This document shows positions 1 to 64,000 of a stretch of 64,000 nucleotides of DNA, piece by piece. The stretch is taken from NCBI RefSeq assembly GCF_002257585.1, contig NZ_CP022743.1, positions 4,712,001-4,776,000 of the forward strand, in the 5' to 3' direction. Under the pieces are notes generated by a model, which made no database searches, had not been told where the DNA came from, and worked only from the letters and a program-made list of their open reading frames with translations. Position 1 is the stretch's first letter; every line of letters starts with the position of its first letter. A program made the translations under genes and the position numbers. The DNA comes from Mucilaginibacter xinganensis (lineage in GTDB: Bacteria > Bacteroidota > Bacteroidia > Sphingobacteriales > Sphingobacteriaceae).

Positions 1-387
1 GGTATCAGGAGGGCCGCCGCTCAGTTTATCAATAATAAACTGGAGATTGGAGGTACTGTCGCTTTGCTTTTTCAGATATACAGAACCATTATCCAGTTTA
101 ATGAGCTTAAAATCGATAGACTTGTTGCTTATACTGCTGAACAATGAAAAATTGCTCAGGTCAACTTCGAGTTTTGGAGTACTTAACAGCGTATCTTTTT
201 GCTTATCCAGCACATAAAACCCCTCCAGCACAATTGATGAAAACGGCTTTATGTAAAGGCTTTGAATATTAACCTCGGTATTTAATTTTTCAGACAGGTA
301 ACCCGTGGCTTTTTTGGCCGCCCAGGTTTGCACGGGCTTATATTGAAACACCAGCAAAAGTATGCTGATAATTAACAGAATAACCAA
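1..387 (-). CDS. TamB/AsmA-like translocation and assembly module, N-terminal part (runs off window)
   Basis: The reverse strand encodes one hydrophobic segment (IALSIVLVILLIISILLLVF) followed by a soluble stretch with the motifs VQTWAAKKATGYLSEKLNTE and LYIKPFSSIVLEGFYVLDK. This is the usual start of Bacteroidota TamB/DUF490 or AsmA-like proteins, which span the periplasm and serve outer-membrane protein or lipid transport. The 3' part lies outside the window. Divergent tsaD is a common neighbour of tamB in this phylum. The reading frame is open up to 450, but no ATG or GTG occurs before the membrane segment. TTG at 387 is the first standard start and would shorten the membrane segment, while ATT at 423 or ATC at 450 would keep all of it. 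The family call is fairly safe; the start is not. Confidence 0.7.
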   Translation of the reverse strand, partial: MVILLIISILLLVFQYKPVQTWAAKKATGYLSEKLNTEVNIQSLYIKPFSSIVLEGFYVLDKQKDTLLSTPKLEVDLSNFSLFSSISNKSIDFKLIKLDNGSVYLKKQSDSTSNLQFIIDKLSGGPPDT

Positions 388-581
388 TACTATACTTAGC
401 GCTATTTTGAGTACTTTTTTAATAACTTTGCCTTTTAAATAGTTATTGATTTAGTGAGCTATGGATTATTGCTTGTTAAACATAATTTGCAAGTTAAGGT
501 TTAGCATTTAGTTCAATAAATCAAAATTTAAACTTTCTTGCTTACTAAGTCACTAACTCAAAATTTATAATACAAAAAATC

Positions 582-1583
582 GTGCCTGTAATATTAGGAA
601 TCGAATCTTCATGCGATGAAACCTCTGCCTCTATATGTGTTGATGGCGAGATACTTAGCAATGTTATTGCCAACCAAACCATTCACGAAGCTTATGGCGG
701 TGTTGTCCCTGAGCTTGCCTCAAGGGTTCACCAGCAAAATATTGTTCCTGCCGTACAACAGGCACTGATAAACGCAAAAGTAAACAAAAATGATGTGGAT
801 GCGGTAGCTTTTACGCGCGGTCCCGGTCTTTTAGGTTCATTGCTGGTGGGCGTTTCGTTTGCGAAAGCATTTGCGCTGGCAAAAGAAATCCCACTGATTG
901 ACATAAATCACATGCAGGCCCACGTACTGGCACATTTTATAGGCGACAATAAACCATCGTTCCCGTTTTTGTGCTTAACGGTATCTGGCGGGCATACACA
1001 AATAGTTTTAATTAAAGACTATTTTGATATGGAGGTGATAGGGCAAACACTTGATGATGCCGCCGGCGAAGCTATGGATAAAACCAGCAAAATTTTAGGT
1101 TTACCCTACCCTGGCGGCCCGCTTATTGATAAGTATGCGCGCCTGGGAAATCCTGACGCCTATAAATTCCCTGAGCCGCAGATCCCCAACCTCGATTTCA
1201 GCTTTAGCGGGCTAAAAACATCCATCCTTTATTTTATACGGGATAATGTGGCGGCTAACCCAAATTTTGTACAGGAAAATCTCAATGATATTTGCGCCTC
1301 GGTCGAAAAACGGATAGCTACCATTCTTTTAAACAAACTAAGCAAGGCCGCTATGGCTTGTAATATAACGGATATTGCCCTGGCTGGTGGTGTATCTGCC
1401 AACACGGGGTTACGGCAGGGGCTGTTAGCTTTAGGCGAAAAAAACAACTGGCGCTGTTTTATTCCCAAAATGGAGTACTGCACCGATAACGCAGCAATGA
1501 TAGCTATTGCAGGTTACTATAAGTTTTTAAAGGGTGAATTTACCGATCAATCGGTTGCGCCGCTGGCAAGGATGCCAATGTAA
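582..1583 (+). CDS. tsaD: tRNA N6-adenosine threonylcarbamoyltransferase TsaD
   Basis: TsaD transfers the threonylcarbamoyl group to A37 of ANN-decoding tRNAs, working with TsaB, TsaE and TsaC in the cytoplasm. The 333-residue protein has the usual family length. It opens with GIESSCDETS and carries the metal-binding pair H110 and H114 in NHMQAHVLAH, the SGGHTQ motif, the DDAAGEAMDK segment, ALAGGVSANT and the C-terminal CTDNAAMIA motif with its metal-binding aspartate. The start is GTG: no in-frame ATG lies close upstream and the conserved N-terminus begins immediately. It diverges from the tamB-like gene. A near-perfect inverted repeat follows the stop codon. Confidence 0.97.
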   Translation: MPVILGIESSCDETSASICVDGEILSNVIANQTIHEAYGGVVPELASRVHQQNIVPAVQQALINAKVNKNDVDAVAFTRGPGLLGSLLVGVSFAKAFALAKEIPLIDINHMQAHVLAHFIGDNKPSFPFLCLTVSGGHTQIVLIKDYFDMEVIGQTLDDAAGEAMDKTSKILGLPYPGGPLIDKYARLGNPDAYKFPEPQIPNLDFSFSGLKTSILYFIRDNVAANPNFVQENLNDICASVEKRIATILLNKLSKAAMACNITDIALAGGVSANTGLRQGLLALGEKNNWRCFIPKMEYCTDNAAMIAIAGYYKFLKGEFTDQSVAPLARMPM

Positions 1584-1599
1584 CAAGGTAAATAAAACG

Positions 1600-1670
1600 T
1601 GGACCATAGTCCTTAGTTTTACAAGATTAGATATTTAAAATAAACAAGGCTGATTATGGACTATGGACCA
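1600..1670. repeat. Inverted repeat between tsaD and the next gene
   Basis: TGGACCATAGTCC (1600-1612) pairs with GGACTATGGACCA (1658-1670), matching at 12 of 13 positions across a 45-base AT-rich spacer. It lacks a T-run and the loop is long, so it is a poor intrinsic terminator. Similar words (ctatgaacc, gactatcgacc, gccatagatt) recur in other intergenic gaps of this window. Confidence 0.6.
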
Positions 1671-1690
1671 TCGGCTACTGGCTAACCAAC

Positions 1691-1861
1691 ATGAACATTC
1701 CATCTCTTATATTTTATGCCGTGTTTTTAGTACCCTTTGTGGTATTTTTAATTTGGCTGATGCGGCAGGACAAACGCAAAGGCAAAACAGGCCTTATAGT
1801 TTTAGCCATTATGGTTATTGGCTGCATAGCCTACATGTATTGGAAAACCCAGGGCCAATAA
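1691..1861 (+). CDS. Small two-helix membrane protein
   Basis: A 56-residue frame starts at ATG 1691 (MNIPSLIFYAVF...) and ends at TAA 1859-1861. It has two hydrophobic segments (about residues 6-23 and 35-50) separated by the basic loop MRQDKRKGKTG, giving a helical hairpin with a short tail YWKTQGQ. The charge pattern and clean start and stop suggest a real gene. It follows tsaD in the same direction after 107 bases but is separated by an inverted repeat, so co-transcription is uncertain. No family was recognised. Confidence 0.6.
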   Translation: MNIPSLIFYAVFLVPFVVFLIWLMRQDKRKGKTGLIVLAIMVIGCIAYMYWKTQGQ

Positions 1862-1890
1862 AAAAGGTGCGTCCCTTACAAACGCACCCC
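1859..1890 (-). terminator. Intrinsic terminator of the peptide gene
   Basis: GGTGCGT (1866-1872) pairs with ACGCACC (1882-1888). Read on the minus strand the hairpin is followed by a run of T, directly after the GG-leader peptide gene. Confidence 0.7.
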
Positions 1891-1908
1891 CTTCAATGGC
1901 TTTTTAAA

Positions 1909-2115
1909 TTAAGCACAATACAGAAATGATCCGTGGCCCGCTGCCGAACAATAAGCAGGCTGACAACCAATGGGCTGCTGCCCGTTAGGAAACGGGTTGG
2001 TGGTAGAGGAACAAAAGGTTTGCTGTAAAGCTCCTCCTGTAATTTGTTTTAATTCCTGCCTTGACAATTCTGTTTTCAGGCTCAATTTGCCTGCGGGCTT
2101 AGGTTGTTTTTCCAT
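1909..2115 (-). CDS. GG-leader peptide, candidate RiPP/bacteriocin-like precursor
   Basis: A 68-residue peptide has a textbook Bacteroidota GG-type leader: LSLKTELSRQELKQITGG, with the double glycine at residues 27-28. Cleavage after it would release a 40-residue core with cysteines at 35, 51, 56 and 67, a TFCSSTT cluster, several prolines, glycines and glutamines and few charges. Such leaders are recognised by peptidase-containing ABC exporters and by RiPP-modifying enzymes; none of these families (LanB, LanM, radical SAM, C39 exporter) is in the window. The only partner is the DUF6734-type gene upstream on the same strand. A T-tailed hairpin follows the stop. The precursor class is well supported; the final modification is unknown. 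Confidence 0.75.
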   Translation of the reverse strand: MEKQPKPAGKLSLKTELSRQELKQITGGALQQTFCSSTTNPFPNGQQPIGCQPAYCSAAGHGSFLYCA

Positions 2116-2173
2116 GATCTTTAAATTTTAAATTGGTTTATATATTAAATGTAGAATTATTCTTTTTAATCCA

Positions 2174-2181
2174 CAAACTTA
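2174..2181 (-). promoter_or_regulatory. Possible -7 promoter element for the peptide gene
   Basis: On the minus strand TAAGTTTG fits the Bacteroidota -7 consensus TAnnTTTG, about 60 bases before the peptide ATG and after the stop of the upstream gene. No TTTG is seen at the ideal -33 spacing, so this is tentative. Confidence 0.35.
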
Positions 2182-2194
2182 TTTTAACCAATAG

Positions 2195-3829
2195 CTAAAT
2201 TTTAATTTCAACCACACCCGCATAAAGCAACCCTTTAATCGTACTAATTATCAACTGTTTAAAGGATAAATAATCTTCTTCTATTTCCTCCGAAGAAAAA
2301 TGCGTTTTCAATTCAATTAACAAATTGGCTATCGTAAAAACGTCCTTTACGGTATCAAAAACAATCATGTCCAGCTCATCCAAATAATACTCCTTAACAC
2401 CGCCCTCTAACTCCGACGGCAGGAGCAACATCGGGCACACCGCCTTTTCCGTATTAAAATTCCTTTGTATCAGTGCATGCACCTGTTCTTTATAGTCCAG
2501 CTTCCAGTTCAGGCTATGGTTAAGCAATTTGTAATGTATCGGCAATCCAATCTTAATTTGGAGTAATTCATCATCCGGCAATGAGAAAACGTTTCGAATG
2601 TTGCTATAATTTTCGCGGTCGGCTTTATAAAGGTTGGTTACTGTCGCTTCATCAGTGTATAGCTTTTCCAATAGCTCGTTTGCTGCTGATTCCAACCCGA
2701 ATATCTCCAGCAGGCAATCGCAATCGGAAGCTTCGGATACTCGTAACTTAACATTCTTTATAAATTCAGCAGGAGGGGCATTGCTGTTAAGACCTGCTAT
2801 TTGATTTTGCGGATCTTTTTTATTCAGATAATCGATTGCTGCATTTGTCCGCAAAAAAGATGATTCGACAGCTTTTCCCGGATTCTGCTGTGCCAATTCC
2901 GTCAGCTTCAACAACGGGGAGTAATATATGGCCGACCGCATACTTAGCCCTTCAGATCTGACCAGATCAATTATCCGGTAGTAATAATCAGGATAATCGC
3001 TCCTCAATGTCCTGGCAACGTGATCACATACGTGATGGTATTTTTTAAAATTGCCAACCGGGTGCACCATGGCTACGTTTGGATGATCCTCAAATTTAAT
3101 ATAGTCCTTAAATACAGGATCATCCACCATGGGCCGGTAGTACGTAACCGGGATCCTGTTTTCGGCTGCAAGCTGGCAAAACAGGTATTGCTCAAAAATA
3201 AAGTTTAAGCTGCCGGTATTCACCTTATTCAGGTTATCTTTATTTTTATCTATAAAATCAAAAGCCTCGCGGCTGTACCATCTAAAAAAATCAAGATCAC
3301 TGCCTCCTATTAAGCCTGCATTACTTCCATACACATCCTTATTTTCATAGTGCTGCCTTTGTAAAACAGGGGGGACAAAAGTAAAATGCTGATTTATCTG
3401 GTTCAATGTATAAGGATAGAACTCCAGGTTTTTGTCAAGATTTTGAGCCAGCAGGCGTGAATTCATAAAATCAGCATCTGGCTTCTGCCACAAAAAAACA
3501 TCGCCGTCCAAATGCAGAAAAGGTTCCGCTTGAGTACCATAAGTATGGATTTTCGCCAGCGAAAACAAAGCGGGATGATAATTATCAAGCGTTCCCTCCA
3601 AACTAACAGACACGGTGGAATAAGGCAATTCCAACTGATCAATTAAAATTTGTTTCCCTTTTTCATCGGTCACCAGGTTAACGTCACCAAAAACACTTTT
3701 GGCCTGCAGGCAACTCAGGGCCCAGCTCATCCAATGATACTCGCATGATAGCCAGCCCGCTTTAGTGCTTAACAGGTTTTGGTTAGCTTTATCAGCAGGG
3801 CCGCTCCAAAAGGTTTGCAAAATTTTCAT
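2195..3829 (-). CDS. DUF6734-type protein with glycosyltransferase-like N-domain and PqqD-like C-terminus
   Basis: The 544-residue protein starts MKILQTFWSGP, continues through a WMSWALSCLQ segment, and has FLHLDGDVFLW with a DxD motif at D108-D110. This is the pattern of DUF6734 proteins and resembles GT-A nucleotide-sugar enzymes. Residues about 300-480 are not recognised. The last 64 residues (from about 481: LDELDMIVFDTVKDVF, then LLIELKTHF, EEDYLSFKQLI and GLLYAGVVEI) have the spacing and hydrophobic pattern of PqqD-like winged helices, which bind RiPP leader peptides. No signal peptide is seen. It lies 79 bases upstream of a GG-leader peptide gene on the same strand. From DxD plus leader-binder plus peptide I infer a peptide-modifying enzyme, perhaps a glycosyltransferase. 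The DUF call is moderately firm; the function is a hypothesis. Confidence 0.7.
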   Translation of the reverse strand: MKILQTFWSGPADKANQNLLSTKAGWLSCEYHWMSWALSCLQAKSVFGDVNLVTDEKGKQILIDQLELPYSTVSVSLEGTLDNYHPALFSLAKIHTYGTQAEPFLHLDGDVFLWQKPDADFMNSRLLAQNLDKNLEFYPYTLNQINQHFTFVPPVLQRQHYENKDVYGSNAGLIGGSDLDFFRWYSREAFDFIDKNKDNLNKVNTGSLNFIFEQYLFCQLAAENRIPVTYYRPMVDDPVFKDYIKFEDHPNVAMVHPVGNFKKYHHVCDHVARTLRSDYPDYYYRIIDLVRSEGLSMRSAIYYSPLLKLTELAQQNPGKAVESSFLRTNAAIDYLNKKDPQNQIAGLNSNAPPAEFIKNVKLRVSEASDCDCLLEIFGLESAANELLEKLYTDEATVTNLYKADRENYSNIRNVFSLPDDELLQIKIGLPIHYKLLNHSLNWKLDYKEQVHALIQRNFNTEKAVCPMLLLPSELEGGVKEYYLDELDMIVFDTVKDVFTIANLLIELKTHFSSEEIEEDYLSFKQLIISTIKGLLYAGVVEIKI

Positions 3830-3992
3830 GATACGATTCAGGTTTGTGATTACAAGATAACGCGTTTTTTTTAAATTGGACCATACGGTGTTTAAAATCC
3901 ATCAATTGTGTTACAATTTTACGATTAACTTGCAGGTAAGGTGCTTAGTTAATAACTTGTGGGCTAATCGTAAACAATCCCGTTATCATCAT

Positions 3993-5627
3993 ATGGTCCG
4001 CATCAACAAAACATTACTAATCTGCACGCTGGCACTTGTTTCACGTACGGCTTTTAGTCAGCAAATTAAATTGAGTGCCGAAGTTGAACAAGCGCTGGGT
4101 AAAGTTGATACCGGTCAATTCAAGATAGATATTGCTTATTTGGCCGATGACAAGCTGAAAGGCAGGGCACCGGGCACACCGGGCTTCCGCATGGGGGTTG
4201 ATTACGTTGTTAGCCGGCTAAAAAGGATGGGGGTAAAACCCGCCGGCGAACATGGCACCTGGCTGCAGGATGTAAAATTCCGAAAGGCATTTGTTAAAAG
4301 TGCTGAACTTACCTTAACCGGCGCAACAAGTATTCCGGCAGTAAAATCCGGCGTTGACTACGTGATATATCCTAATCCGGAAACAGCTGAAGTTACCCTG
4401 AGTGCGCCGATAGCCTTTTTAGGATTTGGCGTTAGCGAGCCCTCAATTGGATATGATGATTACGCCGGCATAGATGTTAAGGGCAAGGTTGTGCTGGTAA
4501 CCCGTGGCGCACCCGACAAGTTTTCCTCGTCTGTATCTGCCCATACCATGAACCCCACCACCATATTAAAGGCCGCTGCGGACCACGGCGCAGTAGGTGT
4601 AATCATATGCTCAACCGACTCTGCAGCAAAGTTAAATAGCCCAAAAAGCGGCATTTATAGTGTAATGAATACCGACGGCTCGGTTGCTATCTCAAGAATT
4701 TATTACTCCAAACAGGTAAAAGCACTGGGCCTGTTTAATTATACTGTATTTAACGCGCTAGCACAGCAAAGCGGCAAAACTATCCCTGCGCTCATCGCAC
4801 AGTTAAAATCGGGGCAGCCAGCCTCGTTCGCAATAAGTGCCGGTGTAAACATTAGTTATACGTCAACCTATCAGGATATAGTAAGCTATAACGTGATCGG
4901 CAAAATTGAAGGATCTGACCCCAAACTAAAAGAGGAATATGTAGTACACAGCGCCCATTTAGATCACCTGGGCATTGGCAAACCGGTGGAAGGCGATTCC
5001 ATTTATAATGGCGCCCATGATAATGCGTCGGGTGTTGCCAGCGTGTTGGGCATTGCTGAAATTTACAGCAGCATCGGGCATAAGCCCAAACGCTCCATTC
5101 TTACCGTGTTGCTCACAGGCGAAGAACTGGGCGACCTTGGTTCGGGTTATTTTGCCGCACACCCTACAGTGCCGGTTAAAAGCATTGTGGCCGATGTAAA
5201 TACCGATATGCCAACTATTATAGCGCCCTTGCTTTCAGTTACTGCGCTGGGGGCCGAACATTCATCATTGATAAACCCGGTTAACCAGGCAGCTGCTTAC
5301 CTTGATTTGGGCGTTGAACCCGATCCGGAACCTAAGCAGGCCCGCTTTACCCGCAGCGATCAGTACAGTTTTGTGGTAAACGGCATCCCGGCCCTTCACA
5401 TTAAATACGGCAGTAAAACCGCCGACGGCAAAAATAACCTCAACGACTTTGTGGCAAAGTGGCGGGCAAAGTATTATCATAAACCACAGGACGATATAAA
5501 CGGCATCTTTAATTTTGCTGCCGGTAAAAAATATGCACAGCTTAACTTTTTAATTGGCTACCTGGTAGCCGAAGACCCTGCCCGGCCAATATGGAATAAG
5601 GGTGACATATTTGAGGTTAAGAATTAG
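3993..5627 (+). CDS. Secreted M28-family zinc metallopeptidase with PA insert
   Basis: I chose ATG 3993 because it begins a clean signal peptide (MVRINKTLLICTLALVSRTAFS). The frame is open further upstream, but that part has no signal character. The mature enzyme has a PA-type insert around residues 130-290, then M28 zinc ligands and catalytic acids: HSAHLDHLG, NGAHDNASG, TGEELGDLGS, VNTDM and the late histidine in PALHIKYG. M28 enzymes are exo-acting aminopeptidases or carboxypeptidases; here export to the periplasm or outside is expected. It diverges from the DUF6734 gene and precedes threonine synthase by about 100 bases. Length (544 residues) and ligands look intact; substrate is unknown. 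Confidence 0.9.
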   Translation: MVRINKTLLICTLALVSRTAFSQQIKLSAEVEQALGKVDTGQFKIDIAYLADDKLKGRAPGTPGFRMGVDYVVSRLKRMGVKPAGEHGTWLQDVKFRKAFVKSAELTLTGATSIPAVKSGVDYVIYPNPETAEVTLSAPIAFLGFGVSEPSIGYDDYAGIDVKGKVVLVTRGAPDKFSSSVSAHTMNPTTILKAAADHGAVGVIICSTDSAAKLNSPKSGIYSVMNTDGSVAISRIYYSKQVKALGLFNYTVFNALAQQSGKTIPALIAQLKSGQPASFAISAGVNISYTSTYQDIVSYNVIGKIEGSDPKLKEEYVVHSAHLDHLGIGKPVEGDSIYNGAHDNASGVASVLGIAEIYSSIGHKPKRSILTVLLTGEELGDLGSGYFAAHPTVPVKSIVADVNTDMPTIIAPLLSVTALGAEHSSLINPVNQAAAYLDLGVEPDPEPKQARFTRSDQYSFVVNGIPALHIKYGSKTADGKNNLNDFVAKWRAKYYHKPQDDINGIFNFAAGKKYAQLNFLIGYLVAEDPARPIWNKGDIFEVKN

Positions 5628-5730
5628 TGACCGGAGGTTAGAGAATAGCAGTTAGTTAAAGGATAGTAAGTGTTGACTTTACTATACCCAATAAATAAAT
5701 GGCCCGCGCTGCGTGCCTAATAAACAAACA

Positions 5731-6924
5731 ATGATCAGTGATATTGAAACGGAGACAGGTACTCTGATAACGAATTTAACGTGCCCTGAATGCGGCACCA
5801 GCTATAATGCTGCGGTTATTCATACGGTTTGCACAAATGAGGCCTGTAAATCAACCTTGTTTGCTGTTTACAATTTACAGGCAGGCATTGATAAGTCTAT
5901 TTTGAGCGGGCGACCGGCTACCATGTGGCGCTACAAGGAGTTTTTGCCGGTGTTTGAAGAAAAGAACATAGTTACCCTAGGAGAAGGCTTTACACCCATC
6001 ATCCCGGTAGAAAATTTAAAACGCTTTATTGGTGATAACGAAGTTTACTGGAAGGATGAATCAGGTAACCCTACCGGTTCGTTCAAGGCAAGGGGAATTA
6101 GCGCGGCGGTATCAAAAGCGAAGGAGCTGGGGATTGACGTTATAGCAACCCCCACTGCCGGGAACGCAGGCGGCGCTTTGGCAGCTTATGCGGCACGTGC
6201 CGCGATAAAAGCCGTGGTGTACATGCCCAAACAAACCCCGCAGGTTTTTAAAGATGAATGCCGCCTGTACGGGGCCGATTTGGTTGAGATTGACGGCAAC
6301 ATCAGCGATTGCGGCCGGCTGGTAAATGAACTGGCTGCTGTTAACGGCTGGTTCCAGGTATCAACCTTAAAAGAACCTTACCGCCTGGAAGGCAAAAAAA
6401 CCATGGGCTATGAAATTGCCGAGCAGTTTAACTGGCAGCTGCCCGACGTGATCCTGTACCCCACAGGCGGTGGCACCGGGCTGATAGGCATGTGGAAAGC
6501 TTTTGATGAACTGGAGCAGTTGGGCTGGACAGGCAGCAAACGCCCGCGTATGGTGGCCGTACAGTCCGAAAGCTGTAACGGCATTGTAACTGCTTTTAAC
6601 GCGGGTAAGCAGGTCTCGGAATTTGCCGACGGCGGCTTTACCATAGCCAACGGCTTAAGGGTCCCGAAGCCTTATGCCGACAAACTGATCCTGCGGGTGC
6701 TGCGCGAAACCCAGGGCGCTGCCATTACCATAGGCGACGGGGAAATGAGTGCAGCAGTAAAAGAGATAGCCCGCCATGAAGGGATGCTGGTGGCCCCCGA
6801 AGGTGCCGCCCTCTGGCAGGCCTTTAAAAAACTAAAAGCTACCAACTGGATAAAACCCGGCGATAAAGTTTTGATGATAAACACCGGCAGCGGGTATAAG
6901 TATTTGGAGAATATTGCCATATAA
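5731..6924 (+). CDS. thrC: Threonine synthase, PLP-dependent
   Basis: The enzyme converts O-phosphohomoserine to threonine. It has an N-terminal zinc-ribbon-like pair (CPECG and CTNEAC), the PLP lysine in GSFKARG (K119), the substrate and PLP motifs TAGNAGGALAAYAA and PTGGGTGLIGMWKA, and C-terminal GSGYKYL. The 397-residue length fits the short (plant/archaeal-like) threonine synthases. I prefer ATG 5731; an in-frame GTG at 5713 would add six residues. No hom-thrB genes are adjacent, so it could be a paralogue or serve another beta/gamma-replacement. The stop is followed by about 350 bases without a gene. Confidence 0.88.
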   Translation: MISDIETETGTLITNLTCPECGTSYNAAVIHTVCTNEACKSTLFAVYNLQAGIDKSILSGRPATMWRYKEFLPVFEEKNIVTLGEGFTPIIPVENLKRFIGDNEVYWKDESGNPTGSFKARGISAAVSKAKELGIDVIATPTAGNAGGALAAYAARAAIKAVVYMPKQTPQVFKDECRLYGADLVEIDGNISDCGRLVNELAAVNGWFQVSTLKEPYRLEGKKTMGYEIAEQFNWQLPDVILYPTGGGTGLIGMWKAFDELEQLGWTGSKRPRMVAVQSESCNGIVTAFNAGKQVSEFADGGFTIANGLRVPKPYADKLILRVLRETQGAAITIGDGEMSAAVKEIARHEGMLVAPEGAALWQAFKKLKATNWIKPGDKVLMINTGSGYKYLENIAI

Positions 6925-7272
6925 CCTCCGGGTAAAGGTGGTGTAAATCAGCATTTACTGTAAAAAGCTCTTTTTTTGGGGCCGCAAAAGCGTTCCACTT
7001 TACACGCGGAACACCCGGAACACTTTGAAATGCACTGATTATCAACATATTGAATTTTTAACAGAATATAAGTTATTGATAATCAATAATTAAACAATTT
7101 GCACCTTTTGTAAGTTTAATTTTAACTTACTTGTAATCAGCGTGTTTCATTTTTTGAGGCGATTTAAATGTGGAAACATATTTCAGGATTAGGCAATTTG
7201 TCCTGCAGCCCCTTTGCGTTTTGGTTATCTGTCCTACCGCCCACAAGGGGGACCCTTTGCGGCAGCATTTAA
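6925..7272. other. Gene-free stretch after threonine synthase
   Basis: AT-rich sequence with no credible reading frame. It includes TTATCAACATATTGAA and TTATTGATAATCAATAATTA blocks and ends in a GC-rich repeat (7229-7266). No clear terminator is seen. Confidence 0.6.
7229..7266 (-). repeat. GC-rich dispersed repeat, copy 1
   Basis: The minus strand reads GCTGCCGCAAAGGGTCCCCC followed by CTTGTGGGCGG. Related copies occur at 8035-8084, 8665-8700 and 9190-9225. This copy ends six bases from the stop of the SRPBCC gene. Confidence 0.5.
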
Positions 7273-7722
7273 TCACGCATCCGGTATTTCAGGCTCTACC
7301 AACTTATTGAGTTTTTCCAGCGATTCCTGCCAACCCAGGTAGCACATTTCAACTGGTATTACCGAAGGTATTCCTTCCTGTAATACTTTTAATTCTGTAC
7401 CTACCAATGTTTTTTGAAGCCAAATAGAAGTAGTCATTACACCTGGCAGGTTTGGGTCATCAAATTTGTCTGTATATTTCAGAAACTCATTCGGTTTGAT
7501 TTCCACATACACCCCGCCAAATGAATGGCTGCTACCGGTTGTAAAATTCCGGAATGACATTTTGTACGTCCCCCCTACCTGGACATTCATTTCGTGTACT
7601 GTACCAAGAAAACCATAAGGCGGCAACCATGACGCGATTGCGCCGGGTTCGGTAAATGCGCGATAGATCTTTTCAGGCGAGGCCTTAATAATTCTGTGCA
7701 ATGAAACTTCGTTTTCTGACAT
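7273..7722 (-). CDS. SRPBCC/AHSA1-type START-fold protein
   Basis: The 149-residue protein begins with the family pattern LHRIIKASPEKIYRAFTEPGAIASWLPP, has the central GGTYKMSFRNFTTG strand pair and GGVYVEIKPNEFLKYTDKFDD, and ends with the long helix GWQESLEKLNKLVEPE. Such proteins form a hydrophobic pocket; members include Aha1-like, polyketide cyclase-like and many uncharacterised single-domain proteins. No ArsR-type regulator sits beside it, although one often does. It is the first of three minus-strand genes set between related GC-rich repeats. The fold is clear; the ligand is not. Confidence 0.85.
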   Translation of the reverse strand: MSENEVSLHRIIKASPEKIYRAFTEPGAIASWLPPYGFLGTVHEMNVQVGGTYKMSFRNFTTGSSHSFGGVYVEIKPNEFLKYTDKFDDPNLPGVMTTSIWLQKTLVGTELKVLQEGIPSVIPVEMCYLGWQESLEKLNKLVEPEIPDA

Positions 7723-8162
7723 AAAACCTTTTTTTTGTGTTCCTACTCGTTTGGCTTTTCGGTTCGCCCGTTTTTGCAGGTGGTAGCTGCTCCACCATTA
7801 TTAACTTGTTTAACAAAGGTGCGGGTAAAAACAGGCATAAAAAGGGGGAGTCTGCGACAATTTACACCCAATTTGCGACAGGCTATCCAGGGTTTTACTA
7901 ATCACTGTATTTACCAAAAGCGCCAAAGAACCCTATAGTCTAAAGCAACGAAAGAGCAGTAGCAAATAAAAACTGCTGTATAAACACATAAAAAAGTCTT
8001 TAGGTTGCTGCGCAATGGCTATCTACTTGTTGGTGACCTGTCCTTCGGGACATAAGGAGGACCCTTGCGGCAGCGTGGGTAATATTAAAAGATTTTTAAT
8101 CCTCCAAACTATCAACCCAAAAGCGGACGAGACCATCTGTCAACCCAACTCAGGACTACTCA
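7723..8162. other. Gene-free stretch between SRPBCC and DUF4265 genes
   Basis: About 440 bases without a convincing gene: the short forward frames here lack recognisable features. It carries a GC-rich repeat copy (8035-8084) and otherwise nothing I can name. Confidence 0.5.
8035..8084 (-). repeat. GC-rich dispersed repeat, copy 2
   Basis: The minus strand reads GCTGCCGCAAGGGTCCTCC then TTATGTCCCGAAGGACAGG, related to the copy at 7229-7266 and in the same orientation. Confidence 0.5.
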
Positions 8163-8588
8163 TTAATCTATTTCATGAGCTAAACAAGACTCTTCATAAC
8201 TCCACAACTTCTTTATTTCACCTTCAGTAAGAAATTCTTTGATCGGTTTGTAATTAACTGTGAGTGGAACATCCACCGATATCAATTTCGCAATATTGCT
8301 TCCTTCATAAGTACACCCAAAGCCATTCAGTTGCTGTATTGTGGGTTCAATAATTTCTTTCGTATAGAATATGATTCGTATAGTACTATGCCCAGATTCT
8401 TCAATCAGGTCAGTCACGTACAATTCACCGTTTCTATCCTCAACACTTACTATGTCACCCCAAGAATATCCGGGTGCATAGAATAGTATATTGCATAACT
8501 TATAATACTCGCCTTGTTTCTCAGCCCACGCACTTTCTAAAGCATAATTATCTTCTAAATCTTGGTATTCAAATATTATCTTTCCCAT
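8163..8588 (-). CDS. DUF4265-type protein
   Basis: The 141-residue protein shows the DUF4265 pattern: an N-terminal EYQDLEDNYALESAWAEK, then GEYYKLCNILFYAPGYSWGDIVSVEDRNGELYVTDLIEESGHST with its central EESGHST motif, and a closing YKPIKEFLTEGEI...WSYEESCLAHE. The family is small, cytoplasmic and uncharacterised. No signal peptide or membrane segment is present. It is 148 bases downstream of another small unknown gene on the same strand, with repeat copies on both sides. Solitary proteins of this size in accessory stretches are often immunity or stress proteins, but nothing here proves that. Confidence 0.7.
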   Translation of the reverse strand: MGKIIFEYQDLEDNYALESAWAEKQGEYYKLCNILFYAPGYSWGDIVSVEDRNGELYVTDLIEESGHSTIRIIFYTKEIIEPTIQQLNGFGCTYEGSNIAKLISVDVPLTVNYKPIKEFLTEGEIKKLWSYEESCLAHEID

Positions 8589-8664
8589 TTACTTATCTTA
8601 TTGGTTAGGGAGCTTGTGTGGTGTTGGGGGTGTTGGCGTGGGTGTTATTGGCGCTTTATCGCTC

Positions 8665-8700
8665 TTTTCCTCCGCTACCGCAAGCGTAGGTGCCCGTCAA
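8665..8700 (+). repeat. GC-rich dispersed repeat, copy 3
   Basis: CGCTACCGCAAGCGTAGG then TGCCCGTC, related to copy 4 and opposite in orientation to copies 1 and 2. It lies between two small accessory genes. Confidence 0.4.
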
Positions 8701-8736
8701 TGCAATTTGATTTATGCCCAGCGCTTGCTACACAGC

Positions 8737-9177
8737 TCAAGTATAAGAACTCAGCTTTATTTTTTCGCCGTGCATCCTTATGTCGTAATTATTCCAGGCA
8801 TCGTACTTTTCTAATGCCAAATTTGTAAGCTCTTCCACTCTGTTTTCAAAAAATATAATCTCCTGGTTTTTTAAAATATAATCTCGCAAAAAATAACGTA
8901 TTCCCTTCTCATCGAAAGATTTAGTTATATAAAATGTAAAAGTTGTCCTCTTAGCAAGATCATCAAATGTAATGCCTATGTTCCCCGATAGTAACGTATC
9001 AGTTTTTATAAAATCAACTGCCAACGCGTCACTTTCAGCAACTGGAGAATGCAATCTCCAGCCCAGAGGTGCTAAAATTTCTTTCATCATTGTTTCTATA
9101 GGGATAAGTAATTCGCATATGCCTAGAAATGTATTGTCACTTATGTTTTTGTACATGTTATAATTTAGTCGTGCCAT
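8737..9177 (-). CDS. Hypothetical cytoplasmic protein, 146 residues
   Basis: I start it at ATG 9177 (MARLNYNMYKNISDN). The frame is open further upstream, but that part reads through GC-rich repeat sequence and looks non-coding. The protein is mixed alpha/beta with no signal peptide or membrane segment. Visible segments are LGICELLIPIETMMKEILAPLGWRL, AVDFIKTDTLLSGNIGITFDDLAKRTTFTFYI and ENRVEELTNLALEKYDAWNNYDI. I do not recognise the family. It precedes the DUF4265 gene on the same strand, and repeat copies 3 and 4 bracket it. Confidence 0.6.
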   Translation of the reverse strand: MARLNYNMYKNISDNTFLGICELLIPIETMMKEILAPLGWRLHSPVAESDALAVDFIKTDTLLSGNIGITFDDLAKRTTFTFYITKSFDEKGIRYFLRDYILKNQEIIFFENRVEELTNLALEKYDAWNNYDIRMHGEKIKLSSYT

Positions 9178-9189
9178 TTGATTTTTCTT

Positions 9190-9225
9190 ATCTCCCCTGC
9201 CGCAAGCGTCCCCGGCTTGTCGCCC
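9190..9225 (+). repeat. GC-rich dispersed repeat, copy 4
   Basis: TCTCCCCTGCCGCAAGCGTC then CCCGGCTTGTCGCCC. It shares the core TGCCGCAAG with copies 1 and 2; copy 3 has TACCGCAAG. Confidence 0.5.
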
Positions 9226-9321
9226 ATGTGCTGAGTAGTCCGCTTTCAAGTAATCACCTGCTAAGCAATGTAAACTTAATCAACAATTACGTAATCCACC
9301 CCTACTACTTTATACCCCTTC

Positions 9322-9360
9322 AAAAAAAATCCGCTAAGCGCAATTAAGCGCTTAGCGGAC
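9322..9360 (-). terminator. Intrinsic terminator of the M1 peptidase gene
   Basis: A 12-bp perfect stem, TCCGCTAAGCGC (9330-9341) with GCGCTTAGCGGA (9348-9359), is followed on the minus strand by eight T. Confidence 0.9.
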
Positions 9361-9389
9361 TTGTAAATGGGCCTTGGTTTGTAACTATT

Positions 9390-11786
9390 TTATTTACCGC
9401 TGCCCGATACCTGCATTGGGTTTACACCCGCAGATTGGCCACGCGCTGCGGCTGCATTAACCTTTTGTTTAAAGATCTGGAATTTTGACGGCTCAGGCAT
9501 TTTACCCCAGTAGTTATTGGTTTCGTCAATATCTGCTGTTTCGCGCATCGGGTCTAATTTTATGGAAGCTACCTCTTTGTCCTGTACATAGAATTTCGAA
9601 GCGTGTTTCTCATTCAACCGCCAGATCTGTGCCGGGATGCGGTCAACCTGTTTGGTGCCATCGGTGTAAGTAAACTCAACAATTATCGGCATCACCAGTC
9701 CGCCTTTATTGCTAAAGTCAAGCTGGTAAAAGTACTTGCCGGCATACTTGGTTTTATCCTCGTCGGTCATAGCCTCGGCAGTTGCGCTGCGTTGCGGGGT
9801 TGCAAGCTCCTTAGCCATGTTGTTAAACTTCATGGTGTCAACAGCCGCAAGTCCGCGGTCGTATTTGTAATAAAAATCATGTACCGAGGTATCTTTATCT
9901 ACATAAAACTTTATGTTTTTATCCTCGCGGTTGCGGATCTTCGAGATATCGTCAAACTCATTAACAGCAGGCGCATCAACTTTGCCCGGCTTCCTGTTAA
10001 ACTGCGGCATTTTTCCGTTCAGGTCGGCTTTGGCAACTTTAACGCTGTCTAAAGAAATATCAACAGCTTCGGTTCCGTAAAACCAGCCTCTCCAAAACCA
10101 GTCCAGGTTTTCCCCGCTGGCATCGCCCATAGTGCGGAAAAAATCTGCTGGGGTAGGGTGTTTAAATTCCCAGCGTTTAGCATATTCTTTAAAGGCATAG
10201 TCAAATAACTTACGCCCCATAATGGTTTCACGCAAAATATTCAGCGCGGTAGCCGGCTTGGTATAGGCGTTTGGCCCAAAACGCACGATGTTTTCCGAGT
10301 TGCTCATAATAGGCTCCAGCTCATTCTTGGGCAATTTCATGTAATCAACAATGGTATAAGCTGCGCCTTTTTTGCTCGGATATTTGTTATCCCAAAGCTC
10401 TTCGGCAAGGTATTCCATAAATGAGTTTAAGCCCTCATCCATCCATGTCCACTGGCGCTCATCGCTGTTAACAATCATCGGGAAATAGTTGTGCCCAACC
10501 TCGTGGATAATTACACCTATCATCCCGTTTTTGGTACTTTCGCTATAGGTGCCATCCTTTTCGGTACGGCCATAGTTAAAGCAGATCATCGGGTACTCCA
10601 TTCCGTTTGCAGCCTCAACACTTTGCGCAACAGGATAAGGGAAAGGGAACGTAAAGCTTGAGTACGATTTTACCGTGTGCGCAACCAGTTTGGTTGAGAA
10701 CTTGCGGTACAGGTTATAGGCTTCTTTTCCGTAATAGCTCATGCACATAACGGTTTTTCCTTCAACGCTCTGGCCCATACCGTCCCAGATAAATTTGCGG
10801 GATGATCCCCAGGCAAAGTCGCGCACGTTGGTAGCCTGGAAAACCCAGGTTTTTTTAGCGGTGCTTGGCGCGCCTTCTTTCTTTTTGGCTTCGTCAAGGG
10901 TAACAATTTCAACCGGCTCTTTTGCTGTTTTTGATTTGTTATACCTGGCCAGTTCGGCAGGGCTTAACACCGCAGCGTAGTTAATACACTCGCCGGTAGC
11001 GCCTATAATATGATCCGCCGGAACGGTCATCTGCACCTTATAGTTACCGAAAGTTAAGGCAAACTCGCCCCTGCCGGTAAACTGGTGGTTCTGCCATCCC
11101 TGGAAATCGCTGTAAACACACAGGCGCGGGTACCACTGCGTCATGGTGAACAGGTAGTTACCGTCGCCCGGGAAATATTCGTAACCGCCGCGGCCGCCAA
11201 TGCTCATCCTGTCAGAGATCTTGTAGTTCCATTTTACAGTAAAGATCATTTTCGCGCCCGGCTTTAAAGGGGTCGAAAGGTCAATACGCATCATTGTTTT
11301 ATTTACAACGTAGGGCAGGCTTTTGCCAAGGGCATCAGTAATGCTGGTTATTTTATCGCCATAGCCATTGTCAACGTTTGATTTTTCGGCCCTGTCTAAC
11401 TGCAGTGTACCTGCGCCGCGCGGCATTACCGAGCTTTGCTGATAGTTGGCGTTATCAAAGTTGTTATGCTGATTTTCATCCAGTTGCAGCCAGATATAGT
11501 CGAGCGGATCGGGCGAGTTGTTGTAGTACGTAATGGTTTCGGCACCTGTAAGTTTCAGGTTCTTTTCGTCCAGTTCGCATTTAATGTCGTAATCTGCGCG
11601 CTGCTGCCAGTATTTGGCACCGGGGGCGCCGCTTGCCGTGCGCTGTTCATTGGGCGTGTTTAAAATGGTGCCCAATTGCTCAAACTTGTTACCATGGTTG
11701 CTGGCGGGATTATTCTGAATATCCTGCGCCTTAACAAAACCGGCAATAGTTAAAGTGAAAAACAGTGAAGTAAAAACTTTTTTCAT
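9390..11786 (-). CDS. Secreted M1-family gluzincin metallopeptidase
   Basis: A signal peptide (MKKVFTSLFFTLTIAGFVKA) leads into a 798-residue protein. The zinc site is HEVGH (428-432) with the third ligand E451 in WMDEGLNSF, and a substrate-binding loop NGMEYP near 395 stands where aminopeptidases have GxMEN. This is the large Bacteroidota M1 group rather than classic PepN. The gluzincin arrangement predicts an active zinc peptidase, probably periplasmic or surface-exposed. The C-terminal 200 residues are a beta-rich domain with charged surface. A strong terminator follows; upstream is a long inverted repeat and then a HupE-like gene. Cleavage preference cannot be read from the sequence. Confidence 0.9.
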   Translation of the reverse strand: MKKVFTSLFFTLTIAGFVKAQDIQNNPASNHGNKFEQLGTILNTPNEQRTASGAPGAKYWQQRADYDIKCELDEKNLKLTGAETITYYNNSPDPLDYIWLQLDENQHNNFDNANYQQSSVMPRGAGTLQLDRAEKSNVDNGYGDKITSITDALGKSLPYVVNKTMMRIDLSTPLKPGAKMIFTVKWNYKISDRMSIGGRGGYEYFPGDGNYLFTMTQWYPRLCVYSDFQGWQNHQFTGRGEFALTFGNYKVQMTVPADHIIGATGECINYAAVLSPAELARYNKSKTAKEPVEIVTLDEAKKKEGAPSTAKKTWVFQATNVRDFAWGSSRKFIWDGMGQSVEGKTVMCMSYYGKEAYNLYRKFSTKLVAHTVKSYSSFTFPFPYPVAQSVEAANGMEYPMICFNYGRTEKDGTYSESTKNGMIGVIIHEVGHNYFPMIVNSDERQWTWMDEGLNSFMEYLAEELWDNKYPSKKGAAYTIVDYMKLPKNELEPIMSNSENIVRFGPNAYTKPATALNILRETIMGRKLFDYAFKEYAKRWEFKHPTPADFFRTMGDASGENLDWFWRGWFYGTEAVDISLDSVKVAKADLNGKMPQFNRKPGKVDAPAVNEFDDISKIRNREDKNIKFYVDKDTSVHDFYYKYDRGLAAVDTMKFNNMAKELATPQRSATAEAMTDEDKTKYAGKYFYQLDFSNKGGLVMPIIVEFTYTDGTKQVDRIPAQIWRLNEKHASKFYVQDKEVASIKLDPMRETADIDETNNYWGKMPEPSKFQIFKQKVNAAAARGQSAGVNPMQVSGSGK

Positions 11787-11894
11787 GTTTAGTTAATTAT
11801 TATTTATAAGATCAGTTTTTCTTTAAGTCCGAAGGACAGTAAAGTCCGGAAGTCGGAAAGATTTCCTTTATTTACGTGCATTCGGGTTAGTAGG

Positions 11895-12036
11895 CCTCAC
11901 CTAAATCCTCTCCAAAGCAGAGGACGTTTAGCTTCGCGCCTTGATTATTTAAAATTAGCCTTCATAAGTCGACTATCCCCCCTGTGTTTTTTAACCTCTT
12001 TTAAAGTCCTCTCCTTTGGAGAGGATTCAGGTGAGG
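11895..12036. repeat. Long inverted repeat, MITE-like
   Basis: The 31-base arm at 11895-11925 (CCTCACCTAAATCCTCTCC...) is matched in inverse by 12006-12036 with about two mismatches. The 80-base centre is AT-rich and non-coding. The right arm touches the stop codon of the HupE-like gene. Arms of this kind suggest a small non-autonomous element or a dispersed structured repeat. Confidence 0.65.
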
Positions 12037-12615
12037 CTAAAACGGCATTCGTTCCAAAGCCATTTTAAGCGACAACGCAAATACCCCGGCCGAAAGGAAA
12101 AAGATCCAGTCGCGCCTTTTAACTTTAAAAACGTTTAAGAACAGTAACCCGGTTAGTAATATAACGGCAACCACAATTATCTGCCCCGCTTCCAGCCCCA
12201 CATTAAAGCCGAACAGTCCTAAACCAATGCTTTGATCTTTAGCCAGCATGATCCGGATAGCGTTGGCAAAACCCATCCCGTGGATAAGACCAAAACACAA
12301 CGCAAGATAATAATTTATCCTTGCACTTTTACCTTTGCTATCCAGCTGAAATATATTGTTTAAAGCGGTGACAAAAATGGTGCACGGAATCAGGAACTCA
12401 ACCCATTTGCTTGAAAACCTGATCACATCATACACACTTAGGGCCAGCGTTAATGAATGCCCTATGGTAAAAGCGGTAACCAATATCAGCACCCGCTTAA
12501 CATCTCGGATGGCATATACGCACGCAAGGGCCAAAATAAACAACTGATGATCAAGGGCATCGGCACTAATGATGTGCTGCCAGCCCATCTTAAAATAAAA
12601 AGCAAAGTCGAACAT
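12037..12615 (-). CDS. HupE/UreJ-type membrane protein
   Basis: The 192-residue protein has about six hydrophobic helices. Family signatures are GWQHIISADALDHQLFILAL near the N-terminus, TAFTIGHSLTLAL in the second helix region and FGLIHGMGFANAI in the centre; the histidines are the metal-binding candidates. HupE/UreJ proteins are thought to be nickel or other metal permeases; this shorter form is common in Bacteroidota without any hydrogenase or urease, as here. It diverges from the DUF6702 gene and lies upstream of the M1 peptidase on the same strand, a familiar three-gene grouping. Transport substrate is unproven. Confidence 0.85.
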   Translation of the reverse strand: MFDFAFYFKMGWQHIISADALDHQLFILALACVYAIRDVKRVLILVTAFTIGHSLTLALSVYDVIRFSSKWVEFLIPCTIFVTALNNIFQLDSKGKSARINYYLALCFGLIHGMGFANAIRIMLAKDQSIGLGLFGFNVGLEAGQIIVVAVILLTGLLFLNVFKVKRRDWIFFLSAGVFALSLKMALERMPF

Positions 12616-12681
12616 TGCGAACTAACCGTTGAAAGCACTAAATTTAAGGCGTTTTTTTAACTATAAAAATCAGGGTTCGCT

Positions 12682-13206
12682 ATGTGGGCATTTATTTATC
12701 AACCGTTACTATATTGTTACATACTGTTAAATGCTGGTGTGCCCGCAAAACACGCAGCCGGGGCTTTTCACCCCATCCATGTAAGCACCACAAACATCAG
12801 TTACAACAACCAGGACAGTAAACTGGAGGTGATCTGCACTATTTTTACAGATGATTTTGAAGCGGCCCTGGTAAAACAGTTCCACGCTAAAACAGACCTT
12901 AACAAGGCCGAAATGCATGCCGCAATGGATGCGCTGGTGAAAAGGTACGTCCTCAGTAACCTGCTTGTTAAAACAGGTGCAGCGTCTTTAAATTTAAACT
13001 ACGTGGGCTTCGAGATTAATAAAGAGGCTACCGATGTTTATTTTGAATCGGATAAGATCCAGGCGGTTAAAAAAGTTGATGTGGATGTAAGCCTGCTGCA
13101 TAACCTGTTCGACGACCAGATGAACATTGTTCACATTACCGTTGGCGGCGTACGTAAAAGCGAAAAACTGGATTACCCCAATAAAAGGGTAAGCCAGGTG
13201 TTTTAA
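12682..13206 (+). CDS. DUF6702-type exported protein
   Basis: The 174-residue protein opens with a hydrophobic segment and then AAGAFHPIHVSTTNISYNNQDSKLEVICTIFTDDFEAAL, the hallmark of DUF6702. The later half has YVGFEINKEATDVYFESD and a C-terminal MNIVHITVGGVRKSEKLDYP. The family is exported, beta-rich and functionally uncharacterised, and usually sits with an M1 peptidase and a HupE-like protein, exactly as seen here. It diverges from the HupE-like gene with 66 bases between the starts, so both promoters must lie in that gap. Confidence 0.8.
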   Translation: MWAFIYQPLLYCYILLNAGVPAKHAAGAFHPIHVSTTNISYNNQDSKLEVICTIFTDDFEAALVKQFHAKTDLNKAEMHAAMDALVKRYVLSNLLVKTGAASLNLNYVGFEINKEATDVYFESDKIQAVKKVDVDVSLLHNLFDDQMNIVHITVGGVRKSEKLDYPNKRVSQVF

Positions 13207-13222
13207 TGGGTTAAGGGTATTA

Positions 13223-14197
13223 TTACTTTTTAATCCCCGTTACATTTAAAATTACAATACTGTTATGTGGGATGCCCAGTGTTTTGGCTGGTGTTACATC
13301 CATGTACAGCTTCAAATAGCCATCTGTTATCCCCGTCATAGCTGCAAGGGTGGCAACTTTAAATTCCGGATACATAGCCTGATTGGCCTTTCTAAACACC
13401 AGAATACCTTTTTCATCTACATAGGCTGTGAAAATATAGTTAAAATTATCATAGGCCTTTTTTATAGTGATATTATAGGTGGGTGAAAGGTAGTCGTCAA
13501 ACGACATGCCGCCGTCAACATCCCCTTCAGGTGTAATTTCTTTCTTTATGCTGATAAGCGGGCTCCTGGCTTTTAAAATAGCTGGCTCCGTACCTGCAAA
13601 AGCACTATCTATAGTATTATGCGCCTTTAAAATCTTAGCTTTTATAAAATTGGTATCCTTGCGGCTTGGTTTTAACATGTTCGCGGTATCGGCATGCAGC
13701 ACATTTTTTATATAATCGTTGGTATAAAAAGTCATATAAACATGGGTCTTTTCTTCCTGTATTACATTATCGTGCACGTGCAGTACCATAAACTGAATGC
13801 TATCCTTTTTGATATACTTTAATTTAAGCCAGGCCCAGGCAACATTGTAAACCGAATCATGATCAAATATTACCGGAGTATTCAAAAACCTGTGTTTTCT
13901 GGGGCTGTAAATGTTTACGGAATCGGTTGAAGGGAAAGAGATGCGCCACTCCGGCACCAATTGATACCCAACTGCGCTAAATGACAAACCATTGTCAAAC
14001 GTTCTTTTCACTTCTGTGTAGCGAATGCCCTGAATGCTTTTTAACAACGCCTTTGCTTTAACGGCATCCTCTTTTCGCTTTTCTTCAAATTGTACCCGTT
14101 CCGGCACATGTGGTTTACAGGAGATAGTGAACAATAAAAAAGCAGTCAGCAAACCCTGTAATAGCGAGGCGGGGTATTTATAGATGGATCTGTTCAT
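13223..14197 (-). CDS. Hypothetical lipoprotein, 324 residues
   Basis: The N-terminus has a hydrophobic segment ending in the lipobox-like LLFTISC, so the protein is probably lipidated and held at a membrane facing the periplasm. The body mixes strands and charged helices. A C-terminal block, MYPEFKVATLAAMTGITDGY, then KLYMDVTPAKTLGIPHNSIVIL, looks like a separate domain. I do not recognise the family. It is convergent with the DUF6702 gene, whose stop is 16 bases away. Confidence 0.7.
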   Translation of the reverse strand: MNRSIYKYPASLLQGLLTAFLLFTISCKPHVPERVQFEEKRKEDAVKAKALLKSIQGIRYTEVKRTFDNGLSFSAVGYQLVPEWRISFPSTDSVNIYSPRKHRFLNTPVIFDHDSVYNVAWAWLKLKYIKKDSIQFMVLHVHDNVIQEEKTHVYMTFYTNDYIKNVLHADTANMLKPSRKDTNFIKAKILKAHNTIDSAFAGTEPAILKARSPLISIKKEITPEGDVDGGMSFDDYLSPTYNITIKKAYDNFNYIFTAYVDEKGILVFRKANQAMYPEFKVATLAAMTGITDGYLKLYMDVTPAKTLGIPHNSIVILNVTGIKK

Positions 14198-14539
14198 ATT
14201 AATCAGCAGAAGCGTTTAAAAAGCGCTAAAATAGCAAAATGGACCAATGATTGGTTTAAAAACTCATTTCAGCGTATATTGTTTACCGGCGGGGTTTCTT
14301 TCACCATCATATACAGTTTATTGCGGGCTACACCAAACCGATATCTTTAAATAACAAGTTGTTTATCCGCACAAATCAGCACTAATATGAAAAAAATACG
14401 CAGTAATTAAAAGTTCTTACAAGCTATCAATTGGTCATATATTAATAATATGTTAAATACTTAATTCTTAATTTTATATCTTAAATTTGTTATTATTACA
14501 CCCTGTTAATGGTTACTTAAAAACTATTGTTCGCCTGCA
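14198..14539. other. Gene-free stretch with divergent 5' ends
   Basis: AT-rich spacer between two divergent genes, so it must hold both promoters. The right half has long A/T runs (TTGGTCATATATTAATAATA). I see no repeat, RNA or credible frame. Confidence 0.5.
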
Positions 14540-15235
14540 ATGAAGATTATTCTGAAGCAAATCAAGCAAATACTAGTTGTTGCGATTCTTATGTTAATTG
14601 TCACACCTGTTTTTTCGCAGGGAGTGCATCATATTGCGCAAATTAAGCCAAAGCCTGCAGCAGTTAAGCCTGTAGGCCAGGCGGCAAAACCTGTTAAAAT
14701 GAGCGCCCAGCTTGCTGAATTTACCCGCATAGCTGCTACTGCAAATGTTATATTTACTTTCCCAAAAGGGTTTAAAGAAATAAAGGCCCCTGACAATGAT
14801 TATTTTTCGTTTGATTATGCAATGGCCTTACCGGGCAAAGATTTGGAGATCTGGCTGCTGGTAAAATCGCAAAAGGAAAACTGGGCCAGTTACGAAAAAT
14901 CAAAAGATTCACCGGGTGCTGAACAGGCCAATCCCGATTCCACTTATTCGTCTTTGGCCGAAGCAAATGCCGCAGCCTTTACCGGCGATGACAAACATTT
15001 TGTAAAAAACATTCCGCCAGAGGTATTGGAAAAATACAATGCCGACGCCGGAAAATCATACCTGTTAAACCTTCGCGATCAACCGGCAACCAAGCGTTAT
15101 AAATATGCGCTGCTGATAACCTTGCAAAAAAGCCATACCGGTATTATTATGGCAGTTTGCTTTACCAATGACAAGGGGCCTGAATTTTTTAAAAACATGG
15201 ATAAAGCCGCAAATTCCATGAAATTTAAGCCCTGA
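14540..15235 (+). CDS. Hypothetical exported protein, 231 residues
   Basis: A signal peptide (KIILKQIKQILVVAILMLIV...VFSQ) is followed by an alanine, lysine and proline-rich linker (KPKPAAVKPVGQAAKPVK) and a globular domain. Visible segments are FTFPKGFKEIKAPDNDYFSF, LEIWLLVKSQKENW and YKYALLITLQKSHTGIIMAVCF. Export to the periplasm is likely. I recognise no family or catalytic motif. The gene stands alone before parE. Confidence 0.7.
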   Translation: MKIILKQIKQILVVAILMLIVTPVFSQGVHHIAQIKPKPAAVKPVGQAAKPVKMSAQLAEFTRIAATANVIFTFPKGFKEIKAPDNDYFSFDYAMALPGKDLEIWLLVKSQKENWASYEKSKDSPGAEQANPDSTYSSLAEANAAAFTGDDKHFVKNIPPEVLEKYNADAGKSYLLNLRDQPATKRYKYALLITLQKSHTGIIMAVCFTNDKGPEFFKNMDKAANSMKFKP

Positions 15236-15370
15236 TTAACCAATGTTAATAAGTTAGGACATTTACATAGCCAGTTCAGCGTGTAAATATTATTTTTGTC
15301 TGGCGGACAGGCTTTGCGTTCAAAGGAACGTGCCCATCCTTTTCCCTTAATTTAATTATATAATATTTAA

Positions 15371-17266
15371 ATGGCAGAAGCTGTAACTTATAGTGATGAT
15401 AGTATCCGTTCGCTGGATTGGAAAGAGCATATCCGCTTACGGCCCGGGATGTATATTGGTAAGCTGGGCGATGGATCAGCTTATGACGATGGCGTTTATG
15501 TTTTACTGAAGGAAATAGTTGATAACTCAATAGATGAGTTTGTTATGGGTGCCGGCAGAACCATCGAGATCAGCATGAGCGATCACAAAGTGTCTGTTCG
15601 TGATTACGGTCGCGGCATCCCGTTAGGAAAGGTGATTGATTGCGTATCCAAAATAAACACTGGTGGTAAATATGACAGCAAGGCCTTCCAAAAATCTGTG
15701 GGACTTAATGGTGTAGGTACAAAAGCCGTAAATGCACTGTCAAACTCATTTACGGTACAGTCTTACCGCGATGGACGTACCAAGCTGGCCGAATTTGCCA
15801 AAGGCGAGCTGATCCGTGATGAGCCTGAAAAAGAAACAACACAACGCAACGGAACAGCTATTAATTTTTTGCCGGATGAAACCATTTTCAGGCATTATCG
15901 CTTCATTCCTGAATTTGTTGACAGCATGATCTGGAACTATGTGTTCCTTAATGCCGGCCTTACTATCAATTTTAACAATCAGAAATATTTTTCGGAGCGC
16001 GGCCTGTACGACCTGCTCACCAAAAATACCGATGCCGAAAATATCCGCTACCCAATTATTCATTTAAAAGGCGAGGATATTGAAATAGCCATGACCCACG
16101 GGCAGCAATACGGCGAGGAATATTACTCTTTCGTAAACGGGCAGAATACCACGCAAGGTGGTACACACCAGGCCGCCTTTCGCGAGGCAGTGGTAAAAAC
16201 CATCCGTGAGTTTTACAAAAAAGAATTTGATGCATCGGATGTACGTGCATCTATCGTGGCCGCTATTGCTATTAAAGTGCAGGAGCCGGTGTTTGAGTCG
16301 CAAACCAAAACCAAACTCGGTTCACAAAATATTGGGCCCGAAGGGCCTTCCGTGCGGGGCTTTATTAACGACTTTGTTAAAAAAGAGCTGGACAACTACC
16401 TTCATAAAAACCCTGCTGTGGCCGATGCCCTGTTAAAACGCATCATGCAATCGGAGCGGGAGCGGAAAGATATTGCCGGAATTAAAAAACTGGCCAATGA
16501 GCGCGCTAAAAAGGCCTCTCTTCACAATCGCAAGCTGCGTGACTGCAAAGTGCATTTTGACGAAACCCACGAACGTAAACAGGAAACAACCTTGTTTATT
16601 ACCGAAGGTGACTCTGCCAGCGGATCAATCACCAAATCGCGCGATGTTATGACCCAGGCTGTGTTCAGCTTAAAAGGAAAGCCGCTAAACTGTTTCGGAC
16701 TAACCAAAAAAGTAGTTTACGAAAACGAGGAGTTTAACCTGCTGCAGCATGCGCTGAATATTGAAGACGGACTTGACGACCTGCGCTACAACAATATTGT
16801 AATAGCAACCGATGCCGATGTGGACGGAATGCACATCAGGCTGTTATTAATGACTTTCTTTTTGCAGTTTTTCCCCGACCTGGTAAAGGCAGGGCATGTT
16901 TTTATTTTACAAACACCTTTGTTCCGTGTACGTAATAAAAAGGAAACCATTTATTGCTATAGTGATGAAGAACGCCGTAATGCCATAGCCAAACTGGGAG
17001 TTAAACCCGAAATAACGCGATTTAAAGGATTGGGCGAGATCTCGCCCGATGAGTTTGGATTATTTATTGGAAAAGATATTCGCCTTGACCCGGTTATATT
17101 GAAAGACGCCAATATTAAAGCCTTACTTGAGTACTTTATGGGTAAAAACACACCTGTAAGACAGCAGCATATCATCAATAACCTAAGGGTTGAAAAAGAT
17201 GACGAAAGCATTAACCCGCTGGTTGCCGAGAATGTTGATAGTGTGGAATTACCGGTTGCTGTGTAA
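15371..17266 (+). CDS. parE: DNA topoisomerase IV subunit B
   Basis: The 631-residue protein is a type IIA topoisomerase ATPase subunit. It has the GHKL site [27 protein letters not shown], the [29 protein letters not shown] lid, the QTKTKLGS-type transducer motif, the TOPRIM acid triad [10 protein letters not shown] and [13 protein letters not shown], and C-terminal [10 protein letters not shown]. It lacks the GyrB-specific insertion and matches ParE length. The partner parC, often next to it in related genomes, does not follow: a terminator and a cytidine deaminase gene come next. It decatenates daughter chromosomes with ParC. Confidence 0.93.
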
Positions 17267-17292
17267 AGACAGGTTGAATGAAGCAACGATTG

Positions 17293-17328
17293 GCTTTGAT
17301 AATTTTAAAGGTTATCAAAGCTTTTTTG
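17293..17328 (+). terminator. Intrinsic terminator of parE
   Basis: GCTTTGATAA (17293-17302) pairs perfectly with TTATCAAAGC and is followed by six T. Confidence 0.9.
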
Positions 17329-17389
17329 TTTAAATCATATTGAATAAATCCTTATCTTGTATCCCCCCGTTTTTAAAGGGGGTATAAAG

Positions 17390-17890
17390 ATGACTGAACA
17401 CCAGCTGGAAATAACATTTAAAGAATACCAAACACTAACAGAACTGGATAAACCCGGGCGTGCGCTTTGCCTGGAAGCGATTAAAGCAATGCAAGGCTCC
17501 CATTCGCCTTATTCAAAATTCAGAGTGGGTGCTGCGCTGCGTTTACAAAGTGGTAAAATTATTCATGGCAGTAACCAGGAAAATGTTGCCTATCCATCGG
17601 GTTTATGTGCCGAGCGGGTTGCCCTTTTTTATTGGGGCGCAAATCATGCTGATGATCCTATTGAGGCCATGGCAGTAACAGCCGCTACCGATGAGTTTGA
17701 AATTTCACAACCCATTACCTCGTGCGGGTCATGCCTGCAGGTTTTGGCCGAGTTTGAAAAAAAACAAAACCAGCCGATAGAAATTATCTTATTCTGTAAC
17801 GATGGCCCTGTTTGGGTAATGAATGGAGTTGACAGTTTTTTACCCTTTTTATTTTTTGAGAAAAGGTTAAATACCGAAGTAAAGGGATAA
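17390..17890 (+). CDS. cdd: Cytidine deaminase
   Basis: The enzyme deaminates cytidine and deoxycytidine to uridine in pyrimidine salvage. The 166-residue protein has SHSPYSKFRVGAAL, the catalytic GLCAERVALF (zinc cysteine plus proton-shuttle glutamate) and ITSCGSCLQVLAEFE, which supplies the other two zinc cysteines; the usual proline of PCGxC is serine here. ATG 17390 is preferred over an upstream in-frame TTG, because an A/G-rich stretch precedes it and the conserved protein begins there. The tail DGPVWVMNGVDSFLPF fits Bacteroidota members. Confidence 0.93.
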   Translation: MTEHQLEITFKEYQTLTELDKPGRALCLEAIKAMQGSHSPYSKFRVGAALRLQSGKIIHGSNQENVAYPSGLCAERVALFYWGANHADDPIEAMAVTAATDEFEISQPITSCGSCLQVLAEFEKKQNQPIEIILFCNDGPVWVMNGVDSFLPFLFFEKRLNTEVKG

Positions 17891-17954
17891 CGGTAAAAGC
17901 CATGTGACAAACCTGCAAAGTTTAAAAAACTAGTAAGTTTGATGATAACCAATT

Positions 17955-18614
17955 ATGAAAGCTAAATTTATTTTACTGTTTTTAGGCATTGCCCTCAGCT
18001 CACAACTGCGTGCCCAGGCTGGTTTCCCGTTCGATAACGAAATCAGGGATTTTAAGCATCAGGACAGCCTGAAGTTTCCGCCTAAAAATGGCATCCTTTT
18101 CGTCGGCAGCTCGTCTATCCGTAAATGGACCGACCTGGAGCAACGCTTTCCGAACCAGCCCATCATTAGGCGTGGCGTAGGCGGATGCGAATTATGGCAG
18201 GTAGTTGATTACTACACGCCTTACATATTGTTCCCTTACCACCCCCGTAAGATCTTTATTTATGCAGGCGAAAATGACATTGCCGCCGGAAAAACCGGCA
18301 GGTTTGTTTTTGAGGAATTTCAGAAGCTTTGGGAAATGATCGATAAAAAACTGCCCGACGCCACCATCTATTTTATGTCGATAAAGCCAAGCCCCAGCCG
18401 CGCAAAATTCTTTACCGAGGTTGAAACCGCCAATAAGCTGATAAAAAATTACCTTAACAACAAACCCAACAGTACGTTTATTGACCTTGGCTCATCAATT
18501 TTAAAAAGCAATACAGCTATCCCTGATTCCTCATTATTTGAAGCAGACATGCTGCACCTTAATAGCAAAGGCTATAATAAGTGGCAAGCAGTACTTGAAC
18601 CATACGTAAAGTAG
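17955..18614 (+). CDS. Secreted SGNH/GDSL-type hydrolase
   Basis: The signal peptide ends at about QLRAQA. SGNH blocks follow: block I GILFVGSSSIRKW with the nucleophile serine, block II glycine in RRGVGGCELW, block III IYAGENDIAAG with the oxyanion asparagine, and block V DMLHLNSKGYNKW with the catalytic aspartate and histidine. All four are present, so an active periplasmic or extracellular esterase or carbohydrate deacetylase is expected. It may be expressed with cdd, 64 bases upstream. A bidirectional terminator lies after it. Confidence 0.9.
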   Translation: MKAKFILLFLGIALSSQLRAQAGFPFDNEIRDFKHQDSLKFPPKNGILFVGSSSIRKWTDLEQRFPNQPIIRRGVGGCELWQVVDYYTPYILFPYHPRKIFIYAGENDIAAGKTGRFVFEEFQKLWEMIDKKLPDATIYFMSIKPSPSRAKFFTEVETANKLIKNYLNNKPNSTFIDLGSSILKSNTAIPDSSLFEADMLHLNSKGYNKWQAVLEPYVK

Positions 18615-18644
18615 TTACTAAAACTTAAAGACCGGTTAAAAATA

Positions 18645-18670
18645 AAAAGGCTCCCACCACGGAGCCTTTT
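18645..18670. terminator. Bidirectional intrinsic terminator
   Basis: AAAGGCTCC and GGAGCCTTT flank a six-base loop, with A and T runs on both sides. It serves the SGNH hydrolase gene and the convergent NTF2-like gene. Confidence 0.9.
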
Positions 18671-18706
18671 ACTAACAAACTATTTAACTAAACCTAAAAC
18701 TAATTC

Positions 18707-19129
18707 TTATTTAAAAGTGCTGTACACGTTGGTGATTTTCCAGCCGTTTCCGGTATTGGCAAGGGTCACATAGTTATTGCGTACAAAACCGTCGAACTTC
18801 ATGGCCACTTTTACAATGGTCACGCTTGCATTACTTTCAACAACAGATGTGCTGGTAGTACAAGCTTGTTCAATGTTTTTGTTGCTGTTTAAAAATTCAA
18901 GCATTTGAGTTTTGCTGTAACTAAGTACTGTTTTGCCCCGCACCATGTTAAACTCGGCCGATTTATCTAAAACATCACTTAATCCTGCTGTTTTACCGTG
19001 CGTCATTGCATCAACAAATGTATTGATTGCATAATTTGCAGTTAATTTATCATCGGTGGTATTTGCTTTTGCTGCGCCGCATACCACCAGTAGTGCTAAG
19101 CCCAGCATAATTGATTTTAAAGTTTTCAT
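18707..19129 (-). CDS. Exported NTF2-like (SnoaL/lumazine-binding-type) protein
   Basis: I start it at ATG 19129, where a signal peptide begins (MKTLKSIMLGLALLVVCGAA). The longer frame upstream has no ribosome-binding or coding character. The mature part reads NYAINTFVDAMTHGKTAGLSDVLDKSAEFNMV, followed by YSKTQMLEFLN and a C-terminal VKVAMKFDGFVRNNYVTLAN, then WKITNVYS. That is the cone-shaped NTF2 fold used by many ligand-binding or enzymatic proteins. No catalytic residues can be named. It is convergent with the SGNH gene. Confidence 0.8.
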   Translation of the reverse strand: MKTLKSIMLGLALLVVCGAAKANTTDDKLTANYAINTFVDAMTHGKTAGLSDVLDKSAEFNMVRGKTVLSYSKTQMLEFLNSNKNIEQACTTSTSVVESNASVTIVKVAMKFDGFVRNNYVTLANTGNGWKITNVYSTFK

Positions 19130-19322
19130 AATATTGTAATTTAAGTTGTGATTATGTATTTGGTAATAAGACAGCGCCAGGAAATGAATAGTTACAACTA
19201 TTTTGAGTTTTAACAAACATTTAACAATTTGGCAAATTGATTAGCTTAAAAGCTACAAAATGCACTTTACATTTATTTAACATCAACTATAAGTACCTAT
19301 AATTAAATATTTTACAAATGGC

Positions 19323-19832
19323 ATGGTAACATTTAGCACCATCATATTGCAATTTGCCGAACAGGGCGAGAAAACAGGGTGGCAGTATATAGAAATATCC
19401 GCAGATATTGCGCAGCAATTAAAACCCGGCACTAAAAAATCGTTCCGGGTTAAAGGCATGCTTGATGGATTAGCAATTAACGGGGTTGCGTTGTTGCCTA
19501 TGGGCGGCGGTAACTTTATTATCCCCCTAAAAGCCGATACCAGGAAAGCCCTGCATAAAAACTGTGGCGCCATGCTGCAGGTGAGTATTGAAGAGGATAA
19601 GGACTTTAAAATAGCACTTCCCGATGACCTCGCCGACTGCTTTGAGTTTGAACCGGAGGCTTTCGCTTTTTTTAATCAAATGCCAAAATCGCACCGGGAA
19701 TATTTTATAAAATGGATCAATGACGCTAAAACAAATGAAACCCGCAATAAACGCATCATTAATACGGTTAACGCCATGTTGCGTAAATGGGATTACGGGC
19801 AAATGATTAGAGCTATGAAAAAAGATCGCTAG
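19323..19832 (+). CDS. DUF1905 and YdeI/OmpD-associated protein
   Basis: The 169-residue protein joins a DUF1905 beta-barrel (TGWQYIEISADIAQQL, FRVKGMLDGLAINGVALLPMGGG and a basic KADTRKALHKNCGA strand) to the C-terminal YdeI/OmdA helix pair with the signature HREYFIKWINDAKTNETR and RIINTVNAMLRKW. YdeI-like proteins have been linked to antimicrobial peptide or bacteriocin protection in enterobacteria; here the role is unknown. It is cytoplasmic, with no signal peptide. It stands alone between divergent and tandem neighbours. Confidence 0.88.
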   Translation: MVTFSTIILQFAEQGEKTGWQYIEISADIAQQLKPGTKKSFRVKGMLDGLAINGVALLPMGGGNFIIPLKADTRKALHKNCGAMLQVSIEEDKDFKIALPDDLADCFEFEPEAFAFFNQMPKSHREYFIKWINDAKTNETRNKRIINTVNAMLRKWDYGQMIRAMKKDR

Positions 19833-19973
19833 TAACGTTTTGTTAACCTCCAATTCCTATCCGGCCAGATAAATAAAGCCGGAACCTTCACTACAGGTGC
19901 CAACATTAACTTTCTGTTAACCTTACCAATCCATCAAAATCAATCACTATTTTTGAGTTTTATCATATACCTT

Positions 19974-22412
19974 ATGAAACTAAAACTCATCTTTTGTATT
20001 ACTGCGGCCTGCGTAACCTCAGGGGCAATGGCGCAAACTCCCGGAAAGATTGAAAAAACCGGGCAAGTTTTGTTACCTAACGGCTGGAAGCTAAGTACGG
20101 CCGGGCGTTCCCTTGCGCTTGGTGATCTGCCGCTTAACATGCAGCTTTCCGCATCAGGAAAACTGCTGGCGGTTACCAACAACGGGCAAAGCACACAATC
20201 AATCCAATTGATAGACCCTAAAACGGAAAAGCTGCTTGACGAAAGGATCATCAAAAAATCATGGTATGGGCTGGCCTTTAGCCACGATGAGAAAATGCTG
20301 TACGCATCGGGCGGTAATGACAACCGCATCCTGGCATATCCCATTCAAAACAAAAAGATAGGCGTAGCTGATACGATAATTCTCGGCGCCTCCTGGCCAA
20401 AAAACAAGATCTGCACAACGGGGATCACCGTTAATAAAAGCAACAGCCGCTTATACACGGTAACTAAAGAAGACAGCGCGCTTTACGTAATTGAACCTGC
20501 CACCCATAAGATATTAAACCGCGTTAAATTACCTGCCGAGGCCTACAGCTGCATCCTCTCCCCCGACGAAAAAACCTTATACATTTCCATTTGGGGCGGC
20601 GAAGAGGTTTGCTGTTATGATACCCACACGGGCAAATTAACCGGAAGCATAAAAACCGGCAGCCACCCCAATGAGTTGCTGCTGAATAAAAAAGGCACCT
20701 GGTTATTTGTAGCCAACGCTAATGACAATTCGGTTTCGGTCATCAATACGGCTACCCGAAAAACGGCCGAAGTATTCTCCACTACATTATATCCCACAAA
20801 ACTAACCGGTTCCACCACCAACGGACTGGCGCTATCAGCCAATGAAAAAATGTTGTACATCGCCAATGCCGACAACAACTGCCTTGCGGTATTTGACGTT
20901 GGCAATCCGGGCAGCAGCAAAAGTGCGGGGTTTATTCCCGTTGGCTGGTATCCAACAAATGTTAAGATACTGGGTAACAAAATATTGGTAGCTAATGGCA
21001 AAGGCTTTACTTCGATGGCCAACCCACGGGGACCACAGCCGGTTAAAAAAACCGACAACAGCGGTTACCAAAAAGGTGCAGTAAATAGCAGGGAACAATA
21101 TATCGGTGGGTTATTTAAAGGCACACTTTCCTTTATTGACGAGCCTGCCGAAACAAAACTTAAAGCTTATACCAAGCAAGTTTACGCCAATACCCCTTTT
21201 AATAATAAGATTGCAGCAAATGCCGCCGGTGAGGCCGGCAACCCGATTCCAAGAAAACGGGGTGATAAATCTCCCATTAAATATGTCTTCTATATCATCA
21301 AAGAAAACCGCACTTACGACCAGGTTTTAGGCGATATACCGAAGGGCAACGGCGATACGTCGCTGTGTATTTTCGGCAGCAAGGTAACGCCAAACCTGCA
21401 TGCAATTGCAAACGAATTTGTTTTGCTGGATAATTTTTATGTAGATGCCGAGGTAAGTGCCGACGGGCATAACTGGAGCATGGCAGCTTACGCTACAGAC
21501 TTTATTGAAAAAACATGGCCAACCAGCTATGGTGGCCGCGGAGGCAATTATGACAGTGAAGGCACCCGTAAGGCAGGCGACCCGCGCGACGGCTATATTT
21601 GGGACTATTGTAAAAGAGCAGGTATAAGCTACCGTACCTATGGCGAGTTTGTAGATGACGGCAAACCAAATATTAAAGCGTTAAAGGACCATTACTGTGC
21701 GCAGGCACCAGGCTTTAACCTGGATATTACTGACATAAAGCGTTATGAAGTTTGGGCGCATGATTTTGATTCGCTCCGCAGCATAAATTCCGTACCGCAA
21801 TTTAACACGATAAGAATTAGCAACGATCATACCAGCGGGCAAAAAAAAGGGGCCATCTCCCCCATTGCCGCCGTTGCTGATAACGACCAGGGCGTTGGCC
21901 GCTTTATTGAACACCTATCTCAAAGCCCTATCTGGAAAGAATCTGTTGTTTTTGTATTGGAAGACGATGCCCAAAACGGCCCCGACCATATTGATGCCCA
22001 CCGTTCACCGGTTTATATTGCCGGCCCTTATGTGAAACGCAATGCGGTGATCCATAATATGTACTCCACATCCGGCGTGTTGCGCACCATTGAGCTGATA
22101 TTAGGTCTGCCGCCTATGAGCCAGTATGATGCAGCTGCTATGCCTATGTTTGAGTGCTTTACCGGCAAGGCCGACCTATCTTCGTACAAGTTGAAACCGG
22201 CAGAGGTTAATTTGGAACAACGTAATGTTGCCGATAATAAAAGCAGCCTTAAATCAGCACATTTTAATTTTTCCAAAGAAGACGCTGTGCCTGATTTAGC
22301 CCTTAATGAGGTGATCTGGAAATATGTAAAAGGAGAAAATGCAGTTATGCCGGCACCAAAACGGAGCGCATTTGTAATATTGGAGAAGAAAAAAAAGAAC
22401 GATGACGATTAA
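19974..22412 (+). CDS. YncE-like beta-propeller fused to alkaline-phosphatase-superfamily phosphoesterase
   Basis: ATG 19974 starts a signal peptide (MKLKLIFCITAACVTSGAMA). Residues about 40-350 are YncE-type propeller repeats with blades such as LYISIWGGEEVCCYDTHTG and LFVANANDNSVSVINTATRK. Residues about 400-780 form a phosphoesterase domain: YVFYIIKENRTYDQVLGD, then LDNFYVDAEVSADGHNWSMA, VVFVLEDDAQNGPDHIDAHR and SPVYIAGPYVK. This two-domain design is known in Bacteroidota. Substrate is unknown, but metal-dependent phosphate or sulfate ester hydrolysis outside the cytoplasm is expected. A hairpin with a T-run follows. Confidence 0.88.
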   Translation: MKLKLIFCITAACVTSGAMAQTPGKIEKTGQVLLPNGWKLSTAGRSLALGDLPLNMQLSASGKLLAVTNNGQSTQSIQLIDPKTEKLLDERIIKKSWYGLAFSHDEKMLYASGGNDNRILAYPIQNKKIGVADTIILGASWPKNKICTTGITVNKSNSRLYTVTKEDSALYVIEPATHKILNRVKLPAEAYSCILSPDEKTLYISIWGGEEVCCYDTHTGKLTGSIKTGSHPNELLLNKKGTWLFVANANDNSVSVINTATRKTAEVFSTTLYPTKLTGSTTNGLALSANEKMLYIANADNNCLAVFDVGNPGSSKSAGFIPVGWYPTNVKILGNKILVANGKGFTSMANPRGPQPVKKTDNSGYQKGAVNSREQYIGGLFKGTLSFIDEPAETKLKAYTKQVYANTPFNNKIAANAAGEAGNPIPRKRGDKSPIKYVFYIIKENRTYDQVLGDIPKGNGDTSLCIFGSKVTPNLHAIANEFVLLDNFYVDAEVSADGHNWSMAAYATDFIEKTWPTSYGGRGGNYDSEGTRKAGDPRDGYIWDYCKRAGISYRTYGEFVDDGKPNIKALKDHYCAQAPGFNLDITDIKRYEVWAHDFDSLRSINSVPQFNTIRISNDHTSGQKKGAISPIAAVADNDQGVGRFIEHLSQSPIWKESVVFVLEDDAQNGPDHIDAHRSPVYIAGPYVKRNAVIHNMYSTSGVLRTIELILGLPPMSQYDAAAMPMFECFTGKADLSSYKLKPAEVNLEQRNVADNKSSLKSAHFNFSKEDAVPDLALNEVIWKYVKGENAVMPAPKRSAFVILEKKKKNDDD

Positions 22413-22481
22413 CCGGGCAGGTTCTCAACCACCAGCGCTGTTTGAATACCATTAATCAGAATCTACTTCATTATATTAAAT

Positions 22482-22510
22482 GGTTCGGCCTGCAGCCGGA
22501 CCGTTTTTTA
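22482..22510 (+). terminator. Intrinsic terminator of the YncE/phosphoesterase gene
   Basis: GGTTCGGC and GCCGGACC pair (one G-T wobble) around a short loop, followed by six T. Confidence 0.8.
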
Positions 22511-22597
22511 TAATCACTCATCTCATGATATGCATCATTCCCTTTTTAAAAACAATTTCCTAATTTAGAAAGTTTTACAAGCAATACATCAACCCTC

Positions 22598-23464
22598 ATG
22601 GCCCTATTAGAAAACGAATTTCTGAAAGTAACCGTAAGCACAAAGGGAGCCCAGCTCACTTCTGTTTATAACAAAGTAACTCAAACCGAGCACCTATGGC
22701 AGGCCTACCCAAACATTTGGCCTTGGCACGCGCCAAACCTGTTCCCGGTGGTTGGCGGTTTAATAAAAGACGAGTTAATGGTTGAGGGTAACGCCTACCA
22801 CATGGGCAGGCATGGTTTTGCGCGTCAGTCGGAATTTGTTTTGCTGGAAAGCGATGAAGTCCATGCCGTTTATTCACTCCCGAACAGCGAAACCACATCG
22901 CAGGTTTACCCTTATAAATTTGATTTCCAGGTTCTGTATACGTTAATAGATAATGCACTGCGCTTAACTTACAAACTCATTAATCACGATAAAAAAACCA
23001 TTTACTTTTCTGTTGGCGGCCATCCTGCGTTCCGGGTTCCGTTCAATGAAGGCGAAAAGTATGAAGATTATTACCTGGAGTTTGAAACTGACGAAAAACT
23101 GGTAACGCATCTTCTTTCGGCAGATGGTTTTTTTAATGGTGAAACCCAACCCGTTCCAACACCAAAAAACCGCCTTTATTTAACAAGGGATTTGTTTAAT
23201 GCCGATGCCCTGGTTTTTAAGGATCATAAATCGCGAGAGGTATGTATTAAGAGTGATAAACACGAGCAATCATTATCAGTAGAATTTCCGCATTTTAACT
23301 ACTTGGGAATTTGGGCCAAACCCGGGGCCGATTTTGTGTGTATTGAGCCCTGGCTTGGCTGCGCCGATACCGTTGGTAAACATGTTGACATTAGCCAAAA
23401 AGAAGATATGCAACATTTAAAACCGGGGCATGTGTTTGAAGCGGCATATTTTATTAGTGTTTAA
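22598..23464 (+). CDS. Aldose 1-epimerase family protein (LacX-like)
   Basis: The 288-residue protein has the galactose-mutarotase beta-sandwich pattern: KVTVSTKGAQLTSVYNK, the substrate loop HGFARQSEF, FDFQVLYTLIDNALRLTYKL, SVGGHPAFRVPF with the proposed catalytic histidine, and LGIWAKPGADFVCIEPWLG near the end, where the conserved glutamate lies. It has no signal peptide and so acts in the cytoplasm on sugars or sugar phosphates. A GH35 galactosidase gene lies downstream on the other strand, which fits galactose use, but the link is only by proximity. Confidence 0.9.
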   Translation: MALLENEFLKVTVSTKGAQLTSVYNKVTQTEHLWQAYPNIWPWHAPNLFPVVGGLIKDELMVEGNAYHMGRHGFARQSEFVLLESDEVHAVYSLPNSETTSQVYPYKFDFQVLYTLIDNALRLTYKLINHDKKTIYFSVGGHPAFRVPFNEGEKYEDYYLEFETDEKLVTHLLSADGFFNGETQPVPTPKNRLYLTRDLFNADALVFKDHKSREVCIKSDKHEQSLSVEFPHFNYLGIWAKPGADFVCIEPWLGCADTVGKHVDISQKEDMQHLKPGHVFEAAYFISV

Positions 23465-23507
23465 GAAAATATAATGTTTGTCTGAAACAAATAATGTATG
23501 TTCCTAA

Positions 23508-23642
23508 TCGTACATCGCCCCGCAAAACTCGGTGGAAGGCAAAAAATTTCTTGACGTGTTGCAGGATGCTTTTACAAGGTGGGATGTAAATGGAATGGTG
23601 AGCTTTCAATATCAAACAGAAATATATACCGGACACTTATAA
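23508..23642 (+). pseudogene. Possible C-terminal gene remnant
   Basis: A frame without a usable start reads SYIAPQNSVEGKKFLDVLQD, then AFTRWDVNGMVSFQYQTEIY and TGHL before a stop. Its residue mix looks protein-like, and the upstream stop cuts it off. No parent family is recognised, so it may be chance. Confidence 0.3.
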
Positions 23643-23658
23643 CATTTACCAGTTAAGC

Positions 23659-23691
23659 AAAAACCGGTAAGCAATAATAATTACTTACCGG
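23659..23691 (-). terminator. Intrinsic terminator of the GH35 gene
   Basis: CCGGTAAG (23664-23671) pairs with CTTACCGG (23684-23691). On the minus strand five T follow. Confidence 0.8.
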
Positions 23692-23716
23692 CGATGCAGT
23701 GCTGCGTCTAATGTTG

Positions 23717-25549
23717 TTATTCCTTAGGCAACTCATTCAATATAGGGTGATCCAAAGCGGCAATTTTGGTATGCCCGCCCTTAAGCTCATCAAACACAAC
23801 AATTTCGTTTACCCCGGCTTTAAGCCATGAAGCCGGAATGTAAATCGTCTGCTGCGGGCCAATATTCCAGTACTTACCAAGGTTGTGCCCGTTTAAAAAC
23901 ACGAAGCCTTTACCATAACCATGCAGATCAAGATAGGTGTCGCCCACTTTATTTAAAGTAAATACTCCTTTGTAAAGCGCGGGCTGAAGCTCGTTAGTAT
24001 CCTTAATATTTGAATATTTAAACCCATTTACATCACTAAATGGAAATTTATACATCTTCCAGCCGGTAAGCTCTGTTTCGTTTAAAGTAACCTTTTCGGT
24101 AATCCCCTGGCGGTTATCTATCAGGAACGGCCCGTAGTTAATACGGCCATTGTTCTCAACCAGTATATCTAAAACGTCTCCTTTTTTTGCTGCGGTAATT
24201 TGCAGCGAGTCTTGTTTAAGCCGCCTGTCTAATACACTGATGCGTTTACCATTCAGGTACACGGTGGCATAGTCCCGCATTTCTTTAATTTTTAAAAGAC
24301 CGGATGCCGCGTTTTTTAACGTGGTGCGGTATAGCACAAAGCCATATCCCTGGTTAAGGTCTTCAAAACAAAGCGGTGCAGCAGCCGAAACAGGCGTGCC
24401 TTTGTTATTAAATAAAGCAGCCCTGCTTACCAAATTAATATTTGGAATTGCGATAGCTTTACCTGTTACCGGTACTTCAGGCAACTTCTTACCGGCAGCC
24501 AGGTGCTTTTGTATCACCTCCCTGAATTTGTAAAACTTGGCGGTTGGTTTGCCGGATTCATCAAGCGGTGCATCATAATCATAGCTGGATGTTTGCGGGG
24601 CGTAAGGGTCTTTTTTGTTCATATTAGCACCATTCATAAAATCGCGCGTGGTACCACCGTGAAACATATAAAGGTTGATAGAAATGCCTGCCGATAACAC
24701 CTCATCCAGTTTTTTGGCATCTTCATCGGCATTACTGCCGGCATGAGGTGTTCCCCAGCTGTCAAACCAACCCGGGTACCATTCGGCTATATAATAAGGA
24801 CCTTTCCCATCATGGTATTTGTTGATAAGGGCTTTAACTTCGGCCGGATTATCCAACCCGTTAACAGCGGGTAAATAGCCCGGCAAATAACCGGCCGGTA
24901 ATTGTGACGGCCCGTCGCAGGTAAACAGTAAACCGCTGAACCCACCCTCGCGGAATATTTTACGGTTAATGTCCAGGTACTCTTTATCATTACTATATGA
25001 ACCGTATTCGTTTTCTATCTGCACCATCAAAATATTGCCGCCGTTAGTTACCAGCAAAGGCGACAATTGCTTGCCCAGCTGCATAATATAATCACGATAG
25101 TATTTTAAAAACTTAGGGTCTTTACTGCGCACTTTCAGCGCTTTATCTTTTAACAGCCACCATGGGTAACCGCCAAACTCCCATTCAGCACAAGCATAGG
25201 GGCTTGGGCGCAGCACTACCCACAAGCCTTCTTCTTTGGCTATCTTCACAAATTCAGCAATATCATTATTACCGGTAAAATCGTATTTCCCTTCTTCAGG
25301 TTCCTGCGCATTCCAAAAAACGTAGGTTCCAATCGAGTTTAAACCCATGGCTTTCGCCATTTTCATCCGTTGCCGCCAGTAAGCGCGCGGAATTCGGGTA
25401 CAATGCATCTCGCCCGAAATGAGCTGTAACGGCTTGCCATCCAGTAAAAATGTCGAGTCGCCCAGCGCAAAAGTGTGGCTGGCTTTTTGGGCACTGCAGA
25501 GATTTGAAAGCGTTGTTAATACAACAAACAGAAAGGCAAGTTTTTTCAT
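23717..25549 (-). CDS. Secreted GH35 beta-galactosidase
   Basis: After a signal peptide (MKKLAFLFVVLTTLSNLCSA) the enzyme shows GH35 marks: FLLDGKPLQLISGEMHCTRI, the barrel segment GLNSIGTYVFWNAQEPEEG, the acid/base E181 in QIENEYG, and the nucleophile E256 in IAEWYPGWFDSWG. The C-terminal third has jelly-roll domains (YGFVLYRTTL, LNGHNLGKYWNIGPQ). It removes terminal beta-galactose from polysaccharides or glycoconjugates, probably in the periplasm. The 610-residue length is normal. No SusC/SusD pair or regulator is beside it, so it is not part of a visible utilisation locus. Confidence 0.95.
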   Translation of the reverse strand: MKKLAFLFVVLTTLSNLCSAQKASHTFALGDSTFLLDGKPLQLISGEMHCTRIPRAYWRQRMKMAKAMGLNSIGTYVFWNAQEPEEGKYDFTGNNDIAEFVKIAKEEGLWVVLRPSPYACAEWEFGGYPWWLLKDKALKVRSKDPKFLKYYRDYIMQLGKQLSPLLVTNGGNILMVQIENEYGSYSNDKEYLDINRKIFREGGFSGLLFTCDGPSQLPAGYLPGYLPAVNGLDNPAEVKALINKYHDGKGPYYIAEWYPGWFDSWGTPHAGSNADEDAKKLDEVLSAGISINLYMFHGGTTRDFMNGANMNKKDPYAPQTSSYDYDAPLDESGKPTAKFYKFREVIQKHLAAGKKLPEVPVTGKAIAIPNINLVSRAALFNNKGTPVSAAAPLCFEDLNQGYGFVLYRTTLKNAASGLLKIKEMRDYATVYLNGKRISVLDRRLKQDSLQITAAKKGDVLDILVENNGRINYGPFLIDNRQGITEKVTLNETELTGWKMYKFPFSDVNGFKYSNIKDTNELQPALYKGVFTLNKVGDTYLDLHGYGKGFVFLNGHNLGKYWNIGPQQTIYIPASWLKAGVNEIVVFDELKGGHTKIAALDHPILNELPKE

Positions 25550-25877
25550 CTAATATGTTTATTAATTGGTTAGGCAAATTAGTAAAATAAAATAAATGTC
25601 GCAAATACATTAATTTGCATGGGGAACACATTTGTTTAGCCAAAAATTTTTATAAATTAAAAATAAAATTTACCTTGCATCAGGAAATGGTGTCTTCCTT
25701 TTAAAAACCGCATTCGCTGATGACGCCTGCAACATAATCAAGAGCAATAAAGCTTGTTGATATAAAGTTTGTGGGTGAAAAATTTAAATTCCATACTTAA
25801 TACTGATCAAATCCCGGAAATGCCGGATGGATTTTTATTGCCCGACATTTTGTTAAACCTAAAGCCATTAAACAGTA
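25550..25877. other. Gene-free stretch between GH35 and ClC genes
   Basis: Divergent spacer, AT-rich on the GH35 side. A possible -7-like ATAAAGTTTGTGG lies around 25760-25775 facing the ClC gene. No other signal is seen. Confidence 0.45.
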
Positions 25878-27275
25878 ATGACCGAAAACAGGACTATCCC
25901 CTTTAAAGAACACTTTGCAATTGTAAAGCACCTGATTCGCTGGACCATTATAACCGTTCCTGTTGCTATAGTTATTGGCAGCGTGGTGGCGTTTTTTTTA
26001 TGGATGCTTGCCACAGCAATTCATTTCAGGTTCGATCATAAATGGCTGTTATTTTTTTTGCCGCTTGCCGGTGTGCTGATTCATTTCATTTATCAAACGT
26101 TTGGCAAATCTTCAGAAAAAGGAAACAACCTAATTATTGAGCAAATTCACCAGGAAGGAGGCGGCGTCCCCAAAAGAATGGCCCCTGTTATCCTGTTAAC
26201 TACCATCATCACTCATTTATTTGGCGGCTCGGCCGGGCGCGAGGGCACCGCCGTGCAGATAGGCGGAAGCATTGCCGCTACGTTTGGTAAATGGTTTAAG
26301 CTAACCGGTGCAGATATGCGACTGATTCTCATCGCAGGTGTTGCAGCCGGTTTCGGCGCGGTATTTGGCACACCTGTTACCGGTGCAATTTTTGCTATGG
26401 AAGTATTAACTATTGGCCGGATTAAATATGATGCTTTATTTCCGGCCTTAATAGCAGCGGTAATTGGAGATATTACCGTTGGTGCATGGCATGTAACGCA
26501 TACCCAATATCACATAGCAATTATGCCGGCGACAACCGGCTACTGGAATAACTTCTTTCATTTCGATCTGCTGTTACTTGGCAAAGTAATTATCGCATCC
26601 GTTATTTTTGGTTTGGCCAGCGCCCTGTTTGCGGGCATGGTGCATGAAATAAAAAGCATTTGCCTTAAGCTATTTAAACACAAATGGATGATCCCTGTAT
26701 TGGGCGGGTTAATAATAATAGGGCTTACATTTATTAATGGCAAGCCGGACTACCTGAGCCTTGGTGTGGACGCAGAATACCCTGGCGCCATTACCATACC
26801 GTCCGCATTTAACGCCGGTGGCGCTGATACCTGGAGCTGGCTTTGGAAAACCCTTTACACAACCGTAACCCTTGCAACCGGATTTAAAGGCGGTGAGGTT
26901 ACACCATTATTCTACATTGGTGCAACCCTGGGTAACACCTTGTCGGCTTTATTAAACGCACCTGTTGGTTTGTTTGCTGCACTGGGCTTTATTGCAGTAT
27001 TTGCCGGTGCAACCAATACTCCGCTGGCGTGTACCTTTATGGGCGTTGAACTGTTTGGCGGCGAGCATATATTATTATTCGCCATAGCTTGTTTTACCGC
27101 TTACTTTTTTAGCGGTACCTCCGGCATCTATGGTTCCCAAGGGATTGCTGTCCCCAAAATTTTGGATGATTCCTTTAATGATGATTCTATTGCCGGCGCT
27201 ACCAAAAGGCGTGGATACATGCACGAAAAACTAAGGAAATACCAAATATCCTTAAAAAATAAGAGCCGCAAATAG
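25878..27275 (+). CDS. ClC-family chloride channel or antiporter
   Basis: The 465-residue membrane protein has about ten hydrophobic helices and the ClC selectivity motifs: GGSAGREGTAVQIGGS with the gating glutamate E122, a GFGAVFGTPVTGAIFAMEVL segment, GFKGGEVTPLFYIGATLG and FAGATNTPLACTFMGVELFG. The GREGP proline is threonine here, as in the voltage-gated chloride channel subgroup of Bacteroidota. It moves chloride or fluoride-like anions, possibly in exchange for protons. No regulatory CBS domains follow. A long-loop hairpin lies downstream, shared with the convergent M1 gene. Confidence 0.92.
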   Translation: MTENRTIPFKEHFAIVKHLIRWTIITVPVAIVIGSVVAFFLWMLATAIHFRFDHKWLLFFLPLAGVLIHFIYQTFGKSSEKGNNLIIEQIHQEGGGVPKRMAPVILLTTIITHLFGGSAGREGTAVQIGGSIAATFGKWFKLTGADMRLILIAGVAAGFGAVFGTPVTGAIFAMEVLTIGRIKYDALFPALIAAVIGDITVGAWHVTHTQYHIAIMPATTGYWNNFFHFDLLLLGKVIIASVIFGLASALFAGMVHEIKSICLKLFKHKWMIPVLGGLIIIGLTFINGKPDYLSLGVDAEYPGAITIPSAFNAGGADTWSWLWKTLYTTVTLATGFKGGEVTPLFYIGATLGNTLSALLNAPVGLFAALGFIAVFAGATNTPLACTFMGVELFGGEHILLFAIACFTAYFFSGTSGIYGSQGIAVPKILDDSFNDDSIAGATKRRGYMHEKLRKYQISLKNKSRK

Positions 27276-27341
27276 AGAAGCTGTTTTTTATAACCCGGAT
27301 GAAGTTAATTTTAATGTGGGAGCATAAAAAACAGGTCATAA

Positions 27342-27390
27342 AAAAAGCAGTTGCCGGCATTGAAAAATCAACTACCGTCAACTGCTTATT
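27342..27390 (-). terminator. Probable terminator of the M1 aminopeptidase gene
   Basis: AAGCAGTTG (27345-27353) pairs with CAACTGCTT (27379-27387) across a 25-base loop. The minus strand continues into a T-run. The loop is long, so strength is uncertain. Confidence 0.55.
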
Positions 27391-27409
27391 ATTATTTATT
27401 GCCAGCTAC

Positions 27410-29905
27410 TTACTTGGCGTCATTAACTGCTTTAATGGCATCATCCGCAGCGGTTGCAGATGCAGCATCATTCAATTTTGTACGTGCGGTTTTAATGTCT
27501 GTTAATAAACCGGTAATAAAAGGGCCAATGCCAAATTGTTTGTATTTAACGCCGAGATCTTTTATCGCGTTAATCCCCTGCTGGGCAAATTCCGGCTTTT
27601 CAACGCGGCCTGTCATTGCGGCAAAGCTGCGGGTAAGCGCAAATTTAGCCTGCGGACCTGCATCACTAAACTTCTGATAAACGTACGGCCATTGCTCACC
27701 GTCGCCATTGGTAGCATAAACTGTAACAATTGCCTGGCTGAGTGCGCCTTTATTATCCTGCTCAAAACCTTTTGCTAACGCTACAGATTGTGCCGGCTCC
27801 AGTAAGGCGATTGCATTAAGGGCTGCACCCTGTACAGCGTATGACTGACTGGTTAATGCCTGTTTAAAGAGGGTTAAATTGCCCGAGGCTTTCAGTTTAC
27901 CTAATGCGGTGATAGCGGCGGCGCGCACCAGGGTATTTTCGTCTGTTTGTGCCAATGATGCTAATACGGGTAATGCTGCATTGTGAATTTCATCATTGCT
28001 CATATTTAATGCCTTGATCGCTTTTATCCGCAAGCCATAATATTTGTCCTTTAAAGCGGCAATTATTACTTTTTGCCCGGCTTTGTCAGACTGGTGAGTG
28101 GCTGCAAAAGTAATGGCCTCAAAACGGTCCATGTACAATGGGGCATTAAAATACTGGAAAGCATACTCGTCCAGGGTTTTATCGTCTGTTTTTTTGGCAA
28201 GTAATACTTTGTCACCGTCAACATTTACCAGGTCAGGTTTAGTTGCCGACTGGAAGTTAAGCGTATCCGCTTTATCGTTCATCCAAACTTTGTAACGGTT
28301 CTTTTTGCCACCGGCATAAATATCAATTGCCATAGGCAATTTAAATATTTGACCTTCCTGGGTTTGCGCTAAATAAACAGTTTCGGTTTTTGTAGCCTCA
28401 TCATATTTATAGCTAATTTTCAGCTCCGGGTTGCCGGCACCGTAATACCATTGATTAAAAAACCAGTTTAAATCAAGTCCGCTGGCTTCCTCTTCAGCCA
28501 GGCGCAGTTGTTGTGCTTCGCCTGTTTTGTAAGCATTGGTTTTAAGGTAAATGTTTAAGCCTTTATAAAATGCGTCTTTCCCTAAATAATTGCGAAGCAT
28601 ATTTAATATACGCCCACCCTTTTGGTAGGTTACCACATCAAACATGTCCATTTCGTTGTTATAGTGAAAACGAACCAGGTTCTTGGTTTTAGCATCAGGC
28701 GATCCTAAATAGCTTTGCATAGCATCGTTGCTGTGTGCGTCGGCTTCGTCCTTGCCATATTTGTGTTCAGCCCAAAGCATTTCGCTAAAATCAGCAAATG
28801 ATTCGTTTACAGTCAGGTTGCTCCAGCTCTCGGCAGTCACAAAATCGCCAAACCATTGGTGAAACAGCTCATGGGCTATAGTACTGCGGCCGGCATCATA
28901 TCCTGCATCTATCAATTCGCGCGGGGTTTCCTGTACGTATTCTCCGTGCAGGGTAGCCGATGTATTTTCCATTGCGCCACTCACGTAATCCCGCACTACA
29001 ATCTGCGAATATTTATACCATGGAAAATCAACACCCAATGTGGTTGAGTAAAACTCAATCAGTTCAGGGGTCATCCCGAAGATCTGTTTTGCATAGGGTG
29101 CGTATTTAGGCTCCAGGTAATAGCTTACCTCTTTGTTGCGCCATTTGTCTTTATAAATTTTAAAATCGCCTACTGCCATCATAAATAAATACGGCGAGTG
29201 CGGCAATTCCTGTTTCCAGGTATCGGTGCGGGTACCATCTGCATTTACCTTTTGCGCTGCCAGGCGACCGTTTGACAGCGTAACATATTTTGCAGGGACG
29301 GTCATACTGATCTCGTCGGTAGTTTTTTGCTCCGGCTTATCTATAGTAGGGAACCAGCACGATGAACTCTCTGACTCACCTTGCGTCCAGATCTGGGTGG
29401 GCTTGTCTTTCTCGGTGCCATCAGGGTTTATAAAGTATAAACCTTTGGCATCGGTAATAGCTGCGCTTCCGTGTTGTTTAATTTCATTAGGTTTTGCTGT
29501 ATAATCAATGTAAAGTGTATAACTCTCATTGTTATGATAAACCTTATCCAGCTGGATGTTTACAGAAAGGCTGTCTTCATATTTGAATTTCAAAGGGACG
29601 TTTTTGCCGTTTTTTACAACCGCAATAGTTTTAAGGTCCATACCCTTGGCATCGAGCCTAAGGGTATCGGTGGGGTAAAAATGCGGCTTTAGTGTAACCC
29701 ATTCCTTACCATACATATAGCGCTTTTTATAATCAAAGCGTACATCAAGTTTAGTGTGTACAAGATCATTGATTTTGGGAGGAGTGGCCCTGTAGATCTT
29801 TAATGCAGGATCTGCAGGCTGTGTGGTCTGCGCAGTGGCTGCAATTGTCAAACCCACAAAAAGGCCTGAAAGCACGAATGCTGAAATAGTTTTAGTTTTT
29901 ATCAT
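27410..29905 (-). CDS. Secreted M1-family aminopeptidase with HEAT-like C-terminus
   Basis: The signal peptide (VLSGLFVGLTIAATAQ) is followed by a full M1 aminopeptidase: substrate loop SGAMENTSA (GAMEN at 310-314), zinc site HELFHQW (345-349) and E368 in NLTVNESFAD. The C-terminal half holds HEAT-like repeats (KALNMSNDEIHNAALPVLAS, VRAAAITALGKL, VQGAALNAIALL). It removes N-terminal residues from peptides outside the cytoplasm. With 831 residues it is complete. The GAMEN motif separates it from the M1 relative at 9390. Confidence 0.95.
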   Translation of the reverse strand: MIKTKTISAFVLSGLFVGLTIAATAQTTQPADPALKIYRATPPKINDLVHTKLDVRFDYKKRYMYGKEWVTLKPHFYPTDTLRLDAKGMDLKTIAVVKNGKNVPLKFKYEDSLSVNIQLDKVYHNNESYTLYIDYTAKPNEIKQHGSAAITDAKGLYFINPDGTEKDKPTQIWTQGESESSSCWFPTIDKPEQKTTDEISMTVPAKYVTLSNGRLAAQKVNADGTRTDTWKQELPHSPYLFMMAVGDFKIYKDKWRNKEVSYYLEPKYAPYAKQIFGMTPELIEFYSTTLGVDFPWYKYSQIVVRDYVSGAMENTSATLHGEYVQETPRELIDAGYDAGRSTIAHELFHQWFGDFVTAESWSNLTVNESFADFSEMLWAEHKYGKDEADAHSNDAMQSYLGSPDAKTKNLVRFHYNNEMDMFDVVTYQKGGRILNMLRNYLGKDAFYKGLNIYLKTNAYKTGEAQQLRLAEEEASGLDLNWFFNQWYYGAGNPELKISYKYDEATKTETVYLAQTQEGQIFKLPMAIDIYAGGKKNRYKVWMNDKADTLNFQSATKPDLVNVDGDKVLLAKKTDDKTLDEYAFQYFNAPLYMDRFEAITFAATHQSDKAGQKVIIAALKDKYYGLRIKAIKALNMSNDEIHNAALPVLASLAQTDENTLVRAAAITALGKLKASGNLTLFKQALTSQSYAVQGAALNAIALLEPAQSVALAKGFEQDNKGALSQAIVTVYATNGDGEQWPYVYQKFSDAGPQAKFALTRSFAAMTGRVEKPEFAQQGINAIKDLGVKYKQFGIGPFITGLLTDIKTARTKLNDAASATAADDAIKAVNDAK

Positions 29906-30234
29906 AATGATGAATATGACGTTTAATAATTAACAGATAAATGAGGTCAGTTTGAACTAAATTGTTAAGCTAAATTATAAAGTTTTATTTATAAAAGCTA
30001 TGATGAAGAATCTGCCGGTTTTGTTACACTAAGTGCCCGGTTTATTTTTTGCCCGCAACCATTTGAACCGGTGGTAAAGTTTACAACGCTGATCTGGACT
30101 CGTCCGTCAAAATCGTACAGACACCGTCCGAATCCGAACAACAATAAGTTATTATTATAATAATAAACAACTGATAATAAGCTATTTAATCAAATGGCAT
30201 GTGTTTTATTATTGATTAATCAAATAAACCTGTT
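29906..30234. other. Gene-free stretch upstream of the FtsX permease
   Basis: Divergent spacer between the M1 gene and the permease. It holds two direct CGTCCG copies (30101-30106, 30125-30130) in a GC-richer patch and then an AT-rich block with repeated ATAATAA. The patch could be an operator, but no regulator gene is adjacent. Confidence 0.4.
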
Positions 30235-32628
30235 ATGATAAAAAATTATTTAAAAGTAGCCTGGCGCAACCTCATAAAAAATAAAGCGCATACGATTATT
30301 AATATAACCGGATTATCTGTTGGCATGGCCGTAGCAATGCTTATCGGCCTGTGGATTTGGGACGAACTATCTTATGATAAATACTTTCAGAACCATGACA
30401 GGATAGTGCAGGTATGGCAGCACCAAACGTTTAACGGTAAGGTGGGCAGCCAAATTGCGATGCCCATCCCATTGGGAACTATGCTGGGTAAGGATTACCA
30501 CAGTGATTTTAAATACGTGGTACTATCCAGTTGGAATTATGATCACATATTGGCCTACGGCGATAAAAAGATAACAATGCAGGGTAGCTATATGCAGGCT
30601 GATGCGCCGGATATGTTATCCCTGAAAATGCTTAAAGGAACAAGGAGGGCTTTAAAAGACCCTTCATCGATTATGCTTTCGGATAAAGTTGCAAAAGCCA
30701 TTTTCGGGAACGATGATCCTATGGACAAAACCATTAAGCTTGATAATAAGCAACTGGTTAAGGTTACCGGGGTTTATGAAGACCTACCGCATAATACAAG
30801 TTTTAATGAACTATCAGTTATACTTCCCTGGGACCTGTACTTAAGCAGCCAGCAATGGGTAAAACAGGCCCAAACGCAATGGGGAAATAACTCATTCCAG
30901 ATTTTTGCGCAACTAAACCAAAATGTAACTATTGATAAGGTTGATGCCCGGATTAAAAAGCTTAAAGCTATAAATATTGCCGCACAGGGCGACAATGTGG
31001 GTGCATCATTCAAACCTGTAGTGTTTTTACATCCTATGGACAAATGGCATTTATATTCGGAGTTTAAGGATGGCATTAACACGGGCGGTGCCATACAATT
31101 TGTGTGGATGTTTGGCATTATTGGCGTGTTTGTTTTATTGCTTGCCTGCATCAACTTTATGAATCTGAGCACCGCCCGGTCAGAAAAGCGGGCGAAAGAG
31201 GTGGGGATTCGCAAAACAGTTGGATCGCTCCGCAGCCAGCTAATCGTCCAGTTTTTTAGTGAATCGTTAATGGTAGTTGTATTTGCGTTCCTGTTTTCTA
31301 TAGTAATTGTTTTATTGATACTACCCTGGTTTAACCAGGTAGCCGATAAAACTATGACTATCCTTTGGGCCAGTCCGGTTTTTTGGATAATCGGCATAGG
31401 CTTTAGCCTCATAACGGGTTTAATTTCGGGCAGCTACCCGGCATTTTACCTGTCGTCTTTTCAGCCGGTAAAGGTATTAAAAGGCACCTTTAAAGCCGGC
31501 CGGTTTGCTGCAATACCCCGTAAAGTATTGGTAGTATTGCAGTTTACTGTTTCGGTTACTTTAATTATAGGTACCATTATTGTTTTCAGGCAGGTGCAGC
31601 ATACCAAAAACAGGCCGGTTGGCTATGAGCGTACTGGCCTTGTACAAATGGGAATGAAAAGCGACGGAATCCACAAAAACTTTGCTGCAGTACGCAACGA
31701 TTTGCTTCAAAGCGGTACAATTATAGAGATGGCCGAGTCGGGCAGCCCCTTAACCGATGTTTACTCCAACAACAGCGGTTTAAAATGGCGGGGCAAGGCT
31801 CCCGATCTGCAGGACGATTTTGGGACAATCCGTTTAACACCGGAATTTGGTAAAGTTGCGCAATGGAAAATTTTGGATGGCCGCGATTTTTCAAGAGAGT
31901 TTATAAGTGATTCTTCAGCTATGATCTTGAATGAGTCGGCTGCAAAATTCATGAATTTCAAACATCCGGTAGGCGAAATAATTGATTGGGGTAAAAAATT
32001 TACGGTGATTGGCGTGGTAAAGGATATGGTAATGTCTTCGCCTTATGAACCTGTTAAACCCAGCATATTTGTATTGGACAATGGCATAGGGAATCTGGTA
32101 GATATTCGCTTAAATCCAAAGGTGAGCACCCGTGAGGCACTGGCTAAAATAGAAGCGGCATTTAAAAAGTACGATCCCGGCAGCCCGTTCGACTACAGGT
32201 TTACAGACGAGGAGTATGCCAGGAAATTTGCAAACGAGGAACGTGTGGGTAAGCTTGCAGGTTTTTTTACCTTATTGGCTATCTTCATCAGTTGCATGGG
32301 CTTATTCGGAATGGCGTCCTTCATGGCCGAACAACGCATCAAAGAGATCGGTGTACGGAAAGTGCTGGGGGCCTCCATATTCAGTTTATGGCGCTTAATG
32401 TCTGTTGATTTTATCATCCTCGTAAGCATCTCATTACTGATAGCGATACCTACAGCTTATTACTTCATGTACGGTTGGTTGCAGGGGTACAAATACCGTG
32501 CTGACCTGTCCTGGTGGATTTTTGTGGGCACAGGAATTGGGACTATTATTATAACTATACTGACTGTCAGTTACCAAAGCATAAAGGCCGCGCTCATGAA
32601 CCCGGTGAATAGTTTGAAGACTGAGTAA
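30235..32628 (+). CDS. FtsX/MacB-type ABC transporter permease
   Basis: The 797-residue protein has the Bacteroidota double-FtsX design: an N-terminal helix (MIKNYLKVAWRNLIKNKAHT, then INITGLSVGMAVAMLIGLWI), a MacB-like periplasmic domain, the signature FVLLLACINFMNLSTARSEK with RAKEVGIRKTVGS, three more helices, a second periplasmic domain, and a second core LAIFISCMGLFGMASF with KEIGVRKVLGAS. It ends in SYQSIKAALMNPVNSLKTE. Such permeases couple cytoplasmic ATPase work to envelope events or peptide/lipid export. No ATPase gene is in the window. A second permease gene follows 61 bases later. Confidence 0.92.
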   Translation: MIKNYLKVAWRNLIKNKAHTIINITGLSVGMAVAMLIGLWIWDELSYDKYFQNHDRIVQVWQHQTFNGKVGSQIAMPIPLGTMLGKDYHSDFKYVVLSSWNYDHILAYGDKKITMQGSYMQADAPDMLSLKMLKGTRRALKDPSSIMLSDKVAKAIFGNDDPMDKTIKLDNKQLVKVTGVYEDLPHNTSFNELSVILPWDLYLSSQQWVKQAQTQWGNNSFQIFAQLNQNVTIDKVDARIKKLKAINIAAQGDNVGASFKPVVFLHPMDKWHLYSEFKDGINTGGAIQFVWMFGIIGVFVLLLACINFMNLSTARSEKRAKEVGIRKTVGSLRSQLIVQFFSESLMVVVFAFLFSIVIVLLILPWFNQVADKTMTILWASPVFWIIGIGFSLITGLISGSYPAFYLSSFQPVKVLKGTFKAGRFAAIPRKVLVVLQFTVSVTLIIGTIIVFRQVQHTKNRPVGYERTGLVQMGMKSDGIHKNFAAVRNDLLQSGTIIEMAESGSPLTDVYSNNSGLKWRGKAPDLQDDFGTIRLTPEFGKVAQWKILDGRDFSREFISDSSAMILNESAAKFMNFKHPVGEIIDWGKKFTVIGVVKDMVMSSPYEPVKPSIFVLDNGIGNLVDIRLNPKVSTREALAKIEAAFKKYDPGSPFDYRFTDEEYARKFANEERVGKLAGFFTLLAIFISCMGLFGMASFMAEQRIKEIGVRKVLGASIFSLWRLMSVDFIILVSISLLIAIPTAYYFMYGWLQGYKYRADLSWWIFVGTGIGTIIITILTVSYQSIKAALMNPVNSLKTE

Positions 32629-32689
32629 GTGATTACAGGCCAGAGATTAGTTGAATTTACGGCTATGAACCATTAACTATGAACTAAAC

Positions 32690-33640
32690 ATGATAAAGAA
32701 TTATTTAAAAATCGCCTGGCGTAACCTTGTAAAAAACAAAGCGCATACGTTCATAAATATTTCGGGGCTGGCTGTTGGCCTTACCTGTAGTTTATTGATT
32801 TTATTATGGGTGCAAAATGAGTTAAGTATCGACGCGTATCACACCAACGGCGATCGTTTGTATAAAGTTTACGAAAGAGAATATTATGACCATAAAATAG
32901 ATGGCAATTATGACACTCCTGCCTTACTTGGTGAAGAATTAAAAAAAGTACTGCCGGAGGTTGAATACGCTATAAACATGGGCGATGAGAACGACAATCA
33001 CACATTCAGGGCCAATAACAAAATTTTAAAATTAAGCGGCACATTTGCCGGGGCCGATGTTTTTAAAATGTTCAGTTATCCGCTTATAAAAGGATCTGTT
33101 AATGATGCTTTAAACTCGCCACTGAATATTGCCATCTCTCAAAAAATGGCTACTATGTTTTTCGCAGGTCCTGGTAATGCCATCGGGAAAACTATCCGTT
33201 TTGAAAATAAAAAGGACTTTATTGTCACTGCCGTTTTTAAAGATCTGCCGGAAAGCGCATCGCGTAAATTCGAATACCTAATAAACTGGGATGCTTACCT
33301 CGCTGAATATCCCGGTTCAAAACACTGGGATAACAGCGGCCCGCTAACCTTTATACAACTGCGTAAGGACGTCGATTTTTTATCGGTTAACCGCAAAATG
33401 ACGCATATTTTAGAAACGTATAGCAAACGCAGTAAATCATACCGGGTTGAGCATGCACTGCAAAAATTTAATGAAGTTTACCTGCATTCCAACTTTGTTA
33501 ATGGTGAAATAACCGGCGGACGGATCGAATATGTGCGGCTATTTAGCATTATCGCCGTTTTTGTATTGCTGATAGCCTGTATCAATTTCATGAACCTCAC
33601 AACCGCACAATCTGTAAAGCGGGCGAGGGAAATTGGCGTG
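32690..33640 (+). pseudogene. FtsX/MacB-type permease, 5' fragment cut by an island
   Basis: The first 317 codons are a normal paralogue of the upstream permease (MIKNYLKIAWRNLVKNKAHT, periplasmic domain, then LLIACINFMNLTTAQSVKRA and REIGV). After REIGV the frame runs into unrelated GC-rich sequence and stops at 33745, where the intact paralogue continues RKTVGS. The last 38 codons of a permease reappear at 47377 in the same direction. About 440 middle codons are missing. It is therefore broken and cannot form a complete permease. Confidence 0.88.
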
Positions 33641-33716
33641 GCTTCCATTGACGCGCACTCGCTCGTGCTGGTGCTGTCGTACGCCACGCCCGTCTCCGCG
33701 GCCGACGGGGTGTATC

Positions 33717-33797
33717 GTCCTAAAATAAGTTTACAGGTTAATTGATTAATCCTGTTATAGGTTTACATTATTTATTAGTCCTAAAATAGGTTTACGG
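33717..33797. repeat. Three tandem copies of an IS terminal-repeat motif
   Basis: GTCCTAAAATAAGTTTACAG (33717), AATCCTGTTATAGGTTTACA (33748) and AGTCCTAAAATAGGTTTACG (33777) succeed each other at 28-31 base steps. Each is a version of the inverted end at 35089-35109 (TGTCCTGAAATAGGTTTACA on the minus strand). Confidence 0.75.
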
Positions 33798-34702
33798 ATC
33801 CACATTTTTTGATTTATAATAACTTTTCCAATTTCGTTGTACAGCAATGTTGTTTTGATGTACCATTTCAGGCGTAAGCAAATTGCAACTCATATGCGGC
33901 CTTTGTTTATTATAAATATTTACCGAAGCTGTTAATAGCTCCATAACTTCTTCTTTATTGTTCAGCATGTGATGTTCCAGGTATTCTTGTTTCATAATTC
34001 CATTGATCCTTTCTGCGATTGCATTTTCCAAAGGATCGCCATTCTCAGTCATGCTGATAATAATATTATTGTCCTGTAATAGCTTTACATAATCATAGCT
34101 GCAATATTGAGCTCCGCGGTCGGAATGGTGTATTAAACCAGTTAATGACTGGCCGTTTTCTTTAATTGCCATTTGTAAAGCGCTAAGCGTATGAACCGCT
34201 TCTAAAGTATCTGCTGCATGATACCCGACGATCTTTTTGCTATAGGCATCTGTGATAAAACTAATATAAACAGAGCCCTTTTTTGTTCGGTAATAGGTAA
34301 TATCTGATACCCATATTTCATTTGCTTTGGTGGGAATGATCTCTTTTATACAATTCGGATACTTTCTTAGCCAGTGAAAGGATTGGGTTGTGTATACTCT
34401 TCGTCTTCTTTTACGAACTAACAGATAATGAGCAGCAAGCAGGTCAAAAAGAGCATCTCTACCATCTTTATCTGATGTTCAAGCAAAAAGGAATACAATA
34501 AAACATACAGCTTTTTGCCACCAATAATAGGATGTATGGCTCTTAATTTCCTTACTTCACTAAGTACGATTTCTTGTTCGAAGCTGATAGCTTCTGCTTC
34601 CCAAAAGTGCTGGTAATAAGCCGGCCGGCTAACACCAAGTAAGCAACAGCATTTCACCAGGCTGACCCCAGGATAGCTGTCTTTAGTCTCACGGATTACT
34701 TG
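33792..34702 (-). pseudogene. IS3-family transposase OrfB with frameshift
   Basis: The N-terminal part reads LLGVSRPAYYQHF and HPIIGGKKLYVLL, then a missing base near 34460 throws the frame out after EHQIKM. Restoring one G lets it continue GRDALFDLLAAHYLLVRKRR and into the integrase core. The DDE residues are all present across the two frames: D in WVSDITYY, D in HHSDRGAQYCS and E in NAIAERINGIMKQEY. A normal OrfB would be about 290-300 residues. OrfB lacks a clear start and probably depended on frameshifting from OrfA. Confidence 0.8.
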
Positions 34703-34805
34703 GTAACGGACTTTTTTCGGATATTGATCTTCAGATCTCTTTCGGCTACTTCTATCATTTTGCGATAGAGCTCTTTTTCCAGCAAAGCATCTTCCAACTG
34801 CTTTT

Positions 34806-35075
34806 TTAGCAGTTGGAAGATGCGCTGTCCTCAGCTGGGATACCCGGATCACTCTTTGCTGGCATAATATGCGAAGATAGGCAAATTGTCTTTTTTGTCT
34901 CCCAGCCAAATGATCTCAACCAAGCCGAGATCCTGCTATTACCTAAATTATATTTCTGTTCAAGTGCTCTAAGACCTTCTTGACCATCTAAATATTCCCG
35001 GCAAACTGATCGCTTAAATTCTTCACTGTACTGACTCTGCCATTTACTCCCAAAAACTTTTGAATATCTCTCCAT
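34806..35075 (-). pseudogene. IS3-family OrfA, probably degenerate
   Basis: It begins MERYSKVFGSKWQSQYSEEF with a helix-turn-helix (KRSVCREYLDG...LEQKYNLGNSRISAWL), typical of OrfA. After GWETKK it passes an A-run and the frame ends as an atypical tail. The expected continuation (DNLPIFAYYASKE, later LLKKQLEDALLEKELYRKMI and EVAERDLKINIRKK) lies in another frame and contains two stops. Programmed slippage at the A-run alone would not bypass those stops, so decay is more likely. Confidence 0.65.
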
Positions 35076-35168
35076 TTTGTTTACTGTTGTGTAAACCTAT
35101 TTCAGGACAAGACAGGGGACAGTACCAGTACTGGCGCCATTCCTACGGCAGGTAGCCGTCAGGAGCCC

Positions 35169-35206
35169 GTGCCCGCCCGGACTGCAAGAGGCTTCCGGGC
35201 GGGCAC
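35169..35206 (+). terminator. Strong 13-bp hairpin, probable terminator
   Basis: GTGCCCGCCCGGA pairs perfectly with TCCGGGCGGGCAC around a 12-base loop, just after the frame ending YWRHSYGR and a stop at about 35155. No T-run follows directly. Confidence 0.6.
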
Positions 35207-35452
35207 GCTGCTGCGCAAAAAAATAACTTTCGACGTCGAACTTCGGATAAAAGTTATTATATTGATCGAAATTTGACGGGCATAACGATGCCCGAATCTA
35301 ACCCTTTCACGATGAAAACAATTCATCAAAGCCGGAATCGGCATTTGACAACCCGTATTCTCGTTCTCAAGATCGCGCGTCCCGACAGGGGGAAGCGAGG
35401 AAGCCATGTTTACCTTCCTAATACCTTGTAAATAAACCAAAGCCGCCATTAC

Positions 35453-36664
35453 ATGAAAGCATTCCTACTATCGACCGTCGCATACATCGCGCTTGCCACG
35501 ACATGCAGCGCGCAGTGGACGCCCGGACCGGGCAATATCAGCAACACCAATACCGGCAATGTCGGCATTGGCACCGCTTCTCCAAATGCCAAGCTCGAGT
35601 CACAGGCGACGGCAGAGCAGCTGCGCCTGTCCTATGATGCCACTCACTTCTCCTCGTTCACCACCTCTTCCTTGGGCAATCTGACGATAAACCCAGCAGG
35701 CAACCTTACAATCGTTCCTTCACAGTACGTGACGATAGGGTCCGCCAATAATTCCGGCCTCATTATGGACAGCCCGACCGGCTTCGGCTCATATGCGAGG
35801 ATACGAACCGGGACGGCGGGCTCCATATCCGACTTCACGTTGGTCGGAGGGACGGGCTCAACAAACAACCTGCGCTTCGTCAACAACAAGTCAGCCAATA
35901 CGGTCTTGACCCTGGGCAGCAATGACTACATGGGCATTGGCACGACTGCCCCCGCTACTATATTGGACATTCTGGGATCCAGCGCAACCACCGGGCTGCG
36001 CTCGCTTAACGCAGCCGCGCTGGGAACTGCCTCCGGCGGCGGCTTGCTGGCGGCTGCGCCAGCGATTCCCACAGCAGCCGACCAGCGGCTCGGCCTTGTC
36101 GGATTTGGCGGCATCTACTTCGGATCAACGTACCGGTACCCGAGCCAGATCGCCTCATTTTCGTCCGAGGCGTGGTCTTCCTCGAACACGGGCTCCTACC
36201 TGACGTTTGCCACGGCAAGCAACGGCTCGACGACCTCCACGGAAAAAATGAGGATAGACAACGCCGGCAACGTGGGGATAGGTACTGCCTCGCCAGACCA
36301 GAAGCTAACCGTCAACGGCACCGTGCATTCCACAATGGTGACTGTGGACGCGACTGTTCCAGCACCCGATTACGTTTTCGACAAGGGCTACGACCTGAGC
36401 CCGCTTGCCGACCTCGAGAGGTACGTGAGCAAAAACCACCATTTACCCGGAGTGCCGAATGCGGCAGAAATTCAACAGAAGGGCATTAACCTTGGCCTAA
36501 TGAACATGGCGCTGCTGAAAAAGGTGGAGGAGCTGACGCTGTACCTGATCAAAAAGGACAGGGAGGACAGGGAGAAGAACCGGCGCCTTGACAAGCAGCA
36601 GCAACAAATCAGTCAGCTTAAGCAACGACTGAACAGGCTATCAAAAACAACGAACAAAAAATAA
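35453..36664 (+). CDS. Secreted NVGIGT-repeat fibre-like protein
   Basis: A signal peptide (MKAFLLSTVAYIALATTCSA) precedes a 403-residue protein rich in Ser, Thr, Gly and Asn. It has the recurring motif NVGIGTASP at about residues 35 and 275 and a variant MGIGTTAP at about 160, as in trimeric tail-fibre-like proteins of Bacteroidota. The C-terminus has the conserved block DYVFDKGYDLSPLADLERYV, NHHLPGVPNAAEIQQKGINL, MNMALLKKVEELTLYLI and then a lysine/glutamine coiled coil, likely a trimerisation region. Genes of this kind often precede Rhs genes. GC content is well above the chromosome. An 8-base gap to the next gene implies an operon. Surface display is inferred; the function is unknown. Confidence 0.75.
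   Translation: MKAFLLSTVAYIALATTCSAQWTPGPGNISNTNTGNVGIGTASPNAKLESQATAEQLRLSYDATHFSSFTTSSLGNLTINPAGNLTIVPSQYVTIGSANNSGLIMDSPTGFGSYARIRTGTAGSISDFTLVGGTGSTNNLRFVNNKSANTVLTLGSNDYMGIGTTAPATILDILGSSATTGLRSLNAAALGTASGGGLLAAAPAIPTAADQRLGLVGFGGIYFGSTYRYPSQIASFSSEAWSSSNTGSYLTFATASNGSTTSTEKMRIDNAGNVGIGTASPDQKLTVNGTVHSTMVTVDATVPAPDYVFDKGYDLSPLADLERYVSKNHHLPGVPNAAEIQQKGINLGLMNMALLKKVEELTLYLIKKDREDREKNRRLDKQQQQISQLKQRLNRLSKTTNKK
36500..36549 (+). repeat. 50-bp direct repeat, copy 1
   Basis: Identical to 37620-37669, 1,120 bases away, encoding MNMALLKKVEELTLYL in both fibre-like genes. Confidence 0.9.
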
Positions 36665-36671
36665 AGCTCTC

Positions 36672-37730
36672 ATGAAAAGACTATTTACCACGCTAATTAT
36701 TGTAACCTCCGCCCTTTACTCGAAGGCACAGAACACGTTTCCGGCGACTGGCAACGCAGGCATCGGGACATCGAGTCCCGCAACGACGCTTGACATTCAA
36801 AAGGTTGGAGCCGGGGCGTCCGCGCCGTCAGTCAACGTTGCTGGTTATTCCTCCAACAGCGGCGCGGGGGCATTTATCATATTGAACAAGTCCCGGGGGA
36901 CGGCAGTCGGGAGCCTGACGACAACAAATGACGGTGACAACATAGGGCTGGTTGACTTTAAGGGGGTAAACGCAAGTGCGACGCCGGCCTATGCCTTCGT
37001 CGCCCGAATCAACGCGAGCCAGGATGGAGCCGCCGGAACAACGTTCGTTCCCGGCAAGCTATCGTTCTTTACAAGCGACGCCGCGAATGGCCCACTTCAG
37101 CGCATGACCATCAGCAGCAGCGGCAATGTGGGGATTGGTACTGTCAGTCCTCTCTACAACCTTCAAATTTCCGGAGGCACCAACAACATTCTCGCGTTCA
37201 ACACCGCGGACGCGGGCACTACCAACCAGGGAGAAGTTCGCTTTTTGGGCAATAAGACAACCAATCCAACTACCAGGTATGCCGCAGTGCGCGGCTTGAC
37301 TTTTGCAAACTCGTCGCAAGTTGGGATTGCATTTGACGTTTCAAGCGCTGACGTTGTCGCGGAGGCTATGCGCATCAATAGTGCGGGGAACGTCGGAATT
37401 GGCACGATGAATCCCGACCAGAAGCTAACGGTGAACGGCACGGTTCACGCTCGATCAGTCGTGGTCGATACGAGCGTACCTACACCCGACTATGTCTTCG
37501 AGAAGGACTATCGCCTGCCCACGCTTGCCGAGGTCAGGGCCTATACGGACAAGAACCACCACCTGCCCGACATTCCGACCGCGGCGGAATTCGAGAAGGG
37601 CGGCATCAACGTGGGCGAGATGAACATGGCGCTGCTGAAAAAGGTGGAGGAGCTGACGCTGTACCTGATGGAATTGAACAAAAGGGTAGCCGAGCAACAA
37701 AAGGAAATTGAGAAGCTGAAGAGAAAGTAG
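36672..37730 (+). CDS. Secreted NVGIGT-repeat fibre-like protein, paralogue
   Basis: The 352-residue protein has a signal peptide (MKRLFTTLIIVTSALYSKAQ), AGIGTSSP and NVGIGTVSP/NVGIGTMNP motifs, and the same C-terminal block as its upstream neighbour: DYVFEKDYRLPTLAEVRAY, NHHLPDIPTAAEFEKGGINV, MNMALLKKVEELTLYLM and a short coiled coil. The two genes are alike at the DNA level over the last 350 bases or so, including a 50-bp perfect match, while their middle parts differ. This suggests tandem duplication with divergence of the exposed part. The next gene starts 2 bases after its stop. Confidence 0.75.
   Translation: MKRLFTTLIIVTSALYSKAQNTFPATGNAGIGTSSPATTLDIQKVGAGASAPSVNVAGYSSNSGAGAFIILNKSRGTAVGSLTTTNDGDNIGLVDFKGVNASATPAYAFVARINASQDGAAGTTFVPGKLSFFTSDAANGPLQRMTISSSGNVGIGTVSPLYNLQISGGTNNILAFNTADAGTTNQGEVRFLGNKTTNPTTRYAAVRGLTFANSSQVGIAFDVSSADVVAEAMRINSAGNVGIGTMNPDQKLTVNGTVHARSVVVDTSVPTPDYVFEKDYRLPTLAEVRAYTDKNHHLPDIPTAAEFEKGGINVGEMNMALLKKVEELTLYLMELNKRVAEQQKEIEKLKRK
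37620..37669 (+). repeat. 50-bp direct repeat, copy 2
   Basis: Identical to 36500-36549. Recombination between the copies would fuse the two fibre-like genes in frame, since 1,120 bases minus the gene boundary swaps one for the other. Confidence 0.9.
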
Positions 37731-37732
37731 CC

Positions 37733-40700
37733 ATGAGAAACATACTTATTATCGCTTGCGCTGCTTTAAGCCTGATCTCGATAGAAGCCAGCGGGCAAAA
37801 TCCCAGCCTGAACTATGTGCCGACGTTATTTCCCAAGTCCCCGAATTCCGCGGCCTTTGAGCGGTACGGCGACTACCCCGTAAGCATGTTCAGCGGACTG
37901 CCTGACATCAGCATACCCCTCTATACCATCGAGGCAGGAGGCATCAAGGTGCCGATAACCCTCTCCTACCACGCCTCGGGACTGAGGGTCGATGACGCTG
38001 CGAGCTGGGCAGGCGCGGGCTGGTCGGTAAGCGCGGGCGGAAGCGTAACGCGGTCCGTCATGGGGCTGGACGATTCCAGGGGATATTTCGGGTACCAGGG
38101 CATCTCTTCGCTCAATACCAAGACCCATGCGGGCCTCGATTCCGTCTACAGAATCCTAAGCGATCACAATCTCGATATCCGCCCCGACATCTACTCCTAT
38201 AGCCTTCCTGGACATGGCGGAAAGTTCTTTTTCAACGGATGGAACAACTACAAGCCAATACTCATACCCATGGCCCCGGTGTCGATAGTAGGCAGGGGAG
38301 GATTCGACATAACGGACGAGCACGGGAACACCTACTCGCTGGGCAAGACCTACGTCGAGACGACGAAAACGTACTTCGTCAGCGGCAGCGGCAACACGAC
38401 GGCCCCGACGGCCTGGATGCTCGAGAACATCCATTCGCAAAACGGCAGGGACGTCGTAAACTTCTCGTATCAGGCCCAAGGCATTACCAATCCCGACCAG
38501 ACAGGAGAGACGGTGATAGTCGAAGATTCCGAGGCCAACAGCGGCACGTTCACCCCGGGAGAGTTCGGATGCCCGATACGGTACGCCAACACCGTTCCCC
38601 AAAAGGTGCCGAGCAGTGTGTCAAGCAGCGTCACGGAGCAAGAAATACAGCGAATCGACTTCAGGAACGGCAAGGTCGAGTTCGTGCTATCCGCGGACAG
38701 ACGGCTTGACATGCAAGGCACCGTTTACAGCCTAGCCACCGTCAACGTCTATACGTACAACTTCGCCTTAAAGGCGTACGAGCTACAGAAGAGCGTCAAG
38801 TTCTTCAAGAGCTATTTTGCCGGAGTCGGCGGCATAGAGGGAAAGCTTCGGCTGGATTCGATACAGTTCCTCGACAAGGCGGGCAGCGTGGTGAACCGCT
38901 ATGCCTTCAGGTACAACGCGCAGCCCGTGGCAAGCTCCGGCTCGTTCTCGAAGGATTTCTGGGGCTACTACAACGGGAAGATGGACGGCTCGATTCCGAA
39001 CAAGACGCTGATCCCAAGAACCAAGGTCTATACGGAGTCCAACGGCATCAGGGACTCCCTGTACATAGGGGCGGACAGCTTCAACACGCGCCTGCCCGAC
39101 TCTAACTACATGCAGGCTGGCGTGCTCGATACCATTTATTACCCGACAGGCGGGCATACGGTCTTCACCTACCAAACTAACCGGTATTATGACGACAGCG
39201 GCGCATTGCAGCTGACAGGCGGGCTGCGGGTAAGGTCCGTCGCGAGCTATGACAACGTCAACGCTACCCCCACGGTCAAGACGTACCAGTACGACGTCGC
39301 AAAGGCGAACTTCGTCACAAGCGACGGGAGCGGTGGGCAGCTAGGGTATGGCTTTTTCAGCCACCTGCAAAACTACCGCTACTGGGTGAGCGTAACGGGG
39401 CCCCTGAACTACTTCGGCGTCTGCAAGACCAAGCGGGTGAGGACCTACACGTCAGATCCTGGCTACAGCCTGACGCCATCAGAGGGAAACCCTGTCGCCT
39501 ACACCGCGGTAACGGAGTACAGCGGCACCCCTGCCGCGAACAGCGGCAAGTCGGTCTACAATTACAACTTCCTCTCCGACTATCCCCAGTCTGCGTCGGC
39601 ATCCGGCATCCCGATCATCTACGACTTCTCGTTTGCGCGCGGGCAGCTGATACAGAAGTCCGACTATTTGCGCAAGGCGGACGGCACATACCAGATCGCA
39701 AGAAGGGACACGAACTCGTACGCCGCGTTCCCGCTCACAACGTACGACGGGGTAGGCGTGGCGATTGGGCAAACCTGGTATAACGACGGGGCCCTTACCA
39801 GGGCCTACTACGGAGAGGTATCTCCGGACGACTACAATACGCTCACCGGCGGCAGCTACGCGATCAAGACGCAGGACAACTACCTCATCGGGACCAAAAG
39901 CTTCATTTACGACCTCTCTGACCCGAGCAAGTACGTGAGCACCGCGACAACCTACGACTATGCGGCAGATACCACTCACCAGCAGGTCGCCGCCATCACG
40001 CGCGTGGACAGCAGGGGCAATACCCGCACTACCAATAACAAGTATTCCTTTAACTATTTCGCGGGCAACGCTGTTATTGACGCAATGACAGGCCGCCGCA
40101 TCTGGGCAGACGTAATCGAAAGGAACGAGACATACAAAATTGGCGCGGCAGCAGCTGCAACAACGTCGGCACAGCTGAATCAGTTCAAGTTCGGATCCAT
40201 CTCCAACACCATAGTGCCCGACAGGGTCAGCATATTGAACATCCCAAGTCCGGTAACTGACTTCGCGCCCTCGACGGTCACCATCAGCGGCGGCTTTTTC
40301 ACGAAGGATTCCCGCTACGTCCAGATGGTCAGCCTCGACCAGTACGACAAGCAGAACAACATAGGCCAATACACGGCGCGCAACGCGACCCCAGTGACGG
40401 TGTTGTGGGACTACGAGTACCAATTTCCGGTTGCTCAGGTGAAAAACGCGACGGACAGCGTGCTGGCAAGTACCCAAGCAGCCTATACAAGCTTCGAGGC
40501 ACAGCAGCACGGCGGATGGAGCTACGGAGGCACAGCAGTCACCGATCCGACTGCGCCGACGGGAAGCATGGTCTATCCCCTCGGCCAGGGCCAGGTGAGC
40601 TCCCCGCTGATGGAAAGATCCAAGGGCTACGTGGTTTCGCTATGGACCAACGGCACAGCGCCAACGGTAACAGCCGGGAGCAGCCTGTCCGGAAAGGCGC

Positions 40701-41452
40701 TCCGCGCCACCGGCGGCTGGACCTATTACGAGTATGCCGTGCCCGCAGGGCAGAGTGGAGTGGCAGTAAGCGGCAGCTCAAGCATTGACGAGCTGCGCAT
40801 CTACCCCTCCGATGCGCAGATGTCGACCTACACGTATGACCCCAACGGCATAACGGGAATGGCAGACACCAAGGGCAGCATCAGCCATTTCAATTACGAT
40901 GCCTTTTCGCGATTAAAGAATATTAAGGACTGGAACGGCAACATTGTAAAAAACTTTGGCTACCATTTCTATGACCAAACGCATGGCAATGCGGCAATAA
41001 ACGCAACCACATTTACGCGCAACAACTGCCCGGCAGGCACCACGCCCGGCTCAACCACCTATTCGGTTGCTGCAAACAGGTATTATGCTTCAACTCAAGC
41101 CGATGCTGATGCCGAAGCCTCCTATGACCTGAACACCAACGGACAGGCACAAGCAAATACCGTTTGCGCCTGCACTTCCGGCGTACAGCTCACCATCACC
41201 AATGCATCGGGTCATAGCGGCTCGGTAACCTTCAGCGGCATTAGCAGCCCCTACCTGTTCACCGCCTCGGCCAGTCCGCAGGCATTCATCGTGCCGCCCT
41301 CTACCTATGCGACCGTCGTCGCAGCCTTTGACGGAACCTTTACCGGCACGTTTACGTTCGGAACCCGCACGCCGGTGAGCGGTCACAATGCCACCTTCAA
41401 CGGCGTGACCGTGGCAACCGGCAGCAGCGACCTTTCACTTACCGTAAACTAA
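37733..41452 (+). CDS. Secreted Rhs-type protein with DUF5977 domain
   Basis: After a signal peptide (MRNILIIACAALSLISIEAS) the 1,239-residue protein opens with YGDYPVSMFSGLPDISIPLY, GIKVPITLSYHASGLRVDD and AGAGWSVSAGGSVTRSV, a shell-start seen in Tc/Rhs-like proteins. Short YD-like motifs appear late (YDPNGITGM, NYDAFSRLKNIKDWNGN). A DUF5977 domain lies at about 1092-1143 (NNCPAGTTPGS, QADADAEASYDLN, GQAQANTVC), then a beta-rich tail. No toxin tip is present. DNA is strongly GC-rich up to about 40,880 and host-like after it, a break inside the gene. It likely builds a surface Rhs shell together with the next gene, 11 bases away. Confidence 0.8.
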   Translation: MRNILIIACAALSLISIEASGQNPSLNYVPTLFPKSPNSAAFERYGDYPVSMFSGLPDISIPLYTIEAGGIKVPITLSYHASGLRVDDAASWAGAGWSVSAGGSVTRSVMGLDDSRGYFGYQGISSLNTKTHAGLDSVYRILSDHNLDIRPDIYSYSLPGHGGKFFFNGWNNYKPILIPMAPVSIVGRGGFDITDEHGNTYSLGKTYVETTKTYFVSGSGNTTAPTAWMLENIHSQNGRDVVNFSYQAQGITNPDQTGETVIVEDSEANSGTFTPGEFGCPIRYANTVPQKVPSSVSSSVTEQEIQRIDFRNGKVEFVLSADRRLDMQGTVYSLATVNVYTYNFALKAYELQKSVKFFKSYFAGVGGIEGKLRLDSIQFLDKAGSVVNRYAFRYNAQPVASSGSFSKDFWGYYNGKMDGSIPNKTLIPRTKVYTESNGIRDSLYIGADSFNTRLPDSNYMQAGVLDTIYYPTGGHTVFTYQTNRYYDDSGALQLTGGLRVRSVASYDNVNATPTVKTYQYDVAKANFVTSDGSGGQLGYGFFSHLQNYRYWVSVTGPLNYFGVCKTKRVRTYTSDPGYSLTPSEGNPVAYTAVTEYSGTPAANSGKSVYNYNFLSDYPQSASASGIPIIYDFSFARGQLIQKSDYLRKADGTYQIARRDTNSYAAFPLTTYDGVGVAIGQTWYNDGALTRAYYGEVSPDDYNTLTGGSYAIKTQDNYLIGTKSFIYDLSDPSKYVSTATTYDYAADTTHQQVAAITRVDSRGNTRTTNNKYSFNYFAGNAVIDAMTGRRIWADVIERNETYKIGAAAAATTSAQLNQFKFGSISNTIVPDRVSILNIPSPVTDFAPSTVTISGGFFTKDSRYVQMVSLDQYDKQNNIGQYTARNATPVTVLWDYEYQFPVAQVKNATDSVLASTQAAYTSFEAQQHGGWSYGGTAVTDPTAPTGSMVYPLGQGQVSSPLMERSKGYVVSLWTNGTAPTVTAGSSLSGKALRATGGWTYYEYAVPAGQSGVAVSGSSSIDELRIYPSDAQMSTYTYDPNGITGMADTKGSISHFNYDAFSRLKNIKDWNGNIVKNFGYHFYDQTHGNAAINATTFTRNNCPAGTTPGSTTYSVAANRYYASTQADADAEASYDLNTNGQAQANTVCACTSGVQLTITNASGHSGSVTFSGISSPYLFTASASPQAFIVPPSTYATVVAAFDGTFTGTFTFGTRTPVSGHNATFNGVTVATGSSDLSLTVN

Positions 41453-41463
41453 GATCAGCAGAA

Positions 41464-44400
41464 ATGAAGAAAATAACCCCCTCAAGTTTCCGCTACATTG
41501 CCACAGCAGCACTGCTGCTGTACATAACAAGCATAAGCGCCCAAACCATAGGCCCGCTTACCCTGTCATCTCCAGGCACGACGGGTACCTACAGCAGCAA
41601 TGTAAGGGTAACCCTTGCCCCGGGCTTCAGGAGCCTTGCGCCGTTTGTCGCAAAGATCCAGGCGGTAGATTGTGCGCCACTAACCACCAGTCCAACCCTT
41701 ACGGGTAATTATGTGATCAGCGGCATTCCGCGGATTTCTGGGTTTACGGATGAGAGCCAGCTAGCGGGTCAAGGCACTTGCCAGCTGATGCAAAGCATTC
41801 AATACGTTGATGGCCTAGGCCGGCCCGTCCAAAACGTCCAGGTAATGGCCAGCCCGGCCTTGCAGGACATAATCCTGCCGCAGGCTTACGACCAGTATGG
41901 CCGCGAGATAAACAGATACCTGCCCTATCCCGCCTTAACAGGCGCGTCCGGCAGCTACCGGACCAATGCGGTAAGTACGGATCAGCAGGGCTTTTACACG
42001 GCGCCGCCGTCCTGGTCGGGCGTTTCGGCAATTGACAGCGCACATGCGAGAACCCAGTTTGACAACTCGCCGCTGAACCGGCCTGTTGAGCAGGGAGCTA
42101 CTGGCGTTCCCTGGCAGCTTACCGGGATAACCGGCGGCGGGCATACGGTAAAAATGGATTATACCTCAAACAATAACGTTGCATATGCTGCGCCGGATAC
42201 TTCTGGAAACAGCAGGCAGGTTGCGCTTTATACGACTTCCATCATACCCAGCGGAGCGCAAACGCTAAACAGGGTGGGCAATAACGCCACTTACCCCACG
42301 GGCCGGCTAACTGTAACCATTGCAAAAGACGAGAACTGGACAAGCGGCAGGGCCGGCACGGTTGAGGAATACAAGGACATTGACGGCCGCGTTTTGCTAA
42401 AGCGGTTTTATAATTATGTGGGTACGACCCTGCAGCAGCTCAGCACATATTATGTGTACGATGACATGGGACGTTTGGCATTTGTATTGCCGCCGGGCGC
42501 CAAGCCGGACAGCACTTCTGCCATCAGCACAGCCACGCTGAACAATTTCTGCTACCAGTATTTGTATGACGGGCTAGGCAGGCCGATCCAAAAGAAACTA
42601 CCCGGCAAGGGCTGGGAATACATCGTTTATAACAACATGGACCAGCCCGTAGCCACGCAGGACAGTTTACAGCACTTCAACAAACAATGGATCTACACCA
42701 AATATGATGCACAGGGCAGGGCGGTAATGACCGGTATTTGGACGAACGGCGGGGCTGACGTTACCAGAACTGCGCTGCAAGGCACCCTTACGGGGATAAC
42801 CACCAATCTGTACGAAACTGCCCTCACCACCGGCACCGGCTATACCAATGTGGCTTGGCCAACCCGTGATACCACACTGCTTACGGTTAATTATTATGAC
42901 AATTATAGCAATGCACCGGGCATGCCATCGCAATTTATCGCGCCAACAGGTACAGACCAGGGCACAAGGGGGCAGCTTGTGGCAACAAAGACGGCGGTAT
43001 TGAATGCCCCTGCAGACCTGTTGTGGAGTACCCATTATTACGATTACTGGGGAAGAAGTTTAATAAGCTATGCACAGCATTACCTTGGCGGTACCGTTGA
43101 TGCCCGTAACTTTGACGCTGTTAATATAACCTATGATTTTAGTAATGAGCCAACCACGGTAACAAGGAAGCATTGGAACACTACCAGCACAACCGTACCG
43201 TTGCTTACCATAACCAATACGTACCTGTACGACCATGTAGGAAGAAAGCTAAAAACCTGGGAGCAGATCCGGAATGGCAGCAATGCCCCAACTACCAAAA
43301 CACTGCTCAGTAAAATTGATTATAATGAAATAAACCAGGTAAAAGCCAAAAACCTGCATAGCATAGACAGTGTTAACTTTTTGCAGCCTATAAATTATAC
43401 CTATAACGAGCGCGGCTGGCTGCGCAGCAGCAGCGCAAGCCTGTTCCAGTTGCAATTGCAATATAATACCGGAACCAACAAGCAATACAACGGCAACATA
43501 GCCTACCAGCTTTGGGGAACCGCCGCATTGCCAAATACCAATACCTTTACCTATACCTACGACAGGCTGAACCGGCTTACATCCGGCGCATCGAGCGACC
43601 ACTTTGCCGAGCGCGGCATAAGCTATGATGTAATGGGGAATATCAATACGTTGAGCAGGGTGTACAACAACGTGGTGATTGATAGCATGGCTTATGCTTA
43701 CAGCAGTACTAACCAGGCGCAAAGTATAAACGATCGTTCATTAGATGCAGGAACTATAGGTTACCCAACCGGCAGCCACGCTTATACTTATGATGGCAAC
43801 GGGAACGTAAAAATAGATAACAGCAAGGGGATTAGCATAGGGTACAACTTGCTCAACCTGCCGCAAAATATAACAGGCGGCAAAACCATTACATACACCT
43901 ATGACGCAGCAGGCAACAAGCTGCGCAGGGTGAGCTCGGCAACCGGCAATACCGACTATATTGGCGGCATCCAATACGATGGAACCGCAACCGACACACT
44001 TAGCTTTATCCAAACCGAGGAAGGCAAGGCCGTGCCAAATGGAGCAGGATACAACTATGAGTATTATCTTGGTGACAACCTTGGCAATACCCGGGTAACC
44101 TTTGGCACAAAAACAGGAACTGTTGTACCTTACCAAAACAATGATTACCTACCTTTTGGGATGGAAATAGACAGGAGTGTAACTAGTCCGAAAAATGAAT
44201 ACCTTTACAATAAAAAGGAGTTACAGGAGGAACTCGGACAGTACGATTATGGCGCGCGGTTCTATGATCCTGTAATTGGAAGGTGGACGAATGTTGATCC
44301 ATTGGCGGAAATATATAGGAGATGGTCAACTTACAATTACGTAAAGGATAACCCCATAAGATTTACTGACCCGGACGGGATGAGTGTAAGTTATGATAAT

Positions 44401-45078
44401 TGGGGAAATGCTACATATGATAACGTTGGTACTCCTGATGCGACTAACTATGCATTGGGGCTTCAAATTGCAGGGCAAACATCAAAAGAAGGAAAGGATA
44501 AAGTAAGAGCTGATGCAAAAGCCGCCGCTGATACTTCAAAATCAAAGGGCATATCCTTATCTTCAAAGGTGAGGAACTGGACCAATGGTTTTGCTCTTGG
44601 CACAATAGCTGCTGGAGGAGGCCCTGAAGACGTTGCGGCTGATGGGATTGCCGGAAGTGAAGAAATTCTCGGACAGTATTTCGCTTTCTTTGCCAAGCTT
44701 GGAGAAGATGTAGCTGATTTATTGGCGGTAACTACTACAGTTGTAAGAAACGGGAACCGCAAAGACAATAGCGACCCGCATATAGTTTATGTAATTTTCA
44801 GTCTTGATATGCATGGTGATATGATAACCGAAAAATATGGCATTTCTGGAAGGCAAGATACTGATAATGGAAGTAACCCCAGACCAGCATATCAGGTCAA
44901 TAGACTAAATAAAGGGCTTGATAATGCCGAGCCTGGTCGACTTTATAGTTGGGTAAGAATAGCCAGAACAAGTAACAGGTTGCAGGCTTTATCATTAGAA
45001 TCCGTTTTAGTGACGGCTTATGCAAGGACACACAGAGGACGGTCACCAAATCGACAATGGTATCCTCTCCCTAAATAG
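41464..45078 (+). CDS. DUF6443/Rhs-core polymorphic toxin with URI/GIY-YIG-like nuclease tip
   Basis: The 1,204-residue protein has a signal peptide ending TSISAQ, a DUF6443 domain (about 100-160: MQSIQYVDGLGRPVQNVQVM, YDQYGREINRYLPY), many YD repeats (YVYDDMGRLAFVLPP, YDRLNRLTSG, YDGNGNVKIDN) and the Rhs core (YLGDNLGNTRVTF, PFGMEIDRS, GQYDYGARFYDPVIGRWTNV) ending in DPDGM at 969-973. The 231-residue tip after it is AT-rich. Its last 100 residues read IVYVIFSLD, TEKYGISG, RPAYQVNRL, SLESVLVTAY and PNRQWYPLP, matching the order of URI/GIY-YIG nuclease toxins, with E at about 1180 as candidate metal ligand. It probably cleaves nucleic acid in rival cells. Rhs toxin is well supported; the nuclease call is moderate. 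Confidence 0.82.
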   Translation: MKKITPSSFRYIATAALLLYITSISAQTIGPLTLSSPGTTGTYSSNVRVTLAPGFRSLAPFVAKIQAVDCAPLTTSPTLTGNYVISGIPRISGFTDESQLAGQGTCQLMQSIQYVDGLGRPVQNVQVMASPALQDIILPQAYDQYGREINRYLPYPALTGASGSYRTNAVSTDQQGFYTAPPSWSGVSAIDSAHARTQFDNSPLNRPVEQGATGVPWQLTGITGGGHTVKMDYTSNNNVAYAAPDTSGNSRQVALYTTSIIPSGAQTLNRVGNNATYPTGRLTVTIAKDENWTSGRAGTVEEYKDIDGRVLLKRFYNYVGTTLQQLSTYYVYDDMGRLAFVLPPGAKPDSTSAISTATLNNFCYQYLYDGLGRPIQKKLPGKGWEYIVYNNMDQPVATQDSLQHFNKQWIYTKYDAQGRAVMTGIWTNGGADVTRTALQGTLTGITTNLYETALTTGTGYTNVAWPTRDTTLLTVNYYDNYSNAPGMPSQFIAPTGTDQGTRGQLVATKTAVLNAPADLLWSTHYYDYWGRSLISYAQHYLGGTVDARNFDAVNITYDFSNEPTTVTRKHWNTTSTTVPLLTITNTYLYDHVGRKLKTWEQIRNGSNAPTTKTLLSKIDYNEINQVKAKNLHSIDSVNFLQPINYTYNERGWLRSSSASLFQLQLQYNTGTNKQYNGNIAYQLWGTAALPNTNTFTYTYDRLNRLTSGASSDHFAERGISYDVMGNINTLSRVYNNVVIDSMAYAYSSTNQAQSINDRSLDAGTIGYPTGSHAYTYDGNGNVKIDNSKGISIGYNLLNLPQNITGGKTITYTYDAAGNKLRRVSSATGNTDYIGGIQYDGTATDTLSFIQTEEGKAVPNGAGYNYEYYLGDNLGNTRVTFGTKTGTVVPYQNNDYLPFGMEIDRSVTSPKNEYLYNKKELQEELGQYDYGARFYDPVIGRWTNVDPLAEIYRRWSTYNYVKDNPIRFTDPDGMSVSYDNWGNATYDNVGTPDATNYALGLQIAGQTSKEGKDKVRADAKAAADTSKSKGISLSSKVRNWTNGFALGTIAAGGGPEDVAADGIAGSEEILGQYFAFFAKLGEDVADLLAVTTTVVRNGNRKDNSDPHIVYVIFSLDMHGDMITEKYGISGRQDTDNGSNPRPAYQVNRLNKGLDNAEPGRLYSWVRIARTSNRLQALSLESVLVTAYARTHRGRSPNRQWYPLPK

Positions 45079-45084
45079 TAAAAT

Positions 45085-45831
45085 ATGAAAGAGAAAAGAA
45101 TAATAATACAAATTGTTCTAAAGAACGATGACTACATATTAAATAATTATTCAAGCTTAATTGAAAATTTATACACGTTTCTTCTTCCTCCTTTAAAACT
45201 AAAGAATACAAAAAAAATTCTTATTAAATTAATTAACCAGCCAAGCTGTTTAGAGATAATGGGAGAAAAAACAGGACAAGAACTTTATCTTATCCGAAAT
45301 GAATTCGATTTTGCTTTTTTTGAAAGTGTTAACTCTGATCAAAAGAAGGATTACTTGTGTGATGCGGCATTTGAATGCTTAAAGGCATTATTTGCAGTGC
45401 TTCGACTTGACCTAGAAATATTAGTCAATACATACAAACATATTAAAAAAATTGACTACCAACTAAAAAATATATTATGCGGCGGCCCAAAGAAAAACAA
45501 TAATAAAACGATAGTAGGCCAAGTGATAGCCGAACATTTTTTAGATTATGCTTTACTTAATGTAAATTTCAAATTTCTAAAAACATCCGAAACGAAGACT
45601 GTTATTTTATTTAAAACATATCCAACATTTTTCTTTTATTCAAAATTGATTTGGACGGCAAAGTGGACCAGTAATACAACTTTTTTGGTATCTAATAAAT
45701 TAAAGGAAATTAATTTAGAAATAAACATAAATGGAGATATTTCAATTGTGGATACTCCTATTAATAGAGAAATTGAATGGATTAAAGATGAAATAAGGTA
45801 TTTGACTTTAGAAATTTGTTTTCCACTTTAA
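45085..45831 (+). CDS. Candidate immunity protein of the Rhs toxin
   Basis: It begins 6 bases after the toxin stop, the classic immunity position. The 248-residue protein is lysine, leucine, isoleucine and asparagine-rich and encoded in DNA far more AT-rich than the rest of the island, like the toxin tip. No signal peptide is seen, so it should act in the cytoplasm against an incoming or misdirected nuclease. Segments such as YLCDAAFECLKALFAVLRLD, VGQVIAEHFLDYALLNVNFK and REIEWIKDEIRYLTLEI are visible. I recognise no immunity family. Its role is inferred from position and composition. Confidence 0.65.
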   Translation: MKEKRIIIQIVLKNDDYILNNYSSLIENLYTFLLPPLKLKNTKKILIKLINQPSCLEIMGEKTGQELYLIRNEFDFAFFESVNSDQKKDYLCDAAFECLKALFAVLRLDLEILVNTYKHIKKIDYQLKNILCGGPKKNNNKTIVGQVIAEHFLDYALLNVNFKFLKTSETKTVILFKTYPTFFFYSKLIWTAKWTSNTTFLVSNKLKEINLEININGDISIVDTPINREIEWIKDEIRYLTLEICFPL

Positions 45832-46015
45832 AGAGATAGAGTAGTGTGACGATGCTGTTTGTACAAGCTGTAGGGATTGTGAGTAATTAGGGGTGTACCA
45901 TAGATAATAAGTATTGGTTTTTGACTAGGCCGTACGCCCCTCATTCTCGCGAGATGCAGTGCGTCAAAAGCCTGGCGGACTCGTGACTATGGAAACGATA
46001 AGTAATAATTTAAGG

Positions 46016-46045
46016 AAGCCTGGCGGGTGCCAGGCTTTGTTGTTT
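46016..46045 (+). terminator. Intrinsic terminator after the immunity gene
   Basis: AAGCCTGGC (46016-46024) pairs perfectly with GCCAGGCTT (46029-46037) around GGGT, followed by a T-rich stretch. Confidence 0.85.
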
Positions 46046-46178
46046 AATGGGCATCCATTGTCAAGGCATCCGCAACCGTAAAGACCTGCTTTCTATCTTT
46101 GTCAGACAGAGCAGCAACTTCACGGATGCCATTTAAGGTTAGTCTACCCAATTCTAAATCAGTCTTACCAAGAAGGAA
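46044..46178 (-). pseudogene. C-terminal remnant of an XRE-type regulator
   Basis: A frame with no start reads LLGKTDLELGRLTLNGIREV, then AALSDKDRKQVFTVADALTM, and stops. This resembles the segment after the HTH in many Bacteroidota XRE proteins (linker, then DKxxVFxxxDAL helix). The DNA-binding part is missing, and a stop precedes the surviving part. Confidence 0.55.
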
Positions 46179-46368
46179 TTAAAAAGCCGCCTCGGTGAGG
46201 CAGCTTGATTGTTAGACACCCGCTACCGGATATATTCATTAGAGCTCATTCTGGAGCGAGTAAGCAGTCCTTCAAGACACCGTTTAGTCATAGGGCCCAC
46301 GATTCATGAGAGGGTGCTATTCATGATAAGTAGCTGCGATCGCTTTTCGATAAAGAATGTATTATCTT

Positions 46369-46400
46369 TAAAAAAATACCGCTCTTTTCGAGCAGTATTG
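46369..46400 (-). terminator. Intrinsic terminator of the hypothetical/XRE unit
   Basis: AATACCGCTC and GAGCAGTATT pair with one mismatch around TTTTC. On the minus strand seven T follow, just past the stop of the 166-residue gene. Confidence 0.75.
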
Positions 46401-46405
46401 CTTTT

Positions 46406-46906
46406 TTACGCCACCGCTAACACCCGCTTTCGCTGCGGGGTGCGCTTTTTGTATGGAATTCTCCGAAACGTGTGGTACTTGGTACGCCCTTCGAGATACT
46501 CGAACATCTCCGAACAGACATTAATCAGCCAGTCGGTCTTCACGCAGTCCTCAACGTTGACTCCGGTATAGGCCTTCCCGGTCAGGGTGAACAGCGTGCG
46601 CAGGAATCCGGCAGTAACCGCCTGCACCTCGGGAAACGGCGAAGACGGTTCGGCACCGAAGTGGATCACCAGTTTCGAATCCTCAACGCATTCAAGCCGG
46701 AGGTAGACTATGGGGCTTACCAGTTCATGAAGAATGATGGGAGGCTCCGAACCGTTCTGCGTTCTTTCGAGTACGTACCGCAACTCTTCCTGTTCTAGGG
46801 CGGCGAGCAGCTGCGTCGCTTTTTTTAAGATTTGGTCATAGGCGTGCCGGACTGCCTCATTGTATGACATCGGCGAGGGTACCGCGGTTTTTTTCTGTGC
46901 TTTCAT
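46406..46906 (-). CDS. Hypothetical protein, 166 residues, paired with XRE regulator
   Basis: I start it at ATG 46906 (MKAQKKTAVPSPMSYNEAVR), one base after the stop of the XRE gene; the longer frame overlaps that gene. It has a helical N-half (VRHAYDQILKKATQLLAALE), a central LRYVLERTQNGSEPPIILHE and SPIVYLRLECVEDSKLVIHF, and a basic tail (KKRTPQRKRVLAVA). No signal peptide or membrane segment. The family is not recognised. The near-overlap shows translational coupling with the regulator; the tail could bind nucleic acid. Confidence 0.65.
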   Translation of the reverse strand: MKAQKKTAVPSPMSYNEAVRHAYDQILKKATQLLAALEQEELRYVLERTQNGSEPPIILHELVSPIVYLRLECVEDSKLVIHFGAEPSSPFPEVQAVTAGFLRTLFTLTGKAYTGVNVEDCVKTDWLINVCSEMFEYLEGRTKYHTFRRIPYKKRTPQRKRVLAVA

Positions 46907-46907
46907 A

Positions 46908-47372
46908 TTAAGTGGTTTTTTTTGTGAGAAAATCGGGCAGGCTGCGCCACCGGGCTTGAATAAGTGACTGCTTGCTTTTCGATGGAAGGTTATGGCACAG
47001 TTCCCAGGCCCGTATTGTTGAGGCATTGACCACAAAGACTTCACCGCACTGCTCATAGGAGTATCCCAGACAGAAGCGCAGTTGCTTCAGTTTTCCGGCA
47101 ATGCTGTCAGTCTCGTGAGTGAAGGGATAGTATCCCAGAAACGCGATAATCAGCGGGTAGTGCTGTATCTGCGGGATGGCCCTGCCATTCTCCCAATACG
47201 TTACCGAATCCTCCGACACATTTACTATCTTCGCCACGTCCCTTTGCAGGAGTCCCCGTTGCAGCCTTGCGGTGCGCACATGGTCTCCGAGGGTATCAAG
47301 CGATTTAGGAAATAGCACGCGCGGCGGCTTTCGGACAACCTTGCGGTACGGGAGAATACTTCTCACCACCAT
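46908..47372 (-). CDS. XRE-family regulator with two helix-turn-helix units
   Basis: The 154-residue protein carries an HTH at about residues 27-60 (LGDHVRTARLQRGLLQRDVA, VNVSEDSVTYWENGRAIP) followed by PLIIAFLGYYPF, and a second, weaker unit (LKQLRFCLGYSYEQCGEVFV, NASTIRAWE). This tandem layout is a known XRE subgroup. ATG 47372 lies at the junction with the permease remnant, so its native 5' end and promoter may have been lost or replaced. It probably regulates itself and the coupled gene. Confidence 0.75.
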   Translation of the reverse strand: MVVRSILPYRKVVRKPPRVLFPKSLDTLGDHVRTARLQRGLLQRDVAKIVNVSEDSVTYWENGRAIPQIQHYPLIIAFLGYYPFTHETDSIAGKLKQLRFCLGYSYEQCGEVFVVNASTIRAWELCHNLPSKSKQSLIQARWRSLPDFLTKKTT

Positions 47373-47376
47373 GCAG

Positions 47377-47493
47377 TGGTGGATGTTCGCACTGTCAGGC
47401 GGGCTCATTATCCTGATCGCATTAGTTACCATAAGTTTCCAGACCATTAAAGCCGCCCTGGTAAACCCTGTTAAAAGTTTAAGATCGGAGTGA
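47377..47493 (+). pseudogene. C-terminal fragment of an FtsX-type permease
   Basis: Thirty-eight codons (WWMFALSGGLIILIALVTIS, then FQTIKAALVNPVKSLRSE) match the end of the intact permease (SWWIFVGTG...SYQSIKAALMNPVNSLKTE). It is the far side of the gene interrupted at 33640, in the same direction. Confidence 0.85.
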
Positions 47494-47723
47494 TCTAAGG
47501 TTAGAGACCAGAGATTAGTTAAAAAAAGTTTCGGCTATCAACCATAAACTATAAAGGGAGCGGGCAGCTGGCTGTGAGCAGTAAGAGCAGGCGCTGACTA
47601 TCGACCATGAAGTAAAAAAACGCAGCTAAAAAAAAAGAAAAACAGAATTGTCATTTTTAATACAGTTAATGACGCTTGACAGTCGGTTAATATGACCAAA
47701 GTTCAATAACTATTAAATAAAAA

Positions 47724-47756
47724 AAAACCGGCTCACAATTGCGAGCCGGTTTTTAT
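47724..47756. terminator. Bidirectional intrinsic terminator
   Basis: AAAACCGGCTC and GAGCCGGTTTT form a strong hairpin with A and T runs. It ends the minus-strand bacilliredoxin gene and any transcript entering from the left. Confidence 0.9.
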
Positions 47757-47776
47757 TTTATAGGTATAAAAATCTT

Positions 47777-48187
47777 TTAGCAATATTGCTCAAATGCACC
47801 AATCAGGTTATCAGCAATCATTTGTGCCGGGCGGCCTTCAATTTGATGACGCTCAATAATGTGAACCAGCTTGCCATCTTTAAATAAAGCCATGGCCGGT
47901 GATGATGGAGGATAAGGCAGCATATAAGCACGTGCTTTGTTCACAGCGTCAGCTTCCATACCTGCAAAAACGGTTACCATTTTATCAGGGTGTTTTTCGT
48001 TTTTTGCAGCCATGCGTACAGCAGGGCGTGCATTTGCTGCTGCGCAACCGCAAACAGAATTAACCATCACAAAAACAGTCCCTTCGCTTTCAATAGCTTT
48101 AGTCACTGCATCTGCATCTTTCAACTCCTCAAAGCCAACCCTGGTAAGCTCTTCCCGCATTGGGGCTACTAAATATTCTGGATACAT
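47777..48187 (-). CDS. BrxA/BrxB-type bacilliredoxin
   Basis: The 136-residue thioredoxin-fold protein starts MYPEYLVAPMREELTRVGFE (ATG 48187; a longer frame adds eight basic residues). Its active site is SVCGCAAANARP, a CGC motif as in BrxA/BrxB. The later MLPYPPSSPAMALFKDGKLV holds the conserved cis-proline region. Bacilliredoxins remove bacillithiol from oxidised proteins in Firmicutes; some Bacteroidota also make bacillithiol. A strong terminator follows. The fold is certain, the thiol partner less so. Confidence 0.9.
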   Translation of the reverse strand: MYPEYLVAPMREELTRVGFEELKDADAVTKAIESEGTVFVMVNSVCGCAAANARPAVRMAAKNEKHPDKMVTVFAGMEADAVNKARAYMLPYPPSSPAMALFKDGKLVHIIERHQIEGRPAQMIADNLIGAFEQYC

Positions 48188-48363
48188 TTTTTTTCGTTTT
48201 CTAAATTTCAAAACAAAAATAACAAATCATTACCAGTTAAAATTCAAAAAGAAGAATAATAACAATTTGCTGACGTTAAAGGGCCACAAACATGCGGGGA
48301 AACGGGTAAAATACAGGAAAAAGAATAGGTCATTGATAATCAATTATTAACAAAAACATGATT

Positions 48364-48393
48364 TTGTTTTTTTAGCCCGATTAGCTACCTTGC
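48364..48393 (+). promoter_or_regulatory. Promoter of the M23 peptidase gene
   Basis: TTG at 48364-48366 and TACCTTGC at 48386-48393 are separated by 19 bases, close to the Bacteroidota -33/-7 consensus (TTTG and TAnnTTTG). The ATG is 22 bases further on. Confidence 0.55.
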
Positions 48394-48414
48394 GATCCCT
48401 AATTAACAATTACG

Positions 48415-49281
48415 ATGAAATTGAAACCGTCTGACGTAAGTACAGTTATTATTGTAAACAAGAATAAAGAAGGCTCTCAAACATTACAGATCAAAACAAA
48501 ACATATCAGCCGCATCAAGCATTATCTGCTTGGTATTTTAGCCGTTATTACTACCCTAACCCTTTCTGTAATTTATTTGAGTCATAAAAACCAGGAACAG
48601 GAAGAAGAGAAACACAACCTGGTAGCGCAATTGATCAAGCTCAAAGGTGAAGTACCTGTGGCCGGTGTTGAAGTTAAAAAGCCCAACAACGCCCAAAACT
48701 ATATCCAGTCTATCGAAGGTAAACTTCAAACCATTAATGATTACCTTAAAAAACGCGGACTCAAAGGCTTTTCTACTAAAGCTGTTGGTGGCAATGGTAA
48801 CGCAGAAGCAGCCAAACTTACCGATGAAGAAAAGTATTCCTTGTATGATGAATATTTAAACCGTTTGGTACATACGGTAGCCTTTACACCTATGGGCTAC
48901 CCGCGGGTTAGTGCGTTAACTTCCTATTTTGGCTACCGGAGCGATCCTTTTAATACAGCCAGTGCAGAGTTTCATCCCGGTATTGATTTTAAGGGTAACC
49001 GCGGCGACGAAGCCAAATGTACTGCCACCGGCAGAGTGGTATTTGCAGGCCGTTATGGCGGGTACGGCAACTGTGTACGTATAGAACATGCCAATAATTT
49101 TGAAACCTTGTACGGGCATTTATCCCGTATTACCGTAAAAGTTGGCCAGGAAGTTACCGTAGGCCAAAAAATTGGCGAAGTAGGCTCAACCGGTCATTCA
49201 ACAGGGAACCATTTGCATTATGAAGTACGCAAAAATGGCAAGGCAATTAACCCTATAAAATTTCTGACACTTAATAATTAG
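48415..49281 (+). CDS. Membrane-anchored M23 (LytM) peptidoglycan peptidase
   Basis: The 288-residue protein has a cytoplasmic N-terminus, one membrane helix (YLLGILAVITTLTLSVIYLS), a coiled-coil stretch (KNQEQEEEKHNLVAQLIKLK) and an M23 domain at about 165-280. Zinc ligands are visible in HPGIDFKG and HLHYEV, with the signature SYFGYRSDPF and GYGNCVRIEH. LytM domains cut peptidoglycan cross-links or activate other hydrolases. The bactofilin gene begins 16 bases later, a pairing known to guide local cell-wall remodelling and shape. Confidence 0.93.
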   Translation: MKLKPSDVSTVIIVNKNKEGSQTLQIKTKHISRIKHYLLGILAVITTLTLSVIYLSHKNQEQEEEKHNLVAQLIKLKGEVPVAGVEVKKPNNAQNYIQSIEGKLQTINDYLKKRGLKGFSTKAVGGNGNAEAAKLTDEEKYSLYDEYLNRLVHTVAFTPMGYPRVSALTSYFGYRSDPFNTASAEFHPGIDFKGNRGDEAKCTATGRVVFAGRYGGYGNCVRIEHANNFETLYGHLSRITVKVGQEVTVGQKIGEVGSTGHSTGNHLHYEVRKNGKAINPIKFLTLNN

Positions 49282-49297
49282 TAACCTAAACAAAACC

Positions 49298-49714
49298 ATG
49301 GCATTATTTTCAAAAAAAGAAAAAGTTTCATTGGATTTGCAGTCCATATCAACATTGATAAGTGAAGGCAGCATTTTTGACGGCAACCTGAAGGCGCCTG
49401 CCTTTACAAGGATTGATGGACAAATTACCGGCGACGTGGTGGTTGATGAGGGCCTTATTTTAGGTGAAAAAGGAGAGATAAGAGGTAATGTTATAACCAA
49501 GGAAATGGTTGTTTACGGTGTTGTAAACGGCAATATCCAAACCAATTCGCTCGAAATAAAAGCCACCGGAAAAGTTAACGGTGAGATAAAGACCCAAACC
49601 CTGACCGTAGAGAACGGCGCTGTTTATAACGGCAGCCTTTCCATGTCACAAAACAACAAAGCTGCCCAGCCGAACAAGCTACCCAGGCATGAGGCAAAGG
49701 CTATTGAGGCATAA
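49298..49714 (+). CDS. Bactofilin
   Basis: Bactofilins polymerise without nucleotides into filaments that scaffold wall enzymes at the membrane. The 138-residue protein has the beta-helical core with regular six-residue steps: GSIFDGNLKAPAFTRIDGQI, GDVVVDEGLILGEKGEIRGN, VYGVVNGNIQTNSLEIKATG, KVNGEIKTQTLTVENGA. Short unstructured ends flank it. The adjacent, co-directional M23 gene is the usual partner, so an M23-bactofilin operon is likely. Confidence 0.93.
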   Translation: MALFSKKEKVSLDLQSISTLISEGSIFDGNLKAPAFTRIDGQITGDVVVDEGLILGEKGEIRGNVITKEMVVYGVVNGNIQTNSLEIKATGKVNGEIKTQTLTVENGAVYNGSLSMSQNNKAAQPNKLPRHEAKAIEA

Positions 49715-49824
49715 CCCTGCTGATTTATCTTAAAAACACGCTGGTACAACTTGCCATAGGACAACTTCGCACCATTGTGTCCTCTTGTTAGCATCCCGTA
49801 TTTCATTTTAATGAGGTGATGCCT

Positions 49825-49832
49825 TACCTTTG
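49825..49832 (+). promoter_or_regulatory. -7 promoter element of ahcY
   Basis: TACCTTTG matches TAnnTTTG exactly, 19 bases before the ATG, with ATTTCA near -33. It implies a leader of about 13 A-rich bases, leaving no room for a riboswitch downstream of it. Confidence 0.6.
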
Positions 49833-49851
49833 AAAAAAAAATAAAAGAATT

Positions 49852-51168
49852 ATGTCATCAGTAGAGACCGAATTTGTAAAATTCAAAGTAAAGGATATTT
49901 CGCTGGCACAATGGGGCCGCAAAGAAATTGAATTAGCCGAGGCAGAAATGCCGGGACTAATGGCTTTACGCAAAGAATATGGCCCGTCAAAAGCATTAAA
50001 AGGTGCAAGGATAGCAGGCTGCCTGCACATGACGATCCAAACCGCAGTTTTAATTGAAACATTGATAGAATTAGGTGCCGAAGTTACCTGGTCATCATGT
50101 AATATATTTTCAACCCAGGATCACGCTGCCGCTGCTATTGCTGCTGCAGGCGTCTCTGTTTATGCCTGGAAAGGCATGAATGCCGAAGAATTTGACTGGT
50201 GTATTGAGCAAACCTTATTTTTTGGTGAAGACCGCAAGCCATTGAACATGATACTGGATGATGGCGGCGATTTAACCAACATGGTTTTAGATAAATTTCC
50301 GGAGCTGATTGGCGGCATCAAAGGTCTGTCTGAAGAAACTACTACCGGTGTACACCGTTTATATGAGCGCGTGAAAGCTGGTACATTACCAATGCCTGCA
50401 ATTAACGTTAACGACTCTGTTACCAAATCAAAATTTGATAATAAATACGGCTGTCGTGAATCATTGGTTGACGCTATCCGTCGTGCAACTGACGTAATGA
50501 TGGCTGGTAAAGTGGCTGTTGTTTGCGGTTATGGTGACGTAGGTAAAGGATCTGCAGATTCATTGCGCAATGCCGGTGTACGTGTTATAGTAACAGAAAT
50601 TGACCCTATCTGCGCATTACAGGCAGCTATGGAAGGCTTCGAAGTTAAAAAGCTTGGCACTGCTATCACTGAAGCCGACATCGTGGTTACTGCAACAGGT
50701 AACATGAACATTGTTCGCGAACAGCATTTCCGCGCTTTAAAGGATAAAGCTATCGTTTGTAACATTGGTCACTTTGATAACGAGATAGACATGGCGTGGT
50801 TAAACGGCGCTTATGGCGATACCAAAATTGAGATTAAACCACAGGTTGATAAATATACTATTGACGGTAAGGACCTGATTATATTAGCAGAAGGCCGCCT
50901 GGTGAATTTAGGTTGCGCAACCGGCCATCCAAGCTTTGTAATGAGTAACTCGTTCACTAACCAAACCCTTGCCCAGCTTGAGCTTTGGAACAATGGCGCC
51001 GCTTACGAAAATAAAGTTTATACCCTGCCAAAACACCTTGACGAAAAAGTTGCCCGTTTACACCTTGCAAAAATAGGGGTTGAACTGGAAGTTTTAGACC
51101 AGGATCAGGCTGAGTATATCGGTGTAACTGTTGATGGTCCGTTTAAACCGGAATATTACCGTTACTAA
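49852..51168 (+). CDS. ahcY: Adenosylhomocysteinase
   Basis: AhcY splits S-adenosylhomocysteine into adenosine and homocysteine, relieving product inhibition of methyltransferases. The 438-residue protein has the catalytic region [20 protein letters not shown] and [15 protein letters not shown], the substrate motif [23 protein letters not shown] with the essential lysine, the NAD site [20 protein letters not shown] and C-terminal [11 protein letters not shown]. It is complete. A T-rich hairpin follows. Confidence 0.98.
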
Positions 51169-51201
51169 GAATCTGAGAATAATATTAAGCAACAAAAAAA
51201 A

Positions 51202-51236
51202 AGGGTGTGATTTTAGGATCACACCCTCTTTTTTTG
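51202..51236 (+). terminator. Intrinsic terminator of ahcY
   Basis: AGGGTGTGAT (51202-51211) pairs with ATCACACCCT (51218-51227), followed by a T-run. Confidence 0.92.
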
Positions 51237-51267
51237 TTGATAACTACCTGAACGAAACCTTACCGGG

Positions 51268-51675
51268 TTATAACAATTGATAAGAGTTCCTGATCCAGCT
51301 GAATATTTGCGGCCTTAACTCGTTTATATTGCTTAGCCTGATGTGGTTCTGAAATCTGCCTGCAGTTGCTATGCTTTTGATAACAGGCGGATCTACCAGC
51401 TTTTTATCAGAATAGAATTTGAGGTCGAGTTGCTTCTGCATCGGCCTGATAACAAAGAATGTTTGCCTGTGAACAAAAGTGATGCAGTTGGGTGTAGTAC
51501 CGGCTAAAACATCAGGCCAGTCTGTTACTTCGGCCAAAAGTTTATCAAATAATAACAGCAATTCGTCGGGTTTATTTTTAAACAGATCGTCCAGGCTGAT
51601 TCTTGCACAGTAATGCGTTTGCTGTTCATTTAATAACTCGCGGTCGCATTTTGGGCAAATGAAGGTCATAGGCAT
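51268..51675 (-). CDS. DUF5655-type protein with zinc ribbon
   Basis: The 135-residue protein has an N-terminal CPKCDRELLNEQQTHYC zinc-ribbon-like motif followed by a DUF5655 domain: LDDLFKNKPDELLLLFDKLL, FVHRQTFFVIRPMQKQLDLK and the closing NHIRLSNINELRPQIFSWIR. DUF5655 proteins are cytoplasmic and poorly known, sometimes thought to bind nucleic acid or ligands. Its ATG overlaps the histidine-kinase stop by one base (TAATG), so the two are translationally coupled. Confidence 0.8.
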   Translation of the reverse strand: MPMTFICPKCDRELLNEQQTHYCARISLDDLFKNKPDELLLLFDKLLAEVTDWPDVLAGTTPNCITFVHRQTFFVIRPMQKQLDLKFYSDKKLVDPPVIKSIATAGRFQNHIRLSNINELRPQIFSWIRNSYQLL

Positions 51676-54404
51676 TAAAACGTTATAGTGAACTTACTAC
51701 CCGCCCCCGGTTTACTTTCTACGGAGATAGTACCACCAAAAGTCTCAATCTGTGTTTTGGTCATAAACAAACCTACGCCCTTACTATCATACCCTGAATG
51801 GAAAGTATGGTTAAGTTTAAAGATATTTTTGGCATGCCGCTTCATGTCAATCCCTATCCCGTTGTCACTAAAGACAAGTACCATGCGCCCCGCTTTATTT
51901 TGTGCAGTAATATCTATTTCAGGAGGCACATCAGTTTTACTATATTTTAATGAATTACTGATCATGTTATAGAATATACTTTCAAGATACATTTTCGGAA
52001 ATTTCATCACCGCTATATGGAAGTGGGTGCTTATAATGGCCTTTTTCGAAATGATTTGCCCGGTTAGCATTTGTTTTACATTCAGCGTAATGTCATTAAG
52101 GTCACAGTCATCATAAGGCAGGTTTTGGTTATTCCTCACCTCAAGCACCTTCATCAGTTCATTCAAAGTTTCAATAAGTGTCGAGCTTGACTGTTTTAGC
52201 ATTTTTAGATACTCGTCTTTTTCCTCGCGGGTATCCGACGCCGACATCATATTCAAAATCATATCGATACTGCCTGCGGGTCCGCGTAAATTGTGCGCTA
52301 CAATCCGGTTAAAATCCTCAAACTGGCTTATCCGGTTTTCAAGGTCAAGTGCTCTTTTATACTCATCTATATCAGTACATGAGCCAAACCACTTTATAAC
52401 ATTGCCATTCTCGTCCCTCATCGCCAATGCTCTTGCAAGGTGCCATTTATATACTGCGTCAGATGCTCTTTTTAGCCTGATTTCTGACTGGTAAGGCTGC
52501 CCGGTTGCTACGGCCTGTTCCCATAAGGCAAAGTCATTTTTCACGTCGTCAGGGTGCAACACGGTGTCCCATCCTTTCTCTTTTGTCTCTTCCGGCGTAA
52601 GCCCGGTATAATTATACCAGTGTTTATTATAATAATCAAAACTCCCGTCTGCGTTGGATGTCCACACCATCTGCGGGATAGAATCAGCAAGGAATTCAAA
52701 TTCCCTGATCTTTTCAATGGTTTTGTCCTGCTGCTGTATTACTTCAAGCTGCTCCAGTAATACAAGATTTAATTTTTCCTGGGTATCCATTGACTTTTTT
52801 AGGGCCAATTCGGCTAACTTGTAATCATTAATATCCTGAAAAGTGCCATAAAGCCTGATACATTTTCCGTCTTCAAACGCAGCATTACCTAAGGCCCTTA
52901 CCCATATTTCCTCTCCGTTGGCCGTTACAAGCTGCAATTCTTCATTCCATGGGTTGCCCGTCGAAATAGCTTTATCAATCACCCTAATTATGCGTTCCCG
53001 ATCTTCACCTTCTTTATAAAAATTTATCCCTGATGATAAATCCGGCTCATAGCCAGCACTTACGCCATGAATGTCTTTGGTTACCGACGTCCAACTGATC
53101 TTCCCGGTTCCCATATCCAACTCCCAGCCGCCAACCCTTGCAACCCTGTTGGTTTCTTCCAGCATTTGTGTAGTTCTGACCAAATCTTTTTCAAGGCGGT
53201 ACCTATCAGTTATGTCCATCCCATCCACAATCACATAAGGCTCGTGATCGCCGGTATTTTCAAATACGCTGTTGTACAGCCATATTTTTACTGTTCCATC
53301 TTTTTGAGGTGTCGAAGTTTGTCCTTTTATGCTTTTTTCCAACTGGATCCTGGCCAGGTAGGCATCAACTGCATCTTTGCGGTCAGGATTCAAATCATAC
53401 AAAGACGCTTTCATTATTTTATCGCGCGGATGGCCGAGTACATCAGCAGCAGCATTATTTATTGAAAGAAATTTCCCTTTAAGGTCATGCGTAAACATAA
53501 CACCCAGTGAGTTTTCAAAAAAAATGCGCTGCCTTTCTTCACTTGCAGCAAGTTGTTTTTCCTTTAATATCAGCTCAGAAACGTCCCGTCCAATACCAAA
53601 TATACTACCCGTTGAAGGCTCCGGTGTCGATGTCCACTCGATGGCTTTATATTTTCCGCTGCTCGTTCTAAAACGCTGTAAAAAATTAACGGTACTTTGG
53701 CCCTTACCCAATTTTTCTAACTCCTTTTCGGAAGCGGCAATATCATCCGGATGATAAAATTCAAATGACCTTGTATTCAAAAGCTGGTCTTCCGTCCATC
53801 CGAATATCCTGGTAAAAGCAGGATTTATTCTTTTGAAATACCCGTCCGTCCCGCCAACAAAAACCAGGTCGTTTGAGAGATTAAACAGTTTTTCAAAATT
53901 TCTTAACTCTTCTTTTTGCCTTCGCTCAATAATAAGCGAAATGGCTTCTTTTGACAATAGCTCAAGCGCTCTTTTTTGTTTAGTCGTTAATGCTCTCGGC
54001 TTGTCATCAATTACACATAATGAACCCAGCGCGTGCCCCTGCGTATCAATCAATGGATAGCCTGCATAAAACCTGACATTGGGGTCATTAAGTACAAATT
54101 CATTATTTTTAAAACGGTCGTCCTTCGTGGCATCCTCCACCTCTAATATCGAAGTATCCATTATGGTGTGCCTGCAAAAAGCAATATCCCGTGGAGTTTC
54201 CTTTACATCAAGGCCTATAACAGATTTGAACCATTGCCGGTCTTCATCAATAAGGGTGATCAGCGAAATAGGAACGTCACATATAATCGATGCAAGCTCG
54301 GTAAGCCGGTCAAACTCAGCCTCGTTCAACGTATCTAATATATTGTAATTGCGAAGCGCCTTTACACGTGCTGTTTCGTTTTTGGGGACAGGGTGTGTAT
54401 TCAT
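51675..54404 (-). CDS. Soluble GAF-multi-PAS sensor histidine kinase
   Basis: The 909-residue protein has an N-terminal GAF domain (about 25-160: DVPISLITLIDEDRQWFKSV, SLCVIDDKPRALTTKQKRAL), at least four PAS/PAC units (about 165-690, with RFRTSSGKYKAIEWTSTPEP and EIRLKRASDAVYKWHLARAL as PAC parts), a phosphoacceptor H near 700 in RIVAHNLRGPAGSIDM, and an ATPase domain (MISNSLKYS, DNGIGID, GVGLFMTK). No membrane segment is seen, so it senses intracellular cues. No response regulator is adjacent. The DUF5655 gene downstream overlaps it and is co-expressed. Confidence 0.93.
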   Translation of the reverse strand: MNTHPVPKNETARVKALRNYNILDTLNEAEFDRLTELASIICDVPISLITLIDEDRQWFKSVIGLDVKETPRDIAFCRHTIMDTSILEVEDATKDDRFKNNEFVLNDPNVRFYAGYPLIDTQGHALGSLCVIDDKPRALTTKQKRALELLSKEAISLIIERRQKEELRNFEKLFNLSNDLVFVGGTDGYFKRINPAFTRIFGWTEDQLLNTRSFEFYHPDDIAASEKELEKLGKGQSTVNFLQRFRTSSGKYKAIEWTSTPEPSTGSIFGIGRDVSELILKEKQLAASEERQRIFFENSLGVMFTHDLKGKFLSINNAAADVLGHPRDKIMKASLYDLNPDRKDAVDAYLARIQLEKSIKGQTSTPQKDGTVKIWLYNSVFENTGDHEPYVIVDGMDITDRYRLEKDLVRTTQMLEETNRVARVGGWELDMGTGKISWTSVTKDIHGVSAGYEPDLSSGINFYKEGEDRERIIRVIDKAISTGNPWNEELQLVTANGEEIWVRALGNAAFEDGKCIRLYGTFQDINDYKLAELALKKSMDTQEKLNLVLLEQLEVIQQQDKTIEKIREFEFLADSIPQMVWTSNADGSFDYYNKHWYNYTGLTPEETKEKGWDTVLHPDDVKNDFALWEQAVATGQPYQSEIRLKRASDAVYKWHLARALAMRDENGNVIKWFGSCTDIDEYKRALDLENRISQFEDFNRIVAHNLRGPAGSIDMILNMMSASDTREEKDEYLKMLKQSSSTLIETLNELMKVLEVRNNQNLPYDDCDLNDITLNVKQMLTGQIISKKAIISTHFHIAVMKFPKMYLESIFYNMISNSLKYSKTDVPPEIDITAQNKAGRMVLVFSDNGIGIDMKRHAKNIFKLNHTFHSGYDSKGVGLFMTKTQIETFGGTISVESKPGAGSKFTITF

Positions 54405-54652
54405 ATTTTTCGACGCTCCTCCAATCGGCTTTCGGAATGTTTTTGGAGTTATATGCTAAACATTCACGTCTAATAAAAATAAACACTTTTATTCTTACAA
54501 AAGTTTGCACTTTTTTAACGTTTGTATGTTTCGAGATAAAAAAGTTAAAATTTGAGCGCTTTATTACTATTCGTTATAACTTTACCGACACGAAACAGTC
54601 TTTTTATTATCAGGATATAATGAGGTAAATTAGTTGTTTTATACTTTTACAT

Positions 54653-55279
54653 ATGACAGATTATTACATTTTAATTGATGGTGAGCAAAGTGGCCCGTTC
54701 AGCTACCAGGAATTAACTAAAATGAACATTGATGTGCATACAAGGGTACGTTCATCTATAGCCGATACCTGGCAGGATGCGTGCGATCTGCCGGAATTTT
54801 ATCCTTATTTTGAGTCGATTGGAATTTATTTACCAACAGGGGATAACCTGGCCTCGTTTGGCTGGAGATTGCTTGCCTATGTTATCGACTACGTGATCCT
54901 GTCCTTTTTAATGAACCTGGTGTTACGGATGCTCGCCGTTAACGGTTTTGTTTTCAATTTAAAGTCTTACAACGATTTGTTAAAGATGCCGGTGACAGAT
55001 ATTCTTTTATTGCAGCTAATTACCAGCATTACGCTTGTATTGTACAATTCAATTTGCGAAGCATCACCGATGAAAGGCAGCCTGGGCAAAAAGTTGTGTC
55101 GGCTGGTAGTAGTTGATATTGACGGCGCGGGATTGAGTTATTTGAATGCGCTTTTACGGAGTGTAGGTAAAGCCATTTCAATTTTTCTGTTTTATAGCGG
55201 CTTTTTAAGCATCTTTTTTACTGAACACCGCCAGGCGTTGCATGATTTACTGGCAAAAACCTATGTTGTAAAATTGTAG
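54653..55279 (+). CDS. GYF-RDD membrane protein
   Basis: An N-terminal GYF_2-type domain (YYILIDGEQSGPFSYQELTK, then VHTRVRSSIADTWQDACDLP) is joined to an RDD membrane domain (GWRLLAYVIDYVILSFLMNL, MKGSLGKKLCRLVVVD, HRQALHDLLAKTYVV) with its Arg-Asp-Asp-type residues. The 208-residue protein is anchored with the GYF part presumably in the cytoplasm, where it may bind proline-rich partners. Function is unknown. A paralogue lies just downstream on the other strand. Confidence 0.85.
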   Translation: MTDYYILIDGEQSGPFSYQELTKMNIDVHTRVRSSIADTWQDACDLPEFYPYFESIGIYLPTGDNLASFGWRLLAYVIDYVILSFLMNLVLRMLAVNGFVFNLKSYNDLLKMPVTDILLLQLITSITLVLYNSICEASPMKGSLGKKLCRLVVVDIDGAGLSYLNALLRSVGKAISIFLFYSGFLSIFFTEHRQALHDLLAKTYVVKL

Positions 55280-55329
55280 TTGTAAAAAAAATAGTCAGTA
55301 CACTTTTTGTGCTTACCCGAAAGGTAAAC

Positions 55330-55968
55330 TCAAAACAACCTGTCTTTCATCACCAAAGTGCCTGCAATCATATCATGAAGGCATTGTTGTTGTTTTGTGA
55401 AGAAGCTGAACAGGTAACCGACAAAAAAGGTTAACACGGAAAGTAGTTTAGCCAGGTTTCTCGCCGCTGCCAGGCCAAGGCTGATCCGCTGGCCCTGCAT
55501 ATCGCAAACTTTTATCTTCAAAATCTGCTTGCCGTAGGTTGCCTGCTTCGCCGAGCTTTCCATAATTATATGGTAGATAAATTTCACCAGGGGAATAACG
55601 CCAAAAAGGCTCAAAACAACTATCAGCCGGGTTGCTGCATCGCTGATGAATAAGCTAACTATAAAGGCAAGCACAATGCATACACCCGAAACAAAAAACC
55701 AGTCAAGCGCAGAAGCCATCAACCGCTGATCAAAACTACCAAAATACTGGGGAATAAGGGCCTCCTGCTTAAAACCTAAAACCTGTCTCAGCTCAATAAT
55801 TTCATGGGCTTCTTTATAGTCGTCCATTTCTGCTGTTTTAACAAAGTCGCCTGACTTTATTCTGTGCTGTTTTAACTCTTCCGTGGTAAATGGACCTTCA
55901 GGCTTGCCATTGATAACAAGAAAATAGGTATTGACGGCTCGAAAAACGGTATTATCAGAAGGTTCCAT
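55330..55968 (-). CDS. GYF-RDD membrane protein, paralogue
   Basis: The 212-residue protein repeats the design of its convergent neighbour: GYF_2 part (YFLVINGKPEGPFTTEELKQ, HRIKSGDFVKTAEMDDYKEA) followed by RDD helices (FDQRLMASALDWFFVSGVCI, ATYGKQILKIKVCDMQGQRI, QQCLHDMIAGTLVMK). The stops of the two genes are 50 bases apart. The sequences are clearly divergent, so the duplication is old. Minus-strand PspC and LiaF-like genes lie upstream, suggesting an envelope context. Confidence 0.85.
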   Translation of the reverse strand: MEPSDNTVFRAVNTYFLVINGKPEGPFTTEELKQHRIKSGDFVKTAEMDDYKEAHEIIELRQVLGFKQEALIPQYFGSFDQRLMASALDWFFVSGVCIVLAFIVSLFISDAATRLIVVLSLFGVIPLVKFIYHIIMESSAKQATYGKQILKIKVCDMQGQRISLGLAAARNLAKLLSVLTFFVGYLFSFFTKQQQCLHDMIAGTLVMKDRLF

Positions 55969-56064
55969 TACATACCAAAGTTAGTTTAAAACGCTATAAA
56001 GCCGAAAGGTTGTAACGTTTATTTCAACACTACAACCTTTCAGCCTAAATCTATTTAATGTTAC

Positions 56065-57033
56065 TTAGTACCGGTTTACAGCAAAGCCTGACAGGCCGCC
56101 GCTGATATGGATATGTATTTTATTTTTGGCCGATGCGAAACCCGGAGTTTCATAGTTGTTGTCGCGGGTTTTATTAAAGCCTTCAAAATCGTTACCTGAT
56201 AAGCCCGAATCCGTCTCAATGCTGCAGGCTGCATTTTCAGGAATGCTTATTTCAACGTTTGAAACCCCGGTTGAAACATCAACATTAGTTAGCGCTAAAG
56301 GTGCACCTAATTTAACATTAAAGGAAGCCGCGCCGCCATGCAATTTAAGGTCACGTATTTTAAATTTCGACAGGTCAAAATCAAGGCTTGCAGCACCGGT
56401 TTCAACGCTTATGTCCCAAATAGGGTTAGAATTTAACCGCATTTCGGCTTTGTTTTTATCTGAGTCGAAGTTTATGCCTTTATGATCCTTCATTTTAAAG
56501 TTAACCACATAAACAGAGTCAGTTTTAGTATTTGTTAAAAGATAACGGCTGTCATTATCCATTGTTGATGCGCTGAACAACTGGTTGGTAGTATCTGATA
56601 AATTGTAAGCGGTACCGCCGCCGGTTATGTTAAGACGGGCAAGTTTTATATTAACGTTATAAGGCTCATTAAAAGCGCCCGAACCGCTCATTTTAAAATC
56701 CGACCCGCTGCTGTCGCTATCGTCATCGTTGTTGTCATCAAAATCATCGCTGTGATAGCTAAAATTGTGGCGTGGCCAAAAGTTATAACGATCGCCAAAA
56801 TCGCCAAAAAACAACAGGCCTACACCAATTACCATTACGCTTATTTTTATAATAGTTGCCCAAATAGTTTTATTATGTGCAAATACCAGGTTTACACCGG
56901 CAATAACTAAAAATATTGGCCAAAGGTGAAATATATTGTACCACCGAAAATGCAGCAATCCGAAATTGCCCAGCAGTATTGCTGCTCCTATAAGCACCAG
57001 GATTACACCCGGAATTAATTTATCGTTTTTCAT
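56065..57033 (-). CDS. LiaI/LiaF-like membrane protein
   Basis: The N-terminal 110 residues hold hydrophobic hairpins typical of DUF5668/LiaI-LiaF proteins (IPGVILVLIGAAILLGNFGL, WPIFLVIAGVNLVFAH), then an acidic Asp/Ser linker (DDNNDDDSDSSGSD). The rest is a beta-helix-like domain (AASLDFDLSKFKIRDLKLHG, NVDVSTGVSNVEISIPENAA), as in the LiaF adhesin-like part. Such proteins tune envelope-stress signalling in Firmicutes; in Bacteroidota they are usually paired with PspC, as here (45-base gap). Confidence 0.82.
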   Translation of the reverse strand: MKNDKLIPGVILVLIGAAILLGNFGLLHFRWYNIFHLWPIFLVIAGVNLVFAHNKTIWATIIKISVMVIGVGLLFFGDFGDRYNFWPRHNFSYHSDDFDDNNDDDSDSSGSDFKMSGSGAFNEPYNVNIKLARLNITGGGTAYNLSDTTNQLFSASTMDNDSRYLLTNTKTDSVYVVNFKMKDHKGINFDSDKNKAEMRLNSNPIWDISVETGAASLDFDLSKFKIRDLKLHGGAASFNVKLGAPLALTNVDVSTGVSNVEISIPENAACSIETDSGLSGNDFEGFNKTRDNNYETPGFASAKNKIHIHISGGLSGFAVNRY

Positions 57034-57078
57034 ATTAATTTTTATTTTATGGTTAGCTCATTTATTATGAACCTGTAA

Positions 57079-57693
57079 TTATGCAGTTGGTGCGTTGTCA
57101 GCAGTTGGTGCAGCCTGGTCATCAGCGGCTGGTTCTTCTTTTTCGGGGCCAGCTTTCCAGTCTTCTTTATCCCAGGCTTGTTTTCTTTGGCCGGATATAA
57201 TCAGCGAACCGCCAACCACAACCAGTATTACAGGCCACAACCTGCCGAAATCAAAATCAGGAATAAGATCATATTCATCAACAAGGATTGCTGCACCAAC
57301 CATAATAAGCACCAAACCTATTATAACACCCGCATGCGATTTTTGCTTGGGAGCAGCACTTTCAACCGGTGCGTTTTCAAATGGATTGGCACTGAAAGGA
57401 TTGCCACCAAAAGGATTGCCGGTTTGCGGCGGCGTATTAAACTGGCTGCCGGCTTGTTGTGGCGGCACGGTATAATCTACCGTTGGGTTATTATAATTAT
57501 TGTACAGGTAACCCTTTTTTGGTAATACTATCCATAGAATGATATAAGTACCGAAGCCTACACCCATAATAAAAAAGGTGAAAGCAAATAGCAGGCGCAT
57601 AACAGTAACATCCATTTCGAAATATTCTGCCAGGCCTGAACAAACACCACCAAACACTTTGTGGTATTCATCACGATATAGTTTTTTGTTCAT
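57079..57693 (-). CDS. PspC-domain membrane protein
   Basis: The 204-residue protein starts with a PspC domain: KLYRDEYHKVFGGVCSGLAE, then YFEMDVTVMRLLFAFTFFIM and ILWIVLPKK. A proline, asparagine and glycine-rich linker (FGGNPFSANPFENAP) leads to a second hydrophobic pair (HAGVIIGLVLIMVGAAILVD, WPVILVVVGGSLIISG) and an acidic, alanine-rich tail. PspC proteins sense or buffer membrane stress. It is followed by the LiaF-like gene and preceded by an SDR gene 23 bases away, so all three may be one transcript. Confidence 0.88.
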   Translation of the reverse strand: MNKKLYRDEYHKVFGGVCSGLAEYFEMDVTVMRLLFAFTFFIMGVGFGTYIILWIVLPKKGYLYNNYNNPTVDYTVPPQQAGSQFNTPPQTGNPFGGNPFSANPFENAPVESAAPKQKSHAGVIIGLVLIMVGAAILVDEYDLIPDFDFGRLWPVILVVVGGSLIISGQRKQAWDKEDWKAGPEKEEPAADDQAAPTADNAPTA

Positions 57694-57716
57694 TGTTATA
57701 TTGTTTTTGAGTTGAT

Positions 57717-58421
57717 TTATATTTGTCCGAAAGTCGGTTTTATTACTATTTCATCTACGTTTGCACCCGCACTCATGTTGTAAATGTTTACAACAGCCGA
57801 TGCAACGTCTTCAGGCAAAACCATTTTATCCTTGTCAACCTCCATATCTTTCCATGAGTCGGTCAGGGTTGAGCCAGGTATAATGGCCGTTACTTTTACA
57901 CCGTATGGCTGCATCTCGGTACGCATTACTTTGTTAAGACCCAGCAGCGCATACTTTGTTACACTATAGGTACCAGCCTCAGCAATAGGGCTTAACGATG
58001 CTACGGAGCATATGTTAAATATATGTCCCTCACGCGCCGCCATCATTGTTTTTCCAAAATAACGGTAAAGCTCATAAGCAGGCATCAGGTTGGTATTTAC
58101 ATGCTTGTCAAGCGTAGTTTCCGTGTCGTTCAATATGCTGGAGTATTCATAAATGCCTGCGTTATTAACAATTATGCTCATAAAACCAAGGTGTTGCGCT
58201 GCACCCTGCGCAAAGTCTTGTAACTGTTGTTTTATACTAACATCGGTAACAGCGGTATATATGTTTATACTGGGATTAATAACGGATAATACTTCCCTGA
58301 AAGCAGCAAGATCATCGCCGTTCCTTGAACAAAGGGCAAGGTTAATGCCTTCTTTTGCAAACGCTATTGCAATTGCCCTGCCTATGCCTTTTGTTGATGC
58401 TGTTATGAGTGCGTTTTTCAT
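57717..58421 (-). CDS. Short-chain dehydrogenase/reductase
   Basis: ATG 58421 starts MKNALITASTKGIGRAIAIA, with the cofactor motif TxxxKGIG. The catalytic residues are present: the NNAG motif in IIVNNAGIYEY, Ser in ICSVASLSPIA and YxxxK in YSVTKYALLG. At 234 residues it is a classical SDR, probably NADP-dependent (basic/serine residues after strand 2: LCSRNGDDL). FabG-like 3-oxoacyl reductases and sepiapterin-like reductases share these features; substrate cannot be told. A longer upstream frame was rejected because the fold begins at this methionine. Confidence 0.9.
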   Translation of the reverse strand: MKNALITASTKGIGRAIAIAFAKEGINLALCSRNGDDLAAFREVLSVINPSINIYTAVTDVSIKQQLQDFAQGAAQHLGFMSIIVNNAGIYEYSSILNDTETTLDKHVNTNLMPAYELYRYFGKTMMAAREGHIFNICSVASLSPIAEAGTYSVTKYALLGLNKVMRTEMQPYGVKVTAIIPGSTLTDSWKDMEVDKDKMVLPEDVASAVVNIYNMSAGANVDEIVIKPTFGQI

Positions 58422-58661
58422 TTTCTTTATCCTGGTGTTTGAATACTGTAATGTTAATTCAAACAATAATATCTAAAAATCCCCAATGATATTATACGTC
58501 AAATCTAATTTATATGTAAGCGCGCCGATTATGGCTTTTGGTAAAGCTGGTTAAATTTTCGGTAAAGCCGGGAAAAAAGGCGGTGAAAAAGAAGAGGGCT
58601 AAGTCGTTTAACGGCCGAGCCCTGTGGTAATCTAATTGCTTATCAACTACAGCGGACTAAA

Positions 58662-59162
58662 TCAGTCCGTAGTTTTTGTTTTAAAAAAGAAATAAGTTTG
58701 GCTGCTATAGCTAAAAATAATCACCAACGCTGTCGTTAACGCTTTTGATGGAGTAGGATAGAAACCAAAATAATCCACAAATAATTTCAAGAGCAGGTAG
58801 TTGAAAATTATACAGAAAAAAACCACTATCAGGTACCGGATAAGCTGGCTCCTGCGCCTTAAGCCGGATTGCTGGAATACTACATAGCGGTTAAGATAAA
58901 AGCCAGAAGGCAAACTAAAACAAAAAGCAAATACCAGCGATGCAATGTGGGGACTCATGGTTAAATGCCCGATATCTATATTCTGTTTTTTGAAAATGAA
59001 ATTATAGGCAACAGAAAAAAGAGCAATATCAAACACTGTATTTGCACCACCTGCCGCAGCATACCGGAAGGTTTGCAAGGGAATAAACTTTTTAAAGGGT
59101 TTGTAAAAGAAATCAATTACTGATAAAATAAACAGCCTTAAAGCATGATGCAATTTTTTCAT
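58662..59162 (-). CDS. GtrA-family membrane protein
   Basis: The 166-residue protein (ATG 59162, MKKLHHALRL) has four hydrophobic helices and GtrA signatures: TFRYAAAGGANTVFDIALFS, then LPSGFYLNRYVVFQQSG and QLIRYLIVVFFCIIFNYLLL. GtrA proteins are thought to move polyprenyl-linked sugars across the inner membrane for cell-surface glycosylation. No glycosyltransferase is adjacent here. It is divergent from mlaE. Confidence 0.88.
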   Translation of the reverse strand: MKKLHHALRLFILSVIDFFYKPFKKFIPLQTFRYAAAGGANTVFDIALFSVAYNFIFKKQNIDIGHLTMSPHIASLVFAFCFSLPSGFYLNRYVVFQQSGLRRRSQLIRYLIVVFFCIIFNYLLLKLFVDYFGFYPTPSKALTTALVIIFSYSSQTYFFFKTKTTD

Positions 59163-59352
59163 TTGCGTATATTTTTGGCATATATGGTGCCAATGTAACA
59201 TTTGTCAAAACTAACTGTTTGTATTTTAGTTATTCTCACTATTAATGTTTCTGCAATTTTATCACTAAAAAGGCATAATATTAATTAAGAAGATTTTGCG
59301 TAATGCACCGTATTGCTTAAAACCGTATTTTTAGCCGAATTTTAATTATTAA

Positions 59353-60084
59353 ATGTTTAATAGCTTAGGAAAATATATACTCTTACTGCACTTAAGTTTC
59401 CGCAAACCCGAAAAATTTAAAGTTTATTGGGCCGAAGTAATGCGCGAAATGGTATCTGTGGGCATCGGATCTCTCGGGATAATCAGTATCATATCATTAT
59501 TTATAGGTGCCGCCACCACCATACAAGTGGCGTTCCAGTTGTCAAGTCCGTTGGTGCCCCGCAGTATTGCCGGCAGCATAGCGCGCGATTCAACCATCCT
59601 TGAGTTTAGTCCAACCATCTCATCATTGGTGCTGGCTGGCCGGGTAGGTTCAAGCATTGCATCGCAAATAGGCACTATGCGGGTAACTGAGCAAATTGAT
59701 GCCCTGGAAATTATGGGTGTAAATGCGCCTGGCTATTTAATTGCCCCCAAAATTATTGCGGGAATGACGATGGTGCCACTGCTGGTTATTGCATCTATTA
59801 CCTTAGGCATAACCGGCGGCTGGATTGCCTGTGTATTGTCTGGCGATGTTAGCCCGGCTGATTACATATCAGGTGTACACAGCGGTTTTGATGGCCTTAC
59901 TGTAAGAGTTGCACTTGTTAAAGCGGTTGTTTTTGGATTTATCATAGCTTCCATCTGTGCTTACCAGGGATTTTACACATCGGGCGGTGCGCTCGAAGTT
60001 GGACAGTCAGCTACCAAAGGAGTAGTTTACAGTTGTGTAATGATCTTATTTGCCGATTTGGTTATAACACGTTTAATGCTATGA
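59353..60084 (+). CDS. mlaE: MlaE-type phospholipid ABC transporter permease
   Basis: The 243-residue membrane protein has the MlaE pattern: IISLFIGAATTIQVAFQLSS, EFSPTISSLVLAGRVGSSIA, the coupling segment EIGTMRVTEQIDALEIMGVN-like QIGTMRVTEQIDALEIMGVN, YLIAPKIIAGMTMVPLLVIA and C-terminal GYNxG-like CAYQGFYTSGGALEVGQSAT. It forms the membrane part of the Mla/MCE lipid shuttle for outer-membrane asymmetry. The ATPase gene overlaps it by 4 bases. An MCE-domain (MlaD) gene, usually near, is not in the window downstream. Confidence 0.92.
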   Translation: MFNSLGKYILLLHLSFRKPEKFKVYWAEVMREMVSVGIGSLGIISIISLFIGAATTIQVAFQLSSPLVPRSIAGSIARDSTILEFSPTISSLVLAGRVGSSIASQIGTMRVTEQIDALEIMGVNAPGYLIAPKIIAGMTMVPLLVIASITLGITGGWIACVLSGDVSPADYISGVHSGFDGLTVRVALVKAVVFGFIIASICAYQGFYTSGGALEVGQSATKGVVYSCVMILFADLVITRLML

Positions 60085-60833
60085 TCGAGGTAAAGGATAT
60101 TTATAAAACATTTGGTGAGAACGAGGTGCTTAAAGGCATTAGTGCAAAGTTTACTGCAGGTAAAAATAACCTTATCATAGGCGGGTCAGGATCAGGGAAA
60201 ACTACTTTACTTAAATGTATCGTAGGGTTGCACGACCCAACCAAAGGGCAGGTTTTTTTTGATGATCAGAACTTTACAGAAATGAATTTCACCCAGCGGG
60301 TGCCCATCCGTACCGAAATAGGAATGCTATTCCAAAACTCCGCATTATTTGACTCAATGACGGTAGAGGAAAATATTATGTTTCCGCTAAACTTGTTTAC
60401 ACAGCAAACAAGTGCCGAAAAACTTGACCGTGCAAATTTTTGTCTCAAGCGAGTTAACCTTGAAGGTAAAAACAAATTATACCCTTCCGAGCTTTCAGGA
60501 GGCATGAAAAAAAGAGTAGGAATTGCCCGGGCCATTTCTATGCAGCCTAAATACCTTTTTGTGGATGAGCCAAACTCGGGCCTCGACCCCAAAACTTCTA
60601 TCCTGATTGATGAACTCATCAACGAACTGACAGAAGAATACAAGATAACTACCGTTATTGTAACACACGATATGAATTCAGTGATGGGCATAGGCGACCA
60701 TATTGTTTTTTTACACGAGGGCAAAAAATGGTGGGAAGGTTCAAATAAAGAAATAGCACACACCGACAATAAAGAACTCAACTCATTTGTATTTGCCAGC
60801 AAGTTTATGCAAGCGGCAAAAGGCAAGTTATAG
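60081..60833 (+). CDS. mlaF: MlaF-type ABC transporter ATPase
   Basis: The start ATG overlaps the mlaE stop (ATGA), which fixes the start and shows coupling. The 250-residue protein has Walker A GGSGSGKTT, the Q-loop GMLFQNSALFDSMTVEENIM, signature LSGGMKKRVGIARAI, Walker B YLFVDEPNSGLDP and the H-loop VIVTHDMNS. It powers the MlaE permease. The downstream gap contains a repeat-like region. Confidence 0.95.
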   Translation: MIEVKDIYKTFGENEVLKGISAKFTAGKNNLIIGGSGSGKTTLLKCIVGLHDPTKGQVFFDDQNFTEMNFTQRVPIRTEIGMLFQNSALFDSMTVEENIMFPLNLFTQQTSAEKLDRANFCLKRVNLEGKNKLYPSELSGGMKKRVGIARAISMQPKYLFVDEPNSGLDPKTSILIDELINELTEEYKITTVIVTHDMNSVMGIGDHIVFLHEGKKWWEGSNKEIAHTDNKELNSFVFASKFMQAAKGKL

Positions 60834-60940
60834 GCTGAGATTAAAGGTTATTGGCCAGAACCTTAGTTGAACCCGGGTAAAGCTCGTCGAATCAAAGCCT
60901 TCAATTACAAAACTTCAATCACTATCAGGCCATAGATTAT

Positions 60941-60948
60941 TATATTTG
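60941..60948 (+). promoter_or_regulatory. -7 promoter element upstream of the methyltransferase
   Basis: TATATTTG fits TAnnTTTG exactly, 50 bases before the ATG. The -33 region is not obvious. Confidence 0.45.
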
Positions 60949-60998
60949 CGTTTTATTCTATCTAATCGCTAACCTCTGGTCTCTAATCACTAACAACC

Positions 60999-61886
60999 AT
61001 GATCCAACTCCTCACACCAATACACTGGAAAGATTACGAACTGATTGATTGCGGTGATTTTGAAAAATTGGAGCGTTTTGGCAACGTGATATTGATAAGG
61101 CCCGAGCCGCAGGCGGTGTGGAGCAAGGCTTTAAGCAATTCAGAGTGGCAACGCCTGCATCATATTAAATTTAAGGGCCGTTCGGCAACATCTGGCGAAT
61201 GGGTAAAAAAGAACCCGGCCACCCCTGATCGCTGGCATATTGAATACAAAAACCCCGAGGCGGGTATTAAATTCAGGTTAGCGTTAACTTCCTTTAAACA
61301 CCTCGGGATTTTCCCGGAGCAAGCTGTTAACTGGGACTATATCACCCAAAATATAAAGAAATTCAAAACGCCCGAGCCCAAAGTGCTCAACTTGTTTGCC
61401 TATACCGGCGGGGCCTCGCTGATTGCCAGGGCTGCCGGTGCCGATACCACGCATGTTGATTCCATTAAACAGGTGGTTACGTGGGCTAATGAAAACCAGG
61501 AGCTTTCGGGCCTCACCAACATTCGCTGGGTGGTTGAAGATGCACTGAAATTTGTAAAACGCGAATTAAAGCGGGGTAAAAAATATAATGGGATCATTCT
61601 TGATCCCCCGGCTTACGGGCATGGCCCAAACGGTGAAAAGTGGAAGCTGGAAGATAATATCAATGAAATGATGGCCGATGTGATGCAACTGCTGGATCCC
61701 GATGAACATTTCCTGATCTTAAATACCTATTCGCTTGGTTTCTCGTCGGTGATAATTGAAAACCTGATCAAAGGTGCATATCCGCAAGTTCAAAACCTGG
61801 AAACCGGGGAGCTTTACCTGCAGGCCACCGCAGGTTGTAAACTACCATTGGGAGTTTTTGGGAAGTTCTATAAAACTGCATTATAG
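60999..61886 (+). CDS. RlmI/RlmK-like SAM-dependent methyltransferase
   Basis: The 295-residue protein has the Rossmann methyltransferase core: motif I VLNLFAYTGGASLIARAAGA, acidic loop THVDSIKQVVTWANENQELS, IRWVVEDALKFVKRELKRG and the catalytic-site motif IILDPPAYGHGPNGEKWKLE. DPPxxG and the FKHLGIFPEQAVNW segment are typical of the PF10672 group close to RlmI/RlmK, which methylate 23S rRNA cytosine or guanine. The PUA domain of RlmI is absent, so substrate is uncertain. Confidence 0.88.
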   Translation: MIQLLTPIHWKDYELIDCGDFEKLERFGNVILIRPEPQAVWSKALSNSEWQRLHHIKFKGRSATSGEWVKKNPATPDRWHIEYKNPEAGIKFRLALTSFKHLGIFPEQAVNWDYITQNIKKFKTPEPKVLNLFAYTGGASLIARAAGADTTHVDSIKQVVTWANENQELSGLTNIRWVVEDALKFVKRELKRGKKYNGIILDPPAYGHGPNGEKWKLEDNINEMMADVMQLLDPDEHFLILNTYSLGFSSVIIENLIKGAYPQVQNLETGELYLQATAGCKLPLGVFGKFYKTAL

Positions 61887-62045
61887 TTGTAGCACACCGG
61901 CCATTTAGAATCCGACAACAAGTGTAAATGTGCAAACTGCACATTTACAACCTGAAACTGATAAATTGTTGATAATTTAAACCAATCCAACTACAAAAAA
62001 AGGTGTTACTTTGCAGAACCCCTGCCATATACAAAAATCTGATAA

Positions 62046-63104
62046 ATGAAATTGAAAAACATTATTCTTCCTGCTGCATTTGTACTATCCGCGTTAGCGC
62101 TGTTTTCAAGTTGCAGCCAGCCCGCTGGTAAAGACAAGGCCGCCACCGCAAAAGACACCACCAAAAAAGTTGCTGCCGAAGCACCTGAGGATACTGTTAC
62201 CGCAAAAGTGGTATATCCGCCAATTGATAAAAAGCTTTACGACTCGCTGATGAAGCGCCTTGCCAATGGCGATACTACTGGGAAATGGCCCGTAAAAAAC
62301 ACCCCTTATCCGTTACCAGGCGCTATATTGCCATTCAAAAGGGTCGTAGCTTTTTACGGTAATCTTTATGCGAAAAAAATGGGCATCCTTGGCGAATTAC
62401 CGCCAAATGAAATGCTTGCTAAATTAAAAGGGGAAGTAAAGAACTGGGAAAAAGCCGATCCAAAAACACCGGTGCAACCCGCACTGCATTATATTGCTGT
62501 TGTAGCCAGCGGCGACGCTGGCAAAGATGGTAAATACCGTCATCGGATGCCGCTTAAACAGATAGATACAGTGTTAAAACTTGCCAAAAAAGCACATGCT
62601 ATTGTGTTTTTGGATGTACAGGTTGCACTAAGCACGATAAGGGTTGAATTGCCGTTGCTTGAAAAATACCTGAGTATGCCTAATGTTCATTTTGGTATGG
62701 ATCCTGAATTTTCTATGAAAGACGGCACACATCCGGGAAAAAAGATAGGCACCTACGATGCTGATGACATCAATTATGTATCAAATTACCTTGCTAACCT
62801 GGTAAGAAAGAATCACCTGCCACCGAAAATTTTAATAGTTCACCGCTTTACAAAAAAGATGCTAACTAACTATAAGAACATCAAACTGCGTCCCGAAGTT
62901 CAAATGGTAATTGATATGGATGGATGGGGCGAACCTGATCTGAAAGAAGGCACTTACCGTTATTTTGTTCGTGACGAACCTGTTCAGTTCACCGGCTTTA
63001 AACTATTTTACAAAAATGATATCAAGAAAGCGCCACATCATATGCTTACCCCACAGGAAGTTTTAAAGAAAAGGCCTTTCCCGATCTATATCCAATATCA
63101 ATAA
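62046..63104 (+). CDS. Hypothetical lipoprotein, 352 residues
   Basis: A signal peptide ends in the lipobox LFSSC, followed by an Ala/Lys/Thr-rich linker (AGKDKAATAKDTTKKVAAEA). The folded part begins near residue 95: FKRVVAFYGNLYAKKMGILG, ALHYIAVVASGDAGKDGKYR, HAIVFLDVQVALSTIRVELP, LSMPNVHFGMDPEFSMKDG, PPKILIVHRFTKKMLTNYKN and VQMVIDMDGWGEPDL. Alternating strands and helices with acidic strand ends look like a TIM-type barrel. I do not recognise the family. It is likely anchored in a membrane facing the periplasm. A terminator follows. Confidence 0.72.
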   Translation: MKLKNIILPAAFVLSALALFSSCSQPAGKDKAATAKDTTKKVAAEAPEDTVTAKVVYPPIDKKLYDSLMKRLANGDTTGKWPVKNTPYPLPGAILPFKRVVAFYGNLYAKKMGILGELPPNEMLAKLKGEVKNWEKADPKTPVQPALHYIAVVASGDAGKDGKYRHRMPLKQIDTVLKLAKKAHAIVFLDVQVALSTIRVELPLLEKYLSMPNVHFGMDPEFSMKDGTHPGKKIGTYDADDINYVSNYLANLVRKNHLPPKILIVHRFTKKMLTNYKNIKLRPEVQMVIDMDGWGEPDLKEGTYRYFVRDEPVQFTGFKLFYKNDIKKAPHHMLTPQEVLKKRPFPIYIQYQ

Positions 63105-63160
63105 TAGCAAAGGCGCTATATGCTGCGCCGCCGGAAGGGAATATTATTAAAGACATTATT

Positions 63161-63192
63161 AGAGACGCGATTTATTGCGTCTCTGCTTTTTT
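63161..63192 (+). terminator. Intrinsic terminator of the lipoprotein gene
   Basis: AGAGACGC (63161-63168) pairs with GCGTCTCT (63177-63184) around GATTTATT, followed by GCTTTTTT. Confidence 0.88.
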
Positions 63193-63201
63193 AAAATAAA
63201 A

Positions 63202-64000
63202 ATGATAAAATGGGGTATTATTGGTTGCGGGCGTATTGCACACCGGTTTATGCAGGGGTTCAAAGCAGTACCTGGTAATGAATTGGTTTCATTATGGTCG
63301 CGCCGTGAAGAATCTGTAAATAGTTTTGCCGCCCTGCATGGTGGTAACGCCTGCAAAACCGTTGACGAATTACTTACAAGCGATATTGACGCCGTATATA
63401 TAGCAACCCTGCCCGACAGCCACGCCGATTATTGCTTTGCAGCTTTTAAAGCCGGTAAGCATGTGTTGTGTGAGAAACCGGCAGCCATCAATCTTAAAAG
63501 CCTGGAGGAAATCATTGCGGCAGCGAAAAAGCACAACCTGCTTTTTATGGAAGGAATGAAGCCGCCTTTTTATCCCTTATATCGTAATTTAAAGGAATAC
63601 CTGTTGAATGACCCCATCGGCCCGGTAGGTTATGTAAGGGCAGGCTCATCGGTAGCTGATATTGCGCCGGAACACCCGAACTTTAACCACGAACTGGCAG
63701 GAGGGGCAATTATGGGGATAGGTATTTACGAAGCATTTTTAGCCGTGGACTGGCTTGGTGACACCAAAGAAGTGCAGACAATGGGGCGCTTCGGCGAAAC
63801 AGGTATTGATATGTTTACTGTATTTCAAACCCTCCATACAAACGGTTACGCACAGCTATATGCCGGATTTGACTTGCACGGAAAAGGCGATGCCTTGATT
63901 TGCGGAACTCTTGGTCATGTAACTATTCATAAAAATTGGTGGAACCCATCCCATGCAACCATTAATTATCTTGATGGCCGCTCGGTTGACCTTGATGTAC
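63202..64000 (+). CDS. Gfo/Idh/MocA-family oxidoreductase, N-terminal part (runs off window)
   Basis: ATG 63202 begins MIKWGIIGCGRIAHRFMQGF, the NAD(P)-binding Rossmann motif GxGxxA-like. It continues with IDAVYIATLPDSHADYCFAA and the family mark AGKHVLCEKPAA with its catalytic-site lysine, then a C-terminal beta-sheet domain start (GPVGYVRAGSSVADIAP, ELAGGAIMGIGIYEA). About 266 of roughly 320-330 residues are inside the window. Such enzymes oxidise sugars, inositols or reduce dihydrodiols; substrate is unclear. The start lies 10 bases after the terminator of the upstream gene. Confidence 0.92.
   Translation, partial: MIKWGIIGCGRIAHRFMQGFKAVPGNELVSLWSRREESVNSFAALHGGNACKTVDELLTSDIDAVYIATLPDSHADYCFAAFKAGKHVLCEKPAAINLKSLEEIIAAAKKHNLLFMEGMKPPFYPLYRNLKEYLLNDPIGPVGYVRAGSSVADIAPEHPNFNHELAGGAIMGIGIYEAFLAVDWLGDTKEVQTMGRFGETGIDMFTVFQTLHTNGYAQLYAGFDLHGKGDALICGTLGHVTIHKNWWNPSHATINYLDGRSVDLDV

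Follow-up and report, generated by a model that had tools for sequence, protein, structure and literature searches.

A DUF6734 protein with a predicted GT-A fold is linked to a GG-leader peptide in Mucilaginibacter and probably decorates it

A gene pair in the 64,000-nucleotide stretch of DNA analysed here, from the soil-type bacterium Mucilaginibacter xinganensis (hereafter the window; the host genome consists of one contig of 5.3 Mb), encodes a small peptide with a double-glycine leader and a DUF6734 protein whose N-terminal domain is predicted to adopt a GT-A glycosyltransferase fold. Peptide and enzyme are conserved and linked within the genus and across Bacteroidota, and the enzyme probably decorates the peptide, which points to a family of sugar-modified peptides that has been little explored. 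In the reading that we favour, and consider rather probable, the two genes form a minimal RiPP unit in which a leader-guided glycosyltransferase would act on a disulfide-type peptide, in the manner of the glycocins but through an enzyme family unrelated to theirs.

Table 1. Parts of the gene pair, with positions counted from the first nucleotide of the window
Feature	Position	Strand	Basis
DUF6734 enzyme, 544 aa	2195..3829	-	ORF; PF20508 match; orthologues 51-68% identical, full length
N-terminal GT-A-like glycosyltransferase domain, residues 1-290	2960..3829	-	structure model and VIA-align
H-x-D-x-D motif, residues 106-110; putative metal/nucleotide-sugar site	3500..3514	-	conservation
H256-PVGNF-K262, counterpart of GT8 H-x5-K element	3044..3064	-	conservation; GT8 alignment
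C-terminal PqqD/RRE-like region, approximately residues 450-544; putative leader binding	2198..2482	-	profile-profile score
Precursor peptide, 68 aa	1909..2115	-	ORF; aligned relatives
Leader, residues 1-28, ending ITGG; putative C39-type cleavage site	2032..2115	-	sequence, alignment
Core, residues 29-68; C35, C51, C56, C67	1912..2031	-	invariant alignment columns
T-tailed hairpin 3' of peptide gene, probable terminator	1859..1895	-	folding energy vs shuffles

The enzyme gene comes first on the minus strand and the peptide gene follows after an intergenic stretch of 79 bases (2116-2194). An initial annotation had described a 68-residue GG-leader peptide with a four-cysteine core, a 544-residue protein with a DxD motif upstream on the same strand, and a T-tailed hairpin after the peptide; all three parts were recovered (Table 1), the aspartates of the motif being D108 and D110. 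The hairpin, which ends in a U run and is probably a terminator, has a folding energy of -28.3 kcal/mol compared with -13.7 +/- 2.9 for shuffled sequences (z -5.03; 0/200 shuffles equally stable); it was absent from the output of a simple consensus terminator scan. The pair is found again in other species with near-equal spacing (59-80 bases), and every named relative, at 52-67% identity, is from Mucilaginibacter. No transporter, redox gene, C39 exporter or thiol oxidoreductase lies alongside the pair in the window.

The Pfam DUF6734 model (PF20508) covers residues 1-289 of the enzyme (E 2e-112; 375.7 bits against a curated cut-off of 27). A structure model built from seven close sequences (alignment A1) was discarded, its mean pLDDT being 38.3. 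A scan of viral contigs with the A1 profile of close sequences found no relative; with a second profile (A2) it returned 106 DUF6734 relatives, of which 80 were kept. The alignment used for modelling (A4) comprised 59 sequences, including 52 of 86 distinct viral ORFs, with near-duplicates and viral ORFs over approximately 320 aa left out. With these 59 sequences AlphaFold2 gave an average pLDDT above 90 for 22 of the first 29 ten-residue blocks, a confidence that stems from the addition of the 52 viral-contig relatives.

When this model was compared with structures in the PDB, all 50 matches listed by Foldseek and all 50 listed by VIA-align were glycosyltransferases. The top VIA-align match was glycogenin (Z 12.8, rmsd 3.5, 203 residues aligned over residues 1-285), with LARGE1 (first domain; Z 12.1), UGGT (11.8), LgtC (11.6) and alpha-1,3-galactosyltransferase (11.0) among the others. 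The N-terminal domain is therefore predicted to have a GT-A glycosyltransferase fold, so that the outcome which the initial annotation had named as counting against its proposal, an N-domain without kinship to glycosyltransferases, did not arise. A sequence-profile search of the PDB returned four matches at E 10 or below; no glycosyltransferase was among them, and they were taken as chance.

The predicted active site is strictly conserved. The DxD motif lies within H106-L-D108-G-D110; H106, D108, D110, K93, Q100, G172, G175, H256 and K262 are kept in all 45 DUF6734 ORFs of at least 270 aa, and H106, D108, D110, N170, E213, Q214, H256 and K262 in all 59 rows of A4. Nine GT8 sequences present DxD, NxG, DQ and a histidine with a lysine six residues on, in the order seen in DUF6734 (where the third element is EQ), and the GT8 alignment consensus has H240 with the same six-residue step to lysine. 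The Pro-Trp that follows the motif lysine in all nine GT8 sequences is missing from DUF6734. Kinship to GT8 at the sequence level was rejected, since the profile comparison (with 9 of 15 GT8 loci in the GT8 profile) scored 14.1, a value reached by 43 of 100 shuffles. Nor did PF01501 (GT8) match in 27 DUF6734 members at E up to 5, or PF00535 (GT2) in any of the same number, and Pfam gave weak matches only (Nucleotid_trans, 0.044, in one of the 27). As the sequence profiles do not match, DUF6734 is related to GT8 enzymes such as glycogenin, LgtC and LARGE1 by fold (Z 11.6-12.8) and active-site layout, and not by family membership.

A fold does not by itself fix chemistry. Glycogenin glycosylates itself on a tyrosine, and both its place among the nearest structures and the invariance of Tyr55 in the peptide could suggest that DUF6734 adds a single sugar that primes a longer glycan; alternatively, a non-sugar group, for example a nucleotidyl or phospho-sugar moiety, might be transferred. 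We consider either outcome unlikely, as every match listed in the two structural comparisons is a sugar transferase and DxD, NxG, (D/E)Q and H-x5-K stand in GT8 order. Simple transfer of a sugar is the reading that we retain.

The peptide has the leader MEKQPKPAGKLSLKTELSRQELKQITGG, which ends in ELSRQELKQITGG, and a 40-residue core that holds all four cysteines, each C-terminal to the GG. By sequence it has the features of a disulfide-type glycocin precursor, namely a GG leader and four core cysteines, for which disulfides are predicted. In ten aligned relatives C35, C51, C56, C67, T33 and Y55 are invariant (10/10); a wider alignment keeps T33 and Y55 in 12/12, marking these two as the conserved hydroxyl residues of the core, with four core cysteines in ten of the 12 peptides and six in two. 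Ratios of pN/pS are 0.16 for the leader and 0.15 for the core (uncorrected values, summed over 10 chosen pairs from 12 related peptides with synonymous change near saturation), from which leader and core both appear to be under purifying selection. Such similar constraint on core and leader suggests a fixed product and not a varying library. Among precursor models none matched the window peptide above its cut-off, the best being weak matches to GG-leader and bacteriocin models; the TIGR04149 leader model (rSAM-modified RiPPs) gave it 12.9 bits, below the cut-off of 25, and matched 8 of 10 relatives at E up to 1. Many GG peptides beside other DUF6734 genes likewise score below every curated precursor model.

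Within the genus the peptide does not occur without the enzyme. Clear peptide relatives (E below 1e-15) are present in 11 of 149 genomes and DUF6734 in 19, and all 11 are among the 19; DUF6734 occurs alone in eight, the peptide without DUF6734 in none, and 130 genomes have neither (Fisher 5e-12, with the relatedness of the genomes ignored). Peptide matches that were weak only (E 9e-5 to 0.01) account for 14 of 25 matching genomes and were not counted. In one genome (G113) enzyme and peptide lie on two different contigs, each at a contig end, which is the pattern expected of a broken assembly. There is, in addition, a second peptide site, at which three genomes (G000, G045 and G852) carry the peptide without DUF6734 beside a 702-aa protein that we take to be RecG; a fourth (G850) has a lone peptide on a short contig where the genes downstream are the same. 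Each of these four genomes carries DUF6734 at the other site, so enzyme and peptide go together even when not adjacent. An enzyme-peptide pair is flanked by this 702-aa protein and a transporter at two further loci (L014 and L015).

DUF6734 is patchily distributed, being present in 9 of 100 relatives, 21 of 399 genomes of the family and 16 of 395 of the phylum. For the wider survey the rule for a GG/Cys ORF was fixed as 40-120 aa, a GG with hydrophobic spacing at 18-48 and at least two later cysteines, and was applied to regions of 20 kb around DUF6734 matches. A same-strand ORF of this kind lies within 3 kb at 22 of 42 Bacteroidota DUF6734 loci (L012 and L016, both duplicates, and the fragment L054 left out), with 29 such ORFs against approximately 1.6 expected; the control gave 4 matches in 20 blindly chosen regions of 20 kb (398 kb), drawn from at least 18 of the same genomes. 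The resulting P of 1e-26 is too small and not to be taken literally, the loci being partly related; kinship of this sort, where it is close, lowers the linkage P values in general too far. Two ORFs that were counted under the strict rule, the second at L015 (1106 bases off) and that at L051, resemble chance matches. The pairing of DUF6734 with GG peptides is not chance, and the conserved linkage that the initial annotation proposed to look for among DUF6734 homologues is found both in the genus (11/11 genomes with the peptide) and at these Bacteroidota loci.

The linkage follows the length of the enzyme, with a GG peptide at 21 of 29 loci with long-form DUF6734 and at 1 of 13 with the short form. 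Under the strict rule eight long-form loci have no peptide: at L072 it is present and fails the pattern only, at L055 it is found under a looser rule, and L084 is cut off by a contig end, which leaves L053, L056, L057, L060 and L089 still peptide-less.

The preference of the long form for GG peptides fits the character of its C-terminal end, which the initial annotation had missed. This region aligns with a PqqD profile (17 of 30 PqqD loci used) over 58 columns with a score of 30.6 and a probability of 58.9; 0/200 column shuffles scored as high (mean 10.7, maximum 18.8), and the reversed profile gave 13.3 and two wrong-partner profiles 12.6 and 15.7. The RiPP recognition element (RRE), a leader-holding domain, has PqqD as its type member. 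As Pfam PqqD matches no single member of the 27 tested, we regard this as moderate evidence for a PqqD/RRE-like end. Two strands and helices are predicted for residues 420-544 in a low-confidence model (pLDDT approximately 36-72).

These observations bear on whether the peptide is the substrate at all. It might be an unmodified disulfide bacteriocin or signal, with DUF6734 glycosylating some other target, such as the cell's own surface or an immunity factor, and lying next to the peptide gene for co-regulation or self-protection. Cysteine counts are even in 23 of the 29 core ORFs, as in plain disulfide peptides, and the domain evidently can act elsewhere, since it has relatives without GG peptides on contigs filed as viral and in settings like those of nonribosomal peptide synthetases and injection systems; from these phage-, NRPS- and injection-system-like relatives we take it that the domain is not peptide-specific. 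However, an RRE-like end is a leader-holding device of modifying enzymes and the long form that carries it is the one that goes with GG peptides, and some genomes have a lone peptide at the second site together with the enzyme at the first; we therefore doubt that the target lies elsewhere, and keep to the peptide as the probable substrate. PHROGs matched 0 of 5 proteins and annotated phage records gave 0 matches for two phage-type queries; two plasmid records had a match.

Neighbour proteins of 43 loci were clustered and then read. Exporters with a C39-like N-terminus occur at 10 of the 43 (one tested with Pfam has C39, ABC membrane and ABC ATPase domains), an HlyD-like cluster at eight, and a membrane-protein cluster at nine, in which both Pfam-tested members are fusions of C39-like, VKOR and thioredoxin domains. 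Away from the window pair, the host genome has two exporter-sized C39 frames as well as three C39-VKOR frames, so that export and disulfide bonding could be provided in trans.

LanB, LanC and a luciferase-like protein accompany DUF6734 at three loci (L061, L076 and L077) and a radical SAM-SPASM protein lies beside it at one (L058). Three single-domain DUF6734 genes adjoin LanC-like proteins; two of these are also next to proteins that are presumably nonribosomal peptide synthetases. The suggestion in the initial annotation of a system without LanB/LanM or radical SAM thus stands at the window locus and at the sites orthologous to it, but does not extend to the DUF6734 family. Such company could mean that DUF6734 is a secondary tailoring enzyme and that the principal or ring-forming enzyme (a lanthionine or radical-SAM enzyme, for instance) acts in trans; the leader, too, resembles those of Bacteroidetes class I LanA peptides (PMC7268733), the corresponding model NF038153 being weakly matched by 4 of 10 peptides (best 3.1e-4). 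Against this, the pair stands alone at orthologous sites, and a search of the host genome gave no match to LanB, a weak point given that no control genome gave a match either; we hold a secondary role to be highly improbable. Short GG ORFs do arise at random (four matches in the 20 control regions), but the notion that a small ORF has come to lie next to an unrelated enzyme by accident is contradicted by the purifying selection, the recurrence in 11 genomes and the linkage counts, and can be given almost no weight.

The linkage and the predicted GT-A fold thus support the proposal of the initial annotation that the DUF6734 protein modifies the peptide, possibly by glycosylation, and a mechanism can be outlined. 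The peptide would be synthesised with its 28-residue leader, which the enzyme would hold by its PqqD/RRE-like C-terminus, whilst the GT-A domain would bind a metal ion and a nucleotide sugar via H-x-D-x-D and H256/K262. A sugar would then be moved to a core residue, with Thr33 or Tyr55 as the likeliest acceptor and a cysteine as the alternative; the two hydroxyl residues are favoured since the even number of cysteines leaves none spare for S-glycosylation and both residues are conserved in the wider alignment. A C39 exporter whose gene lies elsewhere in the genome would then cleave off the leader behind the GG, and disulfides would form between the four core cysteines.

To our knowledge, the known glycocin peptide glycosyltransferases all belong to one other family; the present system, as outlined, works like a glycocin system and is not a member by enzyme family. 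Glycocins such as sublancin, glycocin F and thermoglycocin are O- or S-glycosylated disulfide peptides made with a dedicated glycosyltransferase, a C39 exporter and thiol oxidoreductases, as set out in the available text of PMC12457901. A small leader peptide, disulfide-type cysteines and a putatively dedicated glycosyltransferase are shared, and the C39 exporter and VKOR-thioredoxin proteins have counterparts at other DUF6734 loci or elsewhere in the host genome. In contrast to the GT2-type (SunS/GccA-like) glycocin enzymes, DUF6734 gave no Pfam GT2 match in the 27 members searched and carries an RRE-like end; its peptide has an even number of cysteines with no evident spare for an S-linkage, and the phylum is Bacteroidota.

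RRE-glycosyltransferase fusions in RiPP-like clusters were noted as new, unexplored architectures by RRE-Finder (PMC7470986), and fusions of an RRE with a PF00535 (GT2) glycosyltransferase are noted in PMC12710340. The available text of these two papers describes no products and nowhere names DUF6734, the family named in PMC12710340 being PF00535. Bacteroidetes class I lanthipeptide leaders that end in GG, of the form LxLxK...GG, have been described (PMC7268733, available text) and share leader style and cleavage site with the window peptide, whereas the window locus has neither LanB nor LanC and its core bears no sign of needing dehydration. Peptide S-glycosyltransferase domains occur in some Bacteroidales clusters (PMC10352776, available text); general protein O-glycosylation in Bacteroidota, as presented in the available text of PMC12871550, was considered and set aside. 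Our literature search found no paper that mentions DUF6734 or DUF6625, none on RiPPs combined with 'glycosyltransferase family 8' and 'leader peptide', and, among the papers listed, none on the pairing of DUF6734 with GG peptides.

More tentatively, and with somewhat less than even confidence, we suggest that the long forms of DUF6734 may define a new RiPP class in Bacteroidota, in which a leader-guided GT-A domain and an RRE on one chain would yield O-glycosylated, disulfide-braced peptides, the glycosyltransferase being the sole class-defining enzyme; the GT-A domain, shared with phages, would have entered lanthipeptide, nonribosomal-peptide and injection-system settings through separate recruitments.

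The finding gives a testable function to the unnamed DUF6734 family and to its neighbouring GG peptides. If the proposal is correct, Gram-negative soil bacteria would possess a second, leader-guided family of peptide glycosyltransferases, so that more glycosylated peptides could be found by genome search, and the pair would provide a compact two-gene system for peptide glycosylation in the laboratory.

Besides the window pair, the genome of M. xinganensis (G000) contains a second locus with DUF6734, this one of full RiPP type (sequence region L087), which encodes a C39 exporter, an HlyD-like protein and a C39-VKOR-thioredoxin fusion, together with GG peptides (n = 3; eight core cysteines). A divergent DUF6625 protein (PF20330, E 1.2e-61) is also encoded there and likewise carries a DxD-like stretch; a literature search found no mention of DUF6625. 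The orphan relative of the window peptide has no adjoining DUF6734, and its site is occupied by an enzyme-peptide pair in two other species. C39-VKOR fusions adjoin some of the additional GG/Cys peptides, and the genome seems rich in short peptides of this kind.

Features identified around DUF6734 and peptide matches
Feature	Position	Strand	Location or context
RiPP-type locus with DUF6734	L087:2224-10935 (G000:C1:1572-1581 kb)		own genome
Orphan relative of window peptide	L225:7081-7266 (G000:C1:4545086)	-	own genome
Short GG/Cys peptide	L231:5705-5893		own genome; no DUF6734 nearby
Short GG/Cys peptide	L232:5957-6124		own genome; no DUF6734 nearby
Short GG/Cys peptides	L233:10250-10857		own genome; no DUF6734 nearby
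Copy of DUF6734 interrupted by two stop codons	L052:9630-10400
Up to five consecutive DUF6734-relative ORFs	L128:57-4707		contig filed as viral

Single-domain DUF6734 genes in three regions (L074, L085 and L088) immediately adjoin genes whose products are 637-680 aa long and contain a LanC-like portion, matched by Pfam LANC_like in L074 and L088, where we take the surrounding genes to be nonribosomal-peptide-like. Divergent DUF6734-like genes occur in L064-L068, as tandem pairs in three of these loci; their neighbours, DUF4157-like proteins among them, presumably resemble parts of extracellular contractile injection systems. The L052 copy is probably a decayed gene.

DUF6734 relatives are also encoded on many contigs filed as viral (L112-L191). 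None of the four tested matched PHROGs; these relatives constitute a putative phage glycosyltransferase family.
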